A stretch of 64,000 bases of DNA from Liolophura sinensis (lineage: Eukaryota > Mollusca > Polyplacophora > Chitonida > Chitonidae): positions 806,001 to 870,000 of the forward strand of contig NC_088300.1 of NCBI RefSeq assembly GCF_032854445.1, read 5' to 3'. A program made the translations under genes and the position numbers. Every line of letters starts with the position of its first letter. Within the stretch, counting starts at the first letter, position 1. This document shows positions 1 through 64,000 of this stretch, piece after piece. The notes beneath the pieces were generated by a model. The model saw nothing but the letters and a program-made list of their open reading frames with translations. It had not been told where the DNA came from and searched no databases.

Positions 1-269
1 TTCTTGTTGATTTAATGGCAAGATCTTAGTACTTGATAATTAGAGGATAATATATGTGTATGACAGTGTCAATCATTCCACTTTTTTTTGGTTTAGCGAT
101 CAGTATTTGAATGTGTCATCACATAACTTCATGCAGTTTTTCAAACTGCTCAGTCAGGCAAGAAACCGGTATTCACTGAATGACTTGTTAATGAAATATT
201 TTGAAAATCAAAAATTGATTTTTTTTTTTATGTACATTGTATTTCATATATTTGTGATTTGTTTGACAG

Positions 270-2827
270 GTACGTCAGATGGCAGCTGTCACCCTCAGCG
301 GGCTGTTACACTGTGACTATCTCACCATGGACAAAGACATTTTGGTAAGTTGCTGTCATGGTCATCATATTTATCACATGATTTGTATGTTCTTGGAGTT
401 TTAATTCAATAAGTCCCTTTGTTTCCAGTCAGTATTCTTCTTTTTATCATTTCTCTTTAATAGGCATCATATTTCGGGACAAGTTCTCTTATCTTCATCA
501 GTGTCTGTTTATGTCCTCTTTTATTGCACAACTGGATGTAACCGGTCCAAGACATGATATTGGTACTTGTTGCAACAGTCTGACTGGAAATTATCTTGGT
601 GATAAGTACAAAAGATTGACTGCAGCATTAAAACAAATAAACAGAATCAGAAATCAAGTCTTATGCATTAGTCATAATACATTTAAAGGGAAAAAACTCT
701 TCCTGGAATGTTGTTTTTGATGTCCATGCATAACATACCGATGAGCAAATTGAATTATCTTAATAACTGTGGATGATAGCATGAGCTTTATAGCTTTAAA
801 ACTTATGTACAAAAGCCCTCTGATATGACAAACAGCACATTTCTAAGAAGTGTCCTTACTGCTATGCTAATATACAGGGCTTCGCAGTGATTGTACTACA
901 CGCACAATTCTGTTGTAACAACAACGACATGTTGAACTTATTTTGATCCAAATGAGCTGATAATGCAAATTATAGCTGCCTTTAACATGACCACATAATT
1001 TTACATAAGTATACTGTTTTGTGAGGCTCAGTGTTTCTTCATGACACTTTAAGATTGGTGATTCTAGGACAGGAAAAACTTAGAGATAATTTATGCGTCA
1101 CCCGCACTCTTCTTGTCAAAATGTGTCACATGTTAAAAACTATAACAGTATCATGATAAACAACACACGGACATTCATCACATTAAATTCTTCACAAACA
1201 AAAATAAACTTCATGACTAAGTTCCGTGCACAGGACAGTAAATGTCAAGAGAAGATCAGTCTTGTGTATATTGGTTACATGCACACCTGAGATATCAGGT
1301 TACATGATCCATTATTAACAGAGATCATGGTCATTTTGGTCCTTATAATTTCTCCACAGCATCACTTTGAGAAGTTGAGCAGCACGAAGTTGAAGAAGAG
1401 ACAAAGACAGGCACCCCAGGTGATTGCGCCCACTGAGGCGCTGATCAAGCGGCATGCTGGGGTGCTGGGGCTAAGTGCCTGTGTACAAGCTTACCCGTAT
1501 GATGTCCCAGAGTTCATCCCACAGATCCTGATGGATCTGAGTAACCATGTGAATGACCCTCAGCCCATACAGGTAAGTCTGTGTTGTGTTGGCTGAGATC
1601 TACACACCGAGTACTGCTGATTTCTCACCAGATAGTATGGCTAATGTCTATACAGGTGGTGCAGCTGATTTCTATACAGGTGGTATGGCTGATGTCTATA
1701 CAAGTGGTCTTGCTGATATGTATATAGGTGGTATGGCTGATGTCTGTACAGGTGGTCTTGCTGATTTCTATACAGGCAGTGCAGCTGATTTCTCCACAGG
1801 CAGTGCAGCTGATTTCTCCACCGGCAGTGCAGCTGTTTTCTCCACAGGCGGTGCAGCTGTTTTCTCCACAGGCAGTGCAGATGTTTTCTCCACAGGCAGA
1901 GTAGCTGATTTCTGTACAGGTAGTATAGCTGATTTCTGAACAGGTAGTATGGCTGATTTCTGTACAGGTAGTATGGCTGATATCTGTACAGGTAGTATGG
2001 CTGATTTCTGTACAGGTAGTATAGCTGATATCTGTACAGGCAGTATGGCTGATATCTGTACAGGTAGTATAGCTGATATCTGTACAGGTAGTATGGCTGA
2101 TTTCTGTACAGGTAGTATAGCTGATATCTGTACAGGTAGTATGGCTGATTTCTGTACAGGTAGTATAGCTGATATCTGTACAGGTAGTATGGCTGATTTC
2201 TGTACAGGTAGTATAGCTGATATCTGTACAGGTAGTATGGCTGATTTCTGTACAGGCAGTATGGCTGATATCTGTACAGGTAGTATAGCTGATATCTGTA
2301 CAGGTAGTTTGGCTGATTTCTGTACAGGTAGTATAGCTGATTTCTATTTAGCTACATGTTCATACACAATATAGTCACATGTAGGCTGCTGGAAATACTG
2401 GCTAATTTCTTTAGAACTTCCTCCCTGGCCGTATGTGGGAAGGTCTGGCAGCAACCTGCAGACAGTTGTGGCTTTCCCCCACCATATTGCTGGTCGCCGT
2501 CGTATGAGTGAAATATTCTTGAGTACGGCGTAAAACACCAGTCAAATATATAAATAAATAAATTTCTGTAGGACTGATGAGGCAGTTTGAATTGAGCTGG
2601 GTACTGATTATACATGTATATATGCATGTGGCTTTGTATGGAAGTCTATCCTCAGGTGACATATCCCAGCTACAATATTTCTACTGTTGCAGTTAACGGT
2701 GAAGAAAACGCTGTCCAATTTCCGGCGGACTCATCATGATAACTGGCATGATCACAAACAGAAGTTCACAGATGATCAGTTGGTCATCTTGACTGACCTC
2801 CTGGTTTCTCCTAACTACTATGCATAA
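270..2827 (+). CDS. PSME4: Proteasome activator complex subunit 4 (PA200/Blm10), C-terminal exons
   Basis: PA200 is a large HEAT-repeat protein that caps the 20S proteasome in the nucleus and activates ubiquitin-independent degradation. Only the last three coding exons lie here: 270-344 ([20 protein letters not shown]...), 1360-1572 (contains [20 protein letters not shown] and [12 protein letters not shown]) and 2693-2827 ([18 protein letters not shown]... LLVSPNYYA, stop TAA). All junctions are phase 0, with donors GTAAGT at 345 and 1573 and acceptors ending at 269, 1359 and 2692; 140 codons plus stop in total. The order and wording match the end of animal PSME4 closely. The terminal Tyr-Tyr-Ala is the HbYX-type tail that docks into the 20S alpha ring in this family. 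The rest of the gene is upstream of the window. The last intron carries a 24-bp minisatellite and a SINE fragment. Family identification is from remembered conservation. Confidence 0.95.
1611..2345 (+). repeat. 24-bp minisatellite in the last PSME4 intron, donor-like unit
   Basis: About 30 copies of a unit close to tgtacaggtagtatggctga followed by tttc. It starts about 40 bp after the exon ending at 1572. The unit keeps the arrangement tacag|gta...ggctgatttctac, which resembles the true exon-intron junction (atacag|gtaagt...ggctgagatctacac). It therefore looks like an expansion that began at the 5' splice site. The unit is 8 codons with no stop in one frame (repeating ADICTGS), so it produces long open frames; these are treated as a by-product, not a gene. 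Confidence 0.85.
2418..2572 (+). mobile_element. 5'-truncated tRNA-derived SINE fragment
   Basis: Matches the body and tail of the full SINE at 29398-29683: cttcctccctggccgtatg, ggaaggtctggcagcaacct, then the tail gaaatattcttgagtacggc and gtaaaacacc with an A-rich end. The tRNA-like head is missing. It lies in the last PSME4 intron in the sense orientation. Confidence 0.8.
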
Positions 2828-5800
2828 ACTGAACAGTTGAGTGCCAGGTGAGTGCTGCTGACCAGTCATGGAGGCCTGATTCATTAACAAGGTTTTTACA
2901 TCAGAGAAAGCTTGCAAATTGAAAATGTAGTTGATAATAATTGAATTGTAAATCCATACCATATTTTACACAGTGTTGTAACTTGGAATTAAGTTTTTGC
3001 AAAGAAGTAATTTGTGGCTTGGTGGCATTTCTTAGAATGTGTTAAACTGTGCGGCATCATTGACTTGACCATATGTCAAGTGATGAAGAAAAAAAGAGTG
3101 ATAAATTTTTTTTATCCTTTTAAGTTTTTGTGTGGAAATATTAATTGTACGCTAATAATTCTCATAGAGGAGAAAGGGCACACTCATGCTAAATAGATGC
3201 AAGATATATTTCAGAGTTTCATATCTTCTCATGTAAACAGTAAAGGTTGTGCCATTTTAATTTTTTTTTTTTTTTTTTTTTTTTTTTTCAGAATGAAATT
3301 AGGAGATGAAATTAGGCAGTTGAGATTTATGTCTCCAGTGATTAAGTCAGTAGTAAGAGAGACAAAGCCTTCTCACTAGTGGGATCTGCCATAACTGATG
3401 ACAATACTGCCATATACCGTTACTCTACAATGTATCTCCCAAAAGAGGACATATTTTCGGTGTAATTTAATCAACATATACATGTATATAAACAGTTTGT
3501 GAGATGATTCGTTTTTTTGAGTGAACCTGTATTTTACCCAGATATTTCCAGCATTGGATGGACTGTTCTTTATTATTTAATGAGAGTACTGAATTGTGTA
3601 CTGAGAGTACTTGTGTCCTGGGAGTACTCCATTGTGTACTGCCATGTGTAATAGTTGGCAGAGAATCCAGATATGGTATTGAAGATCTGCTGTTGCAACT
3701 CCTCAGTCAAAGTTTCTCTCCAACATATTGGATACCAGTTATATTGGTGTCAGTCCTTATATTGGTCCATACATTGTGTTGGGTGTCACATTGTTATTCA
3801 GTTCCTGCTACACCCACAATACATTGTGAGACTTGTTTGCAACCTTACCGTTGACATGTGTAAATAGGATGGCTTAGGGGGTGATTATTTTGCTGTTTAC
3901 ATTATTTTACGACTTTGGTGAGTATACAATACAGTGTCTGTGTAATTAGAAGCTTGTAATGGTTGTGTTAGGCTGTAACATGGATATGCTGTGTCTGTAA
4001 CACACAAGGATATACTGTGTTAGAGTGGTATTCTGGTGTGTTACACATCCTCGTGGTACTATAGCGGCTTGGTGTATTATAACACACTGGGCTGATCACA
4101 GCATTTGTATCACATTATAATTGTCCAGTGTGCATTGTCAGCAACCTCTGCCTCATTGTTAAGTATGTCATCGAACTTCGGGATAATTTATTTAGTAATA
4201 AATATATATATATATATAGCCCAGCTGGGTTTAATGGATGATGCACTCATTTGTGCAGTAATTGCCTTTGTAATACATACATGTACATCGATCACTATAG
4301 TTTTATTATTACAGGTTTTAAGTACTTGCGACTGCTTGTATATTATAAATAATACAGAAGTCTATATGCAATACTGGAGGCTATTATTATGTACGAGATG
4401 TTTTGTATCTGTGTGTAGCAGTACATTGCCCGTTATGGTGCCCTGACCTGGGTTACTGGCGAAGTCTGTGTCAGCTGTCAGAATGGAGCTGGTGGGCTCA
4501 TTGCCAGGCCCTGACCTGGGTTACTGGTGAAGTCTGTGTCAGCTGTCAGAATGGAGCTGGTGGGCTCATTGCCAGGCCCTGACCTGGGTTACTGGCGAAG
4601 TCTGTGTCAGCTGTCAGAATGGAGCTGGTGGGCTCATTGCCAGGCCCTGACCTGGGTTACTGGCGAAGTCTGTGTCAGCTGTCAGAATGGAGCTGGTGGG
4701 CTCATTGCCAGGCCCTGACCTGGGTTACTGGTGAAGTCTGTGTCAGCTGTCAGAATGGAGCTGGTGGGCTCATTGCCAGGCCCTGACCTGGGTTACTGGT
4801 GAAGTCTGTGTCAGCTGTCAGAAAGGTGCTGGTGGGTTCATTTCCAGGCCCTGTTATGGTGCCCTGACCTGGATTACTGGTGAAGTCTTTGTCAGCTGTC
4901 AGAATGGTGCTGGTGGGTTCATTGCCAGGCCCTGTTATGGTGCCCTGACCTGGGTTACTGGTGAAGTCTGTGTCACAGAATGTTGCTGTTGGGTTGGCCT
5001 CAGGTAACAGAAATGCCAGGGAATTGATTGAGAGCATATTGTGGCCTGACACAGGTAGTAATTGTTGGTGAAAGTGAAGTGTTCATTTCTGATCACAAAA
5101 TGTATCCAAAACTAAAATGCCTCCATAGAAATAGAACTCCATCAAAACAATTTCTTGATTTTTGTGTAAATATAAACAAGGGTGATGTAAGCTTCACAAT
5201 CAAAGTAGATCAGTGGATCAAAATAATGGCTGACAAAAGTGAATGTGATTGATCGCAGCTACGAAATGTTAAATCTTGTTAGATTTAGTAGTTCTTGTTT
5301 GATTACATCGTTATGGGTGATTTTGCTTTTATTGGTATTTCTACCTTTTTTGTTTATTTGGACTTGAGGATATTTGCAGTTTTGTCTGTAAAAAAATTTT
5401 TTTTTTAACATGTTGGAATGGAGTTTGATTCTACACATTCAGCATGTTCTGAAAGCCAGTGAAGAGTGTTAGACTTGTGGCCATTTTTTTTATACGGTTT
5501 TTGGTAACCATTTTATGTTAAAAGCACATAGTCTGCAGCAGTTTTAATTGTATACCATTCTTTGGCTTTTTATTGCTTTCTAAATGTTTTGAAATCTTGA
5601 AGTCTTTTATTGACAGTTGATTGCCATTGCTTAAAAAAAAAATATTCAAGTTGTATTTTATAAGCATTTATTTCTGAATGGTGTCAACTTTGTGATGATA
5701 GGTAGACACTGTGATCAAGCTACCTGTTAACCCCTCCCTGCCCAACCCCAAATACCTAGTACAGGTACCTTTGTCCCCTGTATTAATCTCTTTTCCTACA

Positions 5801-7150
5801 CCACAGCTTAAATGGTGGGCTTTTGACCAGTTGTTCCAAGGTACCAATATGTTTTGTATGAATGTACAGATAGTAATTAAGTTGTTTGCATAGTAATTGA
5901 ATGTTGGTGTTCTGACTGGATTGTCTATGGTAGCTCATTTGTCTACATTCAGTGTGGGAACATTCCACTGGTAGCATGTAAGACATAATCAACCTGCTTT
6001 TCCCCATCCAGTATTTCTCCCAACTGCTGTCCTGTATTACACTACTACAGGTGCACTACTTGAATGTATTATTTCAAGGGGGTTTGTGGGAAGGTGAGAT
6101 AATCATTGAATCCTCCCACAAGTGAAGGTTACACTGACATGTTCAGTTTGGGTGTTAACAGTGGTTGTGTTTGGATGAGTGCCAAAATAAACAAAGATTA
6201 TATACTTCCCATGTAACATTTACTAAAAATTACCCATTTTTATCATGTATCCAAACAAATTAAACAGATGTGTATATTTATTGGAATTAGGATGCTTGTT
6301 TGTTACTGGTATAGATATGTAAATGTAGTTGGTGTCTTTGGGAAACAAAAAACATAACAAATGTACTGGCTAAGTTGGTTTTCTCACGTCACGAGATTTG
6401 TAATGGAGTAATTAGCCTCCATGTCAGTCAGGAATAATGGTACTTTGCCAGATAATCACACTCAGCTTTAATTTTTTTGAATTGAATGTTTCTTCACCGT
6501 ACATAAATAAATGTATAATGACATACCTCGTAAATGGCGGGAATAAAGTCGGAGGGACTTGTTTTATCCCTGACTCATTATTATCAAATAATAATAATAC
6601 ATACTTGGTGAGGAGCGATAATTATTGGATAATTAATATTTAATTAATAATTGTTAATGATTATTTATAACTTGGTTTTAAGGTTAGTGCTGTTGCAGAC
6701 CCTGGTTTATGGCGTGCTGACATAGGCCACACAGGTGCAGGCTACAGTTTTGCCCGGAATGTCAAGAACAAAAGCACTGACAACACATCCCCAAATTGAA
6801 TTTTTGTGCCAATATGCTCCAAACATGTGAAGTAATATGACCCACAATATTCACTCAATTTCGACGTCCGTAAAATATTCTTTTCTGTCCAGTTTTCAAA
6901 TACAACTTTATCAGTGCAAAATAAAACCCTCCAAGTTTCCATTAATTCTTCCACAAAGAAAGACTGACCTCTAAAATCAGGAAAGACTGACCAAGGTCAA
7001 GATCAAAAGATATTGTTTCTGCACTGTGGCAGGCATGTTCAGTTCCCATAGAGAGCTACCTCATCCGTATTTCCTCCAACTTGACACAGGTCATTTCCTA
7101 AACCTCACTCATGTGCACATGTGCAACACTCGTATAGAGACCTTTAGACA
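2828..7150. other. PSME4 3' flank and intergenic sequence
   Basis: No conserved coding region recognised. The PSME4 3' UTR should begin here; an AATAAA lies at 4197-4202 but nothing proves it is the one used (others lie near 6187 and 6540). A T-tract of about 30 bases followed by cag is at 3260-3291. A 68-bp minisatellite occupies 4436-4985. The remainder is AT-rich sequence in which I see nothing. Confidence 0.5.
4436..4985. repeat. 68-bp minisatellite downstream of PSME4
   Basis: About eight copies of a unit beginning cctgacctgggttactggcg and containing gtcagctgtcagaatggagc and ggtgggctcattgccaggc. The last copies carry an extra ctgttatggtgc block and are more diverged, which suggests expansion from the proximal end. 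No coding role is evident. Confidence 0.9.
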
Positions 7151-7153
7151 TGC

Positions 7154-7288
7154 AGGGGCCTCGGTGGCCCAGTGGTTAGTGCAGCGCAATGCCCCAGGAG
7201 TCTCAAACGAATGCGGTATCTGTGTGTTAAGTTCAGCTCATGCTGGCTTCCTCTCTGGCTGTACGTGGTAAGGTTTGCCAGCAACCAT
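7154..7288 (+). mobile_element. 3'-truncated SINE (tRNA-like head and start of body)
   Basis: Begins ggggcctcggtggcccagtg (tRNA-like head, box-A region), continues through a degenerate box-B region into cttcctctctggctgtacg, and ends abruptly at cagcaaccataac. Compare the full copy at 29398-29683. It lies between the convergent PSME4 and ENT genes. Confidence 0.75.
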
Positions 7289-9204
7289 AACAAAAACACA
7301 CTAAGTTTAAGCATATTATTTTATAGATGCATTGATAAGAAACATTGAAGATATACAATAATAAAATATCTTATTAAAGACCCGCGCAAATTTATTTAAA
7401 ACATGTCAATAATTCCAGTCTCTCATAATGTTATTATGCTCTCAAACTTTCCAGGTATCCTGGTAAAACATTGCACAATGACATATATGTACATGTAGAT
7501 AGACCACCCATTTGACAAACTGTGACAGGTGACAGTTACACTCAAGGTAGAGATAACTAGCATCAATATTAATAGTAAATATACCATAACCATGGTGATT
7601 CAGCAATATGCACATCTCAATACTCTTGAGAACTAGATCCAGAGATCTACAACATGTGACATTTCCCTAACTACTGGACATTTTCACACGAAAGAAGGCA
7701 TTAATACATGTAGATGTAATTTCACTACTGCAGAATGCAGAAAATAAAATATTTTGAATATGAGAACCACAATAAAACACATGCTCATATTTCCCCATTT
7801 TCAGATCTAATCTTCTTCCAACATTCACTCTTCCACATACAAGTACATGTACATAAAGCTTTAACTCAGACTGGGAGATGAAGTTACATGACATCCACAC
7901 AAACTTGGGTGACCAAACTCAATTGCAATTTAGACAAACTTGGAAATAAACCCTGGAACAACTGTAAAGAACACATACAGATGTGAAAGATGAGAGCATA
8001 CTGCTCTCTTCCAGAACCTACCTCTTTTAAGACAACACGTTACATGATAAGCCATCTTGTTCAATGGTTGTGTCTAAAGCTGTTGCCAGATTTAAGTATT
8101 TCAAGCACATTATTGGCTAACTGTCCCAAGCAAATTATTGGCTAACTGTCCCAAGCAGATTATTGGCTATTTGTCCCAAGCAAATACTGCTTCTACAAGC
8201 TTGAGCTCTAAATGTGGTGGAAAGTCCACTAATACCAAAATGTGAGAAAAACGATCACAGTTTACAATGTCTATGCATAGACTACTAAATTAAACATACC
8301 AATTTTTAAGTCACAGCTGAGGGTTTGAACACAAGGCAGCAATACAGCACAAACACAAAATATTTTCTTTTTGTAAACGTACCTGTACAGTCTGACAACA
8401 CCTCAATATCATGAATCAAACTCAGTCTCGCTAAAGGTACGGAATGTTAAGTGTTCTAGATATTTCATGTATATCTGGTATAAAAATGTTCATGTACAAC
8501 AAAATATTAATAGTTCCAGTTAAAGCTACTCTGATACAAGTAATAGTGATTTTAAGCACTTCAAGACAGATAGCAGAATCGATAACCAAACATGTAAGGA
8601 TTCTGGTACATGTCTGCATCCTTGCTCCATGTCTGCATCCTTGCATGGTACATGTCTGTGTGCTTGCTCAAGGACAGGTCATAGCATGGTACATGTCTTC
8701 ATCCTTGCTACAAGGCAGGTCCTAGCATGGTACATGTCTGCATCCTTGCTCCATGTCTGCATCCTTGCATGGTACATGTCTGCGTTCTTGCTCAAGGACA
8801 GGTCCTAGCATGGTACACATCTGCATCCTTGCTCCAGGACAGGTCCTAGCAAAGGTACATGTCTTCATCCTTGCTCCAGGACAGGTCCTAGCAAAGGTAC
8901 ATGTCTGCGTGCTTGGTCCAGGATTGGTCCTACCATGGTGCATATCTGCATCCTTGCTCCTGGAAAGGTCCTAGCATCATACATGTCAGCTTCCTTGCTC
9001 CAGGGCAGGTTCTAGCATGATACATGTTAGCTTCCTTGCTCCAGTGCAAGTCCTATCATCATACATGTTTGCGTCAACTGTCCTTGTTCAACCCTGGGTC
9101 AGGCCATGGTAAAAACACTTCCTGGGTAGGTGTTCAGCATAAAGAGGTATCAGATGTATAAATGTCTCGCCCACAGGAGTGGAGGCTACAGAGTGAAGCA
9201 AGTG
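7289..9204. other. Probable ENT 3' UTR or downstream flank (minus strand)
   Basis: No coding region recognised. On the minus strand an AATAAA occurs at 7396-7391 and could end a long ENT 3' UTR; this is inference only. A 31-bp unit containing attattggctaactgtccca is present three times at about 8100-8180. A minisatellite of about 41 bp fills 8600-9065. Confidence 0.35.
8600..9065. repeat. About 41-bp minisatellite downstream of the ENT stop codon
   Basis: About eleven diverged copies containing tacatgtctgcatccttgct and ccaggacaggtcctagcat. It lies 140-600 bp beyond the ENT stop, so it may be in its 3' UTR. Confidence 0.85.
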
Positions 9205-9224
9205 TCATATAGCCTTGACAAGTC

Positions 9225-9315
9225 CTAATGACATGAGTGAACCAGCCCTAGACCAGCAGCAATGAACACAGCCATCCACGCCCCGGTACGCTCTGCAAAA
9301 TGTGGCGGAATTTTT
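9225..9315 (-). CDS. SLC29A-like: ENT last coding exon with apparent one-base frameshift
   Basis: Acceptor tttttcag, then [20 protein letters not shown] and GLGLVHSCH with a TAG at 9227-9225. Family members end in a glycine- and serine-rich TM11 finishing near V/I. In the frame one base off, the same DNA reads [12 protein letters not shown] followed by TGA at 9207-9205, which is what the family leads one to expect. The switch point is the ctggttc near 9241-9247, where one G appears to be missing. This could be an assembly or sequencing error, or a real shortening of the last helix. Confidence 0.8.
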
Positions 9316-12300
9316 CTGAAAAACAAAACAAGAAAACATTATAACAGATAAAAAAAATAATTGCAGTCCTGCAGAAATATGGCTTAAGCAGCTCTCCATG
9401 TACGTATGTATACGTTTAGTGTTAATGCGCCTAACAATTTTCCATATGACCACGAGGAGTCGTTAAATGTGTGTACATATACTGTGCGAGTCCATGGTGC
9501 CAAAGTGCTGCCGACGCTGAAGTATCATGCCGAAGACACCAGGCATGACACCCCACCCATTCACATTACACTGACACCGGGCCAACCAGTCCCTGTTTCC
9601 TTGCTCTAATCTCTCAGTGTTGAGCGCCAAGCAAGTACCATCTACTTGTGCCATTAAGTCTGTGGTATGACCCGACCCGGGTTTGATTCCCAGGTCTCCC
9701 TACTTTGAGGCAGACGCTCTAATCATTAGGCCACCAAAGCGATCAGCGTAAACACATAGGACAAAGTGTAAACAGCTGCTTTGTTGTTGTTACAGCAGAG
9801 TTTCCTATACAACAATGAAAGTAACAGATATGTTGTGTGTGCAGAGTTCATGTACAACAATAAAAGTGACAGATATGCTGTGTGCAGAGTTCCTGTACAA
9901 CAATGAAAGTGACCAGATATGCTGTGTGTGCAGAGTTCCCTGTGCAACAATGAAAGTGACAGAGATGCTGTGTGTACAGAGTTCCTGTACAACAATAAAA
10001 GTGACAGATATGCTGTGTGTGCAGATTTCCTGTGCAACAATGAAAGTGACAGAGATGCTGTGTGCAGAGTTCCTGTGAACAATGAAAGTGACAGAGATGC
10101 TGTGTGTGCAGAGTTCCTGTACAACAATAAAAGTGACAGATATGCTGTGTGCAGAGTCCTGTGCAACAATGAAAGTGACAGAGATGCTGTGTGTGCAGAG
10201 TTCATATACAACAATGAAAGTGACAGAGATGTTTGTGTGTGCAGAGTTCATATACAACAATGAAAGTGACAGATATGCTGTGTGTGCAGAGTTTCCTATA
10301 CAACAATGAAAGTGACAGATATGCTGTGTGCAGAGTTCCTGTGCAACAATGAAAGTGACAGAGATGCTGTGTGCAGAGTTCATATACAACAATGAAAGTG
10401 ACAGATATGCTGTGTGTGCAGAGTTCCTATACAACAATGAAAATGACAGATATGCTGTGTGCAGAGTTCCTGTACAACAATGAAAGTCACAGAGATGCTG
10501 TGTGTGCAGAGTTCCTGTACAACAATAAAGTGACAGATATGCTGTGTGCAGAGTTCCTGTGCAACAATGAAAGTGACAGATATGCTGTGTGCAGAGTTCC
10601 TGTACAACAATAAAAGTGACAGATATGCTGTGTGTGCAGAGCTTCTGTGCAACAATGAAAGTGACAGAGATGCTGTGTGTGCAGAGTTCCTGTGCAACAA
10701 TGAAAGTGACAGAGATGCTGTGTGCAGAGTTCCTGTACAACAATGAAAGTGACAGATATGCTGTGTGTGCAGAGTTCCTATACAACAATGAAATGACAGA
10801 TATGCTGTGTGCAGAGTTCCTGTACAACAATGAAAGTGGCAGAGATGCTGTGTGTGCAGAGTTCCTGTGCAACAATAAAAGTGACAGATATGCTGTGTGC
10901 AGAGTTCCTGTACAACAATAAAAGTGACAGATATGCTGTGTGTGCAGAGCTTCTGTGCAACAATGAAAGTGACAGAGATGCTGTGTGCAGAGTTCCTGTG
11001 CAACAATGAAAGTGACAGAGATGCTGTGTGTGCAGAGTTCCTGTACAACAATAAAAGTGACAGATATGCTGTGTGCAGAGTTCCTGTGCAACAATGAAAG
11101 TGACAGATATGCTGTGTGTGCAGAGTTCCTGTGCAACAATGAAAGTGGACAGATATGCTGTGTGCAGAGTTCCTGTACAACAATGAAAGTGACAGAGATG
11201 CTGTGTGTGCAGAGTCCCTGTGCAACAATGACAGTGACAGAGATGCTGTGTGTGCAGAGCTCCTGTACAAAATGAAAGTAACAGATATGCTGTGTGTGCA
11301 GAGTTCCTATACAACAATTAAACTGACAGATATGCTATTTGTGCAGAGTTCCTATAAAACAATGAAAGTGACAAATATGTTGCCCAGTGAGGAGAGATAT
11401 GCTGCCCACTAAGGACAGATATGTTGCCCACTGAGGAGAGATATGCTGCCTACTTAAGACAGACATGTTGCCCACTGAGGTGAGATATGCTGCCCACTGA
11501 GGTGAGATATGCTGCCCACTGAGGACAGATATGTTGCCCACTGAGGAGAGATATGCTGCCCACTGAGGGCAGACATGTTGCCCACTGAGAAGAGATATGC
11601 TGCCTACTGAGGAGAGATATGCTGCCCACTGAGGACAGATATGCTGAACACTGAGGACAGATATGCTGCCACTGAGGGCAGATATGTTGCCCACTGAGAA
11701 GAGATATGCTGCCCACTGAGGTCAGATATGCTGCTCACTGAGGGCAGAGGGCAGACATGTTGCCCACTGAGGGCAGACATGTTGCCCACTGAGAGAGATA
11801 TGCTGCCTACTGAGGAGAGATATGCTGCCAACCACAGGGGTTCATAGAAGTCGTCTGACGAGCTGGTATTCAGTCCATCGATTGAATAAAAAAACTCATT
11901 AAGTGGCTATACTTATTCAATTTGAGGTTGTTTTTTGCACGAAATATTCAAAACTCAATTTGAACATATCCAAAGTTCCCCGAAGCAACATGTATACGTT
12001 ACAAATTATCTCCCTTTTATGGAAATTTTCATAACCCTCTGCATTTATTTGATATAAGAAAGCAATTTTTGGAAGTGGAGGGGTGTATGAAATCAAACAT
12101 GATACATAGTAAGCTCCTTTGGTTTCTGCCAAGTTGATCATCACAAATAATTTGACCTACTTCAGTTTCCCGATCATTCTGTTTTTGACATTAGAGTAAA
12201 GCGAGGTGACTGCATGTGAGTGCATGCCATCTGCCTGGGTTTCCTCCCCCTGACGTCAGGTGGCACTAATATCTTCAGCTCCTTTCAAGGCAAGCATGTA

Positions 12301-15300
12301 GTTTGCCTCCAGGTTTCATTTTCAGGAGTCTGAAGTTTGATAAAGGGCGTATAGCAGCAAAATTAAAACCGTCTTTGCCAGAGCTGAACATTAACTAGCG
12401 ATAATGATTCGCTATTAAAGGCTGTTTTTTAATAGATCATTATAGTTAATACTCCATGGGGTAATTCACTAGCATTTGTGGGTCACTTAATTTTCTCATT
12501 TCTGGTGGCTGATTTTCGTGGCAAATTTCATGTGACTATTAGTACTCTATCAACAAGTCAAATCAGACTTCATTTTGAACTGCTTATGTTGACTGAATGC
12601 ATTTGTTGACTGAATCATTCATTTTGGAGAGTGAGGATTTCAGGAGAGCTTCAATAATGCACAGAACATTCATCTGGATGCACTAATCAAATTAGTTTCT
12701 AGTACACCTGAAGGGGATTGCGTGTCATTTTTGAAATGTCCTTTACAGGCTGAGAGTGACAACTACATATTCCATAAGCCATTAATGCATGACCATTCTA
12801 TCTTGATTCATGACTACTGAATATTTTTAATAGTGATGTCAATTGCTCATAATGTAAGTTTCAGTCAGTCTAGTCTGATGCTCTAGGTTGTAATCTTTCT
12901 GGGCAGGCCTTCACACATCACTAGACTGGTACCAAGCAATACATGTAACAATAACTGCATTGCGCATCGATTATCAGTTTGCAGTATCAACTAGGAGGCC
13001 AGCTTGAGTTCATGTATAGGCAGTGATAATTAATTTAAAATTGAGGATAGTAAAGAACAAAGATGTTCAATTTTAGTATCTCAAATGGTCGGTCAAATAA
13101 AAAAACCCCTCAACTTCAGCTGCAAGAAAAACTCAATTTCGCCCAGAAAATGGTGTCAATATATGGAAACAATGACTTCTATGCACACCTGCCACTGAGG
13201 ACAGATATGTTGCCCACTGAGAACAGACACACTGCCCACTAAGGACATACACACTGCTCAGCGAAGACAGACACACAGCTCACTGAGGACAGACACACTG
13301 CTCACTGAGGACAGACACACTGCTCACTGAAGACAGACACACTGCTCAGCGAAGACAGACACACAGACACACTGCTCACTGAGGACAGACACACTGCTCA
13401 CTGAAGACAGACATACTGCTCAATGAGGAGAGAAACATTGCTCACTGAGGACAGACACAGTGCCCACTGAGGACAGAAATGCTGCCCAATGAGGACAGAT
13501 ATGATGCCCACTGAGGACAGATATGCTGCCCACTGTCGACAGACACACTGCCCACAGACACACTGCTCACTGAGGACAGACACACTGCCCACTGAGGACA
13601 GATATGCTGCCCAATGAGGACAGATATGATGCCCACTGAGGACAGATGAAATGTGATAGGATATGTTTCTATACTTGGGTAACACCATGTAGACAAAGTG
13701 ACTTACTGTGGGGCCTGCATCATAGCCAATGTGCTGACATAACCATTGGACAAGGCCAACAGGATGATGAAGAGGACAGGTAAGGCATCGTTAGCAAATA
13801 TCACAGGTAGATGTGTCCTTGGGTGAGCGTTACACAGCATCAGTAACGGGATAAGCGCTGTACGGAGAAGAGTCACGCTGACCACACCAACACTGTTCTC
13901 TTTCCTCATCTGTTGGCAAACAGTCACGTACAGCATGTATTCCTGTCACCACAGGGCCATTAAAAAATATATCGCTAAAATACATTCAAGAGGAATGATC
14001 TTTGGTATGAAGGTCTGAAGATCAATGGTTCAAAAATGATTACAAAGCCAACACAACATATTCTACTGTTCACTGTTTCCTCAGCAATGATGATCTGTGA
14101 CAACACTGGTAATGTAAACTCCTATTACAGTATTAATTGTATTACAAAAGAGCAATGGACCCACCTGGCCATTATTTGGGAAAAGTTATTTTTTTTAAAA
14201 TTACAGTAAATCACCAATAATTTCATGGAATTTTTGAACATGATCTATTAAGCTGGGAAACTTGCACCGGCAACCATCCTACCACTCCAGTCCCAGGCAC
14301 TGAATGGACAAAAACACACCAACTTACCAACTGAACTCATCCAGCAGTCATCCTACCATCAACACTCCACTCCTTGGCATTAAATAGTCAAAAACACACC
14401 AACTTACCAAATGAGCCCATCCAGCCACCATCCTATTACTGCATTCCTCAGCACTGAATAAGCAAAAACACGCCAATTTACCAAATGAACTCATCCAGTA
14501 ACCTTCTAACCCCTCCACTCTCTGGAACAGAATAGTCCAAAACACATGAACTTACCAAATGAACCCATCCAGTAACCTTCCTACCCCTCCACTCTCTGGC
14601 ACTGAATAGTCAAAAACACACCAACTTACCAAATGAGCCCATCCAGCCACCATCCTATTACTGCATTCCTCAGCACTGAATAAGCACAAACACACCAATT
14701 TACAAAATGAACTCATCCAGTAACCTTCTAACCCTTCCACTCTCTGGCACTGAATAGTTCTATAACACACCAACTTACCAAATGAACCCATCTAGTAACC
14801 ATCCTAACCCTCCACCTTCTGGTACTGAAGAGGCAAAAACACACCAACTTACCAAATGAACCCATCCAGCAACCATCCTACCCCTCCACTCTCTGGCACT
14901 GAATAGGCAAAAACACACCAACTTACCAAATGAACCCATCCAGTAACCTTCCTACCCCTCCACTCTCTGGCACTGAATAGTCCAAAACACACGAACTTAC
15001 CAAATGAACCCATCCAGTAACCTTCCTACCCCTCCACTCTCTGGCACTGAATAGTCCAAAACACACCAATTTACCAAATGAACCCATCCAGCAACCATCC
15101 TACCCCTCCACTCTCTGGCAATGAATAGGCAAAAACACACCAACTTACCAACTGAACCCATCCAGTAACCATCCTACCCCTCCACTCTCTGGCACTGAAT
15201 AGGCAACAACACACCAACTTACCAAATGAACCCATCCAGCAACCATCCTACCCCTCCACTCTCTGGCAATGAATAGGCAAAAACACACCAACTTACCAAA

Positions 15301-18300
15301 TGAACCCATCCAGTAACCTTCCTATCCCTCCACTCTCTGGCAATAAATAGTCAAAAACACACCAACTTACCAAATGAGCCCATCCAGTAACCTTCCTACC
15401 CCTCCACTCTCTGGCACTGAATAGGCAAAAACACACCAACTTACCAAATGAGCCCATCCAGCCACCATCCTATTAGTGCATTCCTCAGCATTGAATAAGC
15501 AAAAACACGCCAATTTACCAAATGAACTCATCCAGTAACCTTCTAACCCCTCCACTCTCTGGCAATGAATAGTCCAAAACACACGAACTTACCAAATGAA
15601 CCCATCCAGTAACCTTCCTACCCCTCCACCTTCTGGCACTGAATAAGCAAAAACACACCAATTGACCAAATGAACCCATCCAGTAACCATCCTACCCCTC
15701 CACTCTCTGGCACTGAATAGTCAAAAACACACCAATTTACCAAATGAACTCATCCAGTAACCTTCTAACCCCTTCGCTCTCTGGCACTGAATAGTCCAAA
15801 ACATGCCAACTTACCAACTGAGCCCATCCAGCCACCATCCTATCACTGCATTCCCTGGCAATGAATAGGCAAAAACATGCCAACTTACCAAGCCCATCCA
15901 GCAACCATCCTATCACTGCACTCCCTGGCAATGAATAGGCAAAAACATGCCAACTTACCAAGCCCATCCAGCAACCATCCTATCACTGCACTCCCTGACA
16001 ATGAATAGGCAAAACACATCAACTTACCACCTGAGCCCATCCAGCCACCCTCCTATCACAGCACTCCCTGACAATGAATAGGCAAAACACATCAACTTAC
16101 CAACTGAGCCCATCCAGCAACCATCCTATCACAGCACTCCCTGACAATGAATAGGCAAAAACACACCAACTTACCAAGCCCATCCAGCAACCATCCTATC
16201 ACTGCACTCCCTGACAACGAATGGGCAAAACACGTCAACTTACCAACTGAGCCCATCCATCAACCATCCTATCACAGCACTCCCTGACAATGAATATGCA
16301 AAACACATCAACTTACCAAGTGAGCCCATACAGCCACCCTCCTATCACAGCACTCCCTGACAATGAATAGGCAAAAACACGTCAACTTACCAACTGAACC
16401 CATCCAGCAACCATCCTTCCACTCCAGTCCGCAGCATTAAATAGCACAAAACACACCACAGGAGTGAAGTATTCGTCTGAAACAGACAGCATTTCACCAA
16501 AAATCACTTATGTATCCAAAGAAATATCACTGAAAATGAATTAAGAGCTTGAGCTCTTTATAAAACACTTAAGATAACAAAAAGTTGACAGATACATGAT
16601 TTGACATATCTTATTTCCTTAACTTGGCCAGGATTTCTTACAACAGCATCTTTCATTAAATGTTATTGTAAGATAGGGTGAGAAATTTATGGAATATTTA
16701 AAATATCATATTTAATATTACTAATGACAGCCCATGTCAACCATTTTTTTGTATGTTTATGCTACAACGGGTGTTGAGTAATGCATCTTAGCTGACCATA
16801 AGACAAAGTAAACTATGAAACCTGGTTTTATACAAATATATACATACATATCCAATACCAGCCAAGCCAATGAGCCACTTAAGCTGTCCTTTGCAAGCCT
16901 ACAACCTGGCCTCATTTTATTTCCCTTGAAATAATGAGGGGCTTAATGCTAGTCACAGCTGATTTTCTGGCATTCAAAGAAATTTTATAAAGTGCCACTC
17001 AAAACGATGCCTTAAGTATGCAAGTGAAATCAATTTTTGTTATAAACCATCAGGTTTTTGTGCAATTTACTTCTTATTTTAAATAGAGCTTGATTAGTAC
17101 AGGCAACCAACAGTTTGGGTGCAGAAACGTTTCCTGGAACTGAAATGGCTCAACGCACATTAATGGGCCCCGGATGACAAAACTGTCTTAGACTTATTCC
17201 AAATGACCTAAAACTTCGCCCATAAACGTGCATTTTTAGAGATCAATAAATGTCACAAAATATTATTTTTGGTGCTGAAAATTTTCCAGTAGAATGTCAT
17301 CATATGTTCCAAGCAAACCTCAGAACTCTTTCCTAAAACCAACAGAACTCTCAGAATCAGGAAGAGTGGCAAGTCAGTCATGGATGAAATTTATGGTCCT
17401 TTAGGGTTTGATGTAAGTCTAAGACAGCTTCCCGAAGCTGGAGCCTGGCCAGCTGAAAAGTATTGGTCAACCACACAGTATTAGTCAACAGAAGCATGAA
17501 CCAACCAGTCCAGCTCATGCTAGCTTCCTCTCCGGCTGTACGCAGGAAGGTCTTCCAGCAACCTGAGGATGGTCGTGGGTTTCCCCCAGCCTATGCTCGG
17601 TTTTCTCCCACCATAATGCTGGCCTCCATCGTATAAGTGAAATATTCTTGAGTATGGTGTAACACACCAATAAAATAAATAAATGAACCAACCCATGGAT
17701 AAACATACTAGTAAGAGGACTATTGCCATATTTCTGCTCTGACTCTATGGCGGAGCAGATACCCGGGAATACGGCCAGGGTAACTGTAAATACCCAAAAC
17801 ACTGCAAACGCTTGTGGCCAAACCTGAGGAAACAAACAGAATACATTAAAAAAAGAGACACCAACTAATGTAACAGCTCTAAACGTCCATGGACATATTT
17901 TCTGACATGCTTGTATACTTATGACGTCATGGTATGGGCCATGTTAGAGGGCACTGTGTCATGTCACTTGTACCCCATGCACACGAGGCCACAGTATGGA
18001 TCATGTTAGAGTAACCAGAGGCACGATGTCACCTCACTTCTACCCCATGCAGACATGAGGCCACTGTATGGGCCATGTTCGAGTAACTGGAGGCATGATG
18101 TCACCTCACTTGTACCCCATGCAGACACAAGGCCACGGTATGGGCCATGTTAGAGTAACCGGAGGCACAATGTCAAGTCACTTGTACCCCATGCAGACAT
18201 GAGGCCACGGTATGGGTCGTGTTAGAGTAACTGGAGGCACGATGTCACCTCACTTGTACCCCATGCAGGCAGGAGGCCACGGTATGGGCCATGTTAGAGT

Positions 18301-21300
18301 AAATGGAGGCACGATGTCAATTCACTTGTACCCCATGTAGACATGAGGCCATGGTATGGGCCGTGTTAGAGTAACTGGAGGCACGATGTCATGTCACTTG
18401 TACCCCATGTAGACATGAGGCCACTGTAAGGGCCGTGTTCGAGTAACCGGAGGCACGATGTCACCTCACTCGTACCCCATGCAGACACAAGGCCACGGTA
18501 TGGGCCATGTTAGAGTAACCGGAGGCACGATGTCACCTCACTTGTACCCCATGCAGACACAAGGCCAAGGTATGGGCCATGTTAGAGTAAATGGAGGCAC
18601 AATGTCAATTCACTTGTACCCCATGTAGACATGAGGCCACTGTATGGGCCATGTTAGAGTAACTGGAGGCACAACGTCAATTCACTTGTACCCCATGCAG
18701 GCAGGAGGCCACGGTATGGGTCGTGTTAGAGTAACTGGAGGCACGATGTCAAGTCACTTGTACCCCATGCAAACATGAGGCCACGGTATGGGTCGTGTTC
18801 GAGTAACCGGAGGCATGATGTCAAGTCACTTGTACCCCATGCAAACATGAGGCCACGGTATGGGCCATGTTAGAGTAAATGGAGGCACGATGTCACCTCA
18901 CTTGTACCCCATGCAGGCAGGCGGCCACGGTATGGGTCGTGTTAGAGTAACTGAAGGCACGATGTCATGTCACTTGTACCCCATGCAGACATGAGGCCAC
19001 GGTATTGGTCGTGTTAGAGTAACTGGAGGCACGATGTCAAGTCACTTGTACCCCATGCAGACATGAGGCCACGGTATGGGCCATGTTAGAGTAAATTGAG
19101 GCACGATGTCAATTCACTTGTACCCCATGCAGACATGAGGCCACGGTATAGGCCGTGTTAGAGTAAATGGAGGCACAATGTCAATTCACTTGTACCCCAT
19201 GTAGACATGAGGCCACGGTATGGGTCGTGTTAGAGTAACTGAAGGCACGATGTCATGTCACTTGTACCCCATGCAGACATGAGGCCACGGTATGGGTCGT
19301 GTTAGAGTAACTGAAGGCACGATGTCATGTCACTTGTACCCCATGCAGACATGAGGCCATGGTATGGGTCGTGTTAGAGTAACTGGAGGCACGATGTCAA
19401 GTCACTTGTACCCCATGCAGACATGAGGCCACTGTATGGGCCATGTTCGAGTAACTGGAGGCACGATGTCAATTCACTTGTACCCCATGTAGACATGAGG
19501 CCACGGTATGGGTCGTGTTCGAGTAACCGGAGGCATGATGTCAAGTCACTTGTACCCCATGCAAACATGAGGCCACGGTATGGGCCATGTTAGAGTAAAT
19601 GGAGGCACGATGTCAATTCACTTGTACCCCATGCAGACATGAGGCCACGGTATAGGCCGTGTTAGAGTAAATGGAGGCACGATGTCAATTCACTTGTACC
19701 CCATGCAGACATGAGGCCACTGTATGGGCCATGTTCGAGTAACTGGAGGCACGATGTCTATTCACTTGTACCCCATGTAGACATGAGGCCACGGTATGGG
19801 TCGTGTTCGAGTAACCGGAGGCATGATGTCAAGTCACTTGTACCCCATGCAAACATGAGGCCACGGTATGGGCCATGTTAGAGTAAATGGAGGCACGATG
19901 TCAATTCACTTGTACCCCATGCAGACATGAGGCCACGGTATAGGCCGTGTTAGAGTAAATGGAGGCACGATGTCAATTCACTTGTACCCCATGCAGACAT
20001 GAGGCCACGGTATGGGCCGTGTTAGAGTAACTGAAGGCACGATGTCATGTCACTTGTGCCCCATGCAGACATAAGGCCATGGTATGGGCTGTGTTAGAGT
20101 AACCGGAGGCACGATGTCATGTCACTTGTACCCCATGCAGACATAAGGCCACGGTATGGGCTGTGTTAGAGTAACCGGAGGCACAATGTCAAGTCACTTG
20201 TATCCCATGCAGACATGAGGCCACGGTACGGGCCATGTTAAGATAAGCTGAAACAGTATGTCAAGTCACTGGCACCCTGTGCACATATGATTAAGACGCC
20301 AAACAGAGTTCAGCTGATGTAAGCGGTGCTTTCAACGATCTAAATGTGAAGCATTTTCCTTACTTTGAACTGCGATACCTCGGTTGTGCAACATCACAAA
20401 AGGTTTTTTAATGCACTTTTTAAACCTTCTATGCACATACATTGGACTAGTGTTGTCTTACGGGTAATCCCACCACTGCAGAAACAATGTGCAGGGGACA
20501 TGGGCGACATACAAGATAAACTGATTGTTGTTTAATGTCATACTTGATGAGTTTTCACTTACATGATTCAACAGTTGGGAGAAACTGCATTGGGAAAGTT
20601 AGTGACAAACTCTCATGTCAGATGAACAAACGCCATTCCTTTTATATTAGTTAGTATATTTCGGGTCAATTGTCTGCATCAGGTGTACAACTGACTGCCT
20701 TATTTTGCAAAGAGAACTTACCTTTTTAAGAATAATTTTGAGTGCTGTGCTATTGTTGTCAGCAGCATGGTCATCTACATTAGATATGTAGTCTGTCTCC
20801 TCAGACTCCACCTCATCAGAGTCCACCAACACTGCGTAGTTTATGGACTGTGCTAAGGAACCTGAATGTACATGATACATTGTAGGTGAGTTCATGATAA
20901 CCCTGGACTAAAACAACAGTTAACAGCAAAAACAAAACACTCTTGATAATATGTAAATCAGTATTTTGACCTATTTCAAGATCACAAATAAGGCATAAAC
21001 CTTTCAATATAACATGTCATTTCCCCTGGCAACCTTAATGTAGTGTTGGCGTGAAGTCATCCATATTGTAACAAAATGTGGTAAAGTAGGCTTTCATGGA
21101 TATATTCAATTCAATTGGTTCTTAACGCCAAACTAAAGAATATTTCACTTATATGAGGGTGGCCAGCATTAAAGTGGGAGGAAACCAGGCAGAGCCTGGG
21201 GGAAACCCATGACGATCCGCAAGTTGCGTACGTCTATGAGCTGGACATGAACTCACAGTGAGGGCATTGGTGGGAGGCTCTTGGGTCATTGCGCCCCGCT

Positions 21301-24300
21301 GGCGTGCCAACCCCTTCTGCCACTAAGGTTCCTTTTATGGATGCAAACAGCTAAAACATGACAAGAAATAAAACCAAGCAATCAAGAAGTGGATGAAATT
21401 ACTAATCAAGTGCAGGATTACGCTCTGCCGGTCAGTGTGGCTTGACTGTTCTTAACCACAGGGAAACCGCTGGCTTAACTCACATCAAATGTACTTAATT
21501 TATCCCTGGCATTATTGCTTTTATTTAGATTTCGTGTCATGACAGTGTACGATGGACAGCGTCGATATAAGATATGGATATAGATTTGTGTGAGTGATTT
21601 GTTATTATTTGAGGAAGGATGAAAATACAATGCACTTGGAGCAAAAAAGTATGTCTGATCTGAATTAACTACAGTACCCCACCCCTGTGGCTAATAGCAA
21701 AAGTACAGATTCATGCCAAAGTGATGCGCATGTAAGAAATGGACATAGAACATGCTGTTAGTCATGAGAAAATACAATAATCTGAAGAGATAAGCCTTAC
21801 AAAAGCTGTATGGTGTCAAGCAAACACTTAGCATGAAAATTTTTCCTTTAATGTAGCTATCATTGTAATGCAATGGTAAGGTTTCAAAATCATTACACTT
21901 GGAATAGCCCTGTCAGTGGAAAACAGAAACATGCTGAGTGGAAATATTAGCATAGCATACATCTTCTAAACACTAAATGGATGAGACTGTTTTTTTCTAA
22001 TGTGTACTAAGATTTTCTTTGCTTCACAATCCTGGTTCAAGTAAAATCAACATTCATTCAGACTGCTCAGTTCAACATACACTGCCCTCATTACTTCCTG
22101 TGTGCTTCATCATTTTACCTGAGTAACACACCTAATACACATATAAATCATGGTCATGAAAGAAAAGGTTTTTCATGGAGCAATTAAGTTTAAATACTTA
22201 TCTTTATGGAAAGATCAATTGATACTATAGTTCAGTGGTGTACCTATTTAAAACATAATGCTTTCTGACATATGTTAGTGAAAAATCAAGCCCTTTATCC
22301 CACAGCGAAGGTCACTCAATGCCTTGTAAACCTTTTAGCAAAATTAAAGTACTTTGATATTAACTGCACATGAAGCTATTATAAGATAACAGTCAGCCAC
22401 ACATTCCAAATTCAGAAACCAAGCCAGATAGAAGCAAACAAAAAACATTAATCAAATACACAGACACTAGCTAAGGTGAGTCACGTAGGTGTTCAGCCGG
22501 CTAATCTAGTGTTGGCTAGATTATCTACCAGAGCACCACAGAGCACAAAAACACAAAAATATGCAAGAAATAGAATATGTACCTGTTGATGTCTTACCCA
22601 TGTAGAACTGGGAGAATTGCTGACAAAATATAAATGTCATTGTTTACCTGAAACTTTGCACAGTGTACTGTTTACCATATTGCTCTTTTATGGACAAACA
22701 ATGAAATTACATTATAATGTTTGATAATTATCACACAAGTCATGTAAGTTTTCACACTGGGTCTGTCTTAACAAGACAGCAAGGAAAATTGCACAAATTT
22801 TTCATACCAGAATTATAGACTGATAGAGGGGCTTCACACAACACAAGACTATGAATCAACTGACGCTTATTTATTTTAAGGACTTATCTTAAGGACCCTA
22901 GGTGGCAGAACCTGTGGTAGATGATAATCCTGTTACTCACCAAGAAATACAAGGAGGCAAAACCAAAGACTGAGAGGATGACCACAATCACAGCTGAAAG
23001 GAAGAAACCAAAGGCACTGGAGCTGACACTACTTCCTACCCCGAGTGACAGGACATTGACCAATGCTGCAAAGGTACCGCCCATAGCCTTCAAACAAATA
23101 TTAGCATATATCACTGTACATGTCAATTAGTGAAACAATCAATCCAGTGGCAACGAGGTCAGAGAATGTTCATGATATACTCTATGCTAGAACCTTAGTT
23201 ATGCGGCTTTACAGTTTATTTCCAGCATCCATCCTTTTATAAGTCTGTTTTCTGGATCAACAATACTTAATGAGCAGCAGTCATTTTCTGAAAGTATCCT
23301 ACTAAATACATTTCCAACAGTTTAAATACCTGTGACCATAGAACTAACAATTTAACACAACTATGACCACATAGATAACTGATCACTCATAGCTACTGAT
23401 CACTCAAATGTCCAGCCCAAACAATGCCCCCTCCCCCCACATCACAGATGTAGCACCTACACAGTACACCTACCTGACCACTCATAGCTGTCTGAGTGTA
23501 CCTGCCTGGGAACTGCCCAGACAGCCCAAACAATGCCCCACACATCACAGATGTAGCACCAACAATGTAACACCTACCTGACCACTCATAGCTGCCTGAG
23601 TGTACATGGCTGGGAACTGCCCAGACAATGCCCTCCCCCTACATCACAGATGTACCACCTACACAGTACACCTACCTGACCACTCATAGCACCCTGAGTG
23701 TACATGGCTGGGAACTGCCCAGACAGCCCAAACAATGCCCCCCCCCCCCCCCCACCACATCACAGATGTACCACCTACACTGTACACCTACCTGACCACT
23801 CATAGCTGCTTGAGTGTACATGGCTGGGAACTGCCCAGACAGCCCAAACAATGCCCCACACATCACAGATGTAGCACCTACACTGTATACATACCTGACC
23901 ACTCATAGCTACCTGAGTGTAACTGGCTGGGAACTGCCAAGACAGCCCAAACAATGCCCCACACAACACAGATGTAGCACCTACACAGTACACCTACCTG
24001 ACCACTCATAGCTGCCTGAGTGTAACTGGCAGGGAACTGTCCAGACAGCCCAAACAATGCCCCCCCCCCCCCACATCACAGATGTAGCACCTACAATGTA
24101 CACCTACCTGACCACTCATAGCACCCTGAGTGTAACTGCCTGGGAACTGCCCAGGTAGCCCAAACAATGCCCCTCATATCACAGATGTAGCACCTACACA
24201 GTACACCTACCTGATCATTCATAGCTGCCTGGGTGTAACTGGCAGGGAACTGTCCAGACAGCCCAAACAATGCCCCACACAACACAGATGTAGCACCTAC

Positions 24301-27300
24301 ACTGTACACCTACCTGACCACTCATAGCTGTCTGAGTGTAACTGCCTGGGAACTGCCAAGACAGCCCAACAAATGCCCCACACAACACAGATGTAGCACC
24401 TACACAGTACACCTACCTGACCATTCATAGCTGTCTGAGTGTACCTGGCTGGGAACTGCCCAGACACCCCGAACAATGCCCCACACAACACAGATGTAGC
24501 ACCTACACTGTACACCTACCTGACCACTCATAGCTGCCTGAGTGTAACTGGCTGGGAACTGCCCAGACAGCCCAAACAATGTCCCCCCCACTCCCCCACA
24601 TCACAGATGTACCAACTACACAGTACACCTACCTGACCACTCATAGCTGCCTGAGTGTAACTGCCTGGGAACTGCCCAGATAGCCCAAACAATGCCCCAC
24701 ACATCACAGATGTAGCACCTACAATGTACACCTACCTGACCACTCATAGCTGTCTCAGTGTACCTGGCTGGGAACTGCCCAGACACCCCGAACAATACCC
24801 CACACATCACAGATGTAGCAACTACACAGTACACCTACCTGACCACTCATAGCTGCCTGAGTGTAACTGGCAGGGAACTGCCCAGACAGCCCAAACAATG
24901 CCCCACACAACACAGGTGTAGCACCTACACTGTACACCTACCTGACCACTCATAGCTGTCTCAGTGTAACTGCCTGGGAACTGCCCAGACAGCCCAAACA
25001 ATGCCCCTCACATCACAGATGTAGCAACTACACTGTACACCTACCTGATCACTCATAGCTGCCTGAGTGTAACTGCCTGGGAACTGCCCAGACAGCCCAA
25101 ACAATGCCCTTCACATCACAGATGTAGCACCTACACTGTACACCTACCTGACCACTCATAGCTGCCTGAGTGTAACTGGCAGGGAACTGCCCAGACAGCC
25201 CAAACAATGCCCCACACATCACAGATGTAGCACCTATAACAAAGTTCTGCCATGAGTCAACAGCCACACATACTATATATATCTACGCGTAAAAGTGGTA
25301 AGAGGACTTTCTGTCTGAATGCAACAACCACACATACCATATATATCTAGACATACAAGTGGTAAGAGGACTTTCTGCTTGAATGCAACAACCACAGATA
25401 CTATATATATATCTAGACATACAAGTGGTAAGAGGACTTTCGGCTTGAATGCAACAACCACACATCATTATTCTTATGTGATGTGAATTTAGCTTTTCTT
25501 TTTCAACTAGACCTAAATCATATAAACTTAAAATCATGCACAAATATCTTACATACATCCAACATTTGAATGAATGTTCTCCACTAAAAAACTCTCCAAA
25601 ACCAGTGGAAGTTGAATTTGAATGATAAACTTCATTAAACGCTAGATCAACAGTTAGATTGTAATAGTTCATAACTCACAAAAAGAGTAGCTTGGCTCAT
25701 GCCAACACTAGTTTTCTGGATAGATGGAATAAAAACTACCCACACTGAAAGCAAATTGACACAATTCCTTCCTAGCCAGAGTACTTTATAACAGTCAATT
25801 CACTTATTCATACTCCTCCATTAGATTACTCACCACTTGTTATGGCAACTGTTACAAGAGTTAAAATGAAGAAATCTGTCTGCCCTGTAAAAACAAACAG
25901 GAACCTTATGATAAATGGTCAAAGCTGAGAGAGAACACATTGTACCTACCAGTAATACTATATTTACATTTGACGTAATTCTGTTCAACACAATATTAAT
26001 TAAGGATTGACTGTAGTTTTTTTTTAAGGTTTATTGGGTGTAAAACCACTGTGCAAACTCTTGTATGCACCGCGTAAGTATTGACTGTAATATTTTTTGG
26101 GGTTTATTGGGGTATAAACCAAAAAAAAAAATACCTTGCAAACTTTTGTATGACAGTGCAGTACTGACTGTAATATTTTTTAGGTTTACTGGGGTATAAA
26201 AACTACTGTGCAAACTTTTGTATGCACCACATAAATATTGACTGTAATATTTGTTAGGTTTATTGGGGTACAAATGAAATAACCGCTGTGCAAACTTTTG
26301 TATGCACCACATATGTATTGACTGTAATATTTGTTAGGTTTATTGGGGCATAAATGAAATAACCGATGTGCAACCTTTTGTATGACCCGCTTAAAAAAGA
26401 GGCTGATGAGAGAAACTTTACATCTGTGGATCGTTTCAAAAAGAATCACGAATAACTTGACACTTAGGCTGTGAAATCATTTTTCTTATTTTGAGACCAG
26501 TTTCCTAGGTGACAAGACGTTTGCGCTGTGAGTAACGGACTGCTGTTGTTGCACACTGAGGATATGTGGGAGTGTGTACACAGTTGACTTCACAATGCCG
26601 CTTGCAAAACGCGTGTAATTGTGACATATGTCTCACTATCTAAATCTTACTGATTTCCAAGAACAACAGTGTGCATTTTAGACATCCATTAGAAAGTTTA
26701 TTTATTATTTTATTTATTTGATTGGTGTTTTACACCATACTCAAGAATATTATGGTGGGTGGAAACCGGGCAGAGCCTGGGGAAACCCACAACCATCCGC
26801 AGGTTGCTGGCAGACCTTCCCATGTACGACCGGAGAGGAAGACAGCATGAGCTGGACTTAAACTCACAGGGACCGCATTGGTGAGAGACTCTTTGGTCAT
26901 TACGTTGAGCTAGTGTGCTAACCAACTGAGCCACGGAGGCCCCCAGTTGGAGTTTATTGGGGTATAAACATAAAACTGCTGTGCTTGTTTTGGTTATGTC
27001 ACTCGCACTCGCACAAGACTGTCTGTGTCTGTGCCACTGTGTGGTCATTACTGAGGTAGGTATGGCTGTTTAACAGTCTTAATTTCTCGTAGACTATCCA
27101 AAGAATTTGCAAGGTTAATGAATGTGAAGATAATTCAGAAGAAAGTAAATACATTTAGTGTTATGTTTGTCATTTTACATGGTGTGTCTTCAGTCTCTTT
27201 TAGTTCTGTTCTTGGAAAAAGTAGTCCTATGTGGGCGTGGCTTCGTTTTTTCAGTTTATTAGAGTATAAATGCAAAGATTTGACCAATCAGATTGCGCCT

Positions 27301-29647
27301 TACAAACGTAATCTCAGGAAAATTAAATTATTGGTTTGTAAAACAATCTTCCAAAGAAAATTAAAAGCATGTGAATTAATCAATTGATTTTAGTGAAAAG
27401 CACAAACCATATGAAACAGATGAGTATAACAAACAATTGCCACTGTGTGAACGGCACTTTATCATTTACAGATGCAATGCAACATGTTTAAAGTAGAAGG
27501 TAACCTTTCTTTGACACCCAGGAGAAATGAATTAAATATTAACATTTACATAAATCTATGCCATTTTAATGTAACTCACACTCATCTGTGTTGACAAAAA
27601 CCATTCCATCTGTGAGACAGAACATTGTCATCATTACCATCAGTGACCCCACCATCCTCACCTTCAGCGGGATTCTGCAAGACAAATAACATCAACACAC
27701 AGTGATTAGTATCCAGGTAATATGATCATACCTCATCAAAAACAGGTAATCCATGAAGCATAAGAACATAACATTGATGTGGGTTTGCAGAGCGGGAACG
27801 CAAGACATCAAGGATATTTTTGGTCTTTAGAAACCCATAGATCATAGAAATGTATCGATCAACATCTGGTATCATTTTGGTCAGGTCTGGACTAAGTTTC
27901 ACTGTCAATATTTAAGTTTGATTGCATTTTTAAATATATATTCAAATGATCAGCCCACAGTTACAGAAACTTATGTCCAGGTAATTTGTTTTAATTTCTG
28001 TGAACTGAAGGCCATGTTTTTACTCTGCAAAAGCACGCACCCCATAAAATCCTAGTGATGAATAAATCTTATATGTAAATCAAAACACAGGTAACAGATC
28101 TCCTTGGCCTAGACTGTAAGATATTTACTATTTTGGCATTACACACTGTCAACATTTAACATTTCACACACAAACACCACATGCATGTCAACATTTAACA
28201 TTTCACAAACGAACACCACATACATGCCAACGTTGAACAATTAACACATGATCACCACATGCATGTCAATGTTTAACATTTCACACATGAACACCACATG
28301 CATGTCAACACTGGATATTTCACACATGAACACCACATGCATGTCAACATTTAATATTTCACACATGAACACCACATGCATGTCAACATTTCACATTTCA
28401 CACACAAACACCACATGCATGTCAACATTTAACATTTCACAAACAAACACCACATACATGCCAACGTTGAACAATTAACACATGATCACCACATGCATGT
28501 CAATGTTTAACATTTCACACATGAACACCACATGCATGTCAACATTTAACATTTCACACATGAACACCACATGCATGTCAACATTTAACATTTCACACAT
28601 GAACACCACATGCTTGTCAAGGTTGAACCTTTCACACACGAACACCACAAGCATGTCAATCTTGAACTTTTCCCACATGAACACCACATGTTTGTCAATG
28701 TTGAACATTTCACACTATCACCACATGTTTGTCAACGTTGAACATTTCACACACGAACACCACATGCATGTCATTGTTGAACCTTTCACACACGAACACC
28801 ACATGCATGTCATTGTTGAACCTTTCACACATGAACACCACATGCTTGTCAACATTGAACATTTCACATGATCACCACATGCATGTCAATGTTGAACTTT
28901 TCACACATGAACACCACATGCTTGTCAATGTTGAACATTTCACACATGAACACCACATGCATGTCAATGTTGAACTTTTCCCACATGAACACCACATGCT
29001 TGTCAATGTTGAACATTTCACACTATCACCACATGTTTGTCAATGTTGAACATTTCACACACGATCACCACGTGCATGTCAATGTTGAACTTTTCACACA
29101 TGAACACCACATGCATTTCAACACTGAACATTTCACACCACATGCATGTCAACATTGAACATTTCACACATGAACACCACATGCATGTCAACATTGGATA
29201 TTTCACACATGGACATCACATGCTTGTCAACGTTGAACATTTGACACCACATGCCTGTCCACGATGACCATTTCACACCAGATGCATGTCAACATCGAAC
29301 ATTTCACACATGAACACCAAATGCTTGCCAACCTTGAACAATTAACACATGATCACCACATGCATGTCAATGTTTAACATTTCACACATGAACACCAGGG
29401 GCCTCCGTGGCTCAGTCGGTTAAAGCGCTAGCGCAGCGTAATGACCCAGGAGTCTCTCACCAATGCGGTCGCTGTGAGTTCAAGTCCAGCTCATGCTGGC
29501 TTCCTCTCCGGCCGTACGTGAGAAGGTCTGTCAGCAACCTGCGGATGGTCGTGGGTTTCCTCCGGGCTCTGCCCGGTTTCCACCCACCATAATGCTGGCC
29601 GCCGTCGTATGAGTGAAATATTCTTGAGTACGGCGTAAAACACCAAT

Positions 29648-29687
<40 letters not shown>

Positions 29688-31756
29688 GAACACCACATGC
29701 ATGTCTACATGGATATTTCACACATGGACATCACATGCTTGTCAACGTTGAACCTTTCACACATGAACACCACATGTTTGTCAACATTGAACATTTCACA
29801 TGATCACCACATGCATGTCAATGTTGAACTTTTCACACATGAACACCACATGCTTGTCAATGTTGAACATTTCACACACGAACACCACATGCTTGTCAAT
29901 GTTGAACATTTCACACACGAACACCACATGCATGTTACTGTTTAACCTTTCACACATGAACACCACATGCTTGTCAACATTGAACATTTCACACATGATC
30001 ACCACATGCGTGTCAACACTGAACATTTCACACCACATGCATGTCAACATTGAACATTTCACACATGAACACCAAATGCATGCCAACCTTGAATATTTCA
30101 CACATGGACATCACATGCTTGTCAACGTTGAACATTTCACACCACATGCTTGTCAACGATGAACATTTCACACCACATGCTTGTCAACATTGAACATTTC
30201 ACATCACATGCATGCCAACGTTGAACATTTCACACCACATGCATGTCAACGTTGAACATTTCACACCACATGCATGGACACCATATGCGTGATATGTACA
30301 GTGTAAAATTATAGTTGGATATGTTACATAAAGTACAGAAATATAAAACGAGTGGCTAATTAAAGCATCAGCAGTGTGGTGAGTTTAATGATTATTTACA
30401 TGTGACATTTGATAGTGTCCTACTTACAGGTTTACAAGCATGGCATTCAGCAAGATGAAGATTAAGTTGGGGACGGTGCTGGCAATGGCAATGTAAGCCT
30501 CGAAGGATGCCTGTAGATCTGTGCTGACTTCCTCGTCATGGTGGATGTAGTCTACAGGCAAGCTGGTGTTCCTTAACTTGAACTGAAAATACTAACAGAA
30601 CACACAACATCCTCGTCAGCACAAAAGGATTAATGATAATATTACCCGAAATGAAACTCAAAAATTAAATCTGACTCTTCACGTAAGATGTACACATTTA
30701 TTTGGTGTGAAATATGAAAAAAAATGTTAACTGCATATAACGTACGAGAAAAATATTAAGCTTGTATCAGAAAGATAATTATTTAACAAAGCAATTTTTG
30801 TACACAAAAACATGTTATGTTTAGCTATAGCTCTGACAAAAAGGATAGACTGAATTTTACAAACTGGAAATATGGAATTACTTGACAAAGCAAGCCGTGG
30901 ATTTCCACTACTCACCAGCATACATCACATTGCAGAAGTAGGAAATAATGTGATTAAAGCTACACATGTATGTGTCTTCAGGACCTACAAATTCCCCTAA
31001 AAACTCTTATTTTAGTTTTTCTTTGGCACCCACATGACAAACACATGAATTCAAAGAGAAGCCAACAGTGCAGGAAAATACTGATCCTTTGCGCAGACAT
31101 TTTTTACTGAAGGGTTAAATACCTTTAATACACAACACCAACGACTTACTTGTTTAGCAGTTATGAAAAAATTCCATGGCAATAGTGATCCCACGCCCAG
31201 AAGGTAGAAGATTAAATACACTGTATGGCACCTGTAAGAGAAAGGTAGACCTGGCAACATTCACAGACCTAATTCATGGTTGTGAACTCTTAACCTTTTA
31301 ACTTAATAGCCTGACCAATATGTAAATTAATTTTATCTTTCAATGTGCAGAATGTCAAAGCTGTTCGATTTGGAAGAAACGAGATAATCTGAAAGCACAA
31401 TCTACACCGCCTACTTCATGACAAAAATGGAACGGCCCGAACCTTGATGATTTTCCAATCTGACTACGCTTTGTTTACAACTTTCCGGTTTTGATGTTCA
31501 GGTTTCTGGAGGTATGTTAGAAAATTGCTAAATCTATTGAAAATAGTTGTCAACTGAATTCAAAGAGAAGTCAACACTCTGTTAAAACAAGTTTTGGCTT
31601 GAAATAAAGAGTTCCTGTGTTTGCTGTTTTCCATAACTGCTTGCATGACTCTATGAGTGAATAAAGAGGACAGTAACTCCAGCAATAGCTTTATTACCTG
31701 TCAGGTGGAATATAACGCACACGTGCTAACAAAGAGTCCTTCCTCTCATCCTCCAT
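9225..31756 (-). CDS. SLC29A-like: Equilibrative nucleoside transporter (SLC29/ENT family)
   Basis: ENTs are plasma-membrane or organelle carriers with 11 membrane segments that move nucleosides down their gradient. Thirteen coding exons on the minus strand, in order: 31698-31756, 31150-31231, 30428-30591, 27580-27674, 25834-25884, 25148-25233, 22941-23087, 22598-22619, 20722-20861, 17709-17823, 16391-16476, 13707-13909, 9225-9315. They sum to 1341 nt (446 codons plus stop), close to human ENT1 at 456. Landmarks: MEDERKD start, [18 protein letters not shown] (TM1), [28 protein letters not shown], an acidic loop with [12 protein letters not shown] before [55 protein letters not shown] and FAERTGAW. 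Exon 1 has only 4 nt before the ATG after an acceptor, so a 5' UTR exon lies upstream. Exons 6 and 11 have been amplified into tandem arrays. The C-terminus looks frameshifted. Which SLC29 paralogue it is cannot be told. Confidence 0.94.
9370..9745 (-). mobile_element. Second SINE family, near full length
   Basis: On the minus strand a tRNA-like head (gcctaatgattagagcgtct, then a box-B-like gaatcaaacccgg) leads into a conserved body with actggttggcccggtgtcag, tggggtgtcatgcctggtgt and cttcggcatgatacttcagc. I recall this body from repeats in bivalve DNA. It lies in the last ENT intron, in the sense orientation. A second copy is at 35525-35740. Confidence 0.65.
9795..11390. repeat. About 43-bp minisatellite in ENT intron 12
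   Basis: About 37 copies of a unit with tgcagagttcctgtacaaca and atgaaagtgacagatatgct. On the gene (minus) strand each unit holds a pyrimidine-rich stretch ending ttgtacag|gaactc, an acceptor-like motif. Unit lengths of 42-45 give long open frames on both strands; the regular CxxHxxHCC-like peptides are repeat artefacts. Confidence 0.9.
11376..11835. repeat. 22-bp minisatellite, distal block
   Basis: About 21 copies of gatatgctgcccactgagga plus ca, abutting the preceding 43-bp array; both share the gatatgctg core. A related block lies at 13188-13650. Confidence 0.9.
11836..13187. other. Unique-looking intron sequence between two related repeat blocks
   Basis: No coding exon recognised. The stretch at about 11880-12000 (attcaatttgaggttg... 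aatattcaaaactcaatttg) resembles 62935-63060 and is probably an old dispersed repeat. Otherwise nothing was seen. Confidence 0.4.
13188..13650. repeat. 22-bp minisatellite, proximal block
   Basis: About 20 copies of agacacactgctcactgagg plus ac, with outer copies reading gatatgctgcccactgagga as in 11376-11835. It lies 57 bp beyond the donor of ENT exon 12 on the gene strand. Confidence 0.9.
14245..16390 (-). repeat. 73-bp array derived from the 3' end and splice donor of ENT exon 11
   Basis: About 29 copies directly after the true exon (16391-16476). On the gene strand each unit reads tgtgttttgcctattca..., then gtaggatggttgctggatgg, then gttcatttg|gtaagttgg. This aligns with the true exon end (tgtgttttgtgctatttaat ... 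aggatggttgctggatgggt tcagttg|gtaagttg). The array therefore repeats about the last 60 bp of the exon plus 9-10 bp of intron. Copies nearest the exon and those farthest away differ in the middle of the unit, and several copies keep a pyrimidine tract ending cag. Those copies carry both an acceptor-like and a donor-like site about 46 bp apart. Confidence 0.9.
17183..17427. mobile_element. MITE-like element with perfect 14-bp terminal inverted repeats
   Basis: Left end ctgtcttagactta (17183-17196) and right end taagtctaagacag (17414-17427) are exact reverse complements, enclosing 217 bp. The interior (gcatttttagagatcaataaatg..., ttggtgctgaaaattttcca) recurs in degenerate form at 53325-53550. No transposase is present. 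I could not see a clear target-site duplication, so the superfamily is unknown. Confidence 0.7.
17508..17686 (+). mobile_element. SINE body and tail
   Basis: Starts gtccagctcatgctagcttc, contains tctccggctgtacgcagga and ggatggtcgtgggtttcccc, and ends aatattcttgagtatggtgt with ataaaataaataaa. It is antisense to the ENT gene, about 25 bp from exon 10. Confidence 0.85.
17935..20240. repeat. 72-bp minisatellite in ENT intron 9
   Basis: About 32 copies of a unit with ggccacggtatgggccatgt, tagagtaactggaggcacga and tgtcaagtcacttgtacccc. Variants (aagtca/aattca/acctca; atggg/ctggag) are shared between distant copies in blocks, suggesting higher-order duplication or gene conversion. It begins about 110 bp upstream of the exon 10 acceptor on the gene strand. 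The unit is a multiple of three, giving spurious open frames. Confidence 0.92.
21118..21330 (-). mobile_element. SINE, minus orientation, diverged
   Basis: Reverse complement of the family: aatatttcacttatatgagg, aaaccaggcagagcctgggg, then ctcacagtgagggcattggt and the degenerate tRNA-like end near cgtgccaacc. It lies in ENT intron 8, in the sense direction of the gene. Confidence 0.8.
22598..22619 (-). CDS. SLC29A-like: 22-nt ENT microexon (exon 8)
   Basis: Bounded by tttgtcag and gtaagac on the gene strand and encoding QFSQFYM plus one base of a Gly codon. It is needed to bridge phase 0 at the end of exon 7 (SLYFL) and phase 1 at exon 9 ([10 protein letters not shown]). The peptide falls where the family has its aromatic-rich stretch after TM6. 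At 22 nt it will be missed by most gene finders. Confidence 0.85.
23400..25233 (-). repeat. Tandem array of a complete ENT coding exon (exon 6), about 17 copies
   Basis: The intact first copy on the gene strand is 25148-25233, with a proper acceptor (ctttgttatag). It encodes the ENT motif containing [19 protein letters not shown]. Downstream follow about sixteen more near-identical 86-bp copies, each separated by 17-18 bp close to gtaggtgtacagtgtag, which itself starts GT and ends AG. Unit length is about 103 bp, longer where C-runs have expanded (for example near 23742 and 24061). Copies differ by a few residues (FPAS/FPGS/FPAR, QAAM/QTAM/QVAM). Some carry indels. Spacers are too short to be spliced as introns. 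Partial remnants occur at 23400-23460. Confidence 0.93.
25262..25465. repeat. About 62-bp tandem repeat, three copies, ENT intron 5
   Basis: Units contain acatactatatatatcta, agtggtaagaggactttctg and gaatgcaacaaccacacat. It lies 30 bp upstream of the exon 6 acceptor on the gene strand. Confidence 0.85.
26025..26385. repeat. About 80-90-bp tandem repeat, four to five copies, ENT intron 4
   Basis: Units contain tattgactgtaatatttgtt, aggtttattggggtataaa and ctgtgcaaacttttgtatgc. The same core (gtttattggggtataaac) recurs at 26950 beyond the neighbouring SINE, so the SINE probably landed in or beside it. Confidence 0.8.
26706..26945 (-). mobile_element. Full-length SINE, minus orientation
   Basis: Read on the minus strand: gggggcctccgtggctcagt (tRNA-like head, box A), box-B region gagtttaagtccagctcatg, conserved body cttcctctccggtcgtacat, then the tail aatattcttgagtatggtgt and a TTTATT-rich end on the + strand. 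An agtttatt direct repeat on both sides may be the target-site duplication. Confidence 0.88.
28140..30285. repeat. 39-bp minisatellite in ENT intron 3, split by a SINE
   Basis: About 47 copies of aacaccacatgcatgtcaac followed by atttaacatttcacacatg, with variants gcttgt, gttgaac and shorter units lacking atgaac. A SINE interrupts it at 29398-29683. Thirteen-codon units open in several frames give [17 protein letters not shown] peptides, which are artefacts. Confidence 0.92.
29398..29683 (+). mobile_element. Full-length SINE inserted into the 39-bp minisatellite
   Basis: The best copy in the window. The head ggggcctccgtggctcagtc has a tRNA box A, and gagttcaagtccagctcat carries box B. The body is cttcctctccggccgtacgt, cagcaacctgcggatggtcg, tgggtttcctccgggctctg; the tail is gaaatattcttgagtacggc, then gtaaaacaccaatc and about 35 A. 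It is flanked by (c)atgaacacca on both sides, which fits a target duplication but is also repeat-unit sequence. The body resembles the deeply conserved Nin-DC-type SINE domain reported from molluscs and other animals; that link is from memory. Confidence 0.93.
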
Positions 31757-31760
31757 TTTA

Positions 31761-34259
31761 CTAAAACAGAAGGAGATATAATTTATAATCATTGTTCACA
31801 AGTACACATCACCTGATTTTGTGTGCCTGGAACAACAGGTGAGTCAACTTCTTTCAAAGTAAAATGGAATTACAATAACAGTAATTTTGGAATCATTTCC
31901 AGCTTCTTCTCCTGTTTTCCCCATCTCTACAATCTTAATTTTGTCAGAATAGGGTGTCTTGAAGACACTCAGTCACTACACATCCTTCCTCCTCCTTCCA
32001 CACACACACATGCTAAAACCATGGTGCAGATGAATCTTTGGTCCTGCTGGATATAAAAATACATCCACAGCTGCAGTATTAAATTATTTGATAACTTTAT
32101 GCCTCCAGATAGTATACAAAACTGATGTACAAACTGTGAACAAATCTATATAATTTATCCATTTTAGTTAACTTTCTCTCACACTTTGGAGAGTCAAATC
32201 ATGTTTCATTCCTATAAACTAATCATTTGAAGATTACAAATCTTCAGATTCTTGTAAATGTTTTTTTTTTTTTTACATCACTGTCCCTCTGTCATTATGA
32301 TGTGTACTTTCATGCAGGAGTATCACACAACTAGTTCACAGAATCTGTAAATACAAAAAGGGTCACCTCAGTTCTATATGCATAATTTAGAACCTAAGCT
32401 CTGGAAACCTGGCGACTCATGCTGAGTCTGGAACTCTGGTTGCAGGCACAACTAGATGTACGTGAAGAAGGTGCCAACATATCATGTTTTCACGGCTGGA
32501 AGTTTTAGAGCTACTAGAACCTGAATATGTTCATGGTACTGCATGACTCAAGCTTCATTAGATGTCTTATTATTTAGACAGTTGAAAACCACACAAATTC
32601 ACTTGGGCGCTGTTCTCACTGCTGTTTTTGCGTAAGTAAAGTGTGTTGGTTCTACTGAAATGGTAAATAAATGCATGTCTGCAGTCTTTAATCATATTCT
32701 ACTTATTAATATATTTGACTGGTGTTTTTGACTCACAAATATTTCACTTGGTGTGCAAAGCCAGCTTTATGGAGGGAGGAAGCCTGGCACAGCCAGAGGC
32801 AACCCACAACCACCCGTAGGTTGTTAGCAGACCTTCCAGTGTATGACTGGAGAGGAATACACAATAACAGGAGAAGTGATACATGTATATTAATTACAGG
32901 CTTATGAACACCAGACACTGTCAGATCCCATACTGCTACATGTAGTAAATCCCAAACTATCAACTTGTAGTTTATCTACGTACATCTCAACATCTTCAGA
33001 TAATTCAAGTTACATATAGAGCTTTTAACACAGCTCTGTTAATGTCATATATCGAAATGAACACCATTTACTGACTGCAAGAACAAATTTCTGAGGCAAG
33101 CTTGTACAAGCATCGTCTGTTAGGATGATAGAATTTTATAAGTCTGGCGGTCTAGGACCCTAAGCATTGAAAACGAGTACATGGAGAGACCGCGGACAGG
33201 TCTGTAACTGACTGTTGTATGCGAAAGTTATATCGTTAGCATACATTACGCTAGTTAGCAAACAATGTCTAATTCACTGGGCTACACTGACAGGAGTTGA
33301 AACTAGTAAAGTGAAGCTTGAGCTGGAGTAGCCAGGTAAAGCGAAACCTGAGCTAATTTTCAGTCACTCACGTAAGTATGAAGTCCTCTACCAGTGAAAT
33401 CAAGCATTCATTCTGGCATCATATGTCTCAATATTTCGTAACTCTATCATCGTTCGTCAACTTAATTTTTTTTCGGCAACTTTGACAAGTGGTTAGTTAC
33501 ACATCTACATGTACCTCACCTCAAACTGTAGCCGTCACCCCTGGAATCTGACTTCACATGGAATGTACTTAAAGGGACGCTACTCTAGATCGGTTTACTG
33601 CAATGGGTTGGCGGGGTGCGAGTGGTGGGTGATGCCTTGGGGCATTTTTTTTACTTATTTATTTATTTAAATTTGGTGGGGATGGCGTCTGTTAAGGCAG
33701 CAATATTTAATGATCGTTTATGAATTTTAACTGATACAAACTGAATGCTTTGTGCAAAAAAAAAAAAAATGAAAACATAAAAAAAAAATGATTGCAATTT
33801 ATCTGTCGTGTATGTCAAAGTTTGTACCATAAAACATTGATTTACGATAACATTCATCAGCTGAGGAATAATGCACAGTTACAATAATAGCTAAAGGAGT
33901 TCAAATAATACATTGTCAGCATTATATAGTCTCGAAATTATTTTGAATAGTTAAAGCTAACTTAATGATGAAAACTTTGATTTTTGTCTTTCTCCCGACC
34001 TATCCCTTTTCTTCTGTTTTTAAATTTCCAATTTAATTTTCTAGTGTAAGTATCTCCAAACCCCATTAAAAAGAAGGAAAATCAAAACTAAGTATCCACA
34101 CACTTGACATACCAAGGTCAGAATGGCTCTTTGACGAATGGGTCCATCAGAGAGACAGCTTTAGCTTATGAAGGCTAAAGGTGTCGCCTGTAACCCACAC
34201 TAGACCGGAACTCCAGTTTCAGGACATGACACACATGCGCAGTTTATCCCACGTGGTCA
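31761..34259. promoter_or_regulatory. Divergent spacer between ENT and WDR43
   Basis: About 2.5 kb separates the ENT start codon (minus) from the WDR43 start (plus). ENT exon 1 is preceded by ttctgttttag, so at least one 5' UTR exon lies here. A minus-strand GTGAGTG donor near 33365-33371 is a candidate end of that exon. A worn SINE is at 32705-32860. The last 150 bp before WDR43 is less AT-rich (ccacactagaccggaact) and is the likely promoter. No TATA box was recognised. Confidence 0.4.
32705..32860 (-). mobile_element. Worn SINE, minus orientation
   Basis: Recognisable pieces in reverse complement: atatttgactggtgttttt tail end, gcctggcacagccagaggc, aacccacaaccacccgtagg, cagaccttccagtgtatgac and tggagaggaa. 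Highly diverged. Confidence 0.65.
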
Positions 34260-37200
34260 ATGATGGCGACCATTGCGCCAACCTCGTACTCCAGAAATGG
34301 GGAATATTTAGTTCATTCTAGTGCTGATGGTGTTATAAAAATCTGGGAAACAGAAACGGGCGTTCTTAGACAAGAATACACACCAAGTTCACATCTGTCA
34401 GCAGCTTGCACTTGTTTGGTGTGGTGTCCAACGAGGACGTCAGAGGTGATTTCCCACCCTATAATATTAGGTTGTTAGTTGTATTAGTTGTCATAGGCTA
34501 AGAAACAGAATTTTATCTTTATTTCCTGTAGTTTACTTATAATCAAAGTAAAAGCACATCTGGCAGACGACGATGGAATGGTACTTAAACACACATGGTC
34601 AGGTGAAGTATTACTTGTGACCTGTAATTCAGGTATATCATGGTGTTGTACTGGTAAAGGCACTAGCTAGGTACATCTCTTCCATTGGAGACTAAACCAA
34701 GCCAGGTACATGACTGAATACCATCAACGCAAATCACCCGGCTAATAGCTGGAATATGACCTTTTACCCTTTGATTTTGCACTGCCATTGCTACTGTGTA
34801 TGTGATGTAGTAGTGATGAAATACCTCCCACTTACTTCAAATCAGTCCCTACGATGCTGCCATTTTCACAGTCAACTTCCATGCTTATCCTTCAAAATGG
34901 ATTTGTTATGCTATTTTAAAATTCTGATATAATCACAACACTTGTGTCCGGCACTGACATCCAGATGATAGTATTTGAGATTCAGTGGCAAGAGGGCATA
35001 GATTGACTTGGAAGGAGCGCATCAAAGTGTTGTTCAACCATGGATGGCCATAACCAGTGTCAGAGCGTGTCCCATTTAACCTGATGCAGTTACCTGGCTT
35101 GTCAAATATTTAGAGGCTGTCAGACCAGCCATTCCAGTGTCATAACTTATACCTTTTCATTTGGTTGTCATCAGGGCAACCATAATCCTAGAACTGGTTG
35201 CTCTGAAATATTTTCACTGGCTCAGAATTTCTTTTTTTGCATCAAAACTCACAAAAGGAATCCAAAACAGCAAAGTTGGACACGAAATTAAAATCTGGCC
35301 TTGTAAACTATGAATTAATGCTATTATATTGTCCATATTAGATAGCTGGATAAATCCTTGCTATAAGCCATCTTTTTTAATAATACAACATGACTGTAAT
35401 TAAACTGTAAAGGGTGGGCCTTTATAGTTTGTCAAAGAGCGCTCTACCATCATTTAACAACCACAAAAGCGTGGCATTCAAATGCAAAACAGAAGTACAT
35501 TCTCCAAGAACGATGAAATTGTGCCATGCTGTGTTATCGCAAGTGTGTGCGGCAAGATGATGTAGAGTTGGTTAATACCGGCTCCATTAGCACACTTGGT
35601 AGATTGTCCGTGGCAGATCCAGGGTCAATCCTGGGTGAAGACACATCTGAGACCTTAAAAGAGGAAGTTGCAACGTGCTTGCCTGGCATTCAGCATGAAG
35701 GGGATAGTGCAGCAACTGGATGAGTTGTTCTGAGATTTGAAAAATTGCTGGGACAGTCAACATTTCCCCAAAAATTAGATAATTTGTCAGTTTTATAATA
35801 ATGTGTTTTTTATACCCTCTTTCAGCGTTGAAAGAAATTGATTCTGCCCGTAAAACAGAAACGTAAATTAGCATGTCCTAATTTGCCAAAGGTTGATGGC
35901 TTTCTCGAGGCACAACGGTTTTCTCCTCCCATTAAACTGACTGCAGTTGTATCAACAAAAAGTTCTTGAGCAACAATCAATAAACAAATAAACACCAGAA
36001 TACCCCAGCTTCCTCCACCAGTGAAAATTGCCAGCAATGTAAAAGTGAAAAATTCTGGAGTATGGCATGTAACAACATTCAGTCTTCTGGATGAGTGAAA
36101 ATGTTATAGTCCTAGTAAATGTGTCATAAGTTTATGATAAAATGACTTGTTTCAGGAATCCCCTCGAAAAAAGAAGAAAAAAAGAAGTCGTCAAAAGTCG
36201 GAAAGTGGCAGTGATGCAGATTTGATAGCTCTGGGTACAACATCTGGTGCGGTTTTACTTTACAGTTACTTAAATGGGGACCTGCAGACTCAACTGGTGA
36301 GAATGGTTATCTCCCCTTGAGAAAAATATTGTTATTCGTGGCTTTGTCGTATAATGGTACAGTTTGATGTAATTTGGACTGTTGTACCTTGGCCTTCATA
36401 ACAAACTTATTGATGTTTTTGTATTATGAATCAAATGATGAACTGACTGATAACATCTTGTCATGTTGAATATAAGCATATACTAATACAATACTTACTA
36501 AGTTAATATGCCACATACTTTCACTAATTGTTTGGTTGCTGTAGCATTTTGCACTGATTTGTGTTTGTCTTCTGTGATCTAAATTTTGTGTGATTAATGT
36601 AGCACAGATATATCTCAATTGTATGTTGGCTGTGGGATCTTACACTGTCCGGTTTATGTCTGTACTCTGTTTTGTTTGTGATGTCCAGGAGAGCAGTCAT
36701 GCTGACCGGATCAATGATGTGTGCTGGTCACCGGACGGTGAGGACGTGTTTGCCTGTTCAAATGATCACCATATTACACAGTGGGACGTGTCGTCCACAA
36801 AAGTCAAACAGTGAGTGCTTTGCTACATTGTACAAACAGTAGTGAGTGCTTTGCTACATTTTACAAACAGTGAGTGCTTCGCTACATTGTAGCTGTTTCA
36901 AATGCTTGAAGCTTTATGATGGCCTACATGTTGTAAGCTCTTCCTTTCAAATCTGACTGATGTATAATGTACACAATCGTTTGGTAGAATTGTCTGTTTT
37001 ATTTGATGTTAACATGGAATGTGTTTGGTTTATTTATGTACCTGTGTGACTACCTTGCTCTTCCTTGTCACTGTAGTGTCTTGTGTTTTTCTGGTATGAT
37101 CAGAAGTTCCTCACCGTTTGTTTTCAGCAAGTGGAAGGCAGATAAGGGCATTGTTCATTCAGTTTGTTGTTCACATCAGTACCTTATCTCGGCGGGTCGA

Positions 37201-40200
37201 TCAATCAAGCTGTGGAATTTATCAACAAAAACAGTTGTTCAGGTATGAAGCTGATGCAAAAGTAGCGCTTCCTTTTTTGAGGCTTTTTGTTTTTCCATAG
37301 GCTCTAGGCTACCATAAGAATGCAGTCAGTGCCCTAAAAAATTTTCCATGACTTATTTTGGCTGATTCTGAGAATTTTATTGATCATAGACAGGTTTTTT
37401 TTTCTCTTTAGCTTTGTTTGGAAGGTATGATGATATCCGTCTGACAAAAATTGAAGTGTTAACAACAAAACACCTTTATTTTCCTCTGAAGATGCACTTT
37501 TTGGGCATTTTTGGGGCAATTATAATCAGTCTGTTAGTGAGAATTATTATATAGTGTTAAGGTTGTGTTGAGAACATCAGAACACATTCATTTTAAGTAC
37601 TCTTGTGACCATAGTCTCCCATGATGTCCACAGTGGCGCTTTCATACTGTAATTCTTGACAGACATAATTCTTGTCATATGCCCTGTACCATAACAAACT
37701 ACTTTATGTGTGTCATTTCAGACATTCACAGGTCATTCTACAGAAGTTTTTAGGTTGTTACCTGTTCCCAAACTGTTGACAGCGGATGGAGACAGTTCTG
37801 CAATAGATAGCTCTTATTTTTTGTCTGCTGCCTTGAATGACCGGTTGATAAATGTGTGGTAAGCAGAAATTTATTTGTTAAATTCTATGAAACTTCCATA
37901 TTTGTAAATTTATTCAGTAAGTAAGTAGTTCCTTTGTCTCGTAAGAACACAATAGGTGATTTGATGAAATTAGATTATAAAAATTTGCTGGTGTCAAACA
38001 ACACAGCAATTGGACTGGTTACAGTTTACATACTGTTTAGTTACTTTCAGTTTTGTTCAGTCTCACTGACAGATTCTCTTTTAATTCAGGCATGTTAATC
38101 CATCATCAAAAACCAAAAGTGCTGTAGCATCCTTCACATTACCAGATGAACCGTGCATGTTGGATTTGTCCAGATCTTCAGCTGGAGATCAGGTAAGTCT
38201 ACAAGATGTTGGAGCAGTCAAGGGGACAAAACTCTTCTCTGATTCATGCTGTAGAAAATATGTGTACAGCTGTCCTGTTCATATTTCTCTGTGGGAGCTT
38301 TCAATTTTTGATGTTTGCTGTCAGATAATGTCCTGTTCATATTTCTCTCTGGGAATTGTTGATTTTGATGTTTGCTGTCAGATAATGTCCTGTTCATATT
38401 TCTCTCTGGGAACTGCCGATTTTGATGTTTGCTGTCAGATAATGTCCTGTTCATATTTCTCTCTGGGAACTGCCGATTTTGATGTTTGCCGTCCGATAAT
38501 GCCCTGTTCATATTTCTCTCTGGGAACTGCCGATTTTGATGTTTGCTGTCAGATAATGCCCTGTTCATATTTCTCTCTGGGAACTGCCGATTTTGATGTT
38601 TGCTGCCCCCTAACCATTCATTTACCATGGTAAACCAATATTGAATGATAAAGTGATCAATATGGACTTCAAGGTGATCAGTATTGACGATAAAGTGATC
38701 AGTATAGACTGGTAAGGTGATCAGTATTGACTGATAAGGTGATCAGTATTGACTGGTAAGGTGATCAGTATTGACTGGTAAGGTGATCAGTATTGACGGG
38801 TAAAGTGATCAGTATTGACTGGTAAAGTGATCAGTATTGACTGGTAAGGTGATCAGTGTAGACTGATAAGGTGATCAGTATTGACTGGTAAAGTGATCAG
38901 TATTGACTGGTAAGGTGATCAGTATAGACTGATAAGGTGATCAGTATTGACTGGTAAAGTGATCAGTATTGACTGGTAAGGTGATCAGTATTGACTGGTA
39001 AGGTGATCAGTATTGACGGGTAAGGTGATCAGTATAGACTGATAAGGTGATCAGTATTGACTGGTAAGGTGATCAGTATTGACTGGTAAGGTGATCAGTA
39101 TTGACGGGTAAGGTGATCAGTATTGACTGGTAAGGTGATCAGTATTAACTGGTAAGGTGATCAGTATTGACGGGTAAGGTGATCAGTATTGACGGGTAAG
39201 GTGATCAGTATTGACGGGTAAGGTGATCAGTATTGACGGGTAAGGTGATCAGTATTCACGGGTAAGGTGATCAGTATAGACTGGTAAGGTGATCAGTATT
39301 GACGGGTAAGGTGATCAGTATTGACGGGTAAGGTGATCAGTCAAGAAATACACCATAGTTAAGTACGTTACTGTCTGGCTTGTTTACAGCCTATCCTGTT
39401 AGCTGTTGTCACCAGAGGAGGCCAGCTTCTGATATTTGAGCACATCCTAAATGGGTGAGTTTGTCTGTACCAGTGCATTGTTTTGCGATCTCTGTTAACC
39501 ATTGCATTCTACAAGCCTTAAATATACATGTAAATTTGTTGTAGTTTGTAAAGCTTATTTGGCTAGGTAATCCTGTGTGTTTTACACATGTGATAATGTG
39601 TATTTTTCTCTGGCCCTGGAAGCGTGGGCCAGTGAGCAAGGTAGTCTAGTTTTAAATACTTGCTGAGTTTAAGCATTGTTTATTCCCTGACTTGTTTGAA
39701 CGTTACATGGGATATGGCCAGTCCTATGTAAGGATGGTCTTCCTATAGCAGTAAATCATTAAATATTCAGTCCTTCAGAACATTACATTTGGCTATTTTT
39801 AATAACATTAAGTCTTATTGAGCATAAATAGTAACACATTGTTATATGTTTCATTTGTTTCAGAACGTTAAAAAGGCCACTGCAGGCCAAGTTCACAATA
39901 CAGTGTGCGACTCTCGGGGACAAAGATTCGGTGCCTCGCCCCATGACTATCCTGGCTGCTGCACTAGTGAAGGGGACAGAGCCCTCTGTGTTACTGGCCT
40001 ATGGAAGCTTCCTAAAGCCAACATTTGAGAAAGTGGTCAGTATTGTAAACTAGATTGTGGGCAAATGTGTCTGTACAAAGGTTGCGATAATCCATCTGAT
40101 ACTCCAGGGTCTTTGATACTGCCCTTCTAATGACTTGAAATTGAAATTTGATTGGGTGGACTTTTTATTTTTGCTTCAAGTCTGGGAATTTTTCCAGTAC

Positions 40201-43200
40201 AGTATTTAGATGTATTTTAAAATTGAATAGTGAACAGTTTATTGTGGGAACTGTCCTTAAGGTCCTTAATTCTTCTAATTTTGGGACAGATATTAAAAGT
40301 GTTATAAGTAGAATAAAACATTTCTTACCAGCCTTTTGGAAAAGTAAAGATATCAGTATGTTCTGTATTAGATTGTCTAACTATGAGAGAAAAAATAAAC
40401 TCAGTATCCCTGCTACAATTACATAAAAATATGATAAAATGAGCAGACCAGATGTTCCAAAAATTAAGAGAAGAAATAGGGTATGTTTCAAATTATGTAA
40501 CCGCTCATCCGTTTGAGAGGCCTCAATGACCATAGTTGGTCAACTCCTGAGTGTTTACACAGTATTATATTTGTTAGGGATCACTTCTCTCCCATCAGTC
40601 TGGGGTGCAATCTGTACACCACATGCACCAGTCTGTACACCACATGCACCAGTCTGTACACCACATGCACCAGTCTGTACACCACATGTAGGGAAGTTTT
40701 CCAGTAACTTGCCATTGACTGGTGGTTTAACCTGAGTTCCTTAACCTGATTTTTTTCCATCCATAAGGCTGACCAGTATTGTACAATTGAAATATTCTTG
40801 TGTAAGGGATAAAACAACAATCAGATACTAAGTTAATAAATACATTAATGTAAAGCATGACTGGATAAGTGTCTACTGTATGTTATAGTGGGCTTACAAG
40901 AAAGACAGAATAATAACAAAATCTGTTCATTATTATACTGAAATGTTTGCGTGTATCTTCACATATTGTGGACTTCAAAGTTTGTTCCTTTTATTGACAG
41001 GTATGCAATGGACAATCTGACATTTGTTTAGTGCGAGAAGATTCGTTATCCGGTGCCGTAAAGGTGGAAAGCAGTTTATCTAAAGTAAGCTGCTATTTAT
41101 GTTCTGGTGCATCTTCAAACTATACCTGTCATTTCATCACACCTTCATTTCATCACACCTTCATGGCCCATGCAAAGTGACCTGTCATTTCATCACAGCT
41201 TCATGGCCCATGCAAAGTGACTTGTCATTTCATCACACCTTCGTGGCCCATGCAAACTATACCTGTCATTTCATCACACCATGGCCCATGCAAACTATAC
41301 CTGTCATTTCATCACACTTTCATGGTCCATGCAAACTATACCTGTCATTTTATCACATCTTCATGGCCCATGCAAACTGACCTGACATTTCATCACACCT
41401 TCATGACCCATGCAAACTATACCTTTCGTTTCGTCACACCTTCATGGCCCATGCAAAGTGACCTGTCATTTCATCACAGCTTCATGGCCCATGCAAACTG
41501 ACCTGTCATTTCATAACATCTTCATGGCCCATGCAAACTGACCTGTCATTTCATCACACCTTCAATACCCATGCAAACTATACCTGTCATTTCATCACAG
41601 CTTCATGGCCCATGCAATGTGACCTGTCATTTCATCACAGCTTCATGGCCCATGCAAAGTGACCTGTCATTTCATCACACCTTCATGGCCCATGCAAACT
41701 ATACCTGTCATTTCATCACACCTTCATGGCCCATGCAAACTGACCTGTCATTTCATCACACCTTCATGGCTCATGCAAACTGACCTGTCATTTCATCGCA
41801 CCTTCATGGCCCATGCAAACTGACCTGAAATGACATCACAACCTAAGCTAATGTAATTCTTTGCATGTGGATGAAACTTAAATTGGTCATTATTAGGGTT
41901 TCTCTTGTCAGCCTTGAGTGAAATTGATTTTGAGATAGTTAAGAGAATTTTCATATACTTCTCGCGAGAACAACAGAAAGCGTACTCTTGTAGTGCACAA
42001 ACATTGGCATAGTGGACATCATGGTAGTGCACAAACATTGGCAAAGTGGACATGATGGTAGTGCACAAACATTGGCACAGTGGACATGATGGTAGTGCAC
42101 AAACATTGGCACAGTGGACATGATGGTAGTGCACAAACATTGGCACAGTGGACATGATGGTAGTGCACAAACATTGGCATAGTGGACATGATGGTAGTGC
42201 ACAAACATTGGCATAGTGGACGTCATGGTAGTGCACAAACATTGGCACAGTGGACATCATGGTAGTGCACAAACATTGGCATAGTGGACATCATGGTAGT
42301 GCACAAACATTGGCATAGTGGACATCATGGTAGTGCACAAACACTGGCATAGTGGACATGATAGTAGTGCACAAACATTGGCATAGTGGACATGATAGTA
42401 GTGCACAAACATTGGCATAGTGGACATCATGGTAGTGCACAAACATTGGCACAGTGGACATCATGGTAGTGCACAAACATTGGCATAGTGGACATGATGG
42501 TAGTGCACAAACACTGGCATAGTGGACATGATAGTAGTGCACAAACATTGGCATAGTGGACATGATAGTAGTGCACAAACATTGGCATAGTGGACATGAT
42601 AGTAGTGCACAAACATTGGCATAGTGGACATGATGGTAGTGCACAAACATTGGCATAGTGGACATGATAGTAGTGCACAAACATTGGCATAGTGGACATC
42701 GTGGTAGTGCACAAACATTGGCACAGTGGACATGATGGTAGTGCACAAACATTGGCATAGTGGACATGATAGTAGTGCACAAACACTGGCATAGTGGACA
42801 TGATAGTAGTGCACAAACATTGGCATAGTGGACATGATAGTAGTGCACAAACATTGGCATAGTGGACATGATAGTAGTGCACAAACATTGGCATAGTGGA
42901 CATGATAGTAGCGCACAAACATTGGCATAGTGGACATGATAGTAGCGCACAAACATTGGCATAGTGGACATGATAGTGCACAAACATTGGCATAGTGGAC
43001 ATGATAGTAGTGCACAAACATTGGCATAGTGGACATGATAGTAGTGCACAAACACTGGCATAGTGGACATGATAGTAGTGCACAAACACTGGCATAGTGG
43101 ACATGATAGTAGTGCACAAACATTGGCATAGTAGACATGATAGTAGTGCACAAACATTGGCATAGTGGACATCATGGTAGTGCACAAACATTGGCATAGT

Positions 43201-46200
43201 GGACATGACAGTAGCGCACAAACATTGGCATAGTGGACATGATGGTAGCGCACAAACATTGGCATAGTGAACATCATGGTAGTGCTCAAACATTGGCATA
43301 GTGGACATGATAGTAGTGCACAAACATTGGCACAGTGGACATGATAGTAGTGCACAAACATTGGCAAAGTGGACATCATGGTAGTGCACAAACATTGGCA
43401 TAGTGGACATGATAGTAGTGCACAAACATTGGCATAGTGGACATGATAGTAGTGCACAAACATTGGCATAGTGGACATGATGGTAGTGCACAAACATTGG
43501 CATAGTGGACATGATAGTAGTGCACAAACATTGGCATAGTGGACAGGATGGTAGTGCACAAACATTGGCATAGTGGACATGATAGTAGTGCACAAACATT
43601 GGCATAGTGGACATGATAGTAGTGCACAAACATTGGCATAGTGGACGTCATGGTAGTGCACAAACATTGGCATAGTGGACGTCGTGGTAGTGCACAAACA
43701 TTGGCATAGTGGACATGATAGGAGTGCACAAACATTGGCATAGTGGACATGATAGTAGTGCACAAACATTGGCATAGTGGACGTCATGGTAGTGCACAAA
43801 CATTGGCATAGTGGACATCGTGGTAGTGCACAAACATTGGCATAGTGGACATGATGGTAGTGCACAAACATTGGCATAGTGGACATCGTGGTAGTGCACA
43901 AACATTGGCATAGTGGACATCATGGTAGTGCACAAACATTGGCATAGTGGACATGATGGAAGTGCACTAAACATTGGCATAGTGGGCATGATAGTAGTGC
44001 ACAAACATTGGCATAGTGGACATCATGGTAGTGCACAAACATTGGCATAGCGGACATGATGGTAGTGCACAAACATTGGCATAGTGGACATGATAGTAGT
44101 GCACAAACACTGGCATAGTGGACATGATGATAGTGCACAAACATTGGCATAGTGGACATGATAGTGGTGCACAAACATTGGCATAGTGGATATGATGGTA
44201 GTGCACAAACATTTACATAGTGGACATGATGGTAGTGCACAAACATTGGCATAGTGGACATGATGGTAGTGCACAAACATTGGCATAGTGGACATGATAG
44301 TAGTGCACAAACATTGGGACAGTGGACATGATGGTAGTGCACAAACATTGGCATAGTGGACATGATGGTAGTGCACAAACATTGGCATAGTGGACATGAT
44401 GGTAGTGCACAAACATTGGCATAGTGGACATGATAGTAGTGCACAAACATTGGCATAGTGGACATGATGGTAGTGCACAAACATTGGCATAGTGGACATG
44501 ATAGTAGTGCACAAACATTGGCATAGTGGACATGATAGTAGTGCACAAACATTGGCATAGTGGACATGATAGTAGTGCACAAACATTGGCATAGTGGACA
44601 TGATAGTAGTGCACAAACATTGGCATAGTGGACATCATGGTAGTGCACAAACATTGGCATAGTGGACATTATTAGTGGATATTATAAGCGATAGGAATTT
44701 AGGAATAAATGAAAAATGTCCTCTTGCATTTAAAATTGAAATGGTATTCAGTGGGGAGGTGGCATATTTTTTAATCCTGTGTGGTGGTGCTAGTGTGAAG
44801 TAGGACCCAGAGCCATTGTTATGTCTGAACTGAGAATGGAACATTTGATGTCAATAAAGTGTCAATGTCCTGCATCCAGGCATTTGACAGGTGCCCATTG
44901 TACATGATATATTATACTTGAGTTTCTTCTAGTCTTTGTTTTCTTAAGTGTAAAGTATGTTCCAGGTGAAAACCCCAGATGTGTCTAAAGAGGTGACAGA
45001 GCTTGCCCCAGGTGTGCTTGTCCCGTCACGCCCCACACAAGAGGAACCCAGTGTCTCTGCCAAGAGGAAGAAGAGGAAGCCTTCAGCCTCTGAGGTAAGT
45101 ACAGCTTTGCTACTACTGCCCTCAAGAGTGTAGTAATGCTGCGGTTATAGGAACTACTGTTGCCCTCAAGAGTGTAGTAATGCTGCTGTTATAGGAACCA
45201 CGGCTACCCTCAAAAGTGTAGTAATGCTGCTGTTATAGGAACTACTGCTGCCCTCAAGAGTGTAGTAATGCTGCTGTTAAAGGAGCTACTGCTGCCCCCA
45301 AGAGTGTAGTAACACTGCTGTTATATCAACTACTGCTGCCTTCAAGAGTGTAGTAACACTGCTTTTATAGGTACTACTGCTGCCCTCAAGAGTGTAGTAA
45401 TGCTGCTGTTACAGGAACTACTGCTGCCCTCAAGAGTGTAGTAACACTGCTGTTATAGGAACTACCGCTGCCCTCAAGAGTGTAGTAATGCTGCTGTTAT
45501 AGGAGCTACTGCTGACCTCAAGAGTGTAGTAACACTGCTGTTACAGGAACTACTGCTGCCCTCAAAGAGTGTAGTAATGCCGCTGTTACAGGAACTACTG
45601 CTGCCCTCAAGAGTGTAGTAACACTGCTGTTATAGGAACTACTGCTGCCCTCAAGAGTGTAGTAACACTGCTGTTATAGGAACTACTGCTGCCCTCAAGA
45701 GTGTAGTAACACTGCTGTTATAGGAACTACTGCTGCCCTCAAGAGTGTAGTAACACTGCTGTTACAGGAACTGCTGCTGCCCTCAAGAGTGTAGTAACAC
45801 TGCTGTTATAGGTACTACTGCTGCCCTCAAGAGTGTAGTAATGCTGCTGTTACAGGAACTGCTGCTGCCCTCAAGAGTGTAGTAATGCCGCTGTTACAGG
45901 AACCATTGCTGCCCTCAAGAGTGTATTTGTAGGAACTACAATGGAGTGTTGTACATCATGTACTAAAGGACATATATAAGAGTAAATATTCCCGCAGTGG
46001 TTTGCATTAAACACAAAGCGGCCAGGCTGTTACGTCATGAGAGTAATCAAACACTTTCAGCATGGTGGATCTCAAGGTTGGTTACCTTGTGGAGAAAAGC
46101 TGAGTTACTCTACATTCATGGATAAGAAAGTACGATTATCCAGGAATGAACAGTTACGAGATCTTTCTTCCACTTAAACGGTTGCTTTACATAATGAACG

Positions 46201-49200
46201 ATTTCTGTGTTTGGTGGTGGGAGGGAGTGGGGATACAAAGTGTGCTGATAGTACGGGAACTATGTTTTAGCTCTGATTCTTTATGTATGGCAACATGGCT
46301 GATATATGCTTGAATCGACAATTCAGATGCAGGTGGTTAAATCTTTGCCTTGATGGCTAGGCCTATATAAGAGACCTAATCGCTCATGTGTCTGTCAAAA
46401 CTCGTTTCATGTCCAATTTTGAGAGCAACAGTATCATCATAACCCCGTCCTATTTAAACATGTTTGCAGCAACGTAACCGTGATGTCATTTCAAACAAAT
46501 AAAAAAAACCCATTACATCACAATTAGCGTCAGTGACTGCTCTTTGGTGCCAGCTGAGCTGCATTATTTACATAGAGGAATATGATACGTAACATGGTTA
46601 ATCTTTCGTGACAATGTTACGTGAAATTTTAGTGCAGCAGCATTAGAGCTTTTAGCCACTGAGAGTTGTATAGATTACTACTGGGTGTGTAATATGATTG
46701 ACAGTGACTCGGTGTGTGATTCGTTATTCAGGAAAGTAAATCTGAATTGATTGGAGCTTACATATAACCTAGGCAAGTTTGATAGTAGATTATACAATCT
46801 CTATCACATTGACACAACTAGGCCTCGAGATATCCGTGTTCGTAATGAGAATGTCACAATTTAATAGACCCACCAGTTCACCTTGCTGTTCATATTTGTG
46901 CCTAAGAGAATTGATGATGCTACTCTGCCTTTTCTCACACTGGCAACATTGGTGTATTTGAAATGAAGGCGAAGAATGAAACTGTCAGAAAATGAATTTC
47001 ACATTGATCAGAAATGAATGGACCCTTCACATGTAACATTCTTCAAGTGTATATCAGTGGAAGGCGCACTTAAGTGGTACAAATTGTCACCCATCACCAC
47101 TCAAACCACAAACTCGCAAGTGTGGATTCTTGAAAAATAGTCAACTGCACAGACAATAGTGTGACATCACAGCAAACATGTATGTAGTGGAGTCCCTGCC
47201 CAGGTTAAATATGGGACGCTGATTGGTTCGTCTTACACGAAGACATCACACGTATTATATAATCTGACAGATGAATATAGGAATAAACGGCTACCGTACA
47301 TTCCTGACGTAGAAATGACGGTTTTCTGAATACAGTGACGTCACAGCAAGTGTTTAATAGGATGGAATATCACAGGCATACAGTGCAAAGCAAAACGAGA
47401 ATGGATATTCAGCTGTATCAGAACCGCAGGACGAGGAACGTGACACTGACCCTGACCACGGCGATCAGGATGAAGGCGCCTTGTTGGACTTAACGTAGAG
47501 AAGTGACCTGTTTTCTTTAGCATCGTCAGACTTGGTCTTGCAGGCTGTAGAATTAAACTTTTTCCTCAGCACAGCAGAAGGCTCAAGCTTCTGTTCGTAA
47601 CTGATAGCTTTAGCAACACTGTTAAGCTCCTCAAAACCATCTGCCTGAAAATGTGCAGAGCACAGCAACAACCACTTCGAGGGTCCATTCCACACTTGTG
47701 TATTCTTGACGGATTTAGTCCATTTTTTTTTTTTTTTTTTTTTTTTGCAGCTTTTTCATCATTTGGCCACTTTAAAAGGTGCACACTGTCAGCTGTACTA
47801 TTATAACATCTAGCTGCGACATAAAGTCTAGACATTCTCTTGAAATGTCACAAAACTGCCAGAAACGGGCAACATATAGCTCTGACACTTATGGAAAAAA
47901 CAATATGGCGACTGGTTTCTCTGCGATGATATCACACCTTGAGCGACCATGAAGGGAAGGGAGTGGTCTTTATTATGTAATATGTCAACAAGTAGTCCGA
48001 ATACGTGAATAAAGTTCTTGTGGAATTAATGCAAAAAATGTTTCCTTAAATCTTCTATAAAGCCTTTTGAGATGATGTAAAAGTAAACATGAAGGGATGC
48101 AAATCATGTACTAGGTTTAAAAAAAAAAAAAAAAAAAAAACCCAAAAGATGGTGATTTTTCCAGTGTAAGCCCCGTTGTGTTGACATTCACATGGAATGG
48201 CACTCAACATTATCTGTGCTATGACGAAGACCCACCCTGCCCTGGCTCTGTCAGAGACTTCACAGCCAGTGTATTGGGCAGTGGGCAAGGGTACAAGCTG
48301 TTACGGCTGGACACTCTCTGCCCTTGATCCGGGGACTTTCCCTAAAGCCTCTCAGATTCACAAGGAATCAGTCTGTTGCTTCAATAGTGAGTCATGAAGA
48401 AACCACCATACACTTAAGAGTGGAGACACAGTGCCTTATATACCCAACACATTTGTCCGTGCCTCATTGAAGGGCCAGCCTAATTTGCATATTTTGTTGC
48501 AATCAGAATGAAAGCGGTTGAGATGAATTCTGTTGTTGCTGATACCATACAGGAGCATGAAAGTAACATATGCACATGTAATTTACAAGTTTTTAATGCA
48601 TGTTAAGGGTTTTTTTTGTATGGTGTTACTTTGATTTTGATGCTTTTTCTCCAATTTTTACAATAATCTCCCTTGGTCAGCTGGTTACAGATTTCCAGTT
48701 GATGAGCTGAAGTCAGAAACTTTCTGCAGTTCTACAGTTTATTTTATAAAATCTGTTCTTTTATTACAAGACCTCCCCAGGTTGTTTAGTTGAAGTGTCT
48801 GTTATTTTCACATAAAACATTGTTGGATTTTTAAAAAAATCTTTATCTTTATATTTTGTGGTTACCTCCCCTTGGTGATATATTAATTATCGGGCATCAT
48901 TTTAAAAATTTTACTAGATTTGGTTTGTTAGTCTTTAGTAAGTTAGGTTTGCGCCATATGTCCATTACCTGTACTAGTATCTGGTGTGGATATTTCCATA
49001 TTTGTTTTAAGAAAGAAGATAAAAGTTAAGCGGAGCAAAGCACTAAAACAGGTTTATGGTTTTGGATTGAAATTTCTAGGTTTCATTGAATACCATTCAT
49101 TGCAAGTTACCGAAAATTGCAGAAGCACAGAGCCATCAAGTTGTATCCATAAATCTGCTACAGTGTTTGATTTCTAACTATTGTTATTAATATTAGTTTT

Positions 49201-52200
49201 CGTCGTCATTGTTTTCCTTTAACCATAATGCATTGGATACTTTTCTGTTAGCAGATGACAATGGAAGATCGTTTAAATGCTATCAGTATTGACCAATCAC
49301 CTGGAAAGGCTGGGACAGCCCCTCCTAAAGCCGATGCCCTAGCACTACTCTTAACGCAAGGTCTTCAGAGCCAGGATAAACTGATCGTTAATGTAAGTTT
49401 TCAGATGTGAAAATGTTCTTCATTGTTATGATCTTCTGTCTTGGATATCTGGCAGGAAATTGAAATGGTTGATGACAGGTAGCAAGTATCATACTTCAGT
49501 GATACACTTTGGAATTATGTCTTAAGTACCCGTTGATATGCAACTTTTTTGCGTTGGAAATTTTTGTGTTGATGTTTGGATGTCCTTCATTTGTAACGCT
49601 TTGTCACATGATACTTGTTTCTTCTCCAGAACGTGTTACAAATTAGAAATGACATGATAATAAGGAACACAGTGAAGAGACTTCCTGCTCCTATGGTTAT
49701 CCCCCTTGTTAAGGAACTCTCACAGAGAATACAAGGCCATGCTCAAAGGTAAATATGTACATATGGCAATTGGATGAAAACATGAGTACATTTCGAAAAA
49801 ATGCTTTTTATTAAAGAGAAATTTTCCCTCCAAATCATGTCAGCCAGTTTGTTCTTATAGTTCCCTGTGAATTTTTTGCTATGTGTCTGTTAAGGTTGTG
49901 AAAAGCTATTTCTGCAGCTGCATTTGAGAGGCTTGTGTAACTTGCATGAAAATCAGTGTAGAATTATAAAAGGGAAATTTTGGAACAGTTTCACTTCCTG
50001 CTTCAGATGGATTTAGTTATGTATGTATCTGTGTTAATTCTGTATTCTGGTTTGGAAATTACTGAATGAAATACAATCAAGTTAGGTCCATTTTGTGTTC
50101 TCATGTGTACTCAGTAAAAGATGATTGGAAACACATCTGTTTGACAAACTGTACTAATGCAGATTATCTTCATCTGCCCACAAATGATTGGCGTGTCCCA
50201 AACTGTAATAATTCTGACTGCTAAATAAAGTGATGTGTGCGTGTGTTTTGTAGTGGTCACACACTGCTGAAGTGGATCAAGACATTATTGACCATCCACA
50301 CCTCTTATCTCATGACAGTGAGTAACATTTTGTCACATGGTATTTGATTGCTTTGATCATGTCAACTGCTGAAAATGGTGAGAGATATGAATTTAGTTGG
50401 TTTTTTAAATGGGATATATGAATTTCTCACTAGTGTCAAACGTGCTGGCAGTTGTCGGGTTGAAACTATGTTACAAAGGATTACAGTCCACTTTTAAAAG
50501 TATTCCTGCTGACAGATGTAAAGAGAATTCATTACATGATCAAGGCAGTAATGTTGAAATACTTAGTGCCAGACTGACAAGGTCAAAGTTTCACCAGTTT
50601 TTAACGGATGAGACTGCCGATGATGTGAGCTCAAATTTAAGATTTACAGTTTGTTTCTGAAAATTGCCTGTTTCCTGATTTTACTGTCATAATTAAGTTG
50701 CCTCGTGCCAGTGACTATGTTGACGCTTACACAATGTAATTGACTGAAGGTGTATGATACAAGGTCGTGTTTTATGTGTGTACAGTTTCCCGAGCTGGTG
50801 GACAAGTTCAGTGGGATGTATGAGATGATGACGAGTCGGGTGACCATGTTCTCTAACCTGTCACGGCTTCAGGGAAAACTTAACCTAGTTCTCTCACAGG
50901 TAAATACTTCAGGCGTCTCACCACTGAGTATGAGAATCACAGAATACATGCCTTAGTGCCACCTGGGGCCTGCTGTTTAAGGTGTTTGTGGGTACTTGAC
51001 AACGTCAGATCATGAACTGGTGTGTCCCATCTTCCGTCAGCCTGACTGTCATTATGTAATTGAAGTAATCTTCAAGGGCACAAAACACCACCAAAAAAAT
51101 TACAAATTCCTGATGTGAGGGTCTCGTAGCTTATTGATATAACAAGGATGTAGACTTCCATCTGTGCTACTGTAATATTTGAATTGATTCATGTAACACA
51201 GTAGCATGAAGGATTTGCCAAGTTGTCCCCAGTAGGTCCAATGTTGATATACTGTGGAAATGTGAGGCAAGGCTTCATGGTTGATCTCTTTGATGTGACA
51301 GTCCAGTGGAGACTACTACAAGTAGCCCCTCTGACAGGACCAGCATAAGACTAGAGCCCAAATAAACGAACAACACAACTTAAGGGGTCAACTCTATCCA
51401 GAGTGAATCCCAACTGTTGAACTGGCTGTAGTTTGGTTTTGTTGTGGTTGGTTTCCAGTCTGGTAATGTTTCAGTTGTGGTTGGTTTCCAGTCTGGTAAT
51501 GTTTCAGTTGTGGTTGGTTTCAAGTCTGGTAATGTTTCAGATCAAATCCCAGGATCAGGAAGGAGAAGACACGACAACACAACAGGCTCTTCTCGTCTAT
51601 GAGGATAGTAAGTGCACATTCTCTGCATTCAGGTTCACAGCTTGTGTGGGACCTCTGTGGCCGAGGGGGCCAGCACGTTGCAGTCACCCAGGAGCCTTTC
51701 ACCTATGTGGACGCAGCTCATACTGGCTTCCTCTCCAGCCGTGTGGGGGAAGCTCTGCCTGCAACCTGTGGATGGTCGTGGGCTTCCTCCTGGCTCTGCC
51801 AATTTCCTCCCACCATTTTGCTGGCCGCTGCTGTATAAGTGAAATATTCTTGAGTATGGCGTAATACACCAGTCAGATAAATGAATCACAACTTGTGCTT
51901 CGAAAGGAGATAAAACGGGGAAAAAAAGCAAACTGTCATAGGAGTCACCAGTAGGCTGTCAGGGTGGCCCTGGTGTGTCCTACTTGCAATAGCTCCTGTT
52001 ACAGTTGGCTTAAAAGATCTTTTTGGTGACTGAAAGCAAATAGGTGCAACTGGGAGCATACGATCAGACACTTTTTAATCACCAACAACTGCTGCTCGTA
52101 GTTGAATATGTTCTACTTTTCTGAGACTTGCAGCATCCAGTTGTACCCAGTTGCGTCGATCTACGCGTGTTTACCTTCCAGTGATGCATCACGTGTTCAT

Positions 52201-53890
52201 CATATGCGTGAGATACACTATGAAAATGGCGACCACCAAGGAGACCCATGAGGCAGAAAATAAGTCATCAATATTTGGAGGCTTAGCCTGAACTTGTATG
52301 ACCTCTCTTGGAAGGCACAGATAAAGCATATGATATACATTGTTATGAAAGAGAGGGCTACAATTAGAACAAATTGTTATGTTTGTCTATCTTTTCACTG
52401 AATAGGGGTATAAAGTGAAAATTTGAACATTAGGACAAGAAAATTTTCCAAGAAACCTTAAAATTTCGAAAGGAGAGACAGCTTAGGTATATTAGACATT
52501 GTATCAATGACCATGTACAAGAGCCCACCATCATAAACAGGTCACATGATGTCACGTTGCTAAGTATCTGCTCACAGTTGCCAGTCGTACGTGCACCGAA
52601 TCTCATCAGAAGCTGCCAGTTGCTCACAATCGTAAGGTTTTGTCAAACTTTTTGACGTAAGTTCAACTGTGTTGAGTTGTACCCAGTTGCTTACGATCAC
52701 AAGTGGACCTACGCTCTGCTTTAAATACTTGCATACATTAAACAAAAGTTACTGCTCATCTGCAGATTGTTGACTTTTGGCCAATAATCAATTTTCATTC
52801 AAGACATTCATTACTCACTGGAGATAATCGGTTGCATGCTGTTGTTGTTGTAGATTCCTCAGATGATGAGGGTGAAGTCATTACTCACTGGAGATAATCG
52901 GTTGCATGCTGTTGTTGTTGTAGATTCCTCAGATGATGAGGGTGAAGTCATTACTCACTGGAGATAATCGGTTGCATGCTGTTGTTGTAGATTCCTCAGA
53001 TGATGAGGGTGAAGTCATTACTCACTGGAGATAATCGGTTGCATGCTGTTGTTGTTGTAGATTCCTCAGATGATGAGGGTGAAGTCATTACTCACTGGAG
53101 ATAATCGGTTGCATGCTGTTGTTGTTGTAGATTCCTCAGATGATGAGGGTGAAGTAGCGCTTGATGACCTGATGGCCATTCATTCAGAATCTGAGGTAAG
53201 CCTCACAAGGTTTTTACAAAAGTTCACTGCTGTTTATCCAGTGTTTATTTCCTGGCTCTTCTTCATCTCTGTTCTATATACATGTTTTGTTGAGCATGTC
53301 CTTGAACACCGGTGTACACTATATGACGTAAAATTTTGCCCACAAAGTTCATTTTTAGAGGCAAATAAATGTGGGGAAATATTATTTCTGGTGCTGAGAC
53401 TTTTCCAGGTGAATATCATTCTGTGCCCCATGCAATCCTCAAAACTTTTTCTAAACTCAAATAGAACTCATTTGAGTTAGTCATGGACGAAAACTGAAAT
53501 AGAACTCATTTGAGTTAGTCATGGACGAAATTTTTGATCATTTAGTGTATTTATGATTTGGTTAGGTGGGGGTGGGGTGGGGCGGGGGCGGGGGGCGAAG
53601 TAGTAACTGTTTTTTCTGCTTATCTTGCATCAGTGTGGAACCTGGTATCTCTACCTTTAGGTCATGGTTGTGCAAGTTCATATTCAAATCCATTCTCATC
53701 ACCGTCTGTAGGAAAACAAAGTTACTGGACTTGGCACAATTCTTGGATTGTATCCCAGTTGGTCTTAGTTGGTATACTCAAGATAACTAACTTCTGGTTC
53801 TCACAGGATAACTGGGAGGACCTGTCTGATATGGAAGCTGTAGATGGCGGTGACGATAATGGCAAAGACATGGAGGAGGAGGATGACTGA
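34260..53890 (+). CDS. WDR43: WD repeat protein 43 (UTP5, small-subunit processome / t-UTP), complete
   Basis: A nucleolar protein needed for pre-18S rRNA processing and Pol I transcription. Seventeen coding exons: 34260-34445, 36156-36296, 36689-36810, 37128-37242, 37722-37858, 38090-38192, 39390-39454, 39864-40035, 41001-41084, 44966-45094, 49255-49392, 49630-49748, 50254-50317, 50786-50899, 51541-51607, 53131-53195, 53807-53890. Total 1905 nt, 634 residues plus stop; human has 677. An N-terminal WD40 propeller (SADGVIKIWE, SNDHHITQWDV, SAGRSIKLWN, LSAALNDRLINVW) is followed by a basic linker (KRKKRKPS). A Utp12 domain spans exons 11-14 (ALLLTQGLQSQDKL to GKLNLVLSQ). The acidic tail has SSDDEGE and DNWEDLSDME, ending MEEEDD. 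ATGs at 34260 and 34263 are both possible starts. Exon 8's donor is the weaker gtcagt. Introns hold many minisatellites. Confidence 0.95.
35525..35740 (+). mobile_element. Second SINE family, degenerate copy
   Basis: tRNA-like front (agagttggttaataccggct and a box-B-like ggtcaatcctgg), then cttgcctggcattcagcatg and gtgcagcaactggatgag, which matches the element at 9370-9745 in reverse. It lies in WDR43 intron 1. Confidence 0.55.
35880..36085 (+). mobile_element. Very worn SINE-like remnants
   Basis: Pieces such as ttgatggctttctcgaggca, cggttttctcctcccattaa, gttcttgagcaacaatcaat and later gaaaaattctggagtatggc follow the order of the main SINE body and tail. Weak similarity only. Confidence 0.35.
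36803..36890 (+). repeat. Three-copy repeat containing the WDR43 exon 3 donor
   Basis: The true junction aaaca|gtgagtgctttgctac (exon ends 36810) is followed by two further copies, ...acagta|gtgagtgcttt at about 36842 and ...caaaca|gtgagtgcttc at about 36870, with units of 28-31 bp. All three have a GTGAGT donor. Confidence 0.85.
38270..38612. repeat. 57-bp repeat, six copies, WDR43 intron 6
   Basis: Unit ctgttcatatttctctctgg, gaactgccgattttgatgtt, tgctgtcagataatgtc. Nineteen codons long, so it is open in frame on both strands (for example SKHQNRQFPERNMNR on minus). It begins about 75 bp after the exon 6 donor. Confidence 0.92.
38645..39342 (+). repeat. 22-bp minisatellite with a GGTAAGG motif in every unit, WDR43 intron 6
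   Basis: About 32 copies of ggtaaggtgatcagtattga plus ct. Each has (t/g)g|gtaagg, a near-consensus 5' splice site in the sense strand. The array ends 48 bp before the exon 7 acceptor. Confidence 0.93.
40612..40690. repeat. 21-bp repeat, four copies, WDR43 intron 8
   Basis: Unit gtctgtacaccacatgcacc plus a. Confidence 0.9.
40742..40838 (+). mobile_element. SINE tail remnant
   Basis: tttttttccatccataaggc, ttgaaatattcttgtgtaag and ataaaacaacaatcaga match the 3' part of the main SINE. Confidence 0.5.
41115..41830. repeat. 40-bp minisatellite, WDR43 intron 9
   Basis: About 18 copies of ctgtcatttcatcacacctt, catggcccatgcaaactgac. It begins about 30 bp after the donor of exon 9. Confidence 0.92.
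41995..44670. repeat. 34-bp minisatellite, about 79 copies, WDR43 intron 9
   Basis: Unit agtgcacaaacattggcata, gtggacatgatagt. The largest array in the window at 2.7 kb. With no stop in any minus-strand frame of the unit and a length not divisible by three, the minus strand stays open for over 500 codons with a 34-residue period. This is a property of the repeat, not evidence of a gene. Confidence 0.95.
45110..45925. repeat. 44-bp minisatellite, WDR43 intron 10
   Basis: About 18 copies of tgctgttataggaactactg, ctgccctcaagagtgtagta, acac/atgc. It starts about 15 bp after the donor of exon 10. Confidence 0.93.
47465..47835 (-). pseudogene. THAP-domain protein relic, antisense in WDR43 intron 10
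   Basis: Reading from the ATG at 47835: MSRLYVAARCYNSTADSVHL, then KWPNDEKAAK, then an A-tract of about 23 bases (47724-47746 on the map). The frame beyond the tract continues as WTKSVKNTQV... SKWLLLCSAHF, then FEELNSVAKA and SAVLRKKF, stop at 47465. The spacing of A-x-x-C, W, C-S-A-H-F and the closing AV..F block follows the THAP zinc-finger pattern (C2CH DNA-binding domain, related to the P-element transposase domain). Three faults argue for decay: the A-tract breaks the frame, the first zinc Cys position appears to be Tyr, and the usual AVPTxF end is AVLRKKF. It could instead be a live gene with an assembly error in the homopolymer. Confidence 0.65.
49251..49254 (+). promoter_or_regulatory. 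WDR43: NAGNAG tandem acceptor at WDR43 exon 11
   Basis: The sequence ttctgttagcag|atgaca has AG at 49250-49251 and again at 49253-49254. Using the first would add one Gln codon before MTMEDR without changing frame. Confidence 0.6.
51442..51540 (+). repeat. 33-bp repeat of the WDR43 exon 15 acceptor region, three copies
   Basis: Unit ttgtggttggtttccagtct, ggtaatgtttcag. The third copy ends in the true acceptor at 51540. Earlier copies end in the same tttcag at 51474 and 51507. From either, reading stays in frame without a stop and would add one or two LWLVSSLVMFQ peptides before IKSQDQ. Confidence 0.9.
51648..51886 (+). mobile_element. SINE, near full length, diverged
   Basis: Head gggacctctgtggccgaggg, body cttcctctccagccgtgtgg and tgtggatggtcgtgggcttc, tail gaaatattcttgagtatggc, gtaatacaccagtcag. 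It lies in WDR43 intron 15, 40 bp after the donor. Confidence 0.85.
52808..53158 (+). repeat. 70-bp repeat of the WDR43 exon 16 acceptor and exon start, five acceptors
   Basis: Acceptors gttgttgtag end at 52853, 52923, 52990, 53060 and 53130 (the last is the true one). Each is followed by the same first 24 bp of the exon (attcctcagatgatgagggt gaag). In the four upstream copies this runs into tcattactcactggagataa, giving an in-frame stop after SSDDEGEVITHWR. The true copy continues gtagcgcttgatgacc. One unit is 67 bp because one gtt is missing. Confidence 0.93.
53325..53550 (+). repeat. Degenerate relative of the MITE-like element at 17183
   Basis: Shared pieces in the same order: catttttagaggcaaataaatg, aatattatttctggtgctga, ttttccag, agtcatggacgaaa and atcatttag. 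The ends have lost the inverted repeat. A 38-bp piece with aatagaactcatttgagtta is duplicated at 53459-53530. It lies in WDR43 intron 16. Confidence 0.65.
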
Positions 53891-54481
53891 GATGCGAGCT
53901 GTTAGCCTGTGGGTATAGAGGATTTGCTTCCTTCACATCTGTATCAGACTGTCTCAGTGTAAAATACGCTCATGCTTAGGCTGAGAACCAAAAGGGAAGT
54001 AAATGGCGTTTATCCTCAAAATGGCAGCCATTGCTCTCAAGCCTGCAGGCATGTGGCTAGATGCTAAAGTTAAGGTTAACGCCATACATTTGCCTGGACG
54101 GATGAGGCCTGCGATTTACATGTTAGTGTGGCTTGGCATAAAAGCTGTGCAGGCAGATTCCAGGGGTATAGGTGTGAAGACTCCCAACACCAGGCATCTG
54201 GCACATGGTGTGTAGAGGCACTCAGGAAGAGCAACGGAAGCATACCCCTGCGTTACCTGCAGTCTGGGTTAAAGTACTCGTGCACAGACCCAGATGCAAT
54301 CTGTAGGATTCAACATTGTGTCCAACGGTTACCTGAAGGTAGAGCTGTATGCTGGAGTGCTGGAGCGCTGGTCACGTAGTGGCATACTGCTGTTACAAAT
54401 GGATTGAACGTTATGCCGCAGTGTAAATCTGTAACAGGATTTGCATGGTGAAGTACAGGCAGCCTGTTCGTGGATGGCCAG

Positions 54482-54487
54482 AATAAA
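54482..54487 (+). terminator. WDR43: Probable WDR43 polyadenylation signal
   Basis: AATAAA about 590 bp after the stop codon, followed by a GT-rich stretch near 54530. It is the first canonical hexamer I see after 53890 on this strand. Confidence 0.55.
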
Positions 54488-55635
54488 GCGTTGTAAATCA
54501 GCGTGCCACATGTACAGCATGACCACAGTAATCGTGTGTCATCTCATTAACCCTAACCCAGAGTCCTAAATATCATGCCATTTTGTTGAATAGCCTTCAG
54601 AAATTCAGCTGAAATTTTCACACCAGAATTACTCTCTCCACTTTAAAAAAAAGTGTTGATGTGATAAATGGTCATTTTGTACTGTTGATGGGGGGAGGAT
54701 GGCAGTTGCGTCTGCACCCTGGTTCAGAGGTTGTGTTACAAAGGAATGGAACAGTTGTTGCACTGCCTGTCAGTATAGGGTTATACTTCTGAGTTATGAA
54801 AGCAGTTTAACTCGAGGGTAATGTGAAGAATTGCAGCCAGGTGGTCTTTGCAAGATGCCTGACTGGAAATATTCTTGCTTTCTGATCATTATTCTGTCTT
54901 CAAATGCAGATGGCTGAACATGCCAGTTTACCACCATTGTAGCAGGGCTTGGAGTATGAATTCTAGTAAATCTGTGAAATATTAGAGGACAGCATGTAGC
55001 TGCAGTATATGCCAGACTTTGTGATGACCTCTGGTGGCTAATTTTTGTATAGATATTAAAGAGATCAGATTCTGAAATATGTAAATGGATTGATTTAATC
55101 TGGTTTGACATCTTTTTGTTGTAAGCCCTTAAAATGAAGTCTATTGAAAACAAACAAACTCTGTTGCTGATAAGGCTTTAACACTACCAGCGTTTTCTCC
55201 AGACATGGTCGTTCAAGCAAGCATGTTTAGTTCTTAACGCATATTGGCAAGATACAAAGATTGTTCCAGGTGGGGATGTGTTTGTATTTATCAAACTTTG
55301 CAAAACTTGATACCGTTATTCAGAGAAATATACTTGCATGTAAAGATATGGTCTTCAATCCAAAATAATTACTACACAACCACTGGTTTTCTTCATTAAA
55401 TGCAAAAGTTGAACGTTTTATTACACTGATGTTTATTTTGAACATACAATTAAATAAAAGCTGTACACGTTGAGGAAGGATAAATATCTTATTTCGACCA
55501 TGAATCATGTTATTTTATTACATGGGTAAAAATCCTATGTAGCAGACATTTTACCATGATTAAAATGGCATATATAAATACATATAAAATGCGTGTTTTT
55601 TTGTCTCTGTGTCTGACACCAGGATGTCACATCTT

Positions 55636-55850
55636 GGTTATTGGTCCAGTTCTTCACCCGTATAATGCAAAGCAAACTTCCTGTTTGTTGAAATCAGTGT
55701 CTTCATACGTGCACTTAGTCTGACATCTGTTGAAACAACTCCAAAAACATATGAGGGCTGAAAGCAAATAGCCAAGTTGCCATTTTCTGTACTCCAGTTA
55801 AAGACAGTGGTTTCCTGGACTGCTCTTAGGCCATCAGAAGTCACCCACTG
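55636..55850 (-). CDS. Unrecognised exon-like open block
   Basis: On the minus strand, after a possible acceptor (cttatgtcag), the frame reads WVTSDGLRAVQETTVFNW, then NGNLAICFQPSYVFGVV, RLSARMKTLISTNRKF and ALHYTGEELDQ, stop near 55638. Its composition looks protein-like, unlike the repeat-derived frames nearby, but I cannot assign it to a family or find partner exons before the WDHD1 stop at 57909. It could be the last exon of a small gene, a retained fragment or chance. Confidence 0.3.
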
Positions 55851-55919
55851 ACATAAGAATTGCACTCCCTACTTTAATGAGATGCAAAATCCTGCTTGTC
55901 AAGGAGTCTGGGAACAAAA

Positions 55920-56035
55920 GAATCTGACAACATGCAAATCTCTGTATGAAGCATGAATCTAGAATCTGACAACATGCAAATCTCTGTATGAATCTAGAAT
56001 TTGACAACATGCAAATCTCTGTATAAAGCATGCAT
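55920..56035. repeat. Short tandem repeat, three copies
   Basis: Unit agaatctgacaacatgcaaa, tctctgtatgaa(gcatgaatct). Confidence 0.8.
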
Positions 56036-56377
56036 TTGCATAACATAAATGTCACACTTTACTACAGCTCTCTTCCTGATGATAACCATGTGTTCAGATT
56101 GACAGGAATTTTCAAATGTTATGCACAGATAGTTTTCAGCACAGATAATTTTGAGCACACATTGAACTATATTGTTTTTTTTTCTGTCGGATAAGCATTA
56201 TCCTGATAATTTGACTCAGTAAGCCACATGCTGTAGTTTGAGAACACTATCTTCTGAGCGCTCTGAACAAATTAATAACAGCGATAATGGCTTCTGGAAC
56301 AATAAAATTGATATCTAAAGTACAATATCTGAAAGAGTTCAAAAACAATACTGAGCTAGTTGAAGCACAAATAGTAG

Positions 56378-56662
56378 CCTGAATTAGATGTCTCTTGTGA
56401 GGAGAGCCAGATGTGGATGTAGCAGCCTGAATTAGATGTCTCTTGTGAGGAGAGCCAGATGTGGATGTAGCAGCCTGAATTATATGTCTCTTGTGAGGAG
56501 AGCCAGATGTGGATGTAGCAGCCTGAATTAGATGTCTCTTGTGAGGAGAGCCAGATGTGGATGTAGCAGCCTGAATTAGATGTCTCTTGTGAGGAGAGCC
56601 AGATGTGGATGTAGCAGCCTGAATTAGATGTCTCTTGTGAGGAGAGCCAGATGTGGATGCAC
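56378..56662. repeat. 48-bp repeat, six copies
   Basis: Unit agcctgaattagatgtctct, tgtgaggagagccagatgtg, gatgtagc; copies almost identical, hence young. Confidence 0.93.
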
Positions 56663-56899
56663 AATAATTGTACTCAGCAATTCTAATGTAATTGTATTTA
56701 ACTACAATACCGAATAATTAAACACAGAAAAGTAATCATGTATTTTCAACAAGTATGGTTACAATTTCAAGTAAGTTATCTGTTCCCAGCAGTGAGATGT
56801 TGTCTATTTGCAGAGGACACACATATAGTACATGTAGTGGGCAACCAGTAAAAATTACTACGGCACTGTAACTGTTATTCTGTGAACAGCCTACAGAAG

Positions 56900-57580
56900 C
56901 TGGAAGTCTCTTTCCCATGTACCATACATCCGTCATTGGAAGTCTGGGTTTCCCATGTACCATGCATCCGTCATTGGAAGTCTGGGTTTCCCATGTACCA
57001 TACATCCGTCATTGGAAGTCTGGGTTTTTCCCATGTACCACCATCCGTCATTGGAAGTCTGGGTTTACCATTTACCATAAATCCGTCATTGGAAGTCTGG
57101 CTTTCCCATGTACCATACATCCGTCATTGGAAGTCTGGCTTTCCCATGTGCCGTACATCCGTCATTGGAAGTCTGGCTTTCCCATGTGTCGTACATCCGT
57201 CATTGGAAGTCTGGCTTTCCCATGTGCCATACATCCGTCATTGGAAGTCTGGCTTTCCCATGTACCATACATCCGTCATTGGAAGTCTGGCTTTCCCATG
57301 TACCATACATCCGTCATTGGAAGTCTGGCTTTCCCATGTACCATACATCCATCATTGGAAGTCTGGCTTTCCCATGTACCATACATCCGTCATTGAAGTC
57401 TGGCTTTCCCATGTACCATACATCCATCATTGGAAGTCTGGGTTTCCCATGTACCATACATCCATCATTGGAAGTCTGGCTTTCCCATGTACCATACATC
57501 CATCATTGGAAGTCTGGCTTTCCCATGTACCATACATCCATCATTGGAAGTCTGGGTTTCCCATGTACCATACATCAGTC
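56900..57580. repeat. 39-bp minisatellite, about 18 copies, downstream of WDHD1
   Basis: Unit tgtaccatacatccgtcatt, ggaagtctggctttcccat. One copy lacks a base near 57394. Thirteen-codon units give open frames on both strands. It ends about 330 bp below the WDHD1 stop and may be in its 3' UTR. Confidence 0.93.
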
Positions 57581-57908
57581 GTGTTACTGACTGTATTTCA
57601 TGCTACACATCTCCGGCTACCCTATTTCTGCAACCTTGAGGAACAACTTTCAATGCAGTTGTGATTATGGTGTTTATACTGAGTAAGTAAGCCTACACAA
57701 GGACTTCACACGGAGTATAATTACATATGTCAGTTCAGGCAGAGTAATGATCTCAACATATGCTTAGAACACCAGGTGAACGTGTGCTATGGTTAAAAAA
57801 AAGGTACATTAAATTTCTCACAGATGATGTGGAAGCACACAACATAAAATTACCAACAGGTACATGTGAGCGAAAAACTCAAATAATGGTGAGTACATGC
57901 ATGTCCTA

Positions 57909-60900
57909 TCATTCAAGCTTACTGAAGGCAAAATTTGCTAGTTTAGAGTTTGTAGACTGTGACAGAGGGTTCTTTGTCTTCTCTGCTGTTTCTGTAGTTT
58001 TTGACTTCTTCTGTGAGACTTCCTGTGGTGTGAGACATGGTTCAGCGTGTCTCTTTCGCTTTTTATCTGTGTCACTTTCTACTTCACCACGGGACTTCTT
58101 CAGCCAAACCTGTCAATATAAATCCATCAGATCTAATATTATTACCCGTTTCAGACAGAACAAAAACTGCAGCACATATCCATTGAGCAATAGTAAGACT
58201 TGACCCTGTGCTTTGATATTCTAATGTCCGCCTAAAACAGTAGTTGTTACCTCAGAGCCAGTCCAACACAGATCTGTCTGTAACATAGCTTCAGATGTAA
58301 CACAGATTTTGTCATTCTGGTTACTTGATGATGATGTCTGACAATCTAGCCACCATATTTATAGTATTGCCTGCTATGCCATGTCAATGTCACCAAATAT
58401 ACATATAATGGGACACCAAATCCCAGTATACTGACCGCAGACCGAGTGTCAAGACAGGTAAGTATCAAGAATGTGAAGATAGATTAGAACAGCCTGCTTG
58501 TACAAAACTGGTTTGAGATTTAACTTTAAGCCAACTTGTTAATTTTTCACCTAGCTGAAACGAAATTGTGTACTAGTACATTAAATATGAACTAAAACTG
58601 CTGCTCTTATACTTTGACTTTGAAGAAAGGCATTGGCTGCTGAGTTTGGGTACAATTTTAAGTATAAAATATGACTTAATACCAGTATTGGCGTTTTCAA
58701 ACAACTGGGCCCATGTCTCTAACAAGATTTATCACATAAACTATGTGCACAAGGGCTTATTTTAGAAAACTAAACATTCACTGTGATACAATAAATTTCT
58801 GCAGTCTACCTGTCGTTCCTCCTTTGGCAACTCCCTGAACTTCTCTGCAGCCATGGTTTGCAGCTCCTCTGCTGACAGCTCAGGGTGTTCCTCGGAGATG
58901 TCAGTCTGGTTCTCCTGAAACCACAGCTGATAAGCTGTCCTGCAGAATGAGGAGACAAACAATGTATGAACATACACATAATAACAATAATAATGTCTTT
59001 ATTTATCGAAGGTAGCTGGGTCAATTTACAATGAAACAGTTGTTCCCCAAGGCCTTCACAGACAACATACAGAAAAAAATGTAGTTTAGAGTCCAATCAA
59101 AAATATAGATCAATATATATAAAACAAGATAAAGCATCATGTAGTAACATAAGTAGAATGAACAACTCAGAATAGCACAGAACAGACACAATGAACATGA
59201 ACTGAAGGAAACTCAAGACACAGTGATTACAAGTCTGGAAATAGGTGCCTGGTATTTTTGAGAACACCCCTTCAGAGAAAGTGGGAGAAAGAAACAACAG
59301 TATTCAGTTATCTTAATTCCATCTGGTTATGTATTCACTCAAGCATGACAACAGGTTCTTGTTTATACAGTTTTAAACCAGCACTATGGAAAATGTGGGC
59401 ACATTGTCCATGTTATATAATACTAAAACAATCTTACTTTATAGTAAGTAAGGATAGTAGACCATGGACAATGGGGGCCCGCTTTAGAGACCATGGATAA
59501 TGTGGGCCCACTATAGAGACCATGGACAATGGGGGCCCGCTTTAGAGACCATGGATAATGTGGGCCACTATAGAGACCATGGACAATGGGGGCCCGCTTT
59601 AGAGACCATGGATAATGTGGGCCCACTATAGAGACCATGGACAATGGGGGCCCGCTTTAGAGACCATGGATAATGTGGGCCCACTATAGAGACCATGGAC
59701 AATGGGGGCCCACAACAGGAACATATAACCATGAACATGTAACCAGGAACACTCCAACTTTACTGACACTCCTTTTAACTCTGGGTGAATTTTCTCAAAT
59801 CAACAATAATGAAAGATTAGCAGGACAGATTGGCAGAAAGAACTGAGATGAACAGTCCAAATTATTTATCTATCTGCTGTTCAATGCCAGTCTCCAGAAT
59901 TCTTCCTTGATATGACGTCAGACACCTTTACAGGCTGATCAAATCAACGTGTCTGCACTCACTTTTTCTTCCCGGCTTCTATGGTATCACCGTTTTCTGT
60001 GGGTTTCTTATTTTCAGATGACTTTGTGGATTTGGCCTTGAACAGTTTTATTTGTGATGAAGCCTGCAGAGTACAAAGTAAAACATTCATAACAAATGCA
60101 GTTTCAAACTTAACCAGATTTATTCTATTCTTTATTCTCAATTTTAATCAGAGTAACATTTGGAAAATACTGATTCTCCATTATATCTTGATTTGCAACA
60201 TCCTTGAAAAAAGAAAGAGTAAAACCACACTTTTGATCTGATTCCAATGTACCCACTTTTTTCTTTGAATCGCTCACAGTCAATGGTAAGGTAGGACTTT
60301 TCAAGGTTTTCTTCTCCTTTGCCATGTCATCAAAGACTTTGGATCCTTTGACAACTGTGTGTGTCTTCTGAGGTGTGGACACCTGAAAAAGGCAATAAAG
60401 CAAAGTCTGACATCCATTCTGCTCCTAGGATTCTCAAAGTTCTCTTGTCATCACTTCTACAATGTTTAAAAACTTGTCATAAACACTGATAAACTTTCAG
60501 GTCTTGTAGAATATTTTTCAAGAAATTTCTTCCAAAAGCCTCACCTTCAGTGCATGTGTGAAGTGGAGCTGATGATATTGACGGTGATGTGACCTATCGT
60601 AAATGGGTTTTTCCTGAATAAGGAGGCAGCAGTAGGCTCTGAGGGCTTACTCACGGCCACTTTGGCAGTGAGACTGAGATTACCTACCTTAAATGGGTTT
60701 TTCCTGAATAAGGAGGAAGCAGTAGGCTCAGGGCTTACTCACGGTCACTTTGGCAGTGAGACTGAGATTACCTACCTTAAATGGGTTTTTCCTGAGTAAG
60801 GAGGCAGCAATAGGCTCTGAGGGCTTACTCTCGGCCACTTTGGCAGTGAGACTGAGATTACCTAAATTAAATGGGTTTTTCCTGAGTAAGGAGGCAGCAG

Positions 60901-63562
60901 TAGGCTCTGAGGGCTTACTCTCGGCCACTTTGGCAGTGAGACTGAGATTACCTACCTTAAATGGGTTTTTCCTGAGTAAGGAGGCAGCAGTAGGCTCTGA
61001 GGGCTTACTCTCGGCCACTTTGGCAGTGAGATTGAGACGAGGACCTTAAATGTAAATGTGAACAGAAATAAGACATAGTCACACAATTATTCCCAGGGCT
61101 ATATATCAATATGACTAGTTCATGCTCTATTTATCACATTTTCAGATAACAGTTTGGGCACATTCACCAATGGGTAATTTTCAGAATATAGGAACAAATG
61201 TTGTAGTTGTTGTCTGACCTGTTGTTTCCTCAGTTTGATCCTCTTGCTCCATGTCTTCCTCTGCCTCGTCTTCACTTACTCCTCCCTCCTCCTCCTCTTG
61301 GCCAATCAGACCTCGCTTTGTAGTAGGCCTTCTGTGGCCATTCCAGCCACTCCTCCCAACAGCCTCAGGCCGGCCACTCCTGTTAAGTGAAATATGAATA
61401 TCCATGTTCTGTTGACTGGTACACTTCTGTCATGAAACATCATTTTACTCACTTTAGGCCATTAAATTTAGATGGCTTTGTAAATTTCAGATACTGGTTT
61501 TAGTGATCAATAATAATTAATGAAGGCAAAAAAAAAAATATTTTTGGCCAATTCTTAAGAATACATCATACATATGTGCTGGTACGGAAGACATCAGTCA
61601 GCTTTGTGTCAGACCGAACTCCTGACTTCTATTTCATACAAACTTTATGGTATAATTTGCGTCAATGCAGAAAATTTTTGCATATATATTCAAAGAAAAA
61701 AGATAGACTATTCTCCCACCTGCCAGGAACATTTTGCTCTGTATTCAAGAGTTAATGTTTTGCTCACCTTATGCTAGGAGCAGTGAGGTAATCCTCTTCC
61801 TGGTTTTCAGGTGTTTCCTCCTCTGCCTTGCGCCTAGCAACGTCACTGATGCGCTCTGCTAGCTGCATACGGCGCAGACGACTGGCGTACTTGATGGCTA
61901 GCTGTAGTGTGTGCTGATCAGGCATCATCTCACAAACTTCCACAGCTCTACACTCACGGTCTGAGCGAGCAGACAGCTGAAAACAGTAACGCAGCCCAAT
62001 CACACAAACTTCTACAGCTCTACACTCACAGACCAATCACACAAACTTCTACAGCTCTACACTCACAGCCCAACCACACAAACTTCTACAGCTCTACACT
62101 CACGGACCAATCACACAAACTTCTACAGCTCTACACTCAGGGTCTGAGCGAGCAGACAGCTGAACACAGTAACGCAGCCCAATCACACAAACTTCTACAG
62201 CTCTACACTCACAGCCCAATCACACAAACTTCTACAGCTCTACACTCAGGGTCTGAGCGAGCAGACGGCTGAAAACAGTAACACAGCCCAATCACACAAA
62301 CTTCTACAGCTCTAAACTCACAGCCCAATCACACAAACTTCTACAGCTCTACACTCACAGCCCAATCACACAGACTTCTACAGCTCTACACTCACGGTCT
62401 GAGCGAGTAGACAGCTGAAAACAGTAACGCAGACCAATCACACAAACTTCTACAGCTCTACACCGACAGTCTGCAGCAAGAATTTTACTGTAATCATCAG
62501 CCAGTTATTTATTTCAATATTAATATAATTAACGTTTGAATCACTACAATTTGAACACAATCTTCTACACTTTGCTACACTTTAAGCATAATGTGCTACA
62601 CTTTGAGCACAACCTGCCAGATTGTTTCACTACCAGAATTAGAAAAGACCACAGTCAAGTACAGCTTTTTTCCCACATGGATTGATAACCATAAAAATAC
62701 ATCTTACTGCAAACAATTTCATCAGAGCTTCCTGAGCTGGTTTCAGCATTTCAATCTTAACACTGTCATCCACTTCATACCCCTGGGTTTCCAGTACACT
62801 GAGATGGTTTGAGAGAAGCCGACTCCGGAGCAGTGTCTCCTGAAAAGAGGAAGGAGAAGAAGAAATGACGGATTGTATCAAACGCATCACAACATTCATA
62901 ACAGTCATCTGAATGGGACGAAATTGGTCTGTCCATTGAAATAAAAACTCAATTTCTGCTTATATTTATTGAATTTGTGTTTAAATGAAATATTTAGAAT
63001 TATACAAAACCTCAATTTGGACATCTATATAATCCAACAAAGCAATCTGTGCAAATTTTGGCTATTTATTACATCTGTATCGTCTAGTCTAACAAATCTC
63101 TGTCAGTTGTAAAAACATTATCTTTTACCCTATCCAAAGTGGACAAAAAATGATGTTTATGTATACTGTATCAGTGTATTTGTGTATTGGTCAAAACAAC
63201 CTTCAGTGCATGTTCATCTTTACAGAGGTACTTTTCAACCAAGTCAGTATTTGCCTCTATTAAACAGACAAGCTGTGGTCTTGTCTATATCACAACAGAT
63301 TCTTCTGGAGTATAGTGTAATCTTACACCAATAACAGACCAGACTATCTGTCATGTAATGTCACCAAAATAAAACAAATAACTATGGTAAAGGCCTTCAC
63401 CAGGTCATCAAATGAACACGTGTATTGATAAAGGGAGGTAATCTCACCTCGTACTGACTCTTCTCCGTGCTGAGTTCACACAGAGGCAGCTGGTAAGGCA
63501 GTACTGACACCATGGGGCGGGGTAAGGTCGGGGGGAACTTGGAACCCTTACACATGATACAC
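57909..63562 (-). CDS. WDHD1: WDHD1 / AND-1 / Ctf4 homologue, C-terminal nine coding exons
   Basis: AND-1 couples the CMG helicase and DNA polymerase alpha at replication forks. Minus-strand exons: 63448-63562 (CIMCKGSKFPPTLPRPMVSV), 62708-62839 (LLSNHLSVLETQGYEVDD), 61768-61976 (LAIKYASRLRRMQLAERISD), 61219-61379 (acidic, GQEEEEGGVSEDEAEED), 60956-61044 (SLLRKNPFK), 60257-60382 (VSTPQKTHTVVKGSKVFDDM), 59963-60063 (KLFKAKSTKSSENKKPTEN), 58810-58939 (HMG box: TAYQLWFQENQTDISEEHPE) and 57909-58109 (VWLKKSRGE ... LANFAFSKLE stop). Phases agree throughout. The end matches the human C-terminus (LSAFAFKQE-like), and the NPFKV motif is shared with the human linker. The N-terminal WD40 and most of the SepB region lie past the window. 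Exons at 60956 and 61768 have been partly amplified into arrays, so the exact linker length is uncertain. Confidence 0.95.
59455..59712. repeat. 56-bp repeat (two 28-bp halves), WDHD1 intron
   Basis: Unit agaccatggacaatgggggc, ccgctttagagaccatggat, aatgtgggcccactat; about 4.5 copies. The two halves are themselves related. Confidence 0.92.
60598..61044 (-). repeat. 90-bp repeat of a WDHD1 exon plus its donor, five copies
   Basis: The first copy is the exon 60956-61044 (acceptor tttaag). On the gene strand it ends ctcaggaaaaacccatttaag|gtaggt and is followed by four more units. These begin gtaggtaatctcagtctcac and repeat the exon through NPFK. The unit is 30 codons and copies 1-3 are open without a stop, reading VGNLSLTAKVAESKPSEP... 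repeats. The aag|gtaggt donor is intact in copies 1, 3 and 4 and destroyed in copy 2 (aatttagg) and copy 5 (acgatagg). Copy 4 has a 2-nt deletion; copies 4 and 5 gained a strong internal gtgagtaag. Confidence 0.92.
61930..62465 (-). repeat. About 36-bp array derived from the acceptor and start of a WDHD1 exon
   Basis: The basic unit cacacaaacttctacagctc, tacactcacagcccaat matches the coding start of exon 61768-61976 (its reverse complement encodes RAVEVCE). Longer units also carry ggtctgagcgagcagacag|ctgaaaacagtaac, the exon's first bases and acceptor, at 61976 (true), about 62160, 62270 and 62417. From these extra acceptors the frame soon meets a stop in a following gtgattgggctgtga. Confidence 0.88.
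62935..63060. repeat. Dispersed-repeat fragment similar to 11880-12000
   Basis: Shared order: attgaataaaaa ctcaatt, ttattgaatttg, gaaatatt, aaaacctcaatttggacat, caaagcaa. Diverged; no ends defined. Confidence 0.4.
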
Positions 63563-63934
63563 CTGTACACAAAACACAGGATATTTTAGAGGCAACTCCT
63601 GGTAATTTACCAACCATAGAGAAACAGAGGAAACAACAAGGAATATCCAATGTTCTTCATCTCAAACAATTTAATCTTTACAATGAATTCTAAAATTTAA
63701 GTTCAGTGCCTCATTTTATTTTCTATCTTGTGACTCAAAATTTGCATTGATCAGAATAAAGAAAAATGTTGCAAGGAATGATATTCTTTAAGGCTTGATT
63801 TACATGTAACTGGGAGGACCAGCAGCATCAACAAAAACTACCAGAGCAGGGATATGAAACGGAAAGATTTCCCACATAGAACTCCTTACCCTTATCCCTC
63901 CAGCACTGCTCAGTACGTTAACAGCAACCTTACA

Positions 63935-64000
63935 CCACAACATTGTTGTCTGTTGTCACCACAACATTGTTGTCTGTTGTCACCACAACATTGTTGTCTG
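63935..64000. repeat. 24-bp repeat running off the window end
   Basis: Unit caccacaacattgttgtctg ttgt; almost three copies, cut by the window edge. Confidence 0.85.

Follow-up and report, generated by a model that had tools for sequence, protein, structure and literature searches.

We consider it very probable that the tandem array following exon 6 of an ENT/SLC29 nucleoside transporter gene of the chiton Liolophura sinensis is a minisatellite of that exon and its donor, lying in the following intron and likely produced by repeated tandem duplication, of which splicing is predicted to use the first copy alone. The array was studied in a 64,000-nucleotide stretch of contig NC_088300.1 (hereafter the window, whose numbering is used throughout), and arrays of the same kind were recovered at the edges of other exons within and beyond it.

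The exon 6 array and its host gene

The array lies on the minus strand at 23433-25236 (Tandem Repeats Finder; three rows, scores 2336-2699, the period-103 row starting from 23750) and consists of an 86-nt exon present head to tail in 17 copies, followed by a truncated 18th, with a period of mostly 103 bp (Table 1). A DNA search placed it at a single location in the 609-Mb assembly. Its many 103-bp units, arranged head to tail, match the form of a minisatellite or VNTR, and the presence within the unit of coding sequence from the adjoining exon marks it as exon-derived. The first-pass annotation had described about 17 complete exon copies, each bounded by AG and GT and separated by spacers of 17-18 bp that begin with GT. 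The copy number and the spacers were borne out, the usual unit being the 86-nt exon and a 17-bp spacer beginning GT (18 bp after copy 16), but the dinucleotide before copy 17 is TG rather than AG. A stop-free 86-nt frame is retained in 10 of the 17 copies (1, 4, 5, 6, 8, 9, 10, 13, 14 and 17). Breakage of the others had been ascribed to growth of a C run, which accounts for copies 7, 12 and 15 (grown G/C run) but not for the remainder of the seven, since copies 2, 3 and 11 contain TGA and copy 16 carries a deletion. Excepting copy 16, pairwise identity among the copies ranges from 85 to 97%, and copy 1 is distinguished from each of the others by a few bases or more.

The host gene has the domain of ENT/SLC29 transporters (PF01733, Nucleoside_tran, E=1.1e-65 for NCBI protein P0001). 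This 451-aa protein is reproduced exactly by a splice model of 13 exons, and among the copies only copy 1 gives it; the NCBI model removes the downstream copies together with host intron 6. NCBI proteins are gene models, so the use of copy 1 is model-based. Among the 120 matches listed of 354, this protein was the sole L. sinensis entry, a one-member cluster bearing no isoform label, and the short exon copies were not among the 6 matches of a whole-genome PF01733 profile search. As 86 and 103 are both not divisible by three, only a single copy is usable without a frame shift. Read beyond copy 1, the frame reaches a stop within copy 2, and 16 of the 17 donors lie beyond that stop.

Table 1. Positions in the window of the exon 6 array, its parts and the other exon-edge arrays
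Feature	Position	Strand	Remarks
Copy 1 (ENT exon 6)	25148..25233	-	Used in NCBI protein; 13-exon splice model
Copies 2-17, inside intron 6 of NCBI model	23474..25130	-	86-nt frame without stop in 9/16; TGA in 3; altered length in 4
Truncated 18th copy, array end	23400..23456 (exact end approximate)	-	
First 17-bp spacer, GTAGGT...TAG	25131..25147	-	Strong donor, weak acceptor; similar spacer after each copy
Acceptor region of copy 1	25234..25253	-	Score +2.22
Separate 64-bp x 3.2 minisatellite immediately upstream of copy 1	25258..25465	-	Tandem Repeats Finder
ENT exon 11, source of second array	16391..16476	-	13-exon splice model
Array of exon 11 3' end and its donor, 74-bp x 28	14365..16426	-	Spacers 33-35 nt, GT...AG
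Donor-side array of WDHD1 exon, 90-bp x 5	60592..61037	-	First donor used in NCBI protein
Acceptor-side array of WDHD1 exon (61768-61976), 37/109-bp	61927..62471	-	Last acceptor used in NCBI protein
Acceptor-side array of WDR43-like exon, 70-bp x 5	52808..53155	+	Tandem Repeats Finder

Splice sites and substitutions among the copies

Donors are strong in all 17 copies (scores 9.25-10.19, against 3.8-11.9 for real donors), whereas acceptors differ along the array. Every acceptor of copies 2-17 (from -6.0 to +0.59) scores below that of copy 1, although six of them equal or exceed the weakest real acceptor at -0.80 (+0.59 in copies 6 and 12; -0.79 in copies 9, 11, 13 and 16), real acceptors spanning -0.8 to 14.1. 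The acceptor position of copy 17 scores -0.21 and has no AG, and a further AG stands five bases upstream of the acceptor in 7 of the 16 downstream copies. The earlier proposal was that only the first copy possesses a normal pyrimidine tract and acceptor. Copy 1 does have the best acceptor of the array, but that site is not strong; with 8 pyrimidines in 17 positions it is second-lowest among 21 real acceptors, yet inside their range. All but one of the 17 copies share the same donor 9-mer, which could hint at constraint but is unremarkable given that about a third of all sites vary (33 of 103).

Distinct variants were counted over copies 2-15 and 17, 15 downstream copies in all once the rearranged copy 16 had been dropped; 7 were synonymous, 23 missense and 1 nonsense, against 8.2, 21.9 and 0.9 expected of unconstrained sequence. 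With variants treated as independent, these counts gave P=2.9e-4 under an omega of 0.3 and P=2.5e-6 under 0.2, and a first count over all 17 copies returned 10, 27 and 1 against 10.2, 26.7 and 1.1 expected. Such a pattern speaks against purifying selection with an omega of 0.3 or less in the downstream copies. Of the two readings previously offered for the array, the exon-derived satellite is supported and the reservoir of alternative exons is not: copy 1 alone gives the NCBI protein, and the downstream copies vary as unconstrained DNA would.

Arrays at the edges of other exons

Exon-edge arrays were found at 9 of 68 exons in total, a count that includes the ENT, WDHD1, WDR43-like and sampled kinase exons. 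Besides the second ENT array, in which 23 of the 29 units listed contain GTAAGT, four adjoin WDHD1 exons and one a WDR43-like gene, whose joined exons match the Utp12 family, and 2 of 20 kinase exons sampled elsewhere in the genome also carried one. The kinase sample was drawn from 138 matches (131 of 844 candidates scored), from which 50 apparent single exons were picked by eye and the first 20 examined; the 30 best-scoring loci, many of them long uninterrupted frames, were left out of the exon count. A PF00005 search gave 19 matches. For WDHD1, exon ends away from the array junctions come from tblastn or inspection by eye, those of the WDR43-like gene and PSME4 were all set by eye, and WDR43-like exons were located only 3' of about 49 kb. 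Individual arrays present from about 3 to 28 similar donors or acceptors adjoining real exons, in both orders. Comparison with NCBI proteins was possible for six arrays, those of ENT exons 6 and 11 and of the WDHD1 exons with starts at 61045, 61976, 74665 and 73026, and each time the protein uses the copy attached to the complete exon. A cause specific to the ENT gene was dropped, and any explanation special to exon 6 is weakened, because arrays of the same kind occur at exon 11 and at the WDHD1 and WDR43-like exons.

Minisatellites are abundant in this region, with 30 arrays covering 33% of the window, and across 84 kb exons are overlapped by 7 of 39 arrays. Under random seeding, 3.2 arrays would be expected at exon edges where 7 were observed, a difference whose P=0.035 is biased by how the locus was found and becomes P=0.092 when the exon 6 array is set aside; exon edges may, for whatever reason, be favoured array seeds. 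Genome-wide, triple occurrences of AGGTRRGT numbered 4811 against 3472 for the reversed pattern at gaps of 72-102 (ratio 1.39); for gaps of 32-62 the corresponding counts were 4684 and 4151 (1.13). No donor-array enrichment is claimed from these counts because matches within one array are not independent.

Origin, alternative readings and significance

Our best reading is that minisatellites grow across exon edges and that those leaving one intact exon survive. At exon 6, the initiating duplication would have extended from near the start of the exon to a few bases beyond its donor, with slippage or unequal exchange later altering copy number. Copy 1 would remain the spliced copy on account of its acceptor, the best in the array, and of its position, since no other copy follows the native intron end. 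A duplication spanning an exon edge would be tolerated wherever one copy stays joined to the complete exon, and the arrays at ENT exon 11, WDHD1 and the WDR43-like exons likely arose by the same process in a region that is about one-third minisatellite. The extra copies are likely non-coding by-products.

A set of mutually exclusive exons, in which the 10 intact copies are chosen singly to give variants such as FPAS, FPGS, FPAR or FPAM, would draw on the open frames, the uniformly strong donors, the six downstream acceptors within the real range and 17-bp spacers too short for joining copies; since skipping or doubling shifts the frame, exactly one copy must be chosen. We regard it as highly improbable. 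Such exons keep their frame under purifying selection, whereas 7 of 17 copies are broken and the downstream copies show no synonymous excess; their acceptors all fall below that of copy 1, 7 of 16 with a further AG upstream, and the NCBI model includes copy 1 only. It is similarly very unlikely that the array acts as a regulatory decoy, its 16 extra donors competing for U1 snRNP and, when used with the copy 1 acceptor, leading to an early stop and likely lowering ENT expression by copy number. The 16 downstream donors are indeed all strong and all beyond the stop that follows copy 1. A human minisatellite, that of Turri et al. 1995, reportedly supplies several splice donors to an interferon-induced transcript; it resembles the chiton array in providing multiple donors from a minisatellite, but the chiton unit also holds a whole exon or exon end, and its extra donors are candidate sites only. 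Against a decoy stand the lack of evidence that these donors are used, a donor 9-mer not clearly more conserved than its surroundings and the recurrence of similar arrays on unrelated genes, which need no gene-specific role.

That the array is a collapsed or mis-expanded repeat is barely credible. Tandem arrays are difficult to assemble and HiFi coverage is reported as just 14x (PMC11068029), but the array spans 1.8 kb against a mean HiFi read length of 8.3 kb given there, its copies differ mutually and similar arrays recur at unrelated exons. The exact copy number in the exon 6 array could still be wrong.

The chiton arrays share features with several known systems. Exons duplicated in tandem, and those spliced in a mutually exclusive manner (Ivanov and Pervouchine 2022, PMC9013439), likewise stand as neighbouring copies within a single gene, but the chiton array differs in having 17 copies with 17-18-bp spacers and weak downstream acceptors; 7 of the copies are broken, and no sign of purifying selection was seen. 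Intron gain by tandem duplication, as in potato RdRp (PMC4974935), also moves GT and AG splice signals to new places, and the spacers of the exon 11 array resemble introns of 33-35 nt; however, the chiton spacers are shorter than every ENT intron in the NCBI model (321-4391 nt), and the model splices the whole array out. Earthworm metallothionein genes (PMC12783039) carry large intronic minisatellites beside short exons, but the units are not described, in the portion of that source available, as copies of the genes' own exons. Among titles and abstract openings retrieved from the open PMC library on splice-donor or exon minisatellites, intron gain by duplication, chiton tandem repeats and tandem exons, none described an array of this kind.

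A broader proposal, that chiton exons sprout, with about one exon in eight bearing an array of its own splice edge that would offer the spliceosome a choice of many near-identical donors or acceptors, edges being favoured seeds and some arrays being read as alternative exons, new introns or copy-number-dependent expression brakes, appears unlikely. For annotators, these arrays are a warning that exon-derived satellite may lie behind short matches resembling exons in such genomes. Splicing theory is concerned with the choice of one site from several almost identical neighbours, and the chiton arrays are natural cases. If the rate of 9 in 68 holds genome-wide, they would supply many natural replicates of splice-site choice, and the public RNA-seq of five L. 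sinensis tissues (PMC11068029) could put the proximal-donor rule, first-AG scanning and exon definition to the test.

The exon 6 array of the ENT gene

On the minus strand, the nucleoside-transporter (ENT) gene carries an array running from 25233 to approximately 23400, comprising 17 copies of the 86-nt exon 6 with 17-bp spacers (18 bp at one place, after copy 16) and a truncated copy, consistent with the roughly 17 tandem copies of an ENT coding exon reported in the first-pass annotation. A DNA search located this array at a single place in the 609-Mb, 632-contig assembly. Ten of the 17 copies were stop-free at 86 nt, whilst copies 7, 12, 15 and 16 were of altered length; the earlier description of open copies alongside copies broken by C-run growth therefore held in part, but copies 2, 3 and 11 were instead broken by TGA. 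A 64-bp minisatellite directly upstream of copy 1 (25258-25465), whose units by eye resemble the acceptor region of that copy, puts an array on either side of exon 6.

The best protein match of the ENT gene was an NCBI entry from the chiton Liolophura sinensis. This 451-aa protein (P0001) mapped to 13 exons with an identical spliced translation, and replacing copy 1 with the first 86 nt of each of the 16 other copies altered or shortened the product. P0001 was the only L. sinensis entry among the 120 matches listed of 354, formed a one-member cluster and bore no isoform label in its name; as it is a database model, use of copy 1 here means use in the predicted protein. The position weights used to score splice sites came from genes in the window (20 donors, 21 acceptors), with exon 6's own sites excluded. 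The donors of all 17 copies fell within the 99.2-99.7th percentile of GT sites, and the acceptors of copies 2-17 (-6.0 to +0.59) all scored below that of copy 1 (+2.22). The proposal that only the first copy has a normal acceptor was thus upheld in rank, but copy 1 was itself second-lowest among the 21 real acceptors, and copies 6 and 12 (+0.59) and 9, 11, 13 and 16 (-0.79) equalled or exceeded the lowest-scoring real one (-0.80); these six cannot be dismissed on score alone. Entry at copy 1 followed by any later donor would produce a translation stop at 25051, within copy 2 and ahead of 16 of the 17 donors. On sequence grounds, the array geometry would therefore leave copy 1 as the best exon.

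Constraint on the copies and competing explanations

Across 15 downstream copies (copy 16 was dropped as rearranged), the 31 distinct exon variants divided into 7 synonymous, 23 missense and 1 nonsense; random placement of the same transitions and transversions predicted 8.2, 21.9 and 0.9. Purifying-selection tests on these copies gave P=2.9e-4 for omega 0.3 and P=0.02 for omega 0.5, with the variants not fully independent because tandem copies can share them by conversion. All 17 copies together held 10 synonymous, 27 missense and 1 nonsense (10.2, 26.7 and 1.1 expected). In the analysis without copy 16, variable exon sites occupied the three codon positions 10, 8 and 11 times.

Between the two readings offered previously, a reservoir of alternative exons or an exon-derived satellite, the second is favoured: the array is very probably an exon-derived minisatellite whose working exon is copy 1. 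Mutually exclusive exons, for which the six acceptors within the real range leave some room, are highly improbable given that the variants match the unconstrained expectation and P0001 is obtained from copy 1 only. A regulatory decoy, in which the extra donors would compete for U1 snRNP, is likewise highly improbable. An assembly artefact is scarcely credible. The genome paper describes a 609.5-Mb assembly of 632 scaffolds, for a species first named L. japonica (PMC11068029; correction PMC12441733), from HiFi reads of 8.3 kb mean length at 14x coverage (PMC11068029).

Exon-edge arrays in other exons

Minisatellites whose unit carries an exon end and its splice site were also found elsewhere (see table). 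WDHD1, identified by its Ctf4_C domain and HMG box and matching an NCBI protein (P0121), held four (one donor-side, three acceptor-side), and a WDR43-like gene of the Utp12 family held one, also acceptor-side.

Coordinates of exon-edge arrays outside ENT exon 6
Gene or exon	Side	Position	Unit	Remarks
ENT exon 11	donor	14365-16426	74 bp x 28 units	exon 11 3' end and donor
WDHD1	donor	60592-61037
WDHD1	acceptor	61927-62471		in window
WDHD1	acceptor	73018-74190		fetched flanks L032/L033, numbered on from window base 64000; overlaps exon by only ~10 bases
WDHD1	acceptor	74592-75084		fetched flanks L032/L033, numbered on from window base 64000
Kinase exon	acceptor	L073:472-1047	80 bp x 7	fetched kinase-match locus
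Kinase exon	acceptor	L069:1213-1530	37/73 bp	fetched kinase-match locus

For ENT exon 6 and the WDHD1 arrays, the NCBI protein was obtained solely with the site joining the complete exon; for WDHD1 the sites tried numbered 9, 31 and 78 (AG) and 22 (GT). At ENT exon 11, the exact P0001 model takes the first donor. Spacers of this array (33-35 nt) end in AG and begin with GTAAGT in 23 of the 29 units listed, resembling very short introns with a T-rich stretch; their acceptors scored -0.2 to 8.4, within the range of real acceptors (6 of 28 at least 8.0). The last ENT exon (9228-9315) ends in GLGLVHSCH in P0001, a shorter C-terminus than in the seven other ENT proteins compared. A fifth WDHD1 array (22 bp x 5.9, L032:706-834), borderline and kept outside the count, ends exactly at an exon acceptor, most units having CAG at the same place. 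A 24-bp array (1616-2345) begins approximately 25 bp past a PSME4 exon donor and, by eye, lacks exon sequence.

Array density, frequency and chance

Overall, 9 of 68 exons had exon-edge arrays (ENT 2/13, WDHD1 4/25, WDR43-like 1/7, PSME4 0/3, kinases 2/20), the window rate being biased because the window was picked for holding such an array. The kinase rate, two of 20 exons with arrays of their own 5' edge, is free of this bias and comes from a small sample (20 exon-like matches fetched from 50 picked by eye among 138). Minisatellites (period at least 15, at least 2.5 copies) made up 33% both of the window (30 arrays) and of the wider 84 kb (39 arrays), compared to 6.5% around the 20 kinase exons even when at least 2 copies were counted, indicating that density varies. 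The genome paper's repeat table assigns only 0.08% to 'Other (simple repeat, microsatellite, RNA)', against about one third minisatellite in the window, and 14% to an unclassified class (PMC11068029); such arrays may fall within that class or have been missed by the table.

Placing 39 units at random in the 84 kb gave 3.2 expected exon overlaps against 7 observed (P=0.035), or P=0.092 for the other six arrays once exon 6 was removed; the window alone had 5 against 2.1 (P=0.051). Chance seeding therefore nearly suffices to explain exon-edge arrays, and the figures are compatible with both the presence and the absence of a bias towards exon edges. Genome-wide, triple donor motifs exceeded a backwards control only 1.39-fold and 1.13-fold.

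Tandem exon duplication, minisatellite donors and intron gain by duplication are known in outline; the array density and the whole-exon units set this case apart. The finding merits attention because already existing transcript data could test it.
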